A DNA stretch of 46,807 bases from assembly GCF_002894645.1 (NCBI RefSeq), contig NZ_NCQY01000013.1:33360-80166 (forward strand). Reading direction: 5' to 3'. Shown piece after piece: positions 1 to 46,807 of this stretch. Under the pieces are notes generated by a model. That model saw only the letters and a program-made list of their open reading frames with translations, was not told the origin of the DNA and made no database searches. Both the position numbers and the translations under genes were made by a program. Each line of letters opens with the position of its first letter. Position 1 is the stretch's first letter. The stretch is from Salinibacter altiplanensis. GTDB lineage: Bacteria > Bacteroidota > Rhodothermia > Rhodothermales > Salinibacteraceae.

Positions 1-1
1 C

Positions 2-664
2 GGAGGAGCAAGCGGGGCCATGGTCACGAGTACGGGGGCGTTTCTTATCCCGACGGCCATCGGCCACGACCCGGTCGTGGGCGGATTTGGGATTGCGGCC
101 GGCGTGTTCGCAGGGTTCGTGCTGCACGCGGCCCAACACCAGTTGGCGCATCTGCACCTTCCGTTCGACGCCACGACGCTAGAGCTGACGGCCCATTCGC
201 TGGCCGCCGGCTTCGTCATCGGGGCCGTCTACGCGACGATGCCGGCCCTGGGCCCCGCGCTCGGCGTCGCGATCGTGTCGCACAAAGCCCCGGCAGGCTA
301 CGCGGCCGCACGACGACTGTACCGGGCGGGCCGGTCCGTCTCGGTGCTCCTGGTGCCGGCGGCTGCGGTGGCCGCCGCGGCGGTGCCCGTCGGGTTTGTG
401 TCTCCTCCCGGCAGCGATGTGGTCCACGCCCTCGTGTTTGGCGTCGCAACGGGCGTCTTCTTGCACGTCGCGCTCGACTTCCTCCCGCGGTGTGAGATTG
501 GAGGCGAGGTGTCGGAGGCGGCCGGCCTGACCGATCCCGAGACGACCGCCGGGGAGTTTGACGCGCAGCATCATCTGCTCGACCGTCTCCGCCTCCACGC
601 CGTGACAAGTGCTTTCGCTGGGGGCGTGGTTGTCTTTGTCGCTTGGTGGGGCCTCCACGCCTGA
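2..664 (+). CDS. ZIP-family metal transporter, 5'-truncated by window edge
   Basis: This is the C-terminal part of a ZIP-type divalent-metal importer of the inner membrane. The frame is open from base 2, so the true start lies upstream. The ATG at 20 is internal: the aligned stretch of the paralogue at 12012-12920 has the same GAMVTST sequence well inside the protein. Visible landmarks are the helix with AHSLAAGFVIGA and the following IVSHKAPAG, which correspond to the His-containing metal-site helices of ZIP proteins, then two further hydrophobic helices and a short soluble stretch. About 220 residues are present. Metal specificity cannot be read from the sequence. Zinc is favoured because the paralogue sits next to a COG0523 GTPase. 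Confidence 0.82.
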   Translation, partial: GGASGAMVTSTGAFLIPTAIGHDPVVGGFGIAAGVFAGFVLHAAQHQLAHLHLPFDATTLELTAHSLAAGFVIGAVYATMPALGPALGVAIVSHKAPAGYAAARRLYRAGRSVSVLLVPAAAVAAAAVPVGFVSPPGSDVVHALVFGVATGVFLHVALDFLPRCEIGGEVSEAAGLTDPETTAGEFDAQHHLLDRLRLHAVTSAFAGGVVVFVAWWGLHA

Positions 665-821
665 TGAACCCCGCGAAGACGCGTCCGGAAGGGAGGAGGA
701 AAAGCAGCGCCGCCGAACAGATGCGTTGACAGACGGGGCCCTGCTGCCTATTCTTACTATGAATCCCAAAACGTTGTCCCCCTTTCGCTCACGTTCTTAC
801 GACCCACGCTCCGTGTTTCTT

Positions 822-1631
822 ATGCCACAGTCCCCCCGCGCCTCTCTTTCCGTGCTCTCTCTCGTGTGTGGCGGTCTTCTGCTTCTTGCCGGCTGTGGCG
901 GCGGAGGCGGCGGGGACGGCGTGCAGATTCAGGCGGGCGATCGCTCGCCGGCCATCGATGGCGCCACGGCCCGCGTGACGGCCCCGGCCGACAGTGCGGT
1001 CGTGGACGATGACAGTGCCGCCATCACGATCGAGGCCGAAAACTTTGAGGCTGGCATCCAGACGGACACGGAGCGGGCCGACGAAATTGCCAACTCCGGA
1101 AACGGGCAGCACTTCCACGTCATCCTGGACAACCAGCCCTACATGGCCAACTACGAGGCCGGAACGCTGTTCGACCTCGGCGATCTGGAGCCCGGAGCGC
1201 ACACCCTCATCGCCTTTCCGAGTCGCTCCTACCACGAGAGCGTGAAGGGAGGAGAGGCGTACGACCTGGTCAACTTCTACGTCGGGGAGGAGTCCGGCGA
1301 GTTCATGCTCGGCGCGAGGGAGCCGGCCATCATCTACAGCCGGCCGAAGGGGACGTACAGTGGCGACGGCGCCGACCGGATCATGCTGGACTTCTATCTC
1401 CACAATGTGGAACTGGGCCCCGACGGCTACCAGGCCCGCTACACCATCCGGGACGCGGAGGGCGGCGAGGTCGCATCGACGACGCTGACCGAGTGGGCCC
1501 CGGCCTTCGTAACTGGACTGGAGGGGGGCACCTACGAAGTCACCCTGCAGCTCATTGGGAGCGACGGCAACGTCGTGCCCGGTCCGTTCAACGACACGAC
1601 CCGAGAGATTGAGGTTCGCCCTGGAAATTAA
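822..1631 (+). CDS. Outer-membrane or periplasmic lipoprotein, function unknown
   Basis: The 269-residue product begins with a lipoprotein signal, with LLAGC placing the lipidated Cys at residue 25, followed by a Gly-rich linker. The start at 822 was chosen because it puts the signal peptide at the N-terminus; the frame is open further upstream but would overlap the ZIP gene. The body contains NGQHFHVILDNQPY and a later EPGAHTLIAFPSRSYHES segment, which resembles small beta-sandwich proteins of the DUF4399 type. That resemblance is by eye only. The next gene starts 25 bases downstream, so co-transcription with the M1 peptidase is likely. No catalytic residues are recognised. Confidence 0.75.
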   Translation: MPQSPRASLSVLSLVCGGLLLLAGCGGGGGGDGVQIQAGDRSPAIDGATARVTAPADSAVVDDDSAAITIEAENFEAGIQTDTERADEIANSGNGQHFHVILDNQPYMANYEAGTLFDLGDLEPGAHTLIAFPSRSYHESVKGGEAYDLVNFYVGEESGEFMLGAREPAIIYSRPKGTYSGDGADRIMLDFYLHNVELGPDGYQARYTIRDAEGGEVASTTLTEWAPAFVTGLEGGTYEVTLQLIGSDGNVVPGPFNDTTREIEVRPGN

Positions 1632-1656
1632 TGCTTGCCGACCAGAGGTCTTCACA

Positions 1657-3312
1657 ATGAATCTTGGTGTTTCGTCTTGGCGCTGGGTGCTCGTGCTTCT
1701 CGTAGGGGGAAGCGTCCTGCTGTGGGGCCGTGGGGCCTGTGCGCAGCCCGCGCCGGGCCCCGCCGCCCAGCCCCAGCCCGGCATCGACGTGCAGGACTAC
1801 GACTTCTCCCTCACGCTCTCCGACACCACGGATCGGATTGAGGGCACGGCCACCGTGCGCCTGCGGGTCGAAACCGACACGCTCACGGCCGTGCGGCTCG
1901 ACCTCGTCGGGCGCTCGGCCGGGGAGGATACCGGAATGCGGGTTGCCTCCGTGTTCGAAGAGGGAGCGACGGTGTCGTACCACCACACCGAGGACCTCCT
2001 GCGCATTGCCCCGTCCGTCCTCCGTGAGGGGCAGACGCGCACGTTCCGTATCGAGTACGCGGGCGTGCCCGCCGATGGCCTCATCATTGGCACCAACCAG
2101 CACGGCGCCCGCACCTTCTTCGGGGACAACTGGCCGAACCGGGCCCGCCACTGGCTCCCGGTGGTGGACCACCTCTCCGACAAGGCGACCGTGGCGTTTC
2201 GGGTGACGGCCCCGGCGCAGTACGAGGTCGTGAGCAACGGCGCGCTCGTGGCCGACTCCACGTCGGGGGACGTGCGCCACACGCACTGGCGGACCGACGT
2301 GCCCCTGCCGCCGAAGGTGATGGTGATTGGGGCCGCCGACTTCGCGGTGGACACGGCGGGGACCGTCGATGGGGTGCCCGTGCAGAGCTGGGTCTATCCA
2401 GAAGACCGGGGGCGCGGCTTTGAGGACCTGGGACAGGCCCCGCCCATCCTCCGCTTCTTTGAGGACAAGCTGGGGCCGTACCCGTATGAGAAGCTCGCCA
2501 ACGTGCAGTCCACCACGCGGTACGGGGGGATGGAGAACGCGGCGGCCATCTTTTACAGCGAGACGGCGGTGGCCGACGGCGAGGACGACACGCCGCTGCT
2601 CGCCCACGAGATTGCGCACCAGTGGTACGGCAACACGGTCACGGAGGCGGACTGGCCGCACCTTTGGCTCAGTGAAGGCTTCGCCACGTACCTGACGGGC
2701 CTCTACCTGGAGCACGCCCGGGGCGAGGCGGCGCTCCGACGCTACATGACCCGTGCCCGGGAGCAGGCCGTCCGATTTCACGAACAAACCCCGGACGAGC
2801 CGCTCGTGGACACGACCTACAGCGATCCCAACGAGCTTCTCAACACGAATCCTTACCAGAAGGGGGCCTGGGTGCTGCACATGCTGCGCCGGGAGGTGGG
2901 GACCGAGCCGTTTTGGGCGGGCCTGCGGGCCTACTACGAGCGCTACCGCGACCGCAACGCGAGCACCCGTGACTTCCGGGCCGTGATGGAGGACGTGTCG
3001 GGGCAGGACCTGGAGGCGTTCTTCGACCAGTGGACGCGCCGCCCCGGCCACCCGGTCATTGAGGGCACCTGGCGCCACGACGCCACCGCGAACGAGTGTG
3101 TCGTGACGCTGCGACAAACGCAGGACGAGCCGCCGTTCGAGGTGCCGGTGGAGGTGGCGGTTGGGGACGCCCCCTCGCGCACCACGACGCTCTTCTTGCA
3201 GGGACGAGACGCGCAGGCCCGGGTCGACTGTCCCCACGTGCCGTCGTCCGTACGGCTCGACCCCAACACGGATCTCCTTGCGGAGTTGTCGATGCGCCGC
3301 GCCGACGAATGA
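1657..3312 (+). CDS. Secreted M1-family metallopeptidase (aminopeptidase N-like)
   Basis: This is a 551-residue zinc metallopeptidase of the gluzincin/M1 family, which removes N-terminal residues from peptides. A signal peptide ending near GACAQP indicates export. The catalytic zinc site is HEIAHQW at about residue 317, followed by the third ligand Glu in LSEGFATYL at about residue 340, which is the expected HExxH-x18-E spacing. The upstream GGMEN is the family's substrate-binding motif. The C-terminal region is short compared with full aminopeptidase N (about 870 residues), as in many bacterial secreted M1 proteins. The ATG at 1657 was chosen because it begins the signal peptide; upstream in-frame codons lie inside the preceding gene. 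Confidence 0.9.
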   Translation: MNLGVSSWRWVLVLLVGGSVLLWGRGACAQPAPGPAAQPQPGIDVQDYDFSLTLSDTTDRIEGTATVRLRVETDTLTAVRLDLVGRSAGEDTGMRVASVFEEGATVSYHHTEDLLRIAPSVLREGQTRTFRIEYAGVPADGLIIGTNQHGARTFFGDNWPNRARHWLPVVDHLSDKATVAFRVTAPAQYEVVSNGALVADSTSGDVRHTHWRTDVPLPPKVMVIGAADFAVDTAGTVDGVPVQSWVYPEDRGRGFEDLGQAPPILRFFEDKLGPYPYEKLANVQSTTRYGGMENAAAIFYSETAVADGEDDTPLLAHEIAHQWYGNTVTEADWPHLWLSEGFATYLTGLYLEHARGEAALRRYMTRAREQAVRFHEQTPDEPLVDTTYSDPNELLNTNPYQKGAWVLHMLRREVGTEPFWAGLRAYYERYRDRNASTRDFRAVMEDVSGQDLEAFFDQWTRRPGHPVIEGTWRHDATANECVVTLRQTQDEPPFEVPVEVAVGDAPSRTTTLFLQGRDAQARVDCPHVPSSVRLDPNTDLLAELSMRRADE

Positions 3313-3316
3313 CTGG

Positions 3317-3823
3317 ATGCCCATGGCACGTCGTGGTTTGTGCGTTCTTCTCCTGACGGGCCTCCTGGGGCCCGCGGCGCTGGCCCAGTCCGGCCCCGAG
3401 TCGGTGCCGGCCGAAGAAGAGGCCGTTCGACGCACGATTGAGGCCCTCTTCGATGGCATGCGGGCTGGAGACAGCACCGCGGTGCGGGGCCTCTTTCACG
3501 ACGGCGCCCGCCTACACACCGCGGTGGGCCCGAGCGACACGGCAGCTGTTCGCCGTACCCCCGTCGATGCGTTCGTCGAGGCCGTCGGGCAGCTCCACGA
3601 ACAGGCGTGGGACGAGCGCACGTGGGCGGTCGAAGTCCGCGTGGATGGACCGCTCGCGAGCGCCTGGGTCCCGTATGCCTTCTATCTCGGCGACGAGCGG
3701 TCGCACTGTGGTGTGAACGCTGTGCAACTGGTGCGGCAGGCCGATGGCTGGCGGATTCTTCAGCTCATGGACACCCGGCGGCAGGACTGCGTGGTGCCGT
3801 CCCACGTTCGTCCATCGCGGTAG
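3317..3823 (+). CDS. Exported NTF2-like/SnoaL-fold protein
   Basis: This 168-residue protein has a signal peptide (hydrophobic stretch ending at ALAQSG). It is followed by a single domain that starts EEEAVRRTIEALFDGMRAGD and ends with a WRILQLMDTRRQDC strand. The helix-then-curved-sheet layout and the length fit the NTF2-like/SnoaL or lumazine-binding-like fold. Members of that fold are enzymes or small-molecule binders, so no reaction can be assigned. The gene lies 4 bases after the M1 peptidase stop and probably shares its transcript. ATGs at 3317 and 3323 are both possible starts. Confidence 0.7.
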   Translation: MPMARRGLCVLLLTGLLGPAALAQSGPESVPAEEEAVRRTIEALFDGMRAGDSTAVRGLFHDGARLHTAVGPSDTAAVRRTPVDAFVEAVGQLHEQAWDERTWAVEVRVDGPLASAWVPYAFYLGDERSHCGVNAVQLVRQADGWRILQLMDTRRQDCVVPSHVRPSR

Positions 3824-3913
3824 GTGGATCGGGGGTGTAACACCGAAGGAGTCCCCACCGTGATGAACATGCGTGACACTCACTTGCATGTCCCATCACC
3901 CCCCTGTCCACTC

Positions 3914-4651
3914 ATGCTCCCCCAACCGTCCGTCTGGCGAACCGCGCTATTCCTCGGCCTCCTCGTCCTGCCGCTTCACAACACCGTCGCCCAAGAGCGC
4001 GTCCGGGAGGCCCGCTCTGTGGAGGCCTTTACAGCCGTTGCGTTTCACGTGCCCGGCACCCTTCACCTGCGGCAGGGCGACGCCCGGTCCGTCGAGATTG
4101 AGGCCCCCCGAACGGTCCTCGACGAGTTCGAGGCCGTCGTCGAGAACGGAACCCTCACGCTGCCGACGGATCAGGACACGGGCATTCTCGACCGCCTGTT
4201 CGGGGACGAGGAGTCCTACGACGCGGAGGTAGACATCTACGTGACGGCCCCAGCGATCGAGTCCGCCTCGCTGGCCGGATCGGGCGAGATCGTGGGCGAG
4301 AATCAGATCGAGGCGGAGACATTTTCGCTCAACGTGACGGGGTCGGGCCGCACGACCCTGGACGTGAGCACCGACCGGCTCGACGTGCAGGTGGCCGGCT
4401 CGGGAACGACGACGCTGCGAGGGCGAGCCGGGGCGCTCTCCCTCAACATCGCCGGCTCGGGGGACCTGCGGGCCGCGGAGTTGGAGACACGGACGACAGA
4501 GGTACGCATTGCCGGGTCCGGCGGCGCGGACGTGCACGTGACTGAGCAGCTGGAGGCTTCTATCTTCGGCTCCGGGGACGTGGGGTACCGGGGCCGGCCC
4601 GCGGTGTCGACGAACATCACGGGGAGCGGAAACGTGAATGCGATCGACTGA
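3914..4651 (+). CDS. DUF2807-type exported protein (GIN domain, adhesin-head-like)
   Basis: The 245-residue product has a signal peptide ending at TVAQ, followed by a repetitive right-handed beta domain. The landmark is a repeated GSG turn: SLAGSGE, VTGSGRT, VAGSGTT, IAGSGDL, IAGSGGA, IFGSGDV and ITGSGNV, spaced roughly 18-22 residues apart. This is the signature of the DUF2807/GIN family found on Bacteroidota cell surfaces. The start at 3914 gives a clean signal peptide. In-frame ATGs at 3863 and 3869 would add an unlikely polar leader. Its role is unknown; a surface or periplasmic structural role is inferred from the fold. Confidence 0.82.
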   Translation: MLPQPSVWRTALFLGLLVLPLHNTVAQERVREARSVEAFTAVAFHVPGTLHLRQGDARSVEIEAPRTVLDEFEAVVENGTLTLPTDQDTGILDRLFGDEESYDAEVDIYVTAPAIESASLAGSGEIVGENQIEAETFSLNVTGSGRTTLDVSTDRLDVQVAGSGTTTLRGRAGALSLNIAGSGDLRAAELETRTTEVRIAGSGGADVHVTEQLEASIFGSGDVGYRGRPAVSTNITGSGNVNAID

Positions 4652-4755
4652 TGCCCCCGCGATCTTCTGGGGGCGCGGCGCATACGATGACTGTACCGCA
4701 GCGGGAGCGTCGCTGAATCGGTTCTTTTCGTCTCTCTCACCAATCCGATCCCCCC

Positions 4756-5256
4756 GTGGACCTCGAATCCTGCACCGTCACGATCCCCCGCGAAGAAGAC
4801 GCCGCCAACGACCCCGAGCCCGTAGACGTGTGGCCGCTCGTAGAGGTGGCCCTCGACAAGATCGACGCCGACCCGTCGACCCGCGACGCCGCCGAAGCGG
4901 CCATCGAGCACGGCGATGGAAGCGTCGTCCTGGCCAACTACCTCAACAGCGAGGCCAAGCGGGTTCATGAGATGGACTACCGCTTTAAGGTGCCGCTCGT
5001 GGTGTGGGCCGCCGAGCGGGCCCGCGAGGACGACACCGCCACCTCCATCTACGACCCCGACGAGGGCTGTGTCTACTTCGAGACGGACGTGAGCCAGTTC
5101 TCCTTCCACGTCTACAAGGACTGGACCGTCGATTGGCCACAGGTGGCCGACGAGGTGCAGGCCGGGTACGAGTGGAGCGGGGAGGACAACCAAACCTGGG
5201 CGCTCGACTGGCTCATGGACTTCCTCGACGTGCCCACGGACGACTACATGGTGTAG
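4756..5256 (+). CDS. Acidic hypothetical protein
   Basis: This is a 166-residue soluble protein with a GTG start. I do not recognise the family. It has no signal peptide or membrane segment. The composition is strongly acidic (many D and E), typical of cytoplasmic proteins of salt-in halophiles. A central segment, VPLVVWAAERAREDD, and aromatic strands such as SQFSFHVYKDWTVDW suggest a compact alpha/beta fold. It is convergent with the Nudix gene across a gap of about 130 bases. Confidence 0.65.
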   Translation: MDLESCTVTIPREEDAANDPEPVDVWPLVEVALDKIDADPSTRDAAEAAIEHGDGSVVLANYLNSEAKRVHEMDYRFKVPLVVWAAERAREDDTATSIYDPDEGCVYFETDVSQFSFHVYKDWTVDWPQVADEVQAGYEWSGEDNQTWALDWLMDFLDVPTDDYMV

Positions 5257-5386
5257 TCGAGGCTCTGAACGCCTCTGCACCGGAGCCCTGTCGTCGGGCA
5301 TTTCCGTGCGCCTCGTGGGAGGGCAAGGTCGCCATCGGAGGGCACGAGGGAATGGGCGCCGGTCGTGTGGACCTGTGGCGCGACGG

Positions 5387-5848
5387 TCACTCGGGGGCCG
5401 GCTGCACGACGAGGCGGGGCGGGATCCCATTCCGGAGCGTCCGATCCGCGAGGCGGAGAAGGCGCTGCTGTTCAGGCCACGCCAGACGGGCGGCGGCTTC
5501 CTCGGCGGGGAGCCAGGTGAAGGCGTCGTGCTCGTCGTCGAGTGTCGGGTCGGCCGGAAGGGCCGCGGCGAACGCGGGGATGAGGTTCATGCGGTCCGCT
5601 TGCCATTCGTAGAACGCGTTGACGGAGGGAATTGTCCAGAGCCGGTCGGGGGAGTGGCCGGTTTCTTCGTCCACCTCACGGAGGGCCGTCTCCCATGCAG
5701 CCTCTCCCGTGTCAATTTTTCCGCCCACCATGCGCCACTGTCCGGCGTACAGGGTGCCGGGGGCGCGGTGGAGGAGCAAAAACTCGGGGTTCACGGACGA
5801 CTCGCGGTACGGGTACACGTCGACGACGCGGGGGGCGGAGTTGGGCAT
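5387..5848 (-). CDS. Nudix hydrolase
   Basis: This is a 153-residue Nudix protein, which hydrolyses nucleoside diphosphates linked to another moiety. The Nudix box is complete at about residues 43-65: G at its start, Glu six positions on, then REVDEETGH carrying the metal-binding glutamates. The single-domain length is normal. The ATG at 5848 begins MPNSAPRVVDV; a GTG at 5869 would add seven residues. The substrate cannot be inferred. It is divergent from the small exported protein gene at 6043, and the dyad at 6001-6027 lies in the shared upstream region. Confidence 0.87.
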   Translation of the reverse strand: MPNSAPRVVDVYPYRESSVNPEFLLLHRAPGTLYAGQWRMVGGKIDTGEAAWETALREVDEETGHSPDRLWTIPSVNAFYEWQADRMNLIPAFAAALPADPTLDDEHDAFTWLPAEEAAARLAWPEQQRLLRLADRTLRNGIPPRLVVQPAPE

Positions 5849-6000
5849 GACGGGCGGCAGTCGGGTCACCGATCACGGATCCGTCAATGTAGGCACCGGC
5901 GTCGAGAGTGTCGATTCGGAGGGACCGTGATGCCGTAGCGAATCGTCTGAATGAATGTGCATGTGTGGTCGTTTTTAGACGTGGAACCCCGGCAGGTGCC

Positions 6001-6027
6001 TGTCAATAGACAGAGTGTCTTTTGACA
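6001..6027. promoter_or_regulatory. Near-perfect inverted repeat, candidate operator
   Basis: The arms TGTCAATAGACA (6001-6012) and TGTCTTTTGACA (6016-6027) are separated by GAG and are complementary at 11 of 12 positions. The dyad ends 15 bases before the ATG of the Cys/His exported protein and lies between divergent genes. That fits an operator for a dimeric repressor; a 5'-leader hairpin is the alternative. No regulator is identified. Confidence 0.55.
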
Positions 6028-6042
6028 GTCCTCCGCTATCCC

Positions 6043-6423
6043 ATGCAAGGCCGTCATCCCATTCTGGTCGCACTTCTGCTCGTGGCGTTCGCCACGGGTG
6101 GGGTGATTGGGCCGGCTGTACACCTTGTTCAGCATGGGGAGGCACAACGGAGCACACAGACGGAGTCGTCCTGCCACACGGCGGACGTCCACGCGTCGGA
6201 CGCAGCGCTCTGGACAGACGCGACCGACGGACAGATTGTGCCGGAGTGCGACCTCTGCGCCACCCGTCTTCTGCTGGTGCCGCCGGCGCTCATGCCGGAC
6301 ACGGCCCCACGCGTGGTAGGGGGGCTGTCCGTCGAGGTCCGGTCGCACGCTGCGGTTGCTCCCGTGGCATCCGTTCGGTTTATCCGCGGGCCTCCATCTC
6401 TCTCTGGGGCCCGCCTCGCGTAG
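6043..6423 (+). CDS. Small exported Cys/His protein, DUF2946-like
   Basis: The 126-residue product has one N-terminal hydrophobic segment (about residues 7-25), then a region with several His residues, SSCH at 42-45 and CDLC at 69-72. A second hydrophobic stretch (LLLVPPAL) follows. The length and the His plus CxxC layout resemble the DUF2946 family, whose members are often linked to copper and TonB receptors. The resemblance is by eye. It precedes the TonB-dependent receptor and may be co-regulated with it. ATG 6043 was chosen; a TTG at 6022 falls inside the dyad. Metal binding is inference. Confidence 0.6.
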   Translation: MQGRHPILVALLLVAFATGGVIGPAVHLVQHGEAQRSTQTESSCHTADVHASDAALWTDATDGQIVPECDLCATRLLLVPPALMPDTAPRVVGGLSVEVRSHAAVAPVASVRFIRGPPSLSGARLA

Positions 6424-6661
6424 TCCTGTTGCCTCTGGCATTGCTCTGCCCCCTCAGACCCTGTTGGTGAGTCGCGTGTCTGCGTCTCGCCCGTACAGGC
6501 TCGGCGTCTGTCTGCATAGCAGCAGACCTGACGCGGCACAGGGCTCGTGCATGCCTGGTGTCTCTGTGGCTGCAGTGGTCGGGTCTCCCTCTCGTCTCCT
6601 CATCCCGTCTATACGGCAGGGATGGTCTTGTTTGCTCCGTTGCACCAGTGTATCCCGCTCT

Positions 6662-9076
6662 ATGTCGACCCGTATTCTTACTGCTTTTCTCGTTTTGTCC
6701 TTTGCTTTCATTCTCCCCGCCGAGGCCCAGTCCTCCCGAGGCACGGTGACCGGTACCGTCACGGATGCGGACGGGGCGCCCCTGCCCGGTGCCCAGATTG
6801 CCGACGTGGCGTTCCAGCGGGGCACCACCGCCGGGCCCGATGGCCGGTACCGGCTTGAGGGCCTCCCGCCCGGCGACCACACCCTCGAAATCCGATTCGT
6901 CGGCCACCAGACGGTCGTCCGAGAAATCACGCTCAACGCCGGCGAAACGGCCACGGTCGACGTGTCGCTCAAGACACGTGTGCTGGAAACCGAGGGGGTG
7001 ACCGTGACGGGCACGGCCCGCGCTCGCAGTACCCTCACCACCCCCCAGAGCGTCGATGTACTCAATGAGGAGGACCTCGACGTGAATCGCAGCGCCTCCC
7101 TCGGCGACCTTCTGTCCAACAGCGTGGCGGGCGTTTCGTCCATCAAAACGGGCTCGCAGGCGGGCAAGCCGGTCCTACGGGGCCTCTCGGGCAACCGCAT
7201 CCGCGTGCTGAAAGACGGCATCGCGCAGGAGTACTACCAGTTCGGCGTGCGCCACTTCCCCACCACCTCCTCGAACGAGGCAGAGCGCATTGAGGTGGTG
7301 CGGGGCCCCAGCAGCATCCAGTACGGCTCCGACGCCCTCGGCGGCGCGATCAATGTCCTCACCAAGGACGCGCCGACCGCCGACCTGGGCGAATCTCGGG
7401 TTGGCGGCAAATTCCGCTCGCAGTACTTCACGAACAACGACGAGCGGGCCGTGGGGCTCGACCTTCAGGGCGCCCGGGGCCCTGTGGGCGTCCGTGCCGG
7501 GTTCGAGCGGCGGATCGCCGACAACTACACCGCCCCTGAGGAGGAGACCTTCTTCGAGGCTGCGGACAAGAGTCCTGGTCCGTTCAACGATCCCAAGTAT
7601 ACTGATGAGATTCCGTTCACGAATTTCGAGCAGTGGAACGGATACGCCCAGGTCGGGACGCAGGGCGACTTCGGCAACGTGCAGCTCTACGGCGACTACT
7701 GGGTGAACCGCCACAATTTTCTGCTGCCCACCGGTGGGCCTGGAGCGGAAAATGCGAACGGTCTCGGGCAGAACCTGGAGCACGGAAACCTCGTGGCGAA
7801 GGGCAATCTCATCGCCGGCGACTTCGTCGTGCGGCCGCGTCTCAGTGTCCAGACCTCCATCCGGCAGTCCGGAAATGGGGCCGGCGATCAGACGCTCGAC
7901 GTCATCGAGGACAGCGGGGGCTTCGACGACTTCAACTACGATGTGGACCTGAAGACCGACATCTACACCGGCCGCCTGGAGGTGGTCCACCCCGAGATCG
8001 GGCCTGTGGGCGGCACCCTCGGGGCGGAGGTGCAGCGTCAAGACGCGAATACACGCGGCCTGGCCGAACTGCAGCCGACCGCCGACACCTGGAACGTAGG
8101 GCTCTTCGCGTTCGAGGAGATTGACCTGGCGCCATGGACCCTGAATGCAGGCATCCGGGGCGACGTTCGCACCATCGACGCGGAGCCGAACGATCGGACG
8201 ACCGATTCGGATGCGCTGGAGAACGAGTACGTTACGCTGTCCGGCGCGCTGGGGGCGAACGTGAAGGTGGCCGACGGGATTGCCCTGGCTACGAATCTGA
8301 GCAGCGGCTTCCGCGCGCCCTCGATCTTTGAGCTGTATACCAATGGAGTGCATGGCGGCGTGGCGGCCTTTCAGGTGGGCGATCCGGACCTCGATCCGGA
8401 GCGGGCCTACAGCGCCGACGTGTCGGTGCGGGTCCGGCGCGACCGACTGACCGCCGAGGTGACCGGCTACGTCAACGCCATCAACGACTACATCTTCCTG
8501 GAGAACACAAATGAAAACCGGGGGCCGAATGGAAACGGTCGCCCAATATACGAGGCGAGCCAGACCGATACCGTGATTCCCGGCATCGAGGCAAAGGTAG
8601 AGACGCAGGTGCGGCCGTGGCTCCATGTGGGCGGCCAGGCGGCGGTCCTCGGGGGCACCGGCGACGGGCTCGGCGATAGCAGGGGAGATGGAGACCTGCC
8701 CCTCTTGCCCACCGACAACGTCGAGGGCTTCGTGCACCTTACGCCGGACGATCGCGGTCCGCTGCGGAGCCCGCGTGTTGAGCTTCACCTCAAGCACGGC
8801 TTCGACAAAGACGCCGCCGGCACGTTGGAGCCGTTCTCGCAGTTCGATAATACGTCGGGAAAGCCTCCTTTCGGAACGGCCTCCACGAAGGCCTACACCA
8901 CCGTCGACGCTTCCATCGAGAGCCGATTCGCACTTGGCCTCGGGGGCGAACCGTCCCTCCGCGTGGCGATGCGGAACGTGTTCGACACCACATACCGCAA
9001 CTTCCTGGACACCTACAAGGGCTACGCGCTCTCGCCGGGCCGCGACGTGCAGCTTAGCCTGTCGGTGCCGTTTTGA
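6662..9076 (+). CDS. TonB-dependent outer-membrane receptor
   Basis: The 804-residue receptor has a signal peptide ending at AEAQSS and then a carboxypeptidase-regulatory-like Ig domain (TVTGTVTDADGAPLPGAQ to about residue 115). The plug domain includes KPVLRGLSGNRIRVLKDG and RIEVVRGPSSIQYGSDALGG. A beta-barrel follows, ending in the terminal Phe typical of outer-membrane proteins. It lacks the SusC-specific features of the receptor at 27309. The likely substrate is a siderophore, metal complex or cofactor. The Cys/His protein upstream hints at metal, possibly copper, but this is inference. The ATG at 6662 starts the signal peptide; the frame is open upstream without coding character. Confidence 0.92.
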   Translation: MSTRILTAFLVLSFAFILPAEAQSSRGTVTGTVTDADGAPLPGAQIADVAFQRGTTAGPDGRYRLEGLPPGDHTLEIRFVGHQTVVREITLNAGETATVDVSLKTRVLETEGVTVTGTARARSTLTTPQSVDVLNEEDLDVNRSASLGDLLSNSVAGVSSIKTGSQAGKPVLRGLSGNRIRVLKDGIAQEYYQFGVRHFPTTSSNEAERIEVVRGPSSIQYGSDALGGAINVLTKDAPTADLGESRVGGKFRSQYFTNNDERAVGLDLQGARGPVGVRAGFERRIADNYTAPEEETFFEAADKSPGPFNDPKYTDEIPFTNFEQWNGYAQVGTQGDFGNVQLYGDYWVNRHNFLLPTGGPGAENANGLGQNLEHGNLVAKGNLIAGDFVVRPRLSVQTSIRQSGNGAGDQTLDVIEDSGGFDDFNYDVDLKTDIYTGRLEVVHPEIGPVGGTLGAEVQRQDANTRGLAELQPTADTWNVGLFAFEEIDLAPWTLNAGIRGDVRTIDAEPNDRTTDSDALENEYVTLSGALGANVKVADGIALATNLSSGFRAPSIFELYTNGVHGGVAAFQVGDPDLDPERAYSADVSVRVRRDRLTAEVTGYVNAINDYIFLENTNENRGPNGNGRPIYEASQTDTVIPGIEAKVETQVRPWLHVGGQAAVLGGTGDGLGDSRGDGDLPLLPTDNVEGFVHLTPDDRGPLRSPRVELHLKHGFDKDAAGTLEPFSQFDNTSGKPPFGTASTKAYTTVDASIESRFALGLGGEPSLRVAMRNVFDTTYRNFLDTYKGYALSPGRDVQLSLSVPF

Positions 9077-9112
9077 TCTCAGGTTCTCTCCCGACCTTCT
9101 TTCCTCTGTGCT

Positions 9113-9487
9113 ATGACTGTTGCTTACGTATTCAGTACCTCGGGCCACACCGCTGATTATAAGCTGGGAGAAATGATCCTACCGCAGCTGGAAGCGGATC
9201 GCCACGGCGTAGACGTGGCCGGCATGTTTTTCTTCGACGACAACACGTATGTCCTGCGCCAGGGCGATCCTCTCGGCGAACGCCTCGCCGCGGTTGCGCA
9301 GAAGAAAGAAATCCTGTTGATGATGTGCGACCGCTGCGCGCTGTCGCGCGGCTTGGCGGAGGGGGATGTGGGACCGGACGGCGAGTGTCAACCGCTGGGA
9401 ACGGTGGACGGAGTGCGCGTGGGCTGCTTTCCGGATCTGTATGCTGCTCTGTCCGATCGTCCGCTCGATCAAGTCATTACGCTTTAA
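9113..9487 (+). CDS. DsrE-family protein (SaoD-like)
   Basis: This 124-residue cytoplasmic protein begins with an alpha/beta DsrE-like fold: VAYVFSTSGHTADYKLGEMI, then AGMFFFDDNTYVL. Cysteines lie at 72 and 75 in MMCDRCA, with two more at 92 and 105. DsrE-type proteins relay sulfur through cysteine persulfides. The overall sequence recalls the SaoD subgroup; this is from memory and not checked. Gene order links it to the truncated flavoprotein immediately downstream, which may have been its partner. The start is the only reasonable ATG, 36 bases after the receptor gene. Confidence 0.72.
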   Translation: MTVAYVFSTSGHTADYKLGEMILPQLEADRHGVDVAGMFFFDDNTYVLRQGDPLGERLAAVAQKKEILLMMCDRCALSRGLAEGDVGPDGECQPLGTVDGVRVGCFPDLYAALSDRPLDQVITL

Positions 9488-9508
9488 TCAGCTACCATAC
9501 AAGCTACC

Positions 9509-9862
9509 ATGCAATAACAATCGGTAGATGTAGCGATCGTAGGGGCCGGTGCAGCCGGAGTGGGCTTCGGGGTTGTTCTTCGCGATCTCGGTCTGGATTG
9601 CTTCGCTATTCTGGAACGGGACGAGGTGGAAGCCTCCTTCGAGCAATGGCCCGAGCAGATGCGGTTTATCACGCCCTCGTTTACGGGCGAGGCGTTTGGT
9701 CACCTCGATCTCAACTCGATCGTCCTGGAGACCTCGCCGGTACACGCCCTTCAACACGAGCACCCGTCGGGGCCCGAGTACGCGCAGTATTTACGAAATG
9801 TGGCCTCGTATTTTGACCTCCCGATTGCGCGTGGGGTCGAGGTTGCGGAGATCATTCCATGA
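9509..9862 (+). pseudogene. FAD/NAD(P)-binding oxidoreductase, nonsense codon and truncated
   Basis: The frame from ATG 9509 reads Met-Gln-stop (TAA at 9515-9517). It then continues through a canonical FAD-binding start, VAIVGAGAAGVGFG, and LERDEVEASFEQWPEQMRF, as in flavin monooxygenase-like oxidoreductases. The frame ends after about 117 codons at EVAEIIP, whereas such enzymes run about 350-450 residues, so the NADPH domain and C-terminus are missing. The first ATG or GTG after the nonsense codon lies beyond the dinucleotide-binding loop. I read this as an inactivated remnant. Bases 9863-10128 hold an open frame I cannot match to the missing part. Confidence 0.75.
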
Positions 9863-10192
9863 AACCGCCCACGGATGTTTGGTCCACCCGGACAAACATC
9901 TCATCGAGTTGCAAAGGAATTCGCAGGCGACGCTTTACGCGCTTTCTGAAAAGTCGGTGGGTAGTCGGTTCCGTGAAGCCAATGCCTGCTACCCCAGTGC
10001 CTGCTACATATTTGTTCAGCAATCCGCTCCCGGCAGAAGGCCCGACGGTCGTCTCTCGCCATGCCGATGAGGCGGTCGCTTCCCGAACTCGATACGATGA
10101 CCTGCTGGAGGCGGCAAATGTACTATGATTCCGAGCAATTGGTATCAGTTTAGGGGCCGTTCGTCTTTCCCTCGCGACGTTCCGGCAGACCG

Positions 10193-10507
10193 ATGAGCAA
10201 TCACTTCTCAAACGATCAATCTCCAAATGACGAGCGATCTGCGCGTGGGGGCTCGTCCCGCAGGTGGATTCTGGGAGCGGTGCTGCTCCTGTTCTTTTCG
10301 TACCTGACCTGGCAGGTGGTGAATCCGTACCGAAATCAGCCGTACGAGAAAGTACCGCATGGCGATCACGTACACTACGTCCCAAAGGACTGGAAGGGGG
10401 ACGTGCCGATCAGCCGCTTTCCGACGCAACCGCCGGAGGAGGGAGAGCGCATTACCCCGAACGGGGAGGTCGTTTCGGATGGCCCGGATGCCGCATCCAG
10501 TCGCTGA
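10193..10507 (+). CDS. Small single-pass membrane protein, unknown function
   Basis: This 104-residue protein has a polar N-terminus (about 27 residues), one transmembrane helix (WILGAVLLLFFSYLTWQVV) and an extracytoplasmic tail. The tail contains VPHGDHVHYVPKDW and, later, ERITPNGEVV. The closely spaced His residues could bind a metal, but no family is recognised. It is separated from the CobW GTPase by 237 bases in which I see no other gene. Confidence 0.6.
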   Translation: MSNHFSNDQSPNDERSARGGSSRRWILGAVLLLFFSYLTWQVVNPYRNQPYEKVPHGDHVHYVPKDWKGDVPISRFPTQPPEEGERITPNGEVVSDGPDAASSR

Positions 10508-10744
10508 CGGTGCGGCGGATCGCCCGCTGTGGGTTCCCCTTCATGGACGGGTCCCTGTACGGACCGGAGGCAGTCCTTCCGCCTCCGACAAGACTCGCCG
10601 GTAGCACATCGGTAGCAGGGGTCCATCGGTAGCGGGAAAGGCGCGAGAGGAGAACCAGCCCGTCGGGGCTCCCCAATCGCGCGGCAATCGCACGCCGACG
10701 CCGTTCGCATTCGACATCGCTTCTGCTCATCGCTACGATCGCCC

Positions 10745-11833
10745 ATGGCCACATCGCCCCAACGTCCCGTTCCCGTCACGGTGCTCGCCGGATTTTTGGG
10801 AAGCGGCAAGACGACCCTGCTCAACCACCTGCTGGACGGCCTGTCGGAGCGGCGGGTCGCCATCCTCGTCAACGACTTCGGCGACCTGAACGTGGACGCC
10901 GACCTCGTCGCCAGTCAGGATGAGGACGTGCTCCGCCTGGAAGGCGGCTGCATCTGCTGCACGATGCAAGGGGGCGTCACGACGGCACTGACCTACCTGA
11001 TCGGGCGCGACACGCCGCCGGAGCACATCCTCATTGAGGCCAGCGGCATCTCGGACCCTGCGTCCATCGCAGTGCAGCTCATGATGCCGGACTTGCAATC
11101 GCATCTGCGCCTCGACAGTGTGCTGACGGTCATCGACGCGGAGCGTGCCCCGTACGATGAGGACGATGCCGCCCAGATCCAGGACCTCGTGGAATCGCAG
11201 ATCAAGTCGGCCAACATCGTTCTGCTCAACAAGAGCGATCTGGTCGATGCCGCACGTCTTCGCGAAGTGCGCGCGTGGATCAAGGACTGGACGCCCGACG
11301 CACGCATCCTGGAAACCGTTCATGCCGACGTGCCCGTGCCGCTGCTCGTGGACCGGCACGCCGAACCGACACGCCACGTGCACGGCCGCGACGACGACGC
11401 GCACGATCACAGTCAGGGCCACGCGGGCCACGACCATGAACACAGTGACCACGAGCACAGCGACCATGAACACCACGACCATGAACACCCCGGCCCCGAT
11501 CACGAGGACACGTTCCGGCGCTGGTCATACCGCTCCGACGTGCCCTTCACAACCCTCGACGACGTGCGGCGGGCCTTGCGCGAACTGCCCGACACGATTC
11601 TCCGGGTGAAGGGGTTTTTGTTTACCGAAGAGACCCGAGACGAGCGCGTGCTGCTGCAGATGGCCGGGCGCCGGGCCGCCTTTTCCTTCGATGGGGAATG
11701 GTCCAGCCCGCCACGGACGGCCCTCGCCATTCTCGGATTGCCGGACGGCCCGAGCGACGCGGAGGTGCAGTCTATCTTCAATACGCGCCTCGCCGGCGCC
11801 GCCGGGTTTACCGCCGGTGACCTGAGCACATGA
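10745..11833 (+). CDS. CobW/COG0523 metallochaperone GTPase with His-rich loop
   Basis: This 362-residue G3E GTPase delivers or manages metal ions. The Walker A motif GFLGSGKT is at residues 16-23, the metal-binding CICC at 69-72 and the NKSD guanine-specificity motif at 162-165. A His/Asp-rich insert at about 212-255 is built of repeated HDHEHSD-like units. The C-terminal CobW_C domain (VLRVKGFLF onward) is intact. The His-rich loop and the ZIP transporter that follows point to zinc homeostasis. In many bacteria such genes are Zur-controlled, but I could not identify a Zur site. The start is the ATG at 10745. Confidence 0.9.
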   Translation: MATSPQRPVPVTVLAGFLGSGKTTLLNHLLDGLSERRVAILVNDFGDLNVDADLVASQDEDVLRLEGGCICCTMQGGVTTALTYLIGRDTPPEHILIEASGISDPASIAVQLMMPDLQSHLRLDSVLTVIDAERAPYDEDDAAQIQDLVESQIKSANIVLLNKSDLVDAARLREVRAWIKDWTPDARILETVHADVPVPLLVDRHAEPTRHVHGRDDDAHDHSQGHAGHDHEHSDHEHSDHEHHDHEHPGPDHEDTFRRWSYRSDVPFTTLDDVRRALRELPDTILRVKGFLFTEETRDERVLLQMAGRRAAFSFDGEWSSPPRTALAILGLPDGPSDAEVQSIFNTRLAGAAGFTAGDLST

Positions 11834-11892
11834 TGCCGGGCATGTAGTGATGAAATTCAATCGTCGTCGGCGAGCTGGCGCAGGCGTGTCTG

Positions 11893-11906
11893 GACGACGC
11901 GTCGTC
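11893..11906. promoter_or_regulatory. 14-bp perfect palindrome upstream of ZIP gene
   Basis: GACGACGCGTCGTC is a perfect palindrome about 105 bases before the ZIP start. It could be an operator. In DNA this GC-rich a chance palindrome is also plausible, so confidence is low. Confidence 0.25.
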
Positions 11907-12011
11907 GATTTCCGACCCGTTTCCGTCGTGGGATTAAGCACTGGCGTAGGTGGCGCCTGCTCGCGTGTTTTCCAACGTCCGCACCCCAAACAGCAACGAC
12001 AAACACCAGCA

Positions 12012-12920
12012 ATGCCTTCTTCCTCCTCGACGTTTTCTTTCCCCTCAACGTTGATGCCCCGAGACCGGCGCGCCCGGTGGGCCGTCGCCCTCGGTGGCGG
12101 TGGCATGGGCCTCGTGACCCTCCTTGGCCTCGCGGCGGGCCTCACGAAGCTGCTCGCGATTGGCTGGACGGCCTTTCTCGTGATGATGGTGGGGGCAAAG
12201 CTAGGGCGCCGGGCGGAGAGGCAGGTCGTCGGTGCGCCGGCACAGCGGCTTCGTCGCCTGGCGTGGGCGTACGGGCTGTCGAGCGGGGCCATGGTCACGA
12301 GCACTGCCCTTTTCTTGGTGCCGAATGCCGTGTCGCGCGACGCGTCCCTGGGCGGGCTCGGCATCGCGCTCGGGATCATTGGCGGCTTCACGGTCCATAC
12401 GATCCTGCACCGCGGGAAGCCCGGCACGGATGATTCTGCGAGTCCGGTCGTTTGGGTGCTGTCGATGCATTCGCTGGGGGCGGGGCTCGTCATTGGGGCC
12501 GTCTACGCCACCATGCCGGCCCTCGGGGCCCTCCTCGGGCTCGCCATCGTGTCCCACAAGGGTCCGGCCGGGTACGCCGCCGCCCGCCGGCTGCAGCGAC
12601 GGGGCGCCTCCGTCTCGCTCTTGCTCTGGCCCGCCGCGGCCGTCTGCGTCGCCGCGGTGCCCGTTGGCCTGGTCGACCCGCCGACGAGCGACGTGTTTCA
12701 CGCCGTCGTGTTCGGGGCCGCTACGGGGCTGTTTCTGCACGTGGCCGTCGACTTCCTGCCGCGGTGCGGATGGGGCAGTGAGCTACGCCGTGCGGCCAAC
12801 CTGCCATCCGACCTTAGATCGGCCCCCATGTATGAGGGACTCGGGAACGTGCGTTACCATGCCGTGTGGAGTACCCTGGCCGGGAGCCTCCTCGTCGCGG
12901 GGGCCTGGGGGCTCCTGTAA
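12012..12920 (+). CDS. ZIP-family metal transporter, full length
   Basis: This 302-residue inner-membrane importer is of the ZIP family. A short Ser-rich N-terminus is followed by seven to eight hydrophobic helices. The metal-site helices carry MHSLGAGLVIGA and IVSHKGPAG, equivalent to the HN-x3-DG and HEIPHE regions of classical ZIPs but with divergent residues, so it belongs to a variant subgroup. It is a close paralogue of the truncated gene at 2-664. It lies 178 bases after the CobW-type GTPase and probably works with it in zinc supply. ATG 12054 (MPRDRRARWAV) is an alternative start. Confidence 0.85.
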   Translation: MPSSSSTFSFPSTLMPRDRRARWAVALGGGGMGLVTLLGLAAGLTKLLAIGWTAFLVMMVGAKLGRRAERQVVGAPAQRLRRLAWAYGLSSGAMVTSTALFLVPNAVSRDASLGGLGIALGIIGGFTVHTILHRGKPGTDDSASPVVWVLSMHSLGAGLVIGAVYATMPALGALLGLAIVSHKGPAGYAAARRLQRRGASVSLLLWPAAAVCVAAVPVGLVDPPTSDVFHAVVFGAATGLFLHVAVDFLPRCGWGSELRRAANLPSDLRSAPMYEGLGNVRYHAVWSTLAGSLLVAGAWGLL

Positions 12921-13102
12921 ATCGGGGGCCTGGCTGGCAGTCCGAAGGCGAACGGGATGCGCGACTGCTTTCCCATGCCAAGCGGTGATTTGGGGGCGAC
13001 GGAACCCGTCGACAAACAATACAGCGAGGACGGAATTGAGGTAGACCTTCAGACTCCCAAATGGAGAGAGGCCGCCAGACGTCCGATGAATCTGTTTATG
13101 GG

Positions 13103-14482
13103 ATGCCTGTGATTTCAGTACGAACAAGACTTTTTGCCGGCGCGCTCGCCATGGGACTGGCAATCCTCGGGCTGGGAGGGGCCTGCCGTTCCCTCGGTCT
13201 GGCGGGGTCCTCGCCGGCCGACGCGGACTCGGGGACGGTCTTGTGGGCCGGGGGCGTGACGGACTCGTCCGCCCGCGTGGTGGCGCGTCCGGCGACGCCG
13301 GAGGGGGAAGTCCGCCTGGCAGTGGACACGACCGGCACCTGGGCCGATCCGATGATCTTCGAGGGCACCGTCCCCGCCACCAATTCCGACGTGCGGCATT
13401 TTCATCTCGACGACCTCGCGCCCCGCACCACGTACCACTACGCGCTCCACCGCGGGGGGGCGATCGACACCACCGAGCAGGGTCAGTTTCAGACGTTTGG
13501 AACGGGAGCCTTCTCGTTTCGGGTGGCGCTGGGGGCCTGTGCGGAGACCGGTTCGCAGCATCCCGTCTTCGGGGCCCTTTGGCGGACGCAGCCGGATCTG
13601 TTTCTGCACCTGGGGGATCTGCACTACGAGGACATTCGTGTTCCCGCCCCGACGGCCTTTCGGACGGCGTATCGACGCGTCCATGCCTCGTCGCCCCAGG
13701 CTCGCCTGTTCCGGTCCATGGCGCTGGCGTACATGTGGGACGACCACGACTATGGGCCGAACAACAGCTCGCGCCAGGCCCCGGGGCAAAACGCCTCTCG
13801 CCAAGCGTACCGGGAATACGTGCCGCATTATCCCCTCGCCCCGAAGGAGCAACGACGCCCCATCTACCAAGCCTTCACGGTGGGACGCGTGCGGATCATA
13901 CTGACCGACCTGCGCTCGGCCCGTACGCCCAACCAGGCCCCCGACTCCACAAAAACAATGATGGGGACGGCCCAGAAAGCGTGGTTCAAGCGCCAGCTGG
14001 CGCAGGCCAAGGACCAGTACCCGGTGATTGCCTGGGGCAGCAGCGTGCCCTGGATCGGAGCGCCGGGCGACTCCAATGACCACTGGGGCGGGTTTGCGGC
14101 GGAGCGGCGTGAGCTGGCCACCTACATCGATTCGCTCGGGGTCGCCGACCAACTGGTCACGCTCTCCGGGGACGCCCACATGGTGGCGCTCGACGACGGC
14201 ACGCACAACCGGTACGGACAAGAGGACGGCGGGGGCTTCCCGGTCGTGCAGGTGGCCTCCCTGGGCCGACGTGGGTCGGTGAAGGGTGGACCATATACCC
14301 ACGGGCCGTATCCGACTCCCATCCGGCTCTTCGGGCAAAACGATGGGCAGTTTGTCCTCATGGACGTGCAGGACGACGGGGGGGAGGAGGTATGCATCAC
14401 CTGGACCGGCAAGCGATACCAGGCCGATACGGAACGCCTCGTGACCCTCCTCGACTGGCGCCGCTGCTTTCCCGCGCCCTGA
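13103..14482 (+). CDS. PhoD-like alkaline phosphatase/phosphodiesterase, exported
   Basis: This 459-residue metallophosphoesterase belongs to the PhoD group. A signal segment with Cys28 in LGGAC may be a non-ideal lipobox. An N-terminal fibronectin-like domain (WAGGVTDSSARVVARP, then LAPRTTYHYAL) precedes the phosphatase domain. Metal ligands are visible in HLGDLHYED, MWDDHDYGPNN and LSGDAHMVAL. PhoD enzymes release phosphate from diesters or monoesters outside the cytoplasm, using Ca/Fe or similar metals. ATG 13103 was chosen to begin the signal peptide; a codon at 13061 would add 14 polar residues. It is convergent with the carrier gene at 14520. Confidence 0.88.
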   Translation: MPVISVRTRLFAGALAMGLAILGLGGACRSLGLAGSSPADADSGTVLWAGGVTDSSARVVARPATPEGEVRLAVDTTGTWADPMIFEGTVPATNSDVRHFHLDDLAPRTTYHYALHRGGAIDTTEQGQFQTFGTGAFSFRVALGACAETGSQHPVFGALWRTQPDLFLHLGDLHYEDIRVPAPTAFRTAYRRVHASSPQARLFRSMALAYMWDDHDYGPNNSSRQAPGQNASRQAYREYVPHYPLAPKEQRRPIYQAFTVGRVRIILTDLRSARTPNQAPDSTKTMMGTAQKAWFKRQLAQAKDQYPVIAWGSSVPWIGAPGDSNDHWGGFAAERRELATYIDSLGVADQLVTLSGDAHMVALDDGTHNRYGQEDGGGFPVVQVASLGRRGSVKGGPYTHGPYPTPIRLFGQNDGQFVLMDVQDDGGEEVCITWTGKRYQADTERLVTLLDWRRCFPAP

Positions 14483-14519
14483 GGTGAATAGAAAGGGAGG
14501 AGGATGGGGCCGCGACCGG

Positions 14520-15881
14520 TCAGGCCCCCACGAACGCAGCCTCGTCGGCGTCTTTGCGCGCCTCGTACTGGCGGCCCAGGAAGCGGATGACGAAGATCCA
14601 GGCCACGAGCAGGATGGCGACGGCCAGCGACAGCCAGCGGGCGTCCGTAATCACAAGCGCGGTGAGCCCCAGGTTGAGGGCCACCGAGGCCACCTTGGCG
14701 GCCCGCTGCACGAACATGTCGATGAACGACTTCGCCTTGTATTTCTCGTCCTGGGTGGTGGGCGTGTAGAGTGCCTCCTTGGCCGACTGGTTGATCGAGT
14801 AGTTGAGGGCGTTGTCGCTCACGGACATGAACCCGACAAACGCAAGGGTGGGGAGCATCACAAACCCGATGGTGCCGCCCAGGATGGCAAGCGGAAGGAA
14901 CAGCAGGGCCACCTTCACGCTGTACCGCTTCATCACGAGCGACGTCAAAAACAACTGCACCCCGATTGACACGAGGCTGGTGGCCTGCCCCACGAGGCCG
15001 AAGAACGCGTCCCGCTCCGCCCCGTCTGTGATCTGCTGCTCGACCAGGACGGCCAGCTGAAAGTCGACGATGTTGGAGACCATCTCGTAGAGCCCCAGGA
15101 CGGCGGCGATGCTGAGCAGGTATTTGGACTGCACCACGAGCCTGCCCCCTTCCAGAAACACACTCCCCTGCTCCTCCTCGAGCACGGCATCGTCTTCTGG
15201 GCAGCAGGGCGCCTCGGGGTCGTCCCCGCACTTCCCACACTCGCGCCGGTGGATCCAGACGGCCAGGGCGCCAATGACGGCCGTGGGGAGGATGCAGGCA
15301 AACACGAGCGTGGACCGGCCCGCCTGCTCCACGAGGCCACTCACCACCGTTGCCCCGACGAAGCCGCCCACGACGCCGCCGAGCCCCACGATGCCGTACA
15401 GGCGCTCCGCCTCGTCGCCTGTGTTCAAGTCATTCGCGAACGCCCAAAAGGTGGCCACCATGACCGTCGTCCAAATGTCGCCCGTCACGTAGAATGCCCA
15501 GACGGCCGTGTCCCCCAGCGCCTCGATCTGGTTGATGATGCTTCCAAAGAGGAGAAAGAGCGTCCCGAATATCCCGCAAAAGATGACGATCAGGTAGTGC
15601 CGGGCGTATCGCCGGACGAGCCACGTGAAAAAGCCCACCACGGCAAACGCCACGATCATGTTCAGGACCTTCCCTAGCTGCTCCGCCTGTGCGCCGGACA
15701 ACACCCAGCCGGCGAGGTGGATCGGGTTGTCGCCGAAGTAGCTGATCACGAGGCCGCGCTTGATGGGCTTGAGCACCCAGAAAATGGCGATGACGAGAAA
15801 GAAGTAGGTGGAGAGCCCCAACGCCAGTGGCCACTCTCCGGGCCGGATGTCAAGGAACTCTCGGCGGAGGCGCTCGATCAT
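14520..15881 (-). CDS. ADP/ATP-translocase-like (NTT-type) carrier
   Basis: This 453-residue polytopic inner-membrane protein has about 12 hydrophobic helices. The first carries FWVLKPIKRGLVISYFG, and a late loop has NYSINQSAKEALYTPT followed by YKAKSFIDMF. Both segments have close counterparts in the HEAT-fused carrier upstream and are typical of the NTT/Tlc-like branch related to MFS. Classical NTT proteins exchange ATP for ADP in intracellular bacteria and plastids; in a free-living organism the substrate is unknown. A cytoplasmic loop with paired cysteines (CGKCGDD, then CC) is unusual and could bind metal. It lies downstream of the HEAT-fused paralogue on the same strand. Confidence 0.8.
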   Translation of the reverse strand: MIERLRREFLDIRPGEWPLALGLSTYFFLVIAIFWVLKPIKRGLVISYFGDNPIHLAGWVLSGAQAEQLGKVLNMIVAFAVVGFFTWLVRRYARHYLIVIFCGIFGTLFLLFGSIINQIEALGDTAVWAFYVTGDIWTTVMVATFWAFANDLNTGDEAERLYGIVGLGGVVGGFVGATVVSGLVEQAGRSTLVFACILPTAVIGALAVWIHRRECGKCGDDPEAPCCPEDDAVLEEEQGSVFLEGGRLVVQSKYLLSIAAVLGLYEMVSNIVDFQLAVLVEQQITDGAERDAFFGLVGQATSLVSIGVQLFLTSLVMKRYSVKVALLFLPLAILGGTIGFVMLPTLAFVGFMSVSDNALNYSINQSAKEALYTPTTQDEKYKAKSFIDMFVQRAAKVASVALNLGLTALVITDARWLSLAVAILLVAWIFVIRFLGRQYEARKDADEAAFVGA

Positions 15882-16022
15882 AGCGGGTCCGTGCCGTGGT
15901 GGAAGAAAAACCGGATCAGTCGATCAGACGGACGATCGACTGCCCCCTTGAGTACGGGCGAGGGCCGACGTGCCGGGGGCTGGGAGTGGCATTTGTCTCG
16001 GGGGCACCTCTGCCGTTACGAC

Positions 16023-16188
16023 TAAGAACCTGTTTCACTTTCTGTCTCGGGGATCCGAGCGGCAGTGATGGCCTGCAAATCGCCTCCGGTCTCAGGCGGT
16101 AGCCCACTACAGCCCTCGACCATGAGCCGATTCTCGGCTCATCGATGCTCGCTCCTACCATCCGATCCAAAATCAAAACAGGTTCTAA
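16023..16188. mobile_element. MITE-like element, 160 bp, with TAA target duplication
   Basis: Terminal inverted repeats GAACCTGTTT (16026-16035) and AAACAGGTTC (16176-16185) bound a 160-bp unit that cannot encode a transposase. Each end is flanked by TAA (16023-16025 and 16186-16188), a 3-bp duplication of the TNA type made by some IS5-family elements. The interior holds a hairpin with 9-bp arms (ATGAGCCGA, 16122-16130, and its complement at 16134-16142). The right end falls at the stop codon of the HEAT-fused carrier. Insertion left a TAG stop, so the protein is unchanged. Confidence 0.65.
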
Positions 16189-18896
16189 GAAGACCCCGGG
16201 GCGGCTACGGATGCGCTCGGGGCGTCGTCAGGGTCTAGCATCGTGTCGACGTCCGCGTCGGGGCCTTCTTCGAGGAGATCGGTGAGGCGCGGGTCGTCCG
16301 CCGTGCGGAGATAGTCCGTTGCCGCGTCCCAGTCCCGGAGCGAACGGTCGAAGAACTTGGCCCCCACCTCCACGACGTGCCTTCCCTCCGGATCGTCCAG
16401 GAGTGGAAGCAAGAAGCGACGCGTGTTGTAGTCGACGAGGTTATCGACGAACTCGATGGCGCTGTCACGAAGGGTGGGATCGGGACTGGTAACGCCCAGG
16501 TAGGCGTCGTAGATGTCACGCTGGTTGTACCGGAGGCCCAGCAGGCGGAAAATGCGTTCGAGGCCCTCCTGCCGGAGAGGCTGCAGTGTGGCCGGATCGA
16601 TGGGGACTGGGTGCTCGGCGCTCTGCTGGAGGAGGCGCTGAATTTGGCCGAGTGCAGCGTAGTGCGCAGCCTCCTGCTTGATCACCGCGTCGAGCACGTC
16701 GGGATCCGAGGGCGAGGCGTCGACGGCCTGGTGCAGCTTGCTGAGGGCCTGGGCGATGGCGTGCCGCACTGGCACCTCCACCTTCCGGAGGCCCCGTACC
16801 AGACTCGCCACCGCGAAGGACCCGGACTGGTTTACGAAGATGGACGGGATTCGAACCCGAGCGTCCGGGTCGGTCTGAGGGTCCACGAGGTAGTCGTACA
16901 GGGTGCCCAGCACTGGGGGGTCGAAGGCTGAAAGGGCCTGCCGGGCGGTCGAGGCATAGGCGTCCTCTCCGAGCTGCCGGATCAGCGGAAAGAGAAAAGA
17001 ACGGTCGTTCGTGTTGCCGGCGGCCTCGATCGCAGTTCGCACCACCTCGGGAGTATCGTCTCGCAAAAGGCGGTGGAGGAAGTCGTTGCGGTACGAGCGG
17101 TCGAGCACCCCGAGGATGCGAGCCACGTGGGTGCGGGTCTGTGTCCCTGTCTCGCCCTCCAGGTCAATGAGCCGCCGCAGGAGCGACTCGGAAACGAGTT
17201 CGTACTCGTCCGGATCGCCGTCTGTAGCAATGAGGCCGAGCGTGGCGGCCTGGATCTGGGGGTCCTCGTGGTTCAGTCCCTGACGGATTCGCTCCGTGTG
17301 GCGGTCCGTGGCCTGGCAGTAGAGGTAGCGGGCCGCCGCCACCTGTACGTCGGGGTCTGGGTCCCGAAGGGCCTCCGCGACCGCCTCCCCGACCCCCTCC
17401 ACCCGGCGCGCCCGGAGCACGCGGAGCGTCTGGGCCCGGACGGCGGGAGCGGGGTGGTCGAGCAGGCAGAGCAGCGCGTCGACGGGAACAGGAGCGGATC
17501 CCTCCTCGAGCTGATCCAGGGCCTGGAGGGCGTCGGTCTCGGTGCGGCTACAGAGCGAGTCGAGCAGCTCGTCGGTGTCCACCGCTGTTTCTTCTGCCTC
17601 GTCGGGCGCCTCGTAGGAGGCCTCTTGGTTCCGCAACTGGGTGCGGAACTGATCGACGTAGGACTGGCGGGCCCGGTACGCCAGCGTCCCCCACACCGCA
17701 ATGAGCGCCAGGATCACGAGACTCAGCATCTGGACGCTGAGCCCGAGGCTCGTGACCAGTCCCAGGAGGAGCACACCGCCCAGTCCCTGTGCGCCCTGGT
17801 CCACGAAGACATCGATAAAGACCTTGACCCGCTTTTTCTTCGGCAGGGGGACGGGCACGAACAGAAGCTCCCGTCCGGTCTTGTCGATCGAGTGCTTCAG
17901 GCTCTGGCCGGATCCGCGCAGGAAGATGCCCGCCAGCAGGCCCGGAACGACCAACATGCCCAGGCTCCCGAGGGCCAGAATGCCGGGCAGGACCGACAAC
18001 GCCCCGCCGATCCCGACCACGCGCATCAGCCGTGGGGCGAGTAGAAACTGCACGATCAGCGCGATGACGCTCACCCCTCCGTAAAACTGCCCCATGAAGG
18101 ACGTCAGGCCCGCCTCTGTGGGGTAGGCGCGGGCCGCCACGGTTTTGAACTGGTAGTCCACGAGTGTCGTGACGACCACTGTCAACGCGAGGATGCCAAC
18201 GATCAGCTGGATGTGGCGCGAGTCGCGGATGATCGACAGGGCGGACGCCTCGCTCTTCGCCGCCTCTTCGGGGGCGTCTTGCGGTTCGTCGAGCGGGACG
18301 TGGCGGGTCCGAATCCAGCGGGCGAGCCCCGTGGCGACAAACAGCACGCCACTGGCGACCCACAGCAGGTTTGTGCTGCTCATGCCGACGGTCTCCACGA
18401 GCAGGCTCGTCACCTGTCCCCCCACGATGGCCCCGAGAATGGCCCCTGCACTCAGGACGGTGAACACGCGCTTGGACTGCGAGGAGGTAAACAGGGCGTT
18501 CGCCATCAGCCAGAACTGGGACGTGATCAGCAGCCCGTAGATGCTGACCCACGCGTAGAGGACGTACGCGGACCACTCGCCACTCACGCCGAGGAGGCCG
18601 CGAAGGCCCACCAGGCTCAGGACGAGCAGCAGGGAGCCGCCGTCAATCAGCCCCCCGAGGCGAAACCGATCGCCTGCCCGGGTGTGAAGGGCGGCAACGG
18701 GCACGACGACGACCGTCGTGAGAATGAAGACGAACGGCAGCTCGGCGGCCCCTCGGGACGAGAGGAAGAGACTGTCGCGGACTGGCTTCAGGAGGTACAG
18801 CGAGACCAGCAGGAGCACGTGGTAGACGGCCATCCAGAGGGCCAGTGTGCGCTCGTCACGGCGAAGCCCAAACAGTGAGCCCAAAAGGCGCCCCAT
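16185..18896 (-). CDS. NTT-like carrier fused to C-terminal HEAT repeats
   Basis: The 903-residue protein has two parts. Residues 1 to about 410 form a polytopic membrane domain with SLYLLKPVRDSLFLSSRG and, later, LKHSIDKTGRELLFVP and KVFIDVFVDQ, matching the carrier at 14520-15881. From about residue 440 to 870 there are tandem HEAT-like helical repeats, for example LLCLLDHPAPAVRAQTLRVL and AVAEALRDPDPDVQVAAARYL. HEAT arrays bind proteins or regulate partners, so the fusion suggests a carrier with a cytoplasmic sensing or docking arm. Transport substrate is unknown. The stop codon TAG sits in the right end of the MITE-like element. Confidence 0.82.
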   Translation of the reverse strand: MGRLLGSLFGLRRDERTLALWMAVYHVLLLVSLYLLKPVRDSLFLSSRGAAELPFVFILTTVVVVPVAALHTRAGDRFRLGGLIDGGSLLLVLSLVGLRGLLGVSGEWSAYVLYAWVSIYGLLITSQFWLMANALFTSSQSKRVFTVLSAGAILGAIVGGQVTSLLVETVGMSSTNLLWVASGVLFVATGLARWIRTRHVPLDEPQDAPEEAAKSEASALSIIRDSRHIQLIVGILALTVVVTTLVDYQFKTVAARAYPTEAGLTSFMGQFYGGVSVIALIVQFLLAPRLMRVVGIGGALSVLPGILALGSLGMLVVPGLLAGIFLRGSGQSLKHSIDKTGRELLFVPVPLPKKKRVKVFIDVFVDQGAQGLGGVLLLGLVTSLGLSVQMLSLVILALIAVWGTLAYRARQSYVDQFRTQLRNQEASYEAPDEAEETAVDTDELLDSLCSRTETDALQALDQLEEGSAPVPVDALLCLLDHPAPAVRAQTLRVLRARRVEGVGEAVAEALRDPDPDVQVAAARYLYCQATDRHTERIRQGLNHEDPQIQAATLGLIATDGDPDEYELVSESLLRRLIDLEGETGTQTRTHVARILGVLDRSYRNDFLHRLLRDDTPEVVRTAIEAAGNTNDRSFLFPLIRQLGEDAYASTARQALSAFDPPVLGTLYDYLVDPQTDPDARVRIPSIFVNQSGSFAVASLVRGLRKVEVPVRHAIAQALSKLHQAVDASPSDPDVLDAVIKQEAAHYAALGQIQRLLQQSAEHPVPIDPATLQPLRQEGLERIFRLLGLRYNQRDIYDAYLGVTSPDPTLRDSAIEFVDNLVDYNTRRFLLPLLDDPEGRHVVEVGAKFFDRSLRDWDAATDYLRTADDPRLTDLLEEGPDADVDTMLDPDDAPSASVAAPGSS

Positions 18897-19044
18897 ACAG
18901 ACAGGGATCGGCTACGGAAGAGACATCGATCACTTTTTCTCAACGCATCGGGCTCGGGATAAGTTTATGCACACGGGGCACGGCCCGGTTTCTATGAGAG
19001 GACGGCGTTCGTCTCCGTCTTCAACGTGTGCTATCCACCACGTG

Positions 19045-20844
19045 CTACTCCCGCTCCAGGCCCACGACCCGTGGCGGGCCGGACGAGGGAACGTGAAGGT
19101 ACACGCGCGTCGGGTCGCTGATCGATCCGTCGTGGCGCGTCCGAAGCTCCACCCGAACGACGCGCGCATGGGGATCCGAGCGACCGCGATTGTCGAGCAC
19201 GGTGTCGAGGGCCGTGCCGTCCACCGTGAGCGGAAGCCGGGAAGACGCCGTGGTGTCGCGCGGGCCCAGCGCCGTGCCGTCGAGGTGCATTCGGTATGTG
19301 TAGGTGCGGGCGTCGGCCCGGGCAAGGTTTCCCTCCACAGCGAGATCGTCGAACTGGAGCCGCGGCGGCTCGGCCGAGGGGGAAGAGCCGGTCTCGGCCA
19401 CAGGAGGGGAAGCGGCCACGGAGAAGCGGTCCAGCGGGTTGACCCGGTCGAACCAGTATCGCCCTACCTTGTCGCGCCGTTTTTGGAGCACGTCGACCAG
19501 GTGCGCCTCGGCGTCCGGGCTGCTAATCCGAGCGGTTTCGACAATGGCCTCGATGTCTTCGTCGCTAAAGCTCATCACGAGCTTGGCGCCCCAGTAGCCG
19601 TCGCGCTCCGTCATCTTCTCAAACGCGGGGTTGGGGTAGGTGGGCACCCACTCTCCGGGCCGAAACACGTCGGCGGGAAAGTAGCCCACCGCCGAATACG
19701 AAATGTCGCCCTCGTAATGCCACCAGGGAAAGCGATAGGCGCCGAGGGCCGGAAGGGCCGTCAGAATTTTGCGCTGGTCGATGATATAGGCCTGGCCATA
19801 GATGGGCTGGTGGGGCTGGGAGGCGTTGGCGCCGAGGGTCGATCCCATATCCAGCAGGTAGTGCTTCACGTACTGCTCATCGGTGTAGACCGCCAACGTG
19901 TTCGCGTGGCGCCGGTCGGCGTCGTTCAACCACGCGGACAGGATGCGCAGGCCCCGCAGTTCGCGTCGCTGCTCGTGACGAACCCGATCGTTGGGGTCGC
20001 CGTCGCGGGTGCCCTGAAAGAAGATCGGGCCCAGCGGCTCGCCCTCCACGAACTTGCTGGCAAGGCCCCGAATGGTCCCGTCGGGGCCCCGGTCGTAGGG
20101 CTTCAGAAGAGCCCGCAGGTCCTCCTGGGCCATGGGGCGGCGCCCGTCTTGGCCGTTGACCATCGCGTCGTCGGCAATGCGGAGCTGGTCGGGAGTAAAG
20201 CGTGTGATTGTATTCTGGGGCACGTGATACCCGGCCCCGTAGAAGATTTTCGTCGAGATCACCTCCGCCGAGGTCGTAAGCTCGGGCCAGTCGGGCCCGT
20301 CCAGCTTAATCAGATACCGGTCGCCCCGAGGGTCTTCGATTTCGAAGCCGCGGGCGGCCCCCTGAAACTTGCCGCTCGTGACGGTCCAGGGGCCCTGCTG
20401 CGACGGCCCGGCGGCCACGCCCGTCGTGTCACGCTCATTGGGCCCGATGGCCAGCTCGCGGGGCGACATCTCGTCGTAGAAGTGGCGGCGCGTGTACCAG
20501 CTCGAGGTCGGGGGCTCGTCCAGCACGTTTACGTTGTCGGCCGGGTTGGCGTCCGTAATCCCCAGTGTGCGACCCACCGTGCGCCCCGTCCAGTTTAGGT
20601 TGAGCGGCTTTTCGAGCTGGTGAAAAATGCTCATGTCAATCCGGTCCCAGTACATGCTCTCGAGCGTCTCCGCCGGGCGGTCCGTGGGGCGGTCGTCCGG
20701 ATCGGTTGTCTGGACCGCCCCGAGGGTGTAGGGCCTGCTGCTCCCGCATCCACTCACGACGAGCAGGACGAGCAGGACGAGCAGGCCCGTCCAGACGGAA
20801 AGGACCAGGGGGAGAGACGAACGCGAGTGGGTAGCAATGCGCAT
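19045..20844 (-). CDS. Large lipoprotein with kinase-like landmarks
   Basis: The 599-residue product carries a lipoprotein signal (VVSGC, Cys33). No family is assigned with confidence. Three regions resemble an atypical phosphotransferase fold: DRYLIKLDGPDWPELTTSAE with a candidate Lys-Glu pair, a following AEVISTKIFYGAGYHVPQN helix, and ILSAWLNDADRRHANTLAVY with an Asp-x-x-x-x-Asn-like pattern. This recalls HipA/FAM20-type kinases, but the match is by eye. The gene follows the Omp85-type barrel by 55 bases, so the two probably act together in the envelope. The signal's Leu-Val run is encoded by a 9-bp tandem repeat (about 20759-20785). Confidence 0.65.
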   Translation of the reverse strand: MRIATHSRSSLPLVLSVWTGLLVLLVLLVVSGCGSSRPYTLGAVQTTDPDDRPTDRPAETLESMYWDRIDMSIFHQLEKPLNLNWTGRTVGRTLGITDANPADNVNVLDEPPTSSWYTRRHFYDEMSPRELAIGPNERDTTGVAAGPSQQGPWTVTSGKFQGAARGFEIEDPRGDRYLIKLDGPDWPELTTSAEVISTKIFYGAGYHVPQNTITRFTPDQLRIADDAMVNGQDGRRPMAQEDLRALLKPYDRGPDGTIRGLASKFVEGEPLGPIFFQGTRDGDPNDRVRHEQRRELRGLRILSAWLNDADRRHANTLAVYTDEQYVKHYLLDMGSTLGANASQPHQPIYGQAYIIDQRKILTALPALGAYRFPWWHYEGDISYSAVGYFPADVFRPGEWVPTYPNPAFEKMTERDGYWGAKLVMSFSDEDIEAIVETARISSPDAEAHLVDVLQKRRDKVGRYWFDRVNPLDRFSVAASPPVAETGSSPSAEPPRLQFDDLAVEGNLARADARTYTYRMHLDGTALGPRDTTASSRLPLTVDGTALDTVLDNRGRSDPHARVVRVELRTRHDGSISDPTRVYLHVPSSGPPRVVGLERE

Positions 20845-20899
20845 GGGGGGACACGACTGTCGACGAACGAAGCAACAGGAGGAGACGAAAGAAAGAGGG

Positions 20900-22201
20900 C
20901 TACCGAACGACGCGTCGAAAGCTGGGGTCCACCGTGAGAATGGTGCGGAGGCCCTCCGAGCTACCGGCCACCTCGAACCGGACGCTAAGCCCTTTTTGGT
21001 TCAGCAGGTGCAGGCCGCCGCCGTAACTCCAGTGAAACCGATCGGCGGCCACGTCCGAGAAGGCGTCGAACACCTGCCCGGTATCGACGAAGACGAGCGC
21101 GTCGACGTTCGACCAGATGGGATACCGGTACTCGGCGTTGAAAATTAGCGACCCGTCGTTTTGGAACCGTCGGGACCGAAACCCACGGAGTGTGCTCTGC
21201 CCGCCCAGGTCCGGCAGCTGGAAGAACGGGACCGCCGACCCGTCGAACAGAGGCTCCACCTGCTCAAGCCGGCCCCGGAGCGCCAGGCGGCGGGAGCTTG
21301 GGAAGAATCCGACGGGGAGGTACTGCCGCACCTCCGCCACGTAGCGCCCGTACTGGAAGCGGTCGCCGGTAAGGTCGTGGCTATAGTCGAGCTGAAGCAA
21401 GACCTCCGTGCCGCGCGAGACGCGGGGCGGCTCGTTGGTGCGGTCTAGGCCGAAAATGAGCCGGGAGGTCAAGAGATCAACCGTGCCGAGGCCCGGCGGA
21501 GCGGCATTTGAAAGTTGGGGCTCCTCCTCGTCGGTTTCCACGTGCTCGTACATGAGATCAAACTGCCCCCGCACCGCGCGGTCTGGGGGGGCGATCCGGA
21601 GACCGGCGGTGATGTCCACCTGGTCCTGCGAGAAGAAGGTCTCGTCCGCCTCCCGGGCGCTGTCGTTGCCGCCCAAGTAGAACTCACTCTCCGGATCGGA
21701 CAGCAGGTTGGCTTCAAACTCAAAGCTGGAGCCCGACCCGAGCGGGGGGGGAGTGGAGTACGAGACCTCCCCTTCGAACGTATCGGGGCCTCCGTACAGG
21801 CCTTCAATCCGGGCCGCGTGGTCGCTTCCGAGCAGATGGTTGTCGTAGAAGGCCAGCCCGGCGAGAAATCCCGTGGGCCCTCCGAGTTCGACGATGGGAA
21901 GGGCCCCGCGCGGCGGGCGGCGGGACGCGAAGAGGTCGGGGAACCCCTGTTCTAGATACTGGACGCCCCAGCCCAGCGGCCGGGTCGCTCCGTGAAGGAG
22001 GTACGCGGGCGCGGCCAGCACATGGTACGCCACGCTGCGAGAGGTCGTGTAAGGCTCCGGTGCGGCGTTGCTCGTGTCCGTCGCCGCGGGCCCCCTCGAA
22101 TCGGACGGGGCAGGTTGGGCAAACGCGGGGGGGATCGCCACGAGAACCATCGCAAGAAGTCCCCCAGAGACGGCCCGAAGCATGCCCTCTGCAGATCGCA
22201 T
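20900..22201 (-). CDS. BamA/TamA-family (Omp85-type) outer-membrane barrel
   Basis: The 433-residue protein has a signal peptide ending at AFAQPA. Its C-terminal barrel carries the family hallmark LGGQSTLRGFRSRRF, then SLIFNAEYRYPIW and VFVDTGQVFD. There is no room for multiple POTRA domains, so it is a short surface-antigen/patatin-associated-type member and not BamA itself. Such barrels insert or export proteins or lipids. The likely partner is the lipoprotein encoded 55 bases downstream. ATG 22201 was chosen to start the signal; 22183 is an alternative. It is divergent from the PAP2 gene across 519 bases that hold no gene I can support. Confidence 0.82.
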   Translation of the reverse strand: MRSAEGMLRAVSGGLLAMVLVAIPPAFAQPAPSDSRGPAATDTSNAAPEPYTTSRSVAYHVLAAPAYLLHGATRPLGWGVQYLEQGFPDLFASRRPPRGALPIVELGGPTGFLAGLAFYDNHLLGSDHAARIEGLYGGPDTFEGEVSYSTPPPLGSGSSFEFEANLLSDPESEFYLGGNDSAREADETFFSQDQVDITAGLRIAPPDRAVRGQFDLMYEHVETDEEEPQLSNAAPPGLGTVDLLTSRLIFGLDRTNEPPRVSRGTEVLLQLDYSHDLTGDRFQYGRYVAEVRQYLPVGFFPSSRRLALRGRLEQVEPLFDGSAVPFFQLPDLGGQSTLRGFRSRRFQNDGSLIFNAEYRYPIWSNVDALVFVDTGQVFDAFSDVAADRFHWSYGGGLHLLNQKGLSVRFEVAGSSEGLRTILTVDPSFRRVVR

Positions 22202-22720
22202 TGTCCAGTCAATCGGTTCGTTCGGAGACACAAAGTCGGTGTGGTTCGTTTGGCCGCACTTGGTTCGTTCAGTCGCCTTCAGGCCCTCGGCCCCGGTGCA
22301 CCGGCGCTTCGTGTGGGGCATCGGGGGGACGTTACGAAAACGATGTGCCCGATGGCCGACGTCTCGTACCGGCGTCCGGTGCAGGTACACCGCCCTTCGA
22401 TGTGAACGTGCTGAACGACCGTGAATGCCGTCCCGAAGCCGTTCGCGGAGCGGCCACAGAACGCTGCCGTGCGTGGTGTCTTCGTTCATTGGGCAAGGGC
22501 CCTACAGGTCTTCACGGGACGGGGCCGACGAGAAGAATATTCCCCCTTGGGAACATGCGCCGCATGTCCAGTCTTTGGGCTGTTCCCCCGCAAAATGCGG
22601 GCCATTGGTCAGCAACACGGGATGTGCAAATGGGCGTTCCCGGATTGGGGCTTCCGGAAGCCGGTGCCGACCGTGTGCCACGATGGTCCGTCGCGACGTG
22701 AATGTGACCACCAGCGCCTC

Positions 22721-23632
22721 ATGACTCCTCTGGCTGACGCTGTAGCCTCGCGTTCTGATCGGGCCCCGTGCGAGTGTTGGGGCCGTCTCATCGGGCTTGC
22801 CTGCTTTTTGGGGTTCCTCGCGGGCATGCCCTGTGCGCAGGCGCAGCCGACGTCCTCCGCCCCCTCAGCATCCCTGGACCAGCGCCCGGATGGATGGGTC
22901 CCGTCGTTCCGAAGCATGGGCCGGAATGCACTGACGATTGCGGAGGCCCCCTTTGCGCTCTCGCGTTCCGAACAACTTCTCACCTTGGGGGCCTCGGGGG
23001 TGATGCTCAGTGTCATGTCTACCCTCGACCGGCCCGTCTATCGACGCCTGCAGGAGCCGTCGGGACCTGCCAGGGCCACCACGGCAGGACTGGCCACTCC
23101 CGGCCAGTGGTACGACCGCATCGGGCCCGACCGGGCTGCTCTCGGAACGGCGGGCCTCCTTGCGGCCAGCGGCCTCGTGCTGGGCCGCCGGTCCTGGACC
23201 CGCACCTCGGTGCGGGTGCTTGAGGCGGTGGCGTACACCAAGGTCGTAACGGGGGTTGCCAAGGGCCTCGCGAGTCGGTCGCGTCCCTTCGTGGGGGACG
23301 GGCCGTTTGCGGGGGCGCCGGGCACGTTCGACGGCGCCCACCCCCAGACCTCCATGCCCTCGGGACACACGGCCCGTGCCTTTGCAATTGCGTCGGTGCT
23401 GGCCCACCAGGCCAACCGGTGGTACGTTTCGGTGCCGGCCTACGGGCTCGCGGCCTCTGTGGGGGCGGAGCGCATTCGGAGCGGGGACCACTGGTTGACC
23501 GACGTGGCGGTGGGCGGCGCGCTGGGCTACGCCATCGGGCGGGTGGTGGCCTCATCCTCGTCGGCATCGCAGGACGTTACGTACACCCCGATCCTCTCGA
23601 CGGACCGGGTGGGACTCTCGGTCCAGTTCTAG
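22721..23632 (+). CDS. PAP2-superfamily phosphatase, exported or membrane-bound
   Basis: This 303-residue member of the PAP2/acid-phosphatase superfamily dephosphorylates lipid or polyprenyl phosphates. All three signature motifs are present: KGLASRSRP (Lys181 to Arg-Pro 188-189), PSGH (213-216), and the Arg/His/Asp block ending RSGDHWLTD, with His257. The N-terminus carries a signal or anchor ending at CAQAQP, and several further helices follow. The ATG at 22721 immediately precedes this leader; the frame is open upstream but reads as non-coding. It is convergent with the flippase-type gene, an arrangement consistent with envelope lipid metabolism. Confidence 0.87.
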   Translation: MTPLADAVASRSDRAPCECWGRLIGLACFLGFLAGMPCAQAQPTSSAPSASLDQRPDGWVPSFRSMGRNALTIAEAPFALSRSEQLLTLGASGVMLSVMSTLDRPVYRRLQEPSGPARATTAGLATPGQWYDRIGPDRAALGTAGLLAASGLVLGRRSWTRTSVRVLEAVAYTKVVTGVAKGLASRSRPFVGDGPFAGAPGTFDGAHPQTSMPSGHTARAFAIASVLAHQANRWYVSVPAYGLAASVGAERIRSGDHWLTDVAVGGALGYAIGRVVASSSSASQDVTYTPILSTDRVGLSVQF

Positions 23633-23676
23633 CGCGTGCGTCTCGGGGGCGCACGGGCTGTTCGGTACGGGTTGTT

Positions 23677-24765
23677 TCAGTGCCGGGTGGTCGACTCGGC
23701 AGTCCGTAGTCGCTGCAGCTGGTGGAGAAAGAGGTACGCCCCAAGTGCGATGAAGAGGTAATAGCCGAGGAGGCGCCAGGTCAGGAGTGTGGGGGCCACG
23801 AGCGCGTCCGGCATCAGGGGGCCGATGAAGAGGGCGTACAGGCCTTCGAGGCCACCAGAGCCGCCGGGGGTAGGCATGACAAGGCCCACGAGCATCATCG
23901 CTGCCGCTCGGGCAAAGAGAAGGAGCGCGTCGGCCGCATGGACGCTGCGGACGATGAAGAAGACCAGGGCGTAGCGAGCAATCCAGGCGAGGGCCGTGAG
24001 GACGAAGCCGGAGGCGTAGAAGGCGAGCGACCGGCTTCGAAGGTGACGTGCCCGACGGAAGTAGGACCGCAGCTCCGGCATTACCGTCCCGCGAAAGCGG
24101 CGCAGGTAGCGCCACCGGAAGCACCAGTCCGTGACCTCCACGAGCAGACGGGGGCGCACCAGTGTGGCGTAGGCGTAGAGGCCCGCCCACACCAACAGTC
24201 CCCCGAAGTAGGCAAGCAGGCTCCACCCCCCGATCACACCGGCCACGTCCGGCAGTAGGTCGATCGTAACGGTGGCGAGGACCAGCAGTGGGATTGCCAC
24301 CAGAAACCACAGCTGGTCCAGCAGCACGCAAAAGAACATGAGGGCGGCCGAGTCGCCGACCGCCATGTCCTCGTCGCGAGCCACGTAGAAGGCGGCCACT
24401 GGGCCACCGCCGACCACCGATGGCGTGACGCTGGAGAAGAAGTCCCAGGCCAGCTGTCCCCGGGTGCCGCTCCAGACGCTGAGCCGTCCCTCTGACACCT
24501 GGCTCAGGCGCCATCCCCCAAGCCCAAGGCGGGCAAACGCGACGACGCCCGCCGCCACAAGAAGTCCCGGACGGAGGTGCTGAATGAGGCGACGGAAGGC
24601 CTCCGCGTCAAACGTGACGTACCCCACTCCTGCCAGCACCAGCGCGCTCAGCAGGAGAGAAGCGACAATGTTCCGGGCAGAGCTGGCGGTTCGGGGCCGG
24701 GTCGGCTCCTGGGCCGGATCGTCATCCGTAGACGGAGGAGACGTGGCGGACGGTGGAGATGGCAT
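23677..24765 (-). CDS. LPG-synthase TM-domain / YbhN-type membrane protein
   Basis: The 362-residue polytopic protein has about eight helices. The conserved loop MPTPGGSGGLEG, and the earlier FFSSVTPSVVGGGPVAAFYV, match the lysylphosphatidylglycerol-synthase transmembrane family (UPF0104/YbhN). These domains move or expose lipids; the catalytic transferase domain of MprF is absent. The start at 24765 gives a polar Pro/Ser-rich N-terminus before the first helix. The 708 bases upstream, to the DeoR gene, contain no gene I can support. Confidence 0.85.
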   Translation of the reverse strand: MPSPPSATSPPSTDDDPAQEPTRPRTASSARNIVASLLLSALVLAGVGYVTFDAEAFRRLIQHLRPGLLVAAGVVAFARLGLGGWRLSQVSEGRLSVWSGTRGQLAWDFFSSVTPSVVGGGPVAAFYVARDEDMAVGDSAALMFFCVLLDQLWFLVAIPLLVLATVTIDLLPDVAGVIGGWSLLAYFGGLLVWAGLYAYATLVRPRLLVEVTDWCFRWRYLRRFRGTVMPELRSYFRRARHLRSRSLAFYASGFVLTALAWIARYALVFFIVRSVHAADALLLFARAAAMMLVGLVMPTPGGSGGLEGLYALFIGPLMPDALVAPTLLTWRLLGYYLFIALGAYLFLHQLQRLRTAESTTRH

Positions 24766-25135
24766 CAGTAACAGAGGACCAGAAGAAGACCCTGTTGCAG
24801 TGGACGACGTGCCGAGATGGGAAGAGGCAGGATTATCGCCCGACTGTCCTTCCGTCCTACCCGTGCTGAAGAGAAAGGTTTGGGAGGGGCCGGCGCAGGC
24901 ACGAAGGCCGCGTGTGGACGGGAGGTGCAGAGCGCTCAGGGAAGGCCCCTCGGCCTGGGCGTTCTTGCGGAGCGACACCCGTGGGGACTGGGCACCGTGC
25001 AGCGGATAACTGGCGGGGGACTGAGTTTTTGAGATGCCCGAAGGTCTCTTCGACTTGGTCGTTGGGCAGCCACCGCCGGACGAGTACCGATGTCGGCACG
25101 ACGCAACCACGCATGGCCCGAGCGATTCATCCCCC

Positions 25136-25165
25136 ACTTCCTACTTGATCACTTCCTGCTTGATT
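25136..25165. repeat. 15-bp imperfect tandem direct repeat
   Basis: ACTTCCTACTTGATC at 25136-25150 is followed at once by ACTTCCTGCTTGATT, with 13 of 15 bases identical. It lies in the 708-base gap between the flippase-type gene and the DeoR gene. A binding site upstream of the regulator is possible but unsupported. Confidence 0.35.
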
Positions 25166-25473
25166 GCCCCGATCCTCCATTGCCCCCACGTGGCCCATCA
25201 CCGGCAGTGTCAACGATCGACCCGGAGGAATGGGAATCCCGGTAGAACTGTAAAATGCATTGCAGCGTAAAGGCCACCGTTCTAGCAAACGCATTCCCAG
25301 TTCCAGAGTGATGCCGAGACAGGCGCCCCGGCCTGACTGCGCACTCACCCGGCCGCTGAGAAGGAGGCGTCGATTCCACGTGCCTCGGCCTTCTCGTGTC
25401 GTTTCTCCCTGAAAGCCTTCCGGGAGGGACGAATGAGGTTTCTAGATCGAAATTCAACAGTTCTCTTTGCCCC

Positions 25474-26247
25474 GTGTCTTCTCCTGGTCCCGCCGAACGC
25501 CGTAGCTACGCCCTCGATCAACTCGATGAGAAGGGACATGTGTCAGTGAACGCACTGAGCAGTGCCCTCGACGTGTCCGACGTAACAATCCGAAAGGACC
25601 TCCAATTTTTAGAGGATCAGAACCTCGTCATCCGAACGCACGGCGGTGCCATCTCGGCCGATCAGTTTGCGTATGACGTTCCCTTCGAAAAAAAAGCCCA
25701 GCGCCAAAAGGAGGAGAAGCAGCGGATTGGAAAGAAGGCGGCCGGGATGGTCAAAAATCAGGACACCGTGATCCTTGATTCAGGAACCACCACCCTCCAA
25801 GTCCTCCGTGGCCTGAAAGATCGAGACATCGAAGGCGTGACGGTCTCAACCAACTCGGTTCACATCGCACTGGAGACGACCAGCACGCCCGAGATCGATG
25901 TCTTGCTTCTCGGCGGTACCGTTCGGTCCAAGTCGGCCTCCGTGGTGGGGCCGTACGCCGAGCAGATGCTCCGGGACCACTCGTTTAGCAAGCTTTTCCT
26001 TGCCGGGGACGGAATTGACATCGGACATGGGCTGACGACCACTGACGACCAGGAAGCATACCTGAACCGGTTGATGATCGAGTCCGCCGACCAGACCATT
26101 GTCGTCGCGGACTCCTCAAAGTTTGGACGCCGCGGGCTGTGTCGAATCTGTGAGATCGAACCGATCGATGTCCTGATTACCGATGCGGTGCCCGACGACA
26201 TTGACCGGAGACTGACGGAAAACAACGTGCGAGTTGTCATTGCGTGA
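25474..26247 (+). CDS. DeoR/GlpR-family transcriptional regulator
   Basis: This 257-residue regulator of sugar catabolism has an N-terminal winged helix (HVSVNALSSALDVSDVTIRKDL) and the family GGA turn in RTHGGA. The C-terminal effector domain contains ILDSGTTTLQV, STNSVHIA, LLGGTVR and ADSSKFGRRG, where phosphorylated sugars bind. The GTG at 25474 gives the usual family length and begins just before PAERRSYALDQL. The only alternative is a GTG at 25396. By position it is likely the AgaR-like repressor of the GalNAc/tagatose genes that follow. The regulator has its own transcript, separated from SusC by about 1 kb. Confidence 0.88.
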   Translation: MSSPGPAERRSYALDQLDEKGHVSVNALSSALDVSDVTIRKDLQFLEDQNLVIRTHGGAISADQFAYDVPFEKKAQRQKEEKQRIGKKAAGMVKNQDTVILDSGTTTLQVLRGLKDRDIEGVTVSTNSVHIALETTSTPEIDVLLLGGTVRSKSASVVGPYAEQMLRDHSFSKLFLAGDGIDIGHGLTTTDDQEAYLNRLMIESADQTIVVADSSKFGRRGLCRICEIEPIDVLITDAVPDDIDRRLTENNVRVVIA

Positions 26248-27074
26248 TCGGGGCCATTCCGGCCGGGACCGGCCGAGGCTTCGGGCGATGAGAAAATCAC
26301 CAGAGCCCCGCGTAGATCCTGATGACTCGGCCCCGACCCTGTTGGCCGCGTCCCCAAGTTGGTCACGCGCCGCGTCTGTAGGAGCCCATTGCACGCCCGC
26401 GTCGATCCGCCCTTTCCGAAGGGAGCCTCCGCTGAATCCTGATGCGCTAGGGGGACACTGTCCGTGACGGTCGGATCGTCACTGCGCCTGTACCTGAACG
26501 TCGTGGCTGTGCCATTGATGGGCTCTCCGACGAGTCCAGCCACAAAGGGCGCGGCGGGCGGCGGGCCGGGCCTGATCCCAACTCTGAGAGGCGTGGGCTC
26601 AATTCTGAGTGAAGTGACGTGTCGTGGGCCACTCCCGCAGGGCTTCGCCACGAGCCCCGTCCGTCCAATCTACTAAACGCGCCCCCCGACGACGCACACC
26701 CACTGCCCCGTGCCATCTGGGCTGCTCGGCTCTGTGGGGCATGTTGCCGAACGCAGCTTTGTCCTCGGGGCCGTGTCTCTCCGGCCGGACCTCCAAAGAC
26801 CGCAGGCTTCAGCGTCCGGGGGTTCTGATTTGCATCTCCGCCTGATCAGAGGGCGACTCCATCCACACCGATACCCCCGGAGGGAAGAGAATAATGCCGG
26901 GGGGAGGAACGCACAGGGGAGCAGCTCCCTCACAGGCCCGAAGCCCACTCGGCTTGTCTCGACCGTGGTCGAGGGAGGAGGAAGGACTTTTTCCCCGGCT
27001 CAGGGGCACGAACTGAATGCTTTCGCATCAACACCATTGTCCAGCTCATGCTTTCTGAAACTCCCTATTCCTTT

Positions 27075-27093
27075 CGTTTTTGTAAAGAAAACG
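27075..27093. promoter_or_regulatory. Imperfect dyad, candidate operator of the Sus locus
   Basis: The 19-base sequence begins CGTTTT and ends AAAACG, with 7 of 9 pairs complementary around a central base. It sits in the AT-rich part of the leader about 215 bases before the SusC start. A site for the DeoR-type regulator is possible. Confidence 0.35.
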
Positions 27094-27105
27094 TTAATAC
27101 AGGCT

Positions 27106-27115
27106 ATTTCGAAAT
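27106..27115. promoter_or_regulatory. Short perfect palindrome, candidate operator
   Basis: ATTTCGAAAT is a perfect 10-base palindrome 12 bases after the previous dyad. Its position in the AT-rich promoter region is the only support. Confidence 0.25.
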
Positions 27116-27308
27116 CAAAAAGTTGATGATCCATAATATTTGCGTTAAAAATGACTTGTGAAGTTACGGTTGTGCTCGTGTCCGATGGCAGAAATGTGCC
27201 CCGGGCAAGAGTGCCCCGGAGCCGATTCAACGCGGTGCGTTTCGGGTTGGCAGACATCGGGGCCTTCACCACAAACGCCTGCTGAACTCATAACCGAAGC
27301 AGCTAATC

Positions 27309-30300
27309 ATGATGGATTGTGCCGCGCAATGTCTTCAGGGACTGCCCCGATGTCTCAGCTACGGACGGGTTTTTCGAAGGAGTGGGGCGCCTCTCGTGGT
27401 CGGGGCCCTTGTCGCTCTGAGTCTTCTTTTCGGAACGCCGGGCACCGTTGCCGGGCAGAAGACGGGGCGCATTGAAGGAGTGATTGCGGACGCGGAGACG
27501 GACGAACCGCTCCCTGGGGCAAACGTCCTGCTTGCAGGTACGGACGAGGGGACGGCCGCCGGAGCGGACGGCAGGTTCACCATTGCGGACGTGGAGCCGG
27601 GCCCGTATACGCTGGAGGCAACGTTCGTCGGGTTCCAGGCCCAAGCCCGCGACGTCACGGTCAGCGAGGGCGAGACGACACGGGTGGAGTTTGCCCTTCA
27701 GCCCTCGGTGGCCAACCTTGAGGAAACGGTCGTCGTCGGGTACACGGAGAAATCGCGCCGTGAACTAACGACCTCGGTCGAAACGGTCGACGAAGCCGAC
27801 CTGAAAGACATAACGGCCGGGGACGTAACGAGTCTGCTGCAGGGCAAGAGCTCAGGGCTGTACGTGACGACGGGGTCTGGAGACCCTGGGGCCGATCCCT
27901 CGATCCGCATTCGCGGGACGGGGTCCATCAGTGCTGGTGCCGACCCGCTCTACGTGGTCGACGGAACCATTTCTGGAGGGGTGCTGCCCGACCCCAATAC
28001 CATCGAGTCGGTGACGGTTCTGAAGGACGCGGCCGCAAGTGCCCTCTACGGGTCCCGGGCCGCCAACGGGGTGGTGCTCATCAACACCAAGCAGGGGGAG
28101 CGGGGGAGTGAGACCGAAGTGAGCATTCAGGCACGCACTGGCTTCAACGAGCAGACGACGGGCAACTTTGGCGTTCTGGATGGCTCGCAGCTGGAAGGGC
28201 TTCACGACCAGATGGACGGATCGTCCTACGCAGGCGAAGACTTCAGTCAAGACACGGACTGGCAAGACCTTGCCTTCCGGACGGCCATGACCAACAACGT
28301 CGAAGCGTCCGTCACGGGGGGAAGTGAGAACACGTCGTTCTACCTGTCCGGAAACATGTACCGTGAAGAGGGGACTCTCGAAGAGGACGCCCTGACTCAA
28401 TTCGGCGGACGAGTCAACGTTAGCCACTCCGTCACGGAGGACTTCACCGTCGACACTCGTCTCAACGGACGGTATACCGACGAGACGAACAACCCAACGG
28501 GGGCCCTCTACGAAGCGTACACGAACCTTCCGTGGGACGCACCCCGATCGGAGGACGGCTCTCTCCGCACCGGACGGGAAAGTGACTGGGTGGGGCGGGA
28601 CAACACGAATTTTCTCTACCCGCTCCAATACAATGAGGACAAGAGTCGGCAGTACGACTTCAACGGGACGCTAAAGCTCGACTACAGCCTTTTGTCCTGG
28701 CTGTCGTTCGAGACCACGAATCAGGTCACCCTCCAACGAGACGACGCGGACCAGTACCGGGACATCCGGACCCAGCCCGGCAGTGAGAATGAGGGAGAGC
28801 TCTTTAATTCCTATGCCGAAAGCACGACGCTCCTGTCGTCCAGTCAATTTTCGTTCGATCAGAGCGTCGGAAAGCACAATGCAGGCGGGATCGTCGGCTT
28901 TGAGTACGAGAGCAACCACTACAGCGGGTTCGACGCCGAGGGTGGGGGCGTCTTTCCCAATCTCCGTGCCCTCGACGTGTCGGCCGAGGCCCTCGACGTT
29001 CAGGGGACGATCACAAAAAGCAACTTCGTCTCCGGGTTCAGTCAGTTCAACTACAACTACGATCGCACCTATTTCGCATCCGTTTCCATTCGTCGGGACG
29101 GATCCTCGAAGTTCGGGGAAAACAACCGGTACGGAAACTTCTACTCGATTGCCGGCTCCTGGGCGCTCGACAATGAGCCTTTTGCCGATGGGTGGGAAGA
29201 GGTTCAAGAGCTGAAGCTCCGGGCCAGTTACGGGACCACGGGAAACGCGAGCATTGGCGACTTCATCACGCGCGAGCTCTACAACTTCGGGACGCCCTAC
29301 AACGAGGAAATCGGCGCGCGACCGACCCAGCAGGGGAACCCCGACCTTACCTGGGAGATCGCCCGAAAGACCAATGTCGGTGTGGATGTGAGCGTCTTCG
29401 ACCGCGTCGACCTCAGTGTTGACGCCTACCGACGAGTGAACGACGATTTGCTCCAGAACGTCCCGCAGTCCTCCTTAACCGGGTACACCAGCCAGATTCA
29501 AAACGTCGGGAAGGTTCGAAATCAAGGGCTTGAGGTGTCGCTCTCCACAATCAATTTCCAAGAGGGGTTTCGGTGGACGACGGATTTCAACATTGGGTTC
29601 AACAGCAACGAGGTGCTTGAGCTGGCGGGGGGCGCGCCCGTGCCCGACGCGCCCAATGCCAATCAGCGACTGGAGGAGGGAGAAGAACTCCGGACCTGGT
29701 ACATGCGCAAGTGGGCAGGCGTGGATCCGGAGACCGGAGCGCCCCTGTGGGAGAAGAAGATTACGAACGATCAGGGGACCGTGGTCGACACCGAACTGAC
29801 CAGCAACTACAACGACGCCACCCTGCAGATGCTCGGTAGCGCTAGCCCTGACTTTACCGGTGGGCTGCGCAACACGCTTGAGTACAGGGGCGTCACGCTG
29901 AGCACGTTCTTCAACTTCGTGTACGGCAACAAGGTCTACCACAGTGCCCGTGAGCTCTTCGACTCCGACGGGGGATACCTGACCTACAACTACATGGAGC
30001 TCGAGGATGATTGGAGCCGCTGGCAAGAGCCGGGCGATGAGGCCACCCATCCCAAGCCGGTCGCGGGGGGGAACAGAAACTCAAACGACGTATCGTCCCG
30101 GTACATCGAGGACGGGACCTACCTCCGCCTGAAGAATGTGCGGCTGTCGTACAATCTCCCGAGCGCCTGGACCCGCTCGGTGAGTCTGCAGTCGGCGAGT
30201 GTGTACGTGAGCGGCGACAATCTGCTTACCCTCACCGACTTCTCGGGGATGGACCCGGAGGTGGGGCTCGACGGCGTTGCCGGCACAAAGTATCCGATCA

Positions 30301-30338
30301 GTAGGAAGGTGATCTTCGGGCTTGGGGTCAGCTTCTGA
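27309..30338 (+). CDS. SusC/RagA-type TonB-dependent glycan importer
   Basis: The 1009-residue outer-membrane protein imports oligosaccharides with its SusD partner. It has a signal region ending at TVAGQK, then a carboxypeptidase-regulatory-like domain (IEGVIADAETDEPLPGANV). The SusC-type box is LEETVVVGYTEKSRRELTTSV, and the plug follows with PSIRIRGTGSISAGADPLYVVDG and LKDAAASALYGSRAANGVVLI. The large barrel ends in a terminal Phe. Length is normal for SusC. Substrate is inferred from the locus to be a GalNAc- or galactose-containing glycan. Confidence 0.95.
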   Translation: MMDCAAQCLQGLPRCLSYGRVFRRSGAPLVVGALVALSLLFGTPGTVAGQKTGRIEGVIADAETDEPLPGANVLLAGTDEGTAAGADGRFTIADVEPGPYTLEATFVGFQAQARDVTVSEGETTRVEFALQPSVANLEETVVVGYTEKSRRELTTSVETVDEADLKDITAGDVTSLLQGKSSGLYVTTGSGDPGADPSIRIRGTGSISAGADPLYVVDGTISGGVLPDPNTIESVTVLKDAAASALYGSRAANGVVLINTKQGERGSETEVSIQARTGFNEQTTGNFGVLDGSQLEGLHDQMDGSSYAGEDFSQDTDWQDLAFRTAMTNNVEASVTGGSENTSFYLSGNMYREEGTLEEDALTQFGGRVNVSHSVTEDFTVDTRLNGRYTDETNNPTGALYEAYTNLPWDAPRSEDGSLRTGRESDWVGRDNTNFLYPLQYNEDKSRQYDFNGTLKLDYSLLSWLSFETTNQVTLQRDDADQYRDIRTQPGSENEGELFNSYAESTTLLSSSQFSFDQSVGKHNAGGIVGFEYESNHYSGFDAEGGGVFPNLRALDVSAEALDVQGTITKSNFVSGFSQFNYNYDRTYFASVSIRRDGSSKFGENNRYGNFYSIAGSWALDNEPFADGWEEVQELKLRASYGTTGNASIGDFITRELYNFGTPYNEEIGARPTQQGNPDLTWEIARKTNVGVDVSVFDRVDLSVDAYRRVNDDLLQNVPQSSLTGYTSQIQNVGKVRNQGLEVSLSTINFQEGFRWTTDFNIGFNSNEVLELAGGAPVPDAPNANQRLEEGEELRTWYMRKWAGVDPETGAPLWEKKITNDQGTVVDTELTSNYNDATLQMLGSASPDFTGGLRNTLEYRGVTLSTFFNFVYGNKVYHSARELFDSDGGYLTYNYMELEDDWSRWQEPGDEATHPKPVAGGNRNSNDVSSRYIEDGTYLRLKNVRLSYNLPSAWTRSVSLQSASVYVSGDNLLTLTDFSGMDPEVGLDGVAGTKYPISRKVIFGLGVSF

Positions 30339-30458
30339 CGCTACACTGTGACTGCACCTGCTGGGCATAGCCCAAATCCTGCGATGAGGGGGCTTCGCGG
30401 TGCCCTTCATCCCCGAAGCCCCTTCGGTGAACCTAGACAACCAAGAGACACGCTGGAT

Positions 30459-31964
30459 ATGATTCCTCAGGGCCAACGACTCCCTCGCATGCTGTTCTGT
30501 CTCATCCTCCTTGCGGTCGTTACCGGCTGCGACGGGCCGGGGGGCGTCGACCCGAGCGACCGGCTTCCCCCAGAAGACGCGGTGAACTCGATCGACGGCT
30601 TAACGGCGGCCACACAGGGCAACTACAACCGCTTTGTGAGCGGAGGGTACTATCACTACGCCCGTCACCTCTTTTACATGAAAGAATTTCCGGGGGACAA
30701 CGTCTCGTTGAGTGGCGCGACGACGGACCCTCTGTTTTACTCGCACACCCTCGGGCACAAAAAGAATCAGACGAGTGCGGACAACGTCTGGACCCTGGGG
30801 TACGAGGTGATTTACGGGGCCAATCGGGTGATCGACGAGGTGGAGCCGGGACAATCTGCGGAGCGGGACCAACTGCTAGGAGAGAATTATTTCCTGCGTG
30901 CCCTGGCGCACTTTCAGCTCGTGAATATCTTCGGACGGCCCTACGCACAGGGGCGAGACAACCTCGGCATTCCCATTGCCAAGTCCCCCGATCCCGACGC
31001 CCAAGCCCCCCGCAATACCGTTGGGGAGGTGTACGACTTTGTCGTCGAGGATCTGAAGCGGGCGGCGGGCCTTATGACGCAGAAAAAGTCCAATGTCTAC
31101 GGCTCGGAAGAGGTTGCGCAGGCATTGCTCTCGCGCGTGCATCTCTACCGGGAGGAGAATCAGAAGGCCATCGAATATGCGAATGAGGTTATCACCTCCG
31201 GGCGATACGCCCTCATTCAGGACTCCACGCAGTACGTGACGTGGCCCACCCGGTCGCCGGAGGAAAATGATCAGACCATCTTTGCCTACAAGTTTACCGA
31301 AGAAGACAACAAAGACTTCGGGGCGATCGGGTCGATGTACTACACGAGCCCATCGGGAAAGGGGTGGGGCGAAATGTATGCCTCAAAGGAGTACCGCGAC
31401 CTGCTGGACCAGCATCCCGACGACAATCGCCGCGGGTTTATCGAAGCGAAGCGCGACGACACGGGCGATGTCGAACAGCGAAATGGCTATCCCATCCATT
31501 ACGTCAAGAAGTTTACGGGCCAGGGAGGCAACGTGACGCTTTCCTCTCCCGTAATCTTGCGGCTGGCTGAGATGTACCTCAATCGGGCGGAGGCGCGGGC
31601 AAAGCTCGACCGAGACCAAAAAGCCCTCAGCGACGTGAACAAGATCCGAAAGCGAGCGGGGCTGAGTGGAGATGCGCTCTACGAGGTGAGTGAGCTCGGC
31701 GGGTCCCAGACGGCCCTAGACATTGTCCTGCGCGAGCGTCGTCTCGAGCTGGCCTTCGAGGGCCACCGGCCCCTTGACCTTTGGCGCAATGGGCGGGACA
31801 TGGTTCGGTCGTACCCGGGCATCCATACCGAAACCAACATCGCCCCCGGCCTGAATGCCTCCACTACCCCGGCAACACAGACGATCCCGCCGGATCATCC
31901 GCGCGTGGTGCACTTCATTCCGGAACGTGAAATTGAGCTGACCGACATGCAGCAGAATCCCTAA
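30459..31964 (+). CDS. SusD/RagB-type surface glycan-binding lipoprotein
   Basis: The 501-residue lipoprotein (VVTGC, Cys24) caps the SusC barrel and binds the incoming glycan. TPR-like helices (YEVIYGANRVIDEVEPG; ENYFLRALAHFQLVNIFG) and the C-terminal ILRLAEMYLNRAEARAKLD and LRERRLELAFEGHRPLDLWR are standard SusD landmarks. ATG 30459 starts the signal; 30489 is an alternative, and the frame is open to about 30348. It follows SusC by 120 bases, consistent with a transcriptional pair. Confidence 0.94.
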   Translation: MIPQGQRLPRMLFCLILLAVVTGCDGPGGVDPSDRLPPEDAVNSIDGLTAATQGNYNRFVSGGYYHYARHLFYMKEFPGDNVSLSGATTDPLFYSHTLGHKKNQTSADNVWTLGYEVIYGANRVIDEVEPGQSAERDQLLGENYFLRALAHFQLVNIFGRPYAQGRDNLGIPIAKSPDPDAQAPRNTVGEVYDFVVEDLKRAAGLMTQKKSNVYGSEEVAQALLSRVHLYREENQKAIEYANEVITSGRYALIQDSTQYVTWPTRSPEENDQTIFAYKFTEEDNKDFGAIGSMYYTSPSGKGWGEMYASKEYRDLLDQHPDDNRRGFIEAKRDDTGDVEQRNGYPIHYVKKFTGQGGNVTLSSPVILRLAEMYLNRAEARAKLDRDQKALSDVNKIRKRAGLSGDALYEVSELGGSQTALDIVLRERRLELAFEGHRPLDLWRNGRDMVRSYPGIHTETNIAPGLNASTTPATQTIPPDHPRVVHFIPEREIELTDMQQNP

Positions 31965-32030
31965 GGGCCCTAAGGGGATGTGTGCCCGTTGGGGTTGTGT
32001 CGAGGGCCTCGTGGGTCTCTTTCATTTTGT

Positions 32031-33002
32031 ATGCAAACTTCTCGCTCGAACGTGGATTCCCCCTCTCTCGTGGTGGTCGGAGAGCTTAACGCCGATCTGA
32101 TTCTAACGTCGGTGCAGGCGCTCCCTGAGCTTGGCAAGGAGCAGCTTGCCGAAGGGATGACCCTCACCCTGGGAAGTTCCTCCGCCATTCTGGCGTCCAA
32201 CGCAGGGGCGCTCGGGGTCGACGTCGGGTTCGTGGGACGAACGGGCGACGATGTCGTTGGGGAACGTGTCCGTGAAGCCCTGGACGACCGCGGCATCGAT
32301 GTGCGTCACGTGCTCGACACCCCGGACGACGCCACGGGCCTGACCGTCATCTACACTCACGGGGACGATCGGGGAATGATGACGTACCCCGGGGCCATGG
32401 AGGCGCTGACCATTGACGACATCCCCTGGGACTACGTCGCACAGGCCAATCACGTGCACCTGTCGTCCTTTTATCTCCAGAAGGGCCTTCGGTCGGATGT
32501 GGACGTCCTGTTTCGGCGTGCCAAGGCGCACGGCCTGACGACCTCCCTCGATACGAATTGGGATCCCGACGAACAGTGGGACGGAGGCATTCTCGACGTG
32601 CTCGAGGCCGTGGATGTGTTTCTGCCGAACGACGATGAGGCCCGGCGCATCGCGGGCGAGGAGCATCTCGGTCCGGCCCTGGCTCGCCTTGGGCAGCGCG
32701 CGAACGTGGTCGTCGCGACGCGTGGCAGTGCGGGGGCCACGGTTCGCGCGAACGCGTCCACCCAGTCGTTCTCGCCGCCGCGGGTGGATCCCGTCGATGC
32801 CGTGGGGGCCGGGGACAGCTTCAACGCCGGATTTCTGCGACGCTACGTGGAGGGCGAGGCCCTCGCGGAATGCGTCCGGTTTGGGCTCGTAACGGGCGCG
32901 TACTCCACCCAGGCGGCCGGAGGGACGGCGGCCTTCGATCCCCCAGACGCCTTCTGGTCCTTCGCCGCGGAGCACCTTGAGAGCGTCCCGCCTCCTTCTT
33001 GA
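32031..33002 (+). CDS. PfkB-family sugar kinase, probable tagatose-6-phosphate kinase
   Basis: This 323-residue ribokinase/PfkB enzyme transfers phosphate from ATP to a sugar or sugar phosphate. The PfkB signature DAVGAGDSFNAGF is at residues 256-268, with catalytic Asp262. The N-terminal VVVGELNADLIL and the glycine-rich LGSSSAILASNAGALG are typical. Family membership is certain, but substrate is not encoded in the motif. The neighbouring tagatose-bisphosphate aldolase and AgaS genes make tagatose-6-phosphate the best guess. ATG 32031 was chosen; the upstream frame is non-coding in character. Confidence 0.87.
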   Translation: MQTSRSNVDSPSLVVVGELNADLILTSVQALPELGKEQLAEGMTLTLGSSSAILASNAGALGVDVGFVGRTGDDVVGERVREALDDRGIDVRHVLDTPDDATGLTVIYTHGDDRGMMTYPGAMEALTIDDIPWDYVAQANHVHLSSFYLQKGLRSDVDVLFRRAKAHGLTTSLDTNWDPDEQWDGGILDVLEAVDVFLPNDDEARRIAGEEHLGPALARLGQRANVVVATRGSAGATVRANASTQSFSPPRVDPVDAVGAGDSFNAGFLRRYVEGEALAECVRFGLVTGAYSTQAAGGTAAFDPPDAFWSFAAEHLESVPPPS

Positions 33003-33089
33003 CTCACGCTTCCCAAACGGGCGACGCGGTTTGGGGCCCCCGACCCCGCGCCCATTGTTCGCTACTGTTCTTCCATACTCGACCCCATT

Positions 33090-34148
33090 GTGCAGCACTC
33101 AACTCCCCCATCCCACGGGAAATATCGGCGCCTCCAGCGCCTCAGTGACTCTGACGGTCGCTTCTCCATGCTCGCGGTCGACCAACGAGGGTCACTGCGC
33201 CGGATGTTCGGCCGGCAGCACGGCATCGATCCGTCCGAGGTGAGTCCGGCGCAGTTGCGACAGGTGAAGCGCATTGTGACCCGGGCCGTGGCGCCGATGG
33301 CCAGCGGCCTGCTCACCGATCCGCTGTACGGCTACCCCGCGTCCGCAGGCCTGCTGCCGCCGTGCACCGGGGTGCTCCTTTCCCGAGAGCAGACCGGCTA
33401 CGTGGCGGCGGAGGGACAGGAGCGGCGTTCCCGGTTGCTGGCGGACTGGGCGCCACAGCGACTTCTGGCGAGCGGCGCCGACGCGCTCAAGCTGTTGATC
33501 TACCACCACCCGGACGCGTCGGCCGAGACGCACGAGCACGAGCAGGACCTTGTGGCGTCGGTGGGGGCGGGCTGCGAGGACGCAGGGCTGCCCTTCATCC
33601 TGGAGGTCGTCACGTACCCGATGGGGGAGGGCGCACAGGAGGCCGCCGTGCAGGCACGCCGCAGGCCCGAGCTCGTCGTGGACGCCGCCCGGACGTTTTC
33701 CGATCCGCAATACCAGGTGGACGTTCTGAAGCTGGAGTTCCCGGCGGACCTGAAGTTTGTGGCGGACTACCAGGATGCATCGTTCGGGGCGGGGGAGGCC
33801 GTCTACGACCGCCGGGCCGTTGAGGGCGCCTGTGAGCGCCTCGACCAGGCCGCTGCGGTGCCCTGGGTGATCCTCAGCTCAGGGGTCGGAATTGATGAGT
33901 TCGTCGAAACCCTTAGGCTCGCCAACGAGGCCGGGGCCAGCGGCTTTCTGTGTGGGCGTGCCGTGTGGAAGGAAATTGTCGAGCACGCCCCGGACACCGA
34001 CGAGATGACTCGGTTCATGGAGGAGGTGGGGAAACCCAGGGTCGATCGCCTGCTGACGGCAAACGAGGGCGCACGCGCCTGGACGGACCATCCTGGGCAC
34101 CGACAACAAGAGACACAGTCTGGGACGAAAGTGCCCACGACAGAATAG
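33090..34148 (+). CDS. LacD-type tagatose-1,6-bisphosphate aldolase
   Basis: This 352-residue class I aldolase cleaves D-tagatose 1,6-bisphosphate to dihydroxyacetone phosphate and glyceraldehyde 3-phosphate. The N-terminal MLAVDQRGSLRRMF, the DALKLLIYHHPDA strand and the DVLKLEFPADLKFV segment, whose Lys would form the Schiff base, match the LacD family. The C-terminus has WVILSSGVGIDEF and a GFLCGRAVWKE phosphate-binding loop. The start is a GTG. It precedes the AgaS gene by 76 bases. It coexists with a GatZ/KbaZ-type protein, which belongs to a different (class II) aldolase system. Confidence 0.88.
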   Translation: MQHSTPPSHGKYRRLQRLSDSDGRFSMLAVDQRGSLRRMFGRQHGIDPSEVSPAQLRQVKRIVTRAVAPMASGLLTDPLYGYPASAGLLPPCTGVLLSREQTGYVAAEGQERRSRLLADWAPQRLLASGADALKLLIYHHPDASAETHEHEQDLVASVGAGCEDAGLPFILEVVTYPMGEGAQEAAVQARRRPELVVDAARTFSDPQYQVDVLKLEFPADLKFVADYQDASFGAGEAVYDRRAVEGACERLDQAAAVPWVILSSGVGIDEFVETLRLANEAGASGFLCGRAVWKEIVEHAPDTDEMTRFMEEVGKPRVDRLLTANEGARAWTDHPGHRQQETQSGTKVPTTE

Positions 34149-34224
34149 CCGGACCGGTCCCCAGCCGGCCCGTCACAGAGCGCACCCGCGACATCCCTAT
34201 CCACAAGTGAGAACCTAAACTTAC

Positions 34225-35505
34225 GTGAGTGAAAATTCCCCATCGGTCGTCTCAGAGTCACAGGATGAAGTCTCGACGGGCAGTGTGCTTCGGCACATGG
34301 TCGATCATCCCAATCCGGACCGGGGCACGGTCCATACCCCCGGTGAAATTGCCCAGCAGCCCGACATGTGGCGACGGACCGCCCGCCTGGTTCGCGAGCA
34401 CGCACCGTCCCTGAAACGTTTTCTGGCGACGGTGGGCCTCTATTCCGACGACCCGCCGCCTCGTGTTCTTCTCACGGGGGCGGGCACGTCGCACTACGTG
34501 GGGCTCTCGGTCGTGGACCTGCTCCGTCAGCAGTTCGGCGCCGCCTGCGAGAGTCGGCCGACCACCCGAGTAACCCCCAACCCAGATCTCTTCTTCCAGG
34601 ACGGGGCGCCGTCCTTGATGATCCACTTTGCCCGGTCCGGCAACAGCCCGGAGAGCAAAGCGGTGCTCGAGGGGGCGCTGGAGTGCATGGACGCGGACGG
34701 ACGCCATCTGGTGATCACGTGCAACCGGGACGGGACCCTCGCAGAACTTGCCCGGGCCCATCCCGAGCGGGTGTACCTGCTCGTGTTGCCCGACGAAACC
34801 AACGACCAGGGACTGGCCATGACCAGCTCGTACACCAGCATGGTGGTCGCCAGCCAGGCCCTTGCTCGCCTCAACGAGATGGACGCCTTCATCGACCAGA
34901 TCGACCGCACGGCCGCACTCGGGGCGTCCGTTCTCGCCGACTATCCCGACTCTATCGATGAGTTCATGACCGGGGACGTGCGGCGCGCATTCTTTTTGGG
35001 CAACAACGACCTGTACGGGGCGGCGACCGAATCCGCGCTCAAAGTACAGGAGCTCACCGCGGGGGGCATTCTCGCCGGGGCGGACGACACCCTCGCCTTT
35101 CGGCACGGGCCGATCTCGGCCGTGGACGACCGCTCCGTAGTTGTGTTCTATCTCTCCGCCCGCAGGCACACGCGGCGGTACGAGGTGGACGTCATCCGCC
35201 AGTACCAGGAGGCATTCGATGAGATTGGGGCCCAAATCGCCGTTGTCTCGCCCCAACGCCCAGACCTCCGGGCCACCGAGAACCTGTCGGTCTTTGCCTA
35301 CGACCCGGAGGGGGCCGTCCCCGCCCTGCAGCAGAACAACATCGCGGTGCTCTTCGGGCAGCTCGCGGGGCTCGTGGCCGCCTACCGGCGCGGGGTCAAC
35401 GTGGATGAGCCCTCCGAAGAGAAAGCGCTCTACAACCGGACGGTGCAGGGGGTTCGGGTCTACGATCCGGAATCCGCCTTTGGAAAAGACGAGGAGTCTT
35501 GCTGA
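34225..35505 (+). CDS. agaS: AgaS-type SIS sugar isomerase/deaminase
   Basis: This 426-residue tandem SIS-domain protein resembles AgaS, which converts galactosamine-6-phosphate to tagatose-6-phosphate with loss of ammonia. The first SIS domain has LLTGAGTSHYVGLSV and the diagnostic HFARSGNSPES. The second has FFLGNNDLYGAATESALKVQEL and FRHGPIS. The start is a GTG. It is followed after about 44 bases by the GatZ/KbaZ-type gene. In this locus it supplies the link between amino-sugar and tagatose steps, which supports GalNAc as the substrate of the whole pathway. Confidence 0.88.
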   Translation: MSENSPSVVSESQDEVSTGSVLRHMVDHPNPDRGTVHTPGEIAQQPDMWRRTARLVREHAPSLKRFLATVGLYSDDPPPRVLLTGAGTSHYVGLSVVDLLRQQFGAACESRPTTRVTPNPDLFFQDGAPSLMIHFARSGNSPESKAVLEGALECMDADGRHLVITCNRDGTLAELARAHPERVYLLVLPDETNDQGLAMTSSYTSMVVASQALARLNEMDAFIDQIDRTAALGASVLADYPDSIDEFMTGDVRRAFFLGNNDLYGAATESALKVQELTAGGILAGADDTLAFRHGPISAVDDRSVVVFYLSARRHTRRYEVDVIRQYQEAFDEIGAQIAVVSPQRPDLRATENLSVFAYDPEGAVPALQQNNIAVLFGQLAGLVAAYRRGVNVDEPSEEKALYNRTVQGVRVYDPESAFGKDEESC

Positions 35506-35549
35506 CCTACCGACGCGTTTCTTTCGAATACACACGACGTACCCCAACA

Positions 35550-36830
35550 GTGGACACAGCACACTCGACATCACGGTCTGCGCACCCGCTTGTGCAGACA
35601 TTAAAGACGACGGACACCCCTGTGGTAAAGGCCCTCATTCAGGTGCTGACCGACCACTTCGAGCGACAGGTCTCCCTGCTGGCGATCTGTCCCAACTCGG
35701 AGGCCGTGACGAAGGCGGCCCTTCTGGCCGCCCAGGAGGCCAATGCCCCGCTTTTGTTTACCTCCACGCTGAATCAAGTGGACCGCGACGGCGGCTACAC
35801 CGGCTGGACGCACGACGAGCTCATCGAGTTTGTTGATGGGGAGGCCGACCGCCTCAACGTCGACGTTCCGATCCTTCCCTGCCTGGACCACGGCGGTCCC
35901 TGGCTGAAGGACCGTCACGTCCTTGAAGACTACACGTTCGAGGAGACGATGGGCGCCGTGAAGCAGTCCCTCGAGTCGTGCATTGACGCCGGCTACGAGC
36001 TCCTTCACATCGACCCCACGGTGGACACGCGCCGCCCGGACGGCGAGCCGGTGCCCATCGACTGGGTCGTGGAGCATACCCTCGAGCTCATCGAGCACGC
36101 CGAGACGTACCGGCGCCAGGAGGGACGGCCCCCGATTAGTTACGAGGTCGGGACCGAAGAGGTGCACGGGGGGCTGGCGAACCTTGACAAGTTCGAGCGT
36201 TTCCTCGACGATCTCGACGCGGGGCTCCGGGCACGTGGGCTCGAGGACGCCTGGCCCTGCTTTGTGGTGGGCAAGGTGGGGACCGACCTCGATACCTCGT
36301 ACTTCGAGCCCGACACGGCACGGGACCTGACGGTGCGCACAACGTCCTACGGGGCATTGGTAAAGGGGCACTACACCGATTACGTCGACAACCCGGACGA
36401 CTACCCGCTGGCGGGCATGGGCGGGGCCAACGTGGGGCCGGAGTTTACCGAAGAGGAGTATGCGGCCCTGATGGATCTGGTCGAGCTGGAGGCGAAGATC
36501 GGAACGTCGTCCGGGCTGAAAGAGGCACTCCGAACGGCCGTCGTCGAAAGCGGACGATGGAAGAAGTGGCTCCACGCCGACGAGGAGGGACGCGCCTTCG
36601 ACGAACTAGAGGACGATCGCCAAGAATGGCTGGTGCGTACGGGAAGCCGGTACATATGGACGGACCCCGAGGTGCAGGCCGCACGGCAGCGTCTCTACGA
36701 AAACCTTGAGGGCCACCGTGACGCGGAGGCCTACGTGCTCTGGACAGTGAAGCAGGCCATGATGAAGTATTACCACGCGTTCAACCTGATCGACTTCAAC
36801 GATCGCCTCGAGCGCGTTCTGCTTCCCTAA
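35550..36830 (+). CDS. GatZ/KbaZ-type tagatose-bisphosphate aldolase subunit
   Basis: The product is about 426 residues, of the class II tagatose-bisphosphate aldolase non-catalytic-subunit family (GatZ/KbaZ). Landmarks are ICPNSEAVTKAALLAAQEA, TLNQVDRDGGYTGWT, LPCLDHGGPW, EVGTEEVHGGL and GGANVGPEFTEEEY. In enteric bacteria this protein stabilises the GatY/KbaY catalytic subunit. No GatY/KbaY is present here, so it may act alone or in another step. The GTG at 35550 avoids overlap with AgaS; a TTG at 35499 would overlap the AgaS stop. Confidence 0.83.
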   Translation: MDTAHSTSRSAHPLVQTLKTTDTPVVKALIQVLTDHFERQVSLLAICPNSEAVTKAALLAAQEANAPLLFTSTLNQVDRDGGYTGWTHDELIEFVDGEADRLNVDVPILPCLDHGGPWLKDRHVLEDYTFEETMGAVKQSLESCIDAGYELLHIDPTVDTRRPDGEPVPIDWVVEHTLELIEHAETYRRQEGRPPISYEVGTEEVHGGLANLDKFERFLDDLDAGLRARGLEDAWPCFVVGKVGTDLDTSYFEPDTARDLTVRTTSYGALVKGHYTDYVDNPDDYPLAGMGGANVGPEFTEEEYAALMDLVELEAKIGTSSGLKEALRTAVVESGRWKKWLHADEEGRAFDELEDDRQEWLVRTGSRYIWTDPEVQAARQRLYENLEGHRDAEAYVLWTVKQAMMKYYHAFNLIDFNDRLERVLLP

Positions 36831-36847
36831 AACAAATCGCGTACGAC

Positions 36848-38710
36848 ATGGAGCTCGCGTTCGTGGACTGGGCCATCATGGCCGGCTATTTCGCCGTCTC
36901 CCTCGGGATCGGGGTGGCGGTGTACCAGCAGGCCGGAGAGGGCTTCAGCAGCTTCTTCCTCGGGAAGCAGCAGATGCCGTGGTGGCTGCTGGGCATCTCA
37001 ATGGTCGCGACGACCTTCTCGACGGACACGCCGAATCTGGTCGCCGACATCGTCCGCTCGACGGGAACGGTCGGGAACTGGACCTGGTGGGCGTTTCTTC
37101 TGACGGGGATGTTCACCGTTTTCCTCTACGCGAAGCTCTGGCGCCGCTCGGGGGTGTTCACCGACGTCGAGTTTTACGAGCTGCGCTACTCCGGGCGTCT
37201 GGCGGCGCTGCTCCGAGGGTTCCGGGCGGCCTATCTCGGAATCGTGTTCAATGTCGTCATCATGGCGACCGTCACGCTGGCGGCCATCAAGATCGGAGGG
37301 GCGCTGCTCGGGCTCTCCCCGGTGGCGGTCGTCGTGGTCGCCGCGTCGGTCACGATGGTCTACAGTACACTCGGTGGTCTGACCGGCGTGCTGCTGACCG
37401 ATCTCATTCAGTTTGCGATGGCGATGATCGGGTCCGTGGGCGCCGCCTGGTACGTGCTCACGATGCCCGAGGTGGGGGGGCTCGACGGGCTCCTGGCGCA
37501 CGCGTCGGTGCAGGACGCGATGGCCTTTTGGCCCTCCTTTGAGACCATGACCTGGCAGCAGATAATGCCGGCCTTCATCATTCCAATTTCCGTGCAGTGG
37601 TGGGCCTCCTACTATCCGGGGGCCGAGCCGGGCGGTGGGGGATACATCGTCCAGCGCATGCTGTCGGCGAAGGACGAAGAACATGCCGTCAGCGCCACGC
37701 TGCTGTTTACGGCGACCCACTACGCCCTCCGCCCCTGGCCCTGGATCCTGGTCGCGCTGGCGTCGCTGGTTGTCTTTCCGGACCTGGAAGCCCTTCGAGC
37801 GCAGTTTTCGCACCTCCCCGACCGGGTCGTCCAGAACGACATGGCCTACCCGGCCATGATGACGCTGCTGCCCCCCGGGCTTCTGGGACTGGTCGTGACC
37901 TCGCTGGCGGCGGCGTACATGTCGACGATGTCCTCGCAGGTCAACTGGGGGGCGTCCGTCGTCGTCAACGACCTCTACACCCGATTCATCGAGCCCGACG
38001 CCACGGAACGGCAGCAGGTCTGGGTCGGCCGCATCGCGACGGCGGTACTCATGACTGCGGCCTGTGCGCTGGCCCTGCTCCTCCGGAATGCCCTGCAGGC
38101 CTTCAACATCATTCTTCAAATTGGGGCGGGCACGGGGCTTCTGTTTCTGCTGCGCTGGTTCTGGTGGCGCATCAACGCCGCGACCGAGCTGACGGCCATG
38201 GCCGTGTCCTTCGGCCTCGCGGTCTACCTTCAGGCCGCCGGGCGCTTCGGCTGGATGGGGGGCGGGCTGGCCGACTGGGAACGGCTCCTGGCAATTGTGG
38301 CAATCACGACCGGTGCCTGGGTGGCGGTGACCTTCCTGACACGCCCGACCGACGAGGACACGCTGATCGAATTCTACACCACCGTCCGGCCCGGCGGCCC
38401 GGGCTGGGGACCTGTCGTCGATGCGCTCCGCGAACAAGAACCGGAGATGGACCTGGACGCGCCTTCGGATCTGCCCTACGCACTAAGCTGCGTCCTGCTC
38501 GGCTCAATTGGGATCTACGGCCTCCTCTTCGCGACGGGGTTTGTCCTCTACGGCCGCTTCCTTCTCGGGGGCGTCTGTGCCGTCATTGCCACGGCTGCAC
38601 TCGGGGGCATCGGGGCCCTCTGGCCGCATCTGTCCTTCTCTGACCCCGAAGAAGAGCCCCCCCCGGCCGACCAGACGAGGGAGCGAAAGGAGGTCTCCAG
38701 TCAGGCCTAA
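36848..38710 (+). CDS. Sodium:solute symporter (SSS family)
   Basis: The 620-residue inner-membrane symporter has about 13-14 helices and belongs to the SSS/SSF family. The N-terminus has WAIMAGYFAVSLGIGVAVY. The substrate-site region has WWLLGISMVATTFSTDTPN, followed by the YSTLGGLTGVLLTDLIQF helix typical of SGLT-like carriers. A soluble acidic segment lies between the last helices, with another at the C-terminus. It is the probable inner-membrane importer of the sugar released by the GH109-type enzyme, driven by Na+, which suits a halophile. It starts 17 bases after the preceding stop and probably shares its transcript. Confidence 0.9.
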   Translation: MELAFVDWAIMAGYFAVSLGIGVAVYQQAGEGFSSFFLGKQQMPWWLLGISMVATTFSTDTPNLVADIVRSTGTVGNWTWWAFLLTGMFTVFLYAKLWRRSGVFTDVEFYELRYSGRLAALLRGFRAAYLGIVFNVVIMATVTLAAIKIGGALLGLSPVAVVVVAASVTMVYSTLGGLTGVLLTDLIQFAMAMIGSVGAAWYVLTMPEVGGLDGLLAHASVQDAMAFWPSFETMTWQQIMPAFIIPISVQWWASYYPGAEPGGGGYIVQRMLSAKDEEHAVSATLLFTATHYALRPWPWILVALASLVVFPDLEALRAQFSHLPDRVVQNDMAYPAMMTLLPPGLLGLVVTSLAAAYMSTMSSQVNWGASVVVNDLYTRFIEPDATERQQVWVGRIATAVLMTAACALALLLRNALQAFNIILQIGAGTGLLFLLRWFWWRINAATELTAMAVSFGLAVYLQAAGRFGWMGGGLADWERLLAIVAITTGAWVAVTFLTRPTDEDTLIEFYTTVRPGGPGWGPVVDALREQEPEMDLDAPSDLPYALSCVLLGSIGIYGLLFATGFVLYGRFLLGGVCAVIATAALGGIGALWPHLSFSDPEEEPPPADQTRERKEVSSQA

Positions 38711-38806
38711 ATGAGTAGGGCAGCCCAGCTCCGATTGATCATCGACGGACGCCCGTCCGCCCCGCAACCACCGCTGTTCGACGATCACGTTGCTTGCGCA
38801 TCCCCC

Positions 38807-39823
38807 ATGGTCGACTCTCCACCCATTCCGAGGTTTGATGCCCACACCCACCTGTTTCACGACCGGGCATTCCTGGAAAGAATCCTGAAGGAGAAGCGCC
38901 TGAAGGTCCTGGTCATCAACGTCACCGGCGAGGGCCTCTTCGACCGGCCCATGGACCAGCGCTGGGAGGCGATGACGGACATGAAGGCGCGGTACCCGGA
39001 GCGCTTTCATCTGTGCACAACCTTCGATCCGTCCTCCGTTACGGCCCCCGGCTTTGCCGACCGGGTGATCGACCGGCTTGCCCGAGACATCCAGGCCGGA
39101 GCGACGGCCGTGAAGGTATGGAAGGACATCGGGCTGGAGGTGCGAGCCGAAGACGGGGGGTTTGTGCAGATCGACGATCCTCGGTTTCAGCCGATTTGGG
39201 CGTTTCTTGCGGACCGGGACGTGCCCGTGATCGCCCACACGGGAGAGCCACGGGCTGCCTGGCAGCCCCTGGACAAAGAGAGTCCCCACTACCGCTTCTA
39301 CAACGAGAACCCGGCGTACCACACGCACGGGCGGGACGACGTCCCCGACTGGACAACCGTCATGGACGCCCGGGATCGGTGGCTCGAACAGAATCCGGAC
39401 CTCACCGTCGTGGGGGCGCACCTCGGAAGCATGGCCCACGACGTGGAGATGGTCAGTGACCGGCTGGAGCGGTACGACAACTTTTTCGTCGACACCGCCG
39501 AACGCTTTGGGGATCTCGTCACGCAACCGAGTCAGAAGGTTCGCTCCTTCTTTAAGACGCACGCCGACCGCATCGTCTATGGCACCGACGTCATCCTTGA
39601 GCACCCGGCCGATCAGGTGTCCGAGACACAGCGTGCCCAGGAAAAAAGAGAATACGAATCGATGCTCGCCGATCACTGGGCCTATCTGACCAGCGGGCAG
39701 TCCATCACGGTCCAGGACAAACTGGTCGAGCCCGTTCGGGTCCCTGGCCTCGATCTCCCACCGAGTGTGCTACAGGCGGTGTACCACGACAACGCGGCGT
39801 TCCTCTACGGGGGAACAACCTGA
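38807..39823 (+). CDS. Amidohydrolase-2-family metal-dependent hydrolase
   Basis: This 338-residue TIM-barrel hydrolase has the metal ligands of the amidohydrolase superfamily: FDAHTHLF (His13, His15), IAHTGEP, VVGAHLGS and the late YGTDVIL aspartate. I chose ATG 38807 because the family begins just before the HxH strand. An ATG at 38711, directly after the symporter stop, would add 32 atypical residues. The reaction is not identifiable. Its position in a GalNAc locus without a recognisable deacetylase makes an amide- or ester-cleaving step worth considering. It does not look like NagA/AgaA. Confidence 0.82.
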   Translation: MVDSPPIPRFDAHTHLFHDRAFLERILKEKRLKVLVINVTGEGLFDRPMDQRWEAMTDMKARYPERFHLCTTFDPSSVTAPGFADRVIDRLARDIQAGATAVKVWKDIGLEVRAEDGGFVQIDDPRFQPIWAFLADRDVPVIAHTGEPRAAWQPLDKESPHYRFYNENPAYHTHGRDDVPDWTTVMDARDRWLEQNPDLTVVGAHLGSMAHDVEMVSDRLERYDNFFVDTAERFGDLVTQPSQKVRSFFKTHADRIVYGTDVILEHPADQVSETQRAQEKREYESMLADHWAYLTSGQSITVQDKLVEPVRVPGLDLPPSVLQAVYHDNAAFLYGGTT

Positions 39824-39894
39824 TCCCCGAATTCCCGAGAGAGCCCCCTGCCGATTTTCTTCGCATTCCTTCCCACCAAGACGACTCCCCGCCA

Positions 39895-41232
39895 ATGCCT
39901 GACTCCATGGATCGACGATCATTTTTGCAGACGACCGCCGCGGCCGGCCTGGGGGTGTCCCTGTCTCCCCTCCACGGCTTCCGGCCCGGGCCCGACCCAT
40001 CCGTCCGTCTCGGCCTCATTGGGGTGGGAGCGCGGGGGACGTCCCATCTGCGGGGCCTCATTCAGCGCGACGATGTCGAAATTCCGGCGGTGTGCGACGT
40101 CAAGTCAGAGAACCTTGATCGGGCCCTCGACCTTGTTCAGCAGTCCGGCCGGTCGCGCCCAGAGGGCTACGGGGATGGGGAGCACGCCTACCGGGACCTT
40201 CTTTCTCGGGGCGACCTCGACGGGGTTGTCATTTCCACGCCGTGGCTCTGGCACGTCCCCATGGCCGTCGACGCGATGGAGGCCGGCTTGTTCGTGGGGC
40301 TCGAGGTGCCGGCCGCCACGACCGTGGACGGGTGCTGGGACCTCGTGCGAACCGCCGAGCGCACCGGTTCGCACTGCATGTTCCTCGAGAACGTGTGCTA
40401 CCGGCGCGACGTGATGGCCGTGCTGAAGATGGTCCGGGAGGGACTGTTCGGAGAGCCCATCCATTGTCGCTGCGGGTATCAGCACAGCCTCCTTCCGTAC
40501 CTGTTCGACGAAACCACCTCGTTCGGGCCGGGCACGGGGGCGGTGTCCAGCTGGCGCACCGAGCACTACACGAAGCGGAACGGAGACCTGTACACCACGC
40601 ACGGCATCGGGCCGGTGGCCCACTGGCTCGACATCAACAGTGGCAACCGGTTCGAGCGGCTCACCTCGACCGCCACGAAGGCCCGGGGCATGCACGACCA
40701 CATCGTTGAGGAGGACGGGGCGGATCACCCGAAGGCCGACGTCGACTTCGCGCAGGGCGACATCGTGACGAGCACGATCACGACGGCCAATGGGGAGTCC
40801 ATCATCATGACGCACGACACCAGCCTGCCCCGGCCGTATTCCTTGGGGTTTCGGATGCAGGGCACCGATGGGCTCTGGACCGTCGACAACCAGAGCGTGC
40901 ACATTGAAGGACGGAGCCCTGCCCACCGATGGGAGGACTGGGAAAGCTACCAGCAGGAGTTCGACGCGGCCCTCTGGCGGCGGCATGAGGAGGAGGCGGA
41001 AGGCGCCGGACACGGGGGCATGGACTACTTCGTCCGGAACGCCCTCGTAGAGTCGATCAAGCGGGACGTGGCGCCGCCGATCGACGTCTACGACGCCGCG
41101 ACGTGGAGCGTGCTGAGTCCGCTGTCCGAGCGGTCCATCGAGCGAGGGGGCGAGCCGGTAAGCATTCCGGACTTCACGGATGGCCGCTGGCTGACCGACG
41201 AGCGCTCCTTTGACCCGGACGCTGAATTTTAA
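39895..41232 (+). CDS. GH109-type glycosidase (alpha-N-acetylgalactosaminidase family), Tat-exported
   Basis: This 445-residue protein has the Gfo/Idh/MocA fold. A Tat signal (Arg7-Arg8 in DRRSFLQ) is followed by the NAD-binding IGVGARG (about residues 42-48). The segments NVCYRRDVMAVLKMVREG, THGIGPVAHWLDINSGNRF and MTHDTSLPRPYSLGFRMQG match what I know of glycoside hydrolase family 109. GH109 enzymes remove alpha-linked GalNAc by an NAD-dependent oxidation-elimination mechanism. Cofactor-loaded folding in the cytoplasm explains Tat export. It is the last gene of the locus, directly before a terminator. A related exported dehydrogenase is the alternative. Confidence 0.85.
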   Translation: MPDSMDRRSFLQTTAAAGLGVSLSPLHGFRPGPDPSVRLGLIGVGARGTSHLRGLIQRDDVEIPAVCDVKSENLDRALDLVQQSGRSRPEGYGDGEHAYRDLLSRGDLDGVVISTPWLWHVPMAVDAMEAGLFVGLEVPAATTVDGCWDLVRTAERTGSHCMFLENVCYRRDVMAVLKMVREGLFGEPIHCRCGYQHSLLPYLFDETTSFGPGTGAVSSWRTEHYTKRNGDLYTTHGIGPVAHWLDINSGNRFERLTSTATKARGMHDHIVEEDGADHPKADVDFAQGDIVTSTITTANGESIIMTHDTSLPRPYSLGFRMQGTDGLWTVDNQSVHIEGRSPAHRWEDWESYQQEFDAALWRRHEEEAEGAGHGGMDYFVRNALVESIKRDVAPPIDVYDAATWSVLSPLSERSIERGGEPVSIPDFTDGRWLTDERSFDPDAEF

Positions 41233-41241
41233 CAGCGACGG

Positions 41242-41269
41242 CGGGCGTCCCTCGTGGGGCGCCCGTTTT
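41242..41269 (+). terminator. Intrinsic terminator after the GH109-type gene
   Basis: The arms CGGGCGTCCC (41242-41251) and GGGGCGCCCG (41256-41265) form a 10-pair stem with one G-U pair and a TCGT loop, followed at once by TTTT. It starts 10 bases after the GH109-type stop codon and marks the end of the catabolic transcript. Confidence 0.85.
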
Positions 41270-41401
41270 GCAGCGCAGTTGTGTAAGGGAGCAACAATCA
41301 GAACGTCCGTATGCGGCCCACGGAAGGCACACGTGTTCGGGGGCACTGCGTCGGAGAACAGTACGAACCCACGGTCGCCGATGGAGTCCGCCGATTAGGC
41401 C

Positions 41402-41533
41402 ATGGCACACCGCTCTGTGGCCGCTGAGCAGAGGGCGCGCCTGTCGGCCCACCTCCGTCGGCTCGACGCCCTCGACGTCGACTATCGAGCGCTGGACGCC
41501 GTTTGCCCCGGCGATGTCGACGATTCATTCTGA
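41402..41533 (+). CDS. Possible 43-residue ORF or gene remnant
   Basis: An ATG-started frame of 43 codons has an acidic C-terminus (DVDDSF). It lies between the terminator and the DUF3472 lipoprotein gene. I recognise no family; it may be a remnant or chance. Confidence 0.2.
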   Translation: MAHRSVAAEQRARLSAHLRRLDALDVDYRALDAVCPGDVDDSF

Positions 41534-41601
41534 CCTTGTTGCCCCTGTCCGTGGGGATCAGAACCGACGCATACTCGAATTTCTAATTTTGGGTTACCGC
41601 C

Positions 41602-42942
41602 ATGAGACGTTTCGCTCACAAACGGACTGTTCTCGCGGTCACGGGTCTTCTTGCTCTCGCATCTCTCGGGTGTGATTCCTCCACCGAGAAGGGGAGCGGG
41701 GGAGGAGAGTCGTTGGACCGCACCGAGACGGTGTCGGTGCCGTTGGGGGGCAATGCGTATCGGACGAGTGGCAGCGGGCCGGACGCGGTCAGCCAAGAGG
41801 GAATCACGACGTGGAAAAATAGTGGGAGCACGTTCAGCGTGTTTGTAAAGCTCCGCACGCCAACGGTCGTGACGCCTCGTCTACGCGCTCGGGCTCCTGA
41901 GGGGGAGGAGAGCACCGTACGACTCCGTGTGGACGGGCACGAAGAAGAAGCCCGAGTCACCCATTCCGACTACTCCAGTGTTGCCTTCGGGGACACGGAG
42001 ATTGAGGAAAGCGGCTACGTCCGCTTTGATCTGACGGGGGTAGAGAAAACGGGAGACGAGTTTGTAGAGGCGACCGATTTGAAGCTGGAGGTTCCTCGCG
42101 GCACGACGGTGCACGCCGTGCGGTCGAACGAGGACAACGCCTTTTATTGGTCTCGGCGCGGTCCCTCGGTTCACCTGAACTATGACATGCCGGACGCCAC
42201 TGTAGAATGGGTGCACAGCGCGATCACGGTGCCGGAGGGAAAAGATCCGGTGGGGGCCTACTACATGGCCAACGGGTTCAATGAGGGCTACTTCGGCATC
42301 CAGGTGAACGCCGAAGCGGAGCGGCGCGTGCTGTTTTCCGTCTGGAGCCCGCACGATACAGACGATCCCTCGTCCATTCCGGACTCGCTGCGCGTGCAGT
42401 TGGTGGCCAAGGGGGACAACGTGACGGCCGATGAGTTTGGGAGCGAAGGATCGGGGGGACAGTCGTATCTGACGTACTCCTGGGAGGCAGGAACGACGTA
42501 CCGCTTTCTGACGCGCGCTGCACCAGACGGGGAAGGAAGCACGATCTACACGGCCTACTTCTACCCCCCGGAGGAGGGAAAATGGCGACTCATCGCGAGT
42601 TTCAAGCGCCCCCAGACAGACACGTGGTACAAGGGGTGGTACTCCTTTCTGGAAAACTTTAATCCCAGCACGGGGCACGTTGAGCGGAAGGCATACTACC
42701 ACGACCACTGGGCCCACGACACCGACGGGACCTGGCACGCCATTGAGCAGGCCACCTTCACAGGGGATGGAACGGCGAGGTCCGGTTTGCGACAAGACTT
42801 CGCCGGGGGCGTGGAAGAGGAGGGCTTTTACCTGCGACACTGCGGGTTTTTCGACGACTCCGTGTCGCTTGGCCAGACGTTTGGGGACCCCGCCTCCGGC
42901 CGTCAGCCGCCGTCCGTCAACGTCGACGCCCTGCCCAGATAA
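41602..42942 (+). CDS. DUF5077/DUF3472-type lipoprotein
   Basis: The 446-residue lipoprotein (SLGC, Cys24) has two regions. The first, about residues 40-170, is a beta domain like DUF5077. The second is a DUF3472 domain with GAYYMANGFNEGYFGIQV, RRVLFSVWSPHDTDDP, GSGGQSYLTYSWEAG and YSFLENFNPSTGHVER. Bacteroidota encode such proteins beside glycan-utilisation loci, and a carbohydrate-binding or processing role is likely but not established. It lies after the terminator, so it has its own transcript. It is the last clear host-type gene before the island. Confidence 0.88.
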   Translation: MRRFAHKRTVLAVTGLLALASLGCDSSTEKGSGGGESLDRTETVSVPLGGNAYRTSGSGPDAVSQEGITTWKNSGSTFSVFVKLRTPTVVTPRLRARAPEGEESTVRLRVDGHEEEARVTHSDYSSVAFGDTEIEESGYVRFDLTGVEKTGDEFVEATDLKLEVPRGTTVHAVRSNEDNAFYWSRRGPSVHLNYDMPDATVEWVHSAITVPEGKDPVGAYYMANGFNEGYFGIQVNAEAERRVLFSVWSPHDTDDPSSIPDSLRVQLVAKGDNVTADEFGSEGSGGQSYLTYSWEAGTTYRFLTRAAPDGEGSTIYTAYFYPPEEGKWRLIASFKRPQTDTWYKGWYSFLENFNPSTGHVERKAYYHDHWAHDTDGTWHAIEQATFTGDGTARSGLRQDFAGGVEEEGFYLRHCGFFDDSVSLGQTFGDPASGRQPPSVNVDALPR

Positions 42943-43248
42943 AGATGCATGGGGCAAGGCGGCACCGGGGGTACTGCTCTGCGCTAGGGCTCTTGTTCGC
43001 CGAGAGAGGGAACCAGCGTTGGCAGGGAGGTCCGCGACCATCTAGAGGGACAAAGACGACTCCTCTGGTCGACGCAATCGGAAGAGAGCTCTCTCCAGGC
43101 CGTGGCGACCCGCACGGTATCTTGCTCCAGGCTCTCCTCAGGGGGGCTCAGTGCAGTTCCACGTATGAAGTTCCCAGAACGGGGAGCCTGCTTCCCGAGC
43201 CGCTGCGAAACGGCCCACAGGCGTAGCTTTGCACGGTGTGTGAGAATG
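42943..43248. other. Gap between DUF3472 gene and tRNA fragment
   Basis: About 300 bases of host-like composition contain no gene, repeat or RNA that I can support. Confidence 0.5.
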
Positions 43249-43305
43249 TGCCCGAGGAGGGACTTGAACCCTCACGTCCTTGCGGACAACGGATTTTGAA
43301 TCCGC
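43249..43305 (-). other. Displaced 3' fragment of tRNA-Leu(CAA), probable att site
   Basis: Read on the minus strand, this is a complete tRNA-Leu 3' portion. It has an anticodon stem-loop with loop TTCAAAA (anticodon CAA, 43296-43298) and a long variable arm with GTCC-GCAA-GGAC. A T-arm GAGGG-TTCAAGT-CCCTC and the acceptor strand CTCGGGC plus discriminator A follow. The D-arm and 5' acceptor strand that should continue from 43306 are absent, and nothing complementary to CTCGGGC is found there. This is the scar left when an element integrates into a tRNA gene and restores the intact gene at its other end. Confidence 0.8.
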
Positions 43306-43382
43306 GCAGCCGGTCATTCAAGCCGGTTCAGACGGATTCAGAGGTTCCTGCGTAGGGCTGCGTGCCACGAGACTGTCACTCT

Positions 43383-43403
43383 TGTGTACAGTCGCTGTAC
43401 ACA
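43383..43403. promoter_or_regulatory. Perfect inverted repeat near the att site
   Basis: TGTGTACAG (43383-43391) and CTGTACACA (43395-43403) are perfectly complementary around TCG. The site lies about 80 bases inside the island. It could be a repressor operator or a recombination-protein site. Confidence 0.5.
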
Positions 43404-43573
43404 GCAGAAATCGGGGCCTTCGTGCAAGATCATAGTGCGCCTGAAGACACTGTTTAGCACCAGAGACGTTCCTTCTGCGAGCCATTTCATGGTAACCTAA
43501 GGCCAGAACTCCCAATGGTTTACGTCTGTACCTGCTTTCCCGATCAACGACTGTATTCAACCTGTTCAACTGA

Positions 43574-43596
43574 TGTATAGGAGACTCACCTATACA
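43574..43596. promoter_or_regulatory. Perfect 8-bp inverted repeat with 7-bp spacer
   Basis: TGTATAGG (43574-43581) and CCTATACA (43589-43596) flank the spacer AGACTCA. Two inverted arms around a 7-base centre resemble a tyrosine-recombinase core site, but an operator is equally possible. Confidence 0.45.
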
Positions 43597-43767
43597 CGAT
43601 TGAAGCATACACGACTCTGGAAGTACTGACCTGGGTCAAGTTTACTATTCTGGGGACTTGTCCTCCCGGGTGATTGGCCTCCCCGGGTCCCCCTCATGCA
43701 CTGCTCCATGGTGTGTGTGTGGAGTCTTGGTTGCCTCCCACAGGGTTTTTTCCCGTGACTGGGTCGC

Positions 43768-44381
43768 TTACAGCTGAGCGCGAAGAGATGAATGCTCAAC
43801 TATTGTCCTCTGGAACTCATTTGTAAGTTCTTTATCGAGGGAGTTCAGTATTATCTCTCTGTTAGTATGGTGAAAGTCGTAAAAAGATGAAGTAATTAAT
43901 CTGAGTATTAAGAATATATAATATTTTGAGAGTCGAAGGAAAAGGTTGCAGATGCTCTCGGATTCTTCACGGTTGAAAGATGGAAAGTTGGAAACGCTCG
44001 ACAAGTTTCTAGTCCCCTTACTTTGATTGACGTGAACGAATCCACAAAGGTAAGAATAGTCGGATTTTATATCACTTATCAACTCCCTGTTTTTATCTTC
44101 GTGGTAAAAATTGGTGTTTTCACACCTACTGAAGAGATTTGTTACTGATGGCGTAGAGTATACAGTGGGATCAAAAGGAATAGTTATAAGAGTCAAAAAG
44201 CTTTCTATACTTCTTCGTAATACACAGTAGGCAGACTTATAAGCACCATTAATCCAAGAAAAGACGAAAGAGCTTAGGTCAGATATAAGCTCCTTGAGGT
44301 ATACATTGAACTTTTTGTCGACTGACTTGTCTATAGATAATACCCTCTTAGTTCGAAGTCTTTTTTGATTCTTCGACTCAT
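43768..44381 (-). CDS. Third gene of the ParA cassette, HEPN/DUF5677-like, frameshifted at an A6 run
   Basis: The ATG at 44381-44379 overlaps the stop of the preceding gene as TAATG, a translational-coupling arrangement. Its frame runs MSRRIKK and soon stops. The coding frame that follows the A6 run (44366-44361) is reached by a -1 shift and reads on to 43768, giving about 204 residues. The segment LKELISDLSSFVFSWINGAY, then KSAYCVLRRSIESFL, has the helical Tyr/Arg/Glu pattern seen in HEPN or DUF5677-like proteins, but no catalytic RxxxxH is evident. The long frame has no ATG, GTG or TTG before TTG 44196, so either slippage or a real indel must be invoked. The sequence is AT-rich. Confidence 0.55.
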
Positions 44382-44878
44382 TATTCTGATTCGTTGGCTA
44401 TTCTCCTTATTATTTCATTCCACCCTGTGTTCTCGTCTTTTTTGCCATCAAATATTTCACTTTCACCTTCAATTTCTTTAGTAACTTTCGATAGTGCTTT
44501 TACGAGATTCCCCAGTTCGTGATCGTCGAGACTGTTCGTCTTGCAGACTATGTGGCCTATTATCTCGTACCTCGACTTCTTTCGGTGCCTAGGTATCTTT
44601 AGATCCATTATGTCTTCTGCAAAATGAGCGACATCTTTATTATGCCGAAATACGGACTCATCGGAAAGCACCCTTGGTAGTACACCGACCAAAAAATGTT
44701 TATTCGGATTGGAGGCTGTGTAGTCGCCAACTGCTCGATCAGCTTCAGTTGCGTGTACGAGGCGGTTGCGCAACTCCTTAACACCTTCGCTGAGATTTTC
44801 ACCGCCATAGGAAGACAGGAGCCAGCTAAGTTCTTCAATGAAGTCAAGTGCCTCCTTTAGTTTATCTTGCTTGGCCAT
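44381..44878 (-). CDS. Second gene of the ParA cassette, unknown 165-residue protein
   Basis: I do not recognise this protein. It begins MAKQDKLKEALDFIEELSWL and is mainly helical. The central block, HNKDVAHFAEDIMDLKIPRHR and on to KSRYEIIGHIVCKTNSL, is basic and could contact nucleic acid. An acidic C-terminus follows (EGESEIFDGKKDE). It starts 5 bases after the ParA stop. A GAGGAG inside the last ParA codons stands about 9 bases before its ATG, a good Shine-Dalgarno unlike the chromosomal genes here. As the small partner directly behind a ParA it could be a ParB- or adaptor-like protein; this is inference. Confidence 0.7.
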   Translation of the reverse strand: MAKQDKLKEALDFIEELSWLLSSYGGENLSEGVKELRNRLVHATEADRAVGDYTASNPNKHFLVGVLPRVLSDESVFRHNKDVAHFAEDIMDLKIPRHRKKSRYEIIGHIVCKTNSLDDHELGNLVKALSKVTKEIEGESEIFDGKKDENTGWNEIIRRIANESE

Positions 44879-44883
44879 GGTGG

Positions 44884-45714
44884 TTAGCTCCTCGATATGA
44901 ATTCTCGTGTTATAAACCTGAGGGATTGCTGCAGATCGTTATCGTCTGAGTCTAAAATAGTCTCTTGATCCTCTTGTCGTCTGGCAACCTCTGTTCTTTT
45001 GGGAATTGAGTTTTTGAACAGTTTGTCTTCCCATTTTTGGTTATCCTCAAAGTACTCAAGTGTTTCTTCGTAAACTATGGTATCTTTTCTGGCTATTGTT
45101 ATTACTAATCCCATGAGTGAAATGTTCAGACCATGATTATTTTTTATTGTGTTTACTACTCCATTTAGAAGCTCTATACCAGTCTTAGATATAGGGTCTG
45201 GTTTTACTGGGATGAGATATTCGTCGGAACAGATTAATGCGCTCGCCATCCAGGCTGAAGGCGTAGGAGGAGTATCTATCATAACATAGTCGTACTTTTC
45301 GCCGTCTGGAATCTCCTCCATATACCTGTCTAACCTATTTTCCCGTCCCTGTCCGCTCGCCATTTCAAGTTTATATAGTTCTAAATTTCCTGGCATTAGG
45401 TCAAGCCCATCTTTTATGCTCCATGGATGAATATCATCGAGCGATTTGGGTGTCTCTACTTCCTGTTCCCCCACTGCACTCTCAATTGGTCGAGATTTAT
45501 CGTCAAAAACATCTACAACTGTTGATCCTCCCGACCTCAATTTCTCGATGTAGTCCTCACCAGATACGAGACACTGAGTAGCATTAAACTGTGGGTCTAT
45601 GTCCACTAAAAGAACACTTTTGTCGTGTTCTCTCGCCAAACAGTCAGCAATATTGACGGCGAGTGTGGTCTTCGCTACACCTCCCTTCATGTTAACAACT
45701 GATACGATTTTCAT
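44884..45714 (-). CDS. ParA/MinD-family ATPase
   Basis: This 276-residue deviant-Walker ATPase has KGGVAKTT at residues 10-17 (signature Lys10), LLVDIDPQFNATQC as Walker A', and YDYVMIDTPPTPS as Walker B. There is no N-terminal helix-turn-helix, so it is a type Ib or orphan ParA. These ATPases position DNA or protein cargo by dynamic nucleoid or membrane binding. In this cassette it leads two small unrecognised genes, not an evident ParB or parS. The C-terminus (EVARRQEDQETILDSD, ending REFISRS) is typical of plasmid ParA relatives. The gene is AT-rich and lies in the island. Confidence 0.88.
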   Translation of the reverse strand: MKIVSVVNMKGGVAKTTLAVNIADCLAREHDKSVLLVDIDPQFNATQCLVSGEDYIEKLRSGGSTVVDVFDDKSRPIESAVGEQEVETPKSLDDIHPWSIKDGLDLMPGNLELYKLEMASGQGRENRLDRYMEEIPDGEKYDYVMIDTPPTPSAWMASALICSDEYLIPVKPDPISKTGIELLNGVVNTIKNNHGLNISLMGLVITIARKDTIVYEETLEYFEDNQKWEDKLFKNSIPKRTEVARRQEDQETILDSDDNDLQQSLRFITREFISRS

Positions 45715-46807
45715 GTTCTCATAGTTAAATTTATTGACAAAATGGACTTAGAAGTACACGTAGTAAATTTTTAAGTATCAATTTGCCTGGCTCTCTGATT
45801 TCAGATACCTGTAGTATTTTTGTAGGCCACCAGTTAGTGTCGACATGCGTTCCAAGATGCCCTGATGCACTTTTTAGGTATCACTTCCATGCAACTCCCC
45901 TCAAACGCCTTGCCGCTCACACTGCCGCGCTACAGGGTATGATGACCTATATATAACTATTGGCCGGTCAATATCCAAGGCTCTACAGTCACATAAAAAC
46001 CGGGTAAATCTGTCAACTCAGAGGTGGCCGCTACCCCCGTCCCTTGCAAGAAGATTTTCACGCGGGGGCCAACGAAGGACTCAGGTAGGAATCCGTCCTC
46101 TCTTTAAGGTCATCGCTGACCTCACGCGGATGGTTCCAGTATCCGAGTTGACGCCGTGCGCACTTCCGGCCGACAGAAGATTAGAACATGAACGATCCTC
46201 AAGCTGGACACCTGACAGCCGCCTCCATCCCAAGCAGCAATTTTTTCGCGCGCTTCCAAAAGGGGACCAAGTTGTCCTTCTCCAGTTCGCTCAACTACCT
46301 GAGTCGTTCCAAGCCACCGTAATTGAGCAGCCCGCCGTTTCGCTCCGCACTGCGCAGGCTGAGGTTTTACACATCTCAGCTGTCAAATTAGACCCGCGTC
46401 TGTAAAACGCTCCTCTGCAATCGAGGACCTGAATTCTCCAGCACACCCGAGGCAGCGGCGCATAGGGGCTATTGCGGCGGTCTTATCCGCTGTCAAGTTT
46501 TGTACACTCGCAGCGGAGGAGACATGTGAGAGGCGGATTGAAGGGTGTCCGGGCCTCCATGTCCTCGATAGGATACGTGGCACCCTTTTGTGAGGAAAGT
46601 GTCAATCACCACCCCTTGAGCCATTAAATGGGTAAATTATACAATATAAGGAAATACGTTACATATTTACCCATTACAGAGGGCGCACGAAGGGAGGGAC
46701 AGTTCGCCTACGCTCAAACAGACATCCTCAGTCAAGCTCATGTCCGATACTCAGACTGTGGAGTGAACCCGATATAACGGACAGGTGACCGCTTTCACAC
46801 TGCGGCA
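45715..46807. other. Island segment without a supported gene
   Basis: This stretch of about 1.1 kb upstream of the ParA cassette contains no gene I can support. It holds dyads: a near-palindrome at 45958-45973 (14 of 16 bases), AGGTCA/TGACCT at 46107-46122, and the long-range repeat at 46627-46675. GC content rises again between about 46000 and 46600, so the island may be mosaic. Confidence 0.45.
46627..46675. repeat. 11-bp perfect inverted repeat around a 27-bp AT-rich centre
   Basis: AATGGGTAAAT (46627-46637) and ATTTACCCATT (46665-46675) are perfectly complementary. A further CCATT at 46621-46625 makes a small dyad (CCATT-A-AATGG) with the left arm, giving three copies of the half-site. 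It could be an operator array, a recombination site or an origin-like element. Confidence 0.5.

Follow-up and report, generated by a model that had tools for sequence, protein, structure and literature searches.

The closest precedent for the locus described here is the ParA/Soj-HEPN (MAE_18760) dyad, which was predicted to be a toxin-antitoxin pair by Anantharaman et al. 2013 (PMC3710099). ParI is described as an orphan ParA from a genomic island of Pseudomonas putida KT2440 that destabilises IncP-7 plasmids and requires its Walker motif to do so (PMC9178275, PMC8544851). A ParA encoded in an island or a prophage is readily labelled a partition protein. In the literature searched (open-licence PMC papers), we found no description of a ParA-gene 2-gene 3 triad, and the whole word ParA is absent from the main text of PMC9519451, PMC9122126 and PMC13092281.

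We analysed a 46,807-nucleotide stretch of Salinibacter altiplanensis DNA, referred to below as the window, in which a ParA-type gene is followed by two small genes, here called gene 2 and gene 3 and together the tail genes.

The ParA cassette of the window

The cassette consists of the following features:
44884..45714, reverse strand: ParA-type ATPase, 276 aa, intact (ORF; Pfam AAA_31, E 6.5e-37)
44381..44878, reverse strand: gene 2, 165 aa, predicted to be all-helical (ORF; phrog_12497, 4.2e-16; AF2 pLDDT 84.8)
44332..44381, reverse strand: original-looking gene 3 start, MSRRIKKDFELRGYYL then a stop (16-codon frame; resembles the MSRxIxxDF-like starts of homologues)
43768..44397, reverse strand: gene 3 remnant, HEPN-like frame (predicted protein P0001), first ~50 residues missing

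The ParA protein contains the AAA_31 domain and a deviant Walker A motif, KGGVAKTT (residues 10-17), which matches the pattern KGGxxK[ST], and it has no N-terminal HTH extension. A PDB sequence search returned Soj/ParA/ParF proteins as its closest solved structures. In PADLOC 2.0.0 the window ParA gave only a weak ATPase match (PDC-M28B, 7e-4), and window genes 2 and 3 had zero matches in Pfam, NCBIfam and PADLOC at E<=1. The initial annotation had described an orphan ParA lacking a recognisable ParB, with gene 2 at 5 bases from it and a foreign, AT-rich composition. The results agreed on each point: gene 2 matched no ParB or ParG profile in Pfam, NCBIfam or PADLOC, its start lies 5 bases past the ParA stop in the ORFs, and GC is 0.407 across 43768-45714 vs 0.646 across 1-43000.

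That the third gene is disrupted in the window had been missed. The TAATG overlap said to lead into it exists at 44383-44379, where the gene 2 stop meets an ATG, but this ATG opens a frame of 16 codons only. The HEPN/DUF5677-like protein lies in a different frame, so a start at the TAATG was rejected for it; its earliest in-frame ATG, GTG or TTG is the TTG at 44196. This frame aligned to positions 53-220 of 227 of the gene-3 profile (E 2.1e-36) and was also recovered by a purpose-built gene-3 profile (E 1.4e-41). Many gene-3 homologues have an MSRxIxxDF-like start and a length of about 230-260 aa. Because of the late profile match, the separate frame and the full-length homologues, window gene 3 looks, on comparison of the proteins, like a remnant that has lost an internal part and changed frame. 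Since gene 3 is disrupted, the window copy of the module is probably inactive or decaying.

Probable integration site

Three further features were noted around the cassette:
43248..43304, reverse strand: 57 bp matching the 3' part of tRNA-Leu(CAA) at every position, a probable att site (sequence identity)
43385..43401, no strand: two TGTACA motifs adjoining the att fragment (5 TGTACA in the whole window)
46758..46806, no strand: 49-bp sequence at the contig end, common to the end of the contig with tRNA-Leu and the integrase-like ORF

The cassette had been placed in a tRNA-Leu island. ARAGORN found no tRNA genes in the window, which leaves the 57-bp fragment of that claim; an intact tRNA-Leu(CAA), followed by an ORF read by eye as a putative tyrosine integrase, was found on a different contig. 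The tRNA-Leu fragment together with the intact tRNA-Leu beside the integrase-like ORF makes an integrated element likely here, the contigs with the fragment and with the intact tRNA remaining separate in the assembly. Two TGTACA motifs also lie 3' of the tRNA-Leu on the other contig, and at a guess these motifs could be integrase arm sites. The 49-bp sequence shared by the contig ends is a repeat and perhaps an IS end. An empty-site comparison with one genome of the same genus gave no support, the left-flank homologue and tRNA-Leu being about 175 kb apart there.

Conservation of the three-gene unit

We examined 80 genome loci with a related ParA and found both tail genes by profile in 54. Gene 2 only was present in 5, neither tail gene in 10, and gene 3 behind a gene-2-like ORF recognised by eye in 6; another 5 were cut by a contig end. 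Both tail genes were present in 74 of 80 viral-contig loci, gene 2 only in 2, gene 3 only in 1 and neither in 3, two of which (L091 and L119) are cut. Several of the viral loci nearly duplicate one another, and the distinct sequences overall number 118 for gene 2 and 116 for gene 3. Only the fetched loci entered the iterations of the gene-2 and gene-3 profiles, so that the profile E-values refer to a small set. Chance adjacency of three ORFs is ruled out because the gene order is conserved in other loci; ParA, gene 2 and gene 3 are a conserved operon.

We then built a ParA tree of 146 rows by a quick method with midpoint rooting, and labelled as 'tail' each row for which gene 2 or gene 3 had been found. 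The label required 6 changes vs 24.2 after shuffling, and 0 of 500 shuffles gave a value as low. One clade (SH-aLRT 95) held 117 of the 120 tail rows together with 7 rows lacking a tail, two of these 7 being cut; the tail-bearing rows outside it are L079, L088 and L185. This clade spans Pseudomonadota, Bacillota to archaea, and the window ParA falls within it in a 33-row subclade (SH-aLRT 100). Pairwise distances among ParA, gene 2 and gene 3 correlated at 0.70-0.76 (Mantel p 0.001, 30-row window clade).

A reciprocal gene-3 search gave five strong matches. L182 and L185 were new, both with ParA and gene 2 by profile; the others were already known (L181 is the seed genome of L019, L183 is probably L079, and L184 is the window). 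The weak matches L186-L188 were without ParA and gene 2 by profile. Searching 296 genomes from the window's phylum with gene 2 returned only the window and 2 matches (E 0.005 and 0.009), gene-2 tblastn against phages gave nothing useful, and one prophage-type gene 3 searched against phages had no match. The three-gene unit is found across bacteria, in some archaea and in prophages, and hardly ever on plasmids. The initial annotation had suggested searching for this gene order across genomes: the order is conserved, the three genes are not rarely together, and the proposal of an undescribed three-gene unit of mobile elements, with the genes together in most related-ParA loci, holds so far.

Protein families, folds and conserved residues

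Gene-2 homologues (n = 82) matched phrog_12497 or phrog_6264 (best 6.6e-113), and gene-3 homologues (n = 81) matched phrog_12265, 7540 or 22935 (best 4.1e-163); the entries for these families carry neither a function nor mention of a ParA operon. Gene 2 is small and mostly basic, with a median pI of 9.4 over distinct sequences. ParB and ribbon-helix-helix families were absent from the 8 Pfam families matched by the 82 gene-2 members, centromere-binding proteins being diverse. Fold comparison of gene 2 (Foldseek, VIA-align) gave weak matches, the best being an unconvincing one to DdrC (Z 5.3, rmsd 4.3, 94 aligned), and searches of genes 2 and 3 against PDB sequences were unproductive.

In gene 3, four residues are near-invariant among the 116 distinct sequences: R in 115, E in 114, Y in 113 and H in all 116. 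Its best Pfam resemblance is to DUF5677 (PF18928), a family of unknown function, which 8 of 81 members matched at E<=0.01 (best 1.6e-5), with scores under the family cut-off in both members whose scores were shown. The gene-3 model is a helical bundle (pLDDT 95). HEPN entries stood near the top of its structure matches (2hsb, Z 10.3, rmsd 3.1, 123 aligned; 3o10, Z 9.4, rmsd 3.1, 126 aligned), the four HEPN-titled entries (Z 8.1-10.3) being intermixed with unrelated 7-helix bundles (GPCR, rhodopsin; Z 8-10), and the best Foldseek E-value was 0.38. The modelled fold is compatible with a HEPN-like one. Only 8 of 116 distinct sequences have the canonical Rx4-6H motif of HEPN RNases at their invariant His; as this motif is rare and the local copy truncated, gene 3 as a canonical HEPN RNase was rejected. 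None of the 81 gene-3 proteins matched PF18737 (MAE_28990/MAE_18760-like HEPN) at E<=0.01, and the 7 Pfam families reaching E 0.01 on any of them include no HEPN family. We take PF18737 to cover MAE_18760 as well. In 9 module-bearing genomes PF18737 hit 3 other genes, beside which there were no ParA, gene-2 or gene-3 profile matches. PADLOC 2.0.0 has no model matching genes 2 and 3, and none of its anti-phage system models fits the cassette.

Genomic neighbourhood

The unit is present in 133 of 5426 complete E. coli genomes. The E. coli copy lies between hsdR-darG-darT-hsdS-hsdM and an Ag43/antirestriction/CbtA region at tRNA-Ser, so that its neighbours are type I restriction and DarTG genes. 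In Javan1 the unit is flanked by a repressor on the ParA side and by an integrase on the gene 3 side. Within 8 kb, integrase-like neighbours occurred in 32 loci and HTH neighbours in 22 (families named by eye), and no other neighbour family occurred in >10 loci. Pfam assigned Phage_integrase to 14, HTH_3 to 7 and Peptidase_S24 to 4 of 137 neighbour proteins of viral loci; these tallies were used since our own integrase sequence pattern was too strict (11/142 loci). The neighbour samples comprised 136 of 150 listed proteins for genome loci and 137 of 150 for viral loci, covering 47 of 66 and 58 of 76 loci, respectively. Among ten hand-picked neighbours compared with PADLOC, for which there was no background set, we found a DRT reverse transcriptase (L024), a PDC-M07A/HEC-01A-like ATPase (L020) and a type I methylase-like protein (L017); six had no match at all and one matched weakly (L016). 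The PADLOC tally over genome-locus neighbours comprised 223 families and was not used as a count.

Plasmid records and centromere-like repeats

We searched 72,556 plasmid records with genes 2 and 3 of the window and of E. coli and with one prophage-type gene 3 (L111), the range of divergence that these searches cover. At E<=1, window gene 2 found 2 records, including a 4.8-Mb E. coli record that resembles a chromosome, and window gene 3 and both E. coli tail genes returned the identical two records. The prophage-type gene 3 matched one 44.6-kb prophage-like circle. The E. coli ParA found 17 records at 1e-20, of which 13 were inspected: 4 carry the unit (two chromosome-sized records, the prophage-like circle and a 5.8-kb Plesiomonas plasmid), whereas in the other 9 ParA is paired with ParB or another partner. 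Most inspected plasmid ParA matches, like those of Acinetobacter, Salmonella and Listeria, are ordinary ParA-ParB or other pairs without tail genes. On the Plesiomonas plasmid the unit lies right behind rep, and its ParA ORF stops early.

Repeated 8-mers exceeded shuffles at p<0.05 in 2 of 112 upstream regions, no clear excess, and palindromes did so in 9 of 112. Among about 366 pieces of 300 bp from 11 loci, 3 contained an 8-mer three times (p<=0.02), again without clear excess; these lie just before parA in L005 and L012, and in L022. The positive control, F sopC, gave p=0 in this test, through which degenerate short centromeres (ParF type) or single sites would escape. The case against novelty named in the initial annotation, a known ParB/ParG-type gene 2 with a parS site, was not encountered: there was no such profile match, and no parS-like repeats stood out. 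Given how few true plasmids among the records searched have the unit, and the lack of any conspicuous centromere-like repeats in these tests, plasmid partition by the module is unlikely, and it was rejected as the main function.

Proposed function and alternatives

We propose, at roughly even confidence, that the cassette belongs to a widespread type of conflict module, three genes long and carried by integrated elements (prophages, chromosomal islands), with ParA as an ATP-driven switch and gene 3 as effector. ParA would cycle between an ATP-bound, DNA-associated state and a released state, acting as a sensor or brake, and the small, mostly basic helical gene 2 protein would couple it to gene 3. 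The HEPN-like gene 3 protein, with its near-invariant Arg, Glu, Tyr and His, would be freed or activated when a phage or element disturbs the ParA cycle, and exclusion or abortive infection may follow. The fixed gene order, the tie to one ParA clade, the parallel divergence of the three proteins, the conserved residues, the setting in prophages and islands and the scarcity in plasmid records are observed; that the three proteins interact, that gene 3 works as an enzyme and that the result is defence we infer. A bolder version, which we advance only tentatively, is that a nucleoid-bound ParA/MinD-type ATPase reports foreign DNA in a three-protein immunity or superinfection exclusion system, with gene 2 as relay and gene 3 as an enzyme, a nuclease or another kind, whose R-E-Y-H site would be new. 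If true, an ATPase-patterning principle would serve immunity across bacteria and archaea and would have been missed by current libraries. Counting against the conflict module are the tie of the HEPN fold with unrelated bundles, the best Foldseek E-value of 0.38, the rarity of Rx4-6H, the lack of PADLOC matches for genes 2 and 3 and for six of the ten hand-picked neighbours, the three tail-bearing ParA rows outside the clade and the 10 genome loci without tail genes.

The initial annotation had left maintenance, partition and defence side by side. Its maintenance or partition part is hard to square with how seldom the unit appears in plasmid records, whereas conflict or defence, putative as it is, fits better. 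A new partition or stabilisation cassette, in which ParA moves an excised or extrachromosomal element, with gene 2 as an atypical centromere-binding protein and gene 3 in the part of accessory or loader, would explain a partition-type ParA without HTH whose nearest solved structures are Soj/ParA/ParF and a small, basic gene 2. The unit behind rep in Plesiomonas sits as a partition cassette would, which counts against the conflict module; yet the early end of that ParA ORF, the ParB or other partners of most inspected plasmid matches, the scarcity of genes 2 and 3 among plasmids and the lack of a clear repeat excess beside a positive control leave this reading unlikely. It is very unlikely that the island ParA acts as a ParI-like incompatibility factor, disturbing partition of incoming plasmids while genes 2 and 3 tune it. 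Like ParI, the module is located on islands, and plasmids seldom carry it, but parI is given as about 1.1 kb (PMC7324555) vs the 0.83-kb parA here, the many phage-borne copies argue for a broader role, and a simple decoy needs no two linked genes with conserved residues. Least probable in our estimate is a lysogeny or excision control unit whose three genes regulate a repressor or integrase and do not attack others. The Javan1 order, the recurrent integrase-like and HTH neighbours and the Pfam integrases near viral loci speak for it; against it, the unit also occurs in islands, beside rep or restriction genes, with no adjoining repressor or integrase, and only those two neighbour families exceed 10 loci.

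Since nearly all of this ParA clade is accompanied by the two uncharacterised tail genes and seldom occurs on plasmids, the partition label is probably wrong for many of its ParA genes, including those in the E. coli genomes counted above. The module is a defined, clonable three-gene unit with testable residues, namely the Walker A Lys and the gene-3 Arg, Glu, Tyr and His.

Comparison with known systems

ParI and the window ParA are both ParA-type proteins on genomic islands, compared here from published descriptions, in which ParI appears as an orphan; ParI as a proven relative was rejected because we know it by description and not by sequence. As in type Ib partition (ParF-ParG), a small ParA without an N-terminal HTH is directly followed by a small basic protein. 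Unlike type Ib partition, the module shows no ParG/ParB profile match or centromere repeats, appears in few plasmid records and has a third gene with near-invariant residues. The ParA/Soj-HEPN dyad, as it is presented in the 2013 account, shares with the module a ParA-type ATPase gene in an operon with a helical HEPN-type gene, and conflict contexts. It differs in that the present unit has a third conserved gene in between, and in that gene 3 is mostly without Rx4-6H, whereas the MAE_18760 family is listed as keeping it (PMC3710099). Through this unit, the 2013 prediction of a ParA-HEPN conflict system becomes directly testable.

The window carries a damaged copy of a three-gene unit

The cassette near the right end of the window consists of the following features:

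44884-45714, minus strand: parA, 276 aa
44381-44878, minus strand: gene 2, 165 aa, starting 5 bases past the parA stop
44397-43768, minus strand: open frame holding the remains of gene 3

Profile searches placed the ParA clearly in its family, while gene 2 and gene 3 (query 43768-44256) gave no match at E<=1 in Pfam, NCBIfam or PADLOC. The initial annotation was right about the 5-base spacing and about the foreign composition, with a GC of 0.407 in the cassette stretch versus 0.646 in window bases 1-43000. It had also described a HEPN-like gene joined by TAATG; the overlap is present, but its ATG opens a frame of 16 codons. Many gene-3 relatives have an MSRxIxxDF-like start and a length of about 230-260 residues, and in the 227-position gene-3 profile the alignment of the window frame begins only at 53. 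The simplest reading of the sequence is an internal deletion in which some tens of codons would have been lost and the frame shifted. The open frame still holds the near-invariant residues R, E, Y and H, and its first usable start, TTG 44196, is located past R and E. This gene-3 copy is probably inactive, and the window carries the triad as a damaged copy.

The gene order is conserved, and the unit is rare and patchy

We scanned contigs with a ParA alignment and ran gene-2 and gene-3 profiles on the best 80 of 307 genome loci and the best 80 of 115 viral loci. The three-gene order, which had been proposed as a check, recurred widely: both tail genes (gene 2 and gene 3) were found in 54/80 genome loci (gene 2 only, 5; gene 3 only, 6; neither, 10; cut by a contig end, 5) and in 74/80 viral loci (gene 2 only, 2; gene 3 only, 1; neither, 3, two of them cut). 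Each of the six gene-3-only genome loci had a related-looking ORF of 166-197 aa at the gene-2 place. Successive genes were mostly separated by a few bases or overlapped, with gene starts picked by us. When plasmid records were searched by tblastn, gene 2 and gene 3 each matched the same pair, with the same order: a chromosome-sized E. coli record and a Plesiomonas plasmid of 5.8 kb.

A 146-row ParA tree, built by a quick method and rooted at its midpoint, showed 6 changes in the presence of a tail gene versus 24.2 in shuffles, of which 0/500 were as low. One clade (SH-aLRT 95) held 117 tail rows among its 124, three others (L079, L088, L185) lay outside it, and the window ParA fell within a 33-row subclade with support 100. 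ParA, gene 2 and gene 3 distances correlated at 0.70-0.76 in the 30-row window clade (Mantel p 0.001). Named origins of tail rows were Pseudomonadota, Bacillota, Bacteroidota, Thermodesulfobacteriota, Myxococcota, Planctomycetota, Ca. Hydrogenedentota, Balneolota and two archaeal lineages; the unit also occurred on a Fusobacterium record.

A search from the gene-3 side covered 298 genomes from the same genus as L019 (Pseudomonas cichorii) and 296 from the window's phylum. ParA and gene 2 were present at all five strong matches, of which only two were new loci; three weak matches had neither. The unit was present in 2/298 genomes of the L019 genus, seed included, and in 133/5426 E. coli genomes; its distribution is rare and patchy.

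Several related loci were arranged differently. L069, L078, L085 and L152 form a ParA group (SH-aLRT 100) in the main clade with no tail matches, the first three having a different second gene of 161-181 aa behind ParA. In two Epulopiscium loci (L076, L082), gene 3 is replaced by further ParA copies behind gene 2, so that several related ParA genes stand in a row. An M. jannaschii extrachromosomal element (L177) has a small ORF (record 28838-29170), and no gene 3, behind a related archaeal ParA.

Proteins of gene 2 and gene 3

The window's gene 2 matched phrog_12497. Gene-2 homologues matched phrog_6264 (55/82) and phrog_12497 (36/82), and gene-3 homologues phrog_7540 (33/81), phrog_12265 (28/81) and phrog_22935 (6/81); none of these entries is annotated with a function. 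The gene-2 model was helical (pLDDT 84.8), and fold searches with it gave no convincing match. The gene-3 model, from homologue L012, was all helical (pLDDT 95). Its top VIA-align row was the HEPN protein 2hsb (Z 10.3, rmsd 3.1, 123 aligned), and other HEPN-titled entries were 3o10 (Z 9.4), 4nqf (Z 8.8) and 1wol (Z 8.1). Receptor and rhodopsin bundles reached similar Z, so the modelled fold is at most compatible with HEPN. Among 116 distinct gene-3 sequences, the numbers retaining R, E, Y and H were 115, 114, 113 and 116, respectively, and the classical HEPN RNase motif Rx4-6H occurred in 8. Pfam gave at most a weak DUF5677 match (8/81 members, best 1.6e-5).

Probable integration at tRNA-Leu, and neighbouring genes

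The cassette had been placed in a tRNA-Leu island. ARAGORN found no tRNA gene in the window, but window 43248-43304 is identical to the 3' part of tRNA-Leu(CAA), whose intact gene lies on C29, another contig of the same genome. There, a 236-aa ORF cut by the contig end, by eye a putative tyrosine integrase, begins ~170 bp behind tRNA-Leu. An identical 49 bp terminates both contigs, and TGTACA pairs adjoin both tRNA-Leu sequences. These features fit integration of an element at tRNA-Leu: the cassette would be beside one att end and the integrase at the opposite one, and a repeat would have broken the assembly. This is not proven: about 175 kb separate tRNA-Leu from the homologue of the left flank of the window in another genome of the genus.

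An inverted-repeat scan of 45715-46757 (arms >=10 bp, <=80 bp apart) reported a single repeat, a perfect 11-bp one at 46627-46675 (AATGGGTAAAT...ATTTACCCATT, 27-bp spacer), a possible operator, att core or end of a mobile element.

Neighbours of viral loci (137 proteins) included 14 integrases, 7 HTH_3 and 4 S24 proteins, and those of genome loci (136 proteins) 6 Phage_integrase and 4 Resolvase proteins; Javan1 has the order repressor-ParA-gene 2-gene 3-integrase. In two E. coli genomes the unit adjoins hsdR-darG-darT-hsdS-hsdM and an Ag43/antirestriction/CbtA region at tRNA-Ser. Among ten neighbours hand-picked elsewhere, without a background control, the defence match was clear in three (a DRT reverse transcriptase, a PDC-M07A/HEC-01A-like ATPase and a type I methylase-like protein), weak in one and absent in six.

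Partition or conflict among mobile elements

An undescribed maintenance, partition or defence module had been suggested, and we found no described function for the ParA-led triad. In a collection of 72,556 plasmid records, genes 2 and 3 of the window type and the E. coli type occurred on a single true plasmid, whose ParA ORF is truncated, and one prophage type on one prophage-like circle. E. coli ParA matched 17 plasmid-collection records at 1e-20; of 13 examined, four had the unit (two of chromosome size) and nine had ParB or other partners. Upstream regions showed no clear repeat excess (2/112 at p<0.05, palindromes 9/112), and a tripled 8-mer at p<=0.02 appeared in 3 of about 366 pieces from 11 loci, two directly before parA (L005, L012), results that leave room for degenerate or short centromeres. 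The 8-mer scan readily found F sopC. The unit is probably not an ordinary partition cassette; scarce plasmid records and the lack of a clear repeat excess speak against the partition part of the suggestion.

On Plesiomonas plasmid p11184 (L004, 3664-4476), the ParA ORF stops early (182 aa), although tblastn similarity extends as far as 4476 and genes 2 and 3 have open frames. The plasmid-collection entries NZ_OL790696 (L005, 4.8 Mb) and NZ_CP084075 (L179, 2.1 Mb) resemble whole chromosomes.

The triad is a cross-phylum, ParA-led unit that most likely serves conflicts among mobile elements. Overall, the observation in the initial annotation was partly confirmed, and its interpretation was partly supported. 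In such a conflict module, ParA would be the ATP switch, gene 2 may be the coupler and gene 3 the putative effector.

Comparison with known systems

The closest precedent is PMC3710099, where a ParA/Soj ATPase is predicted as the antitoxin of a HEPN toxin; by the tests made, gene 3 is not a member of that toxin family. A second precedent is ParI, likewise a ParA-type protein on an island, which is described in PMC9178275 and PMC8544851 as destabilising plasmids.
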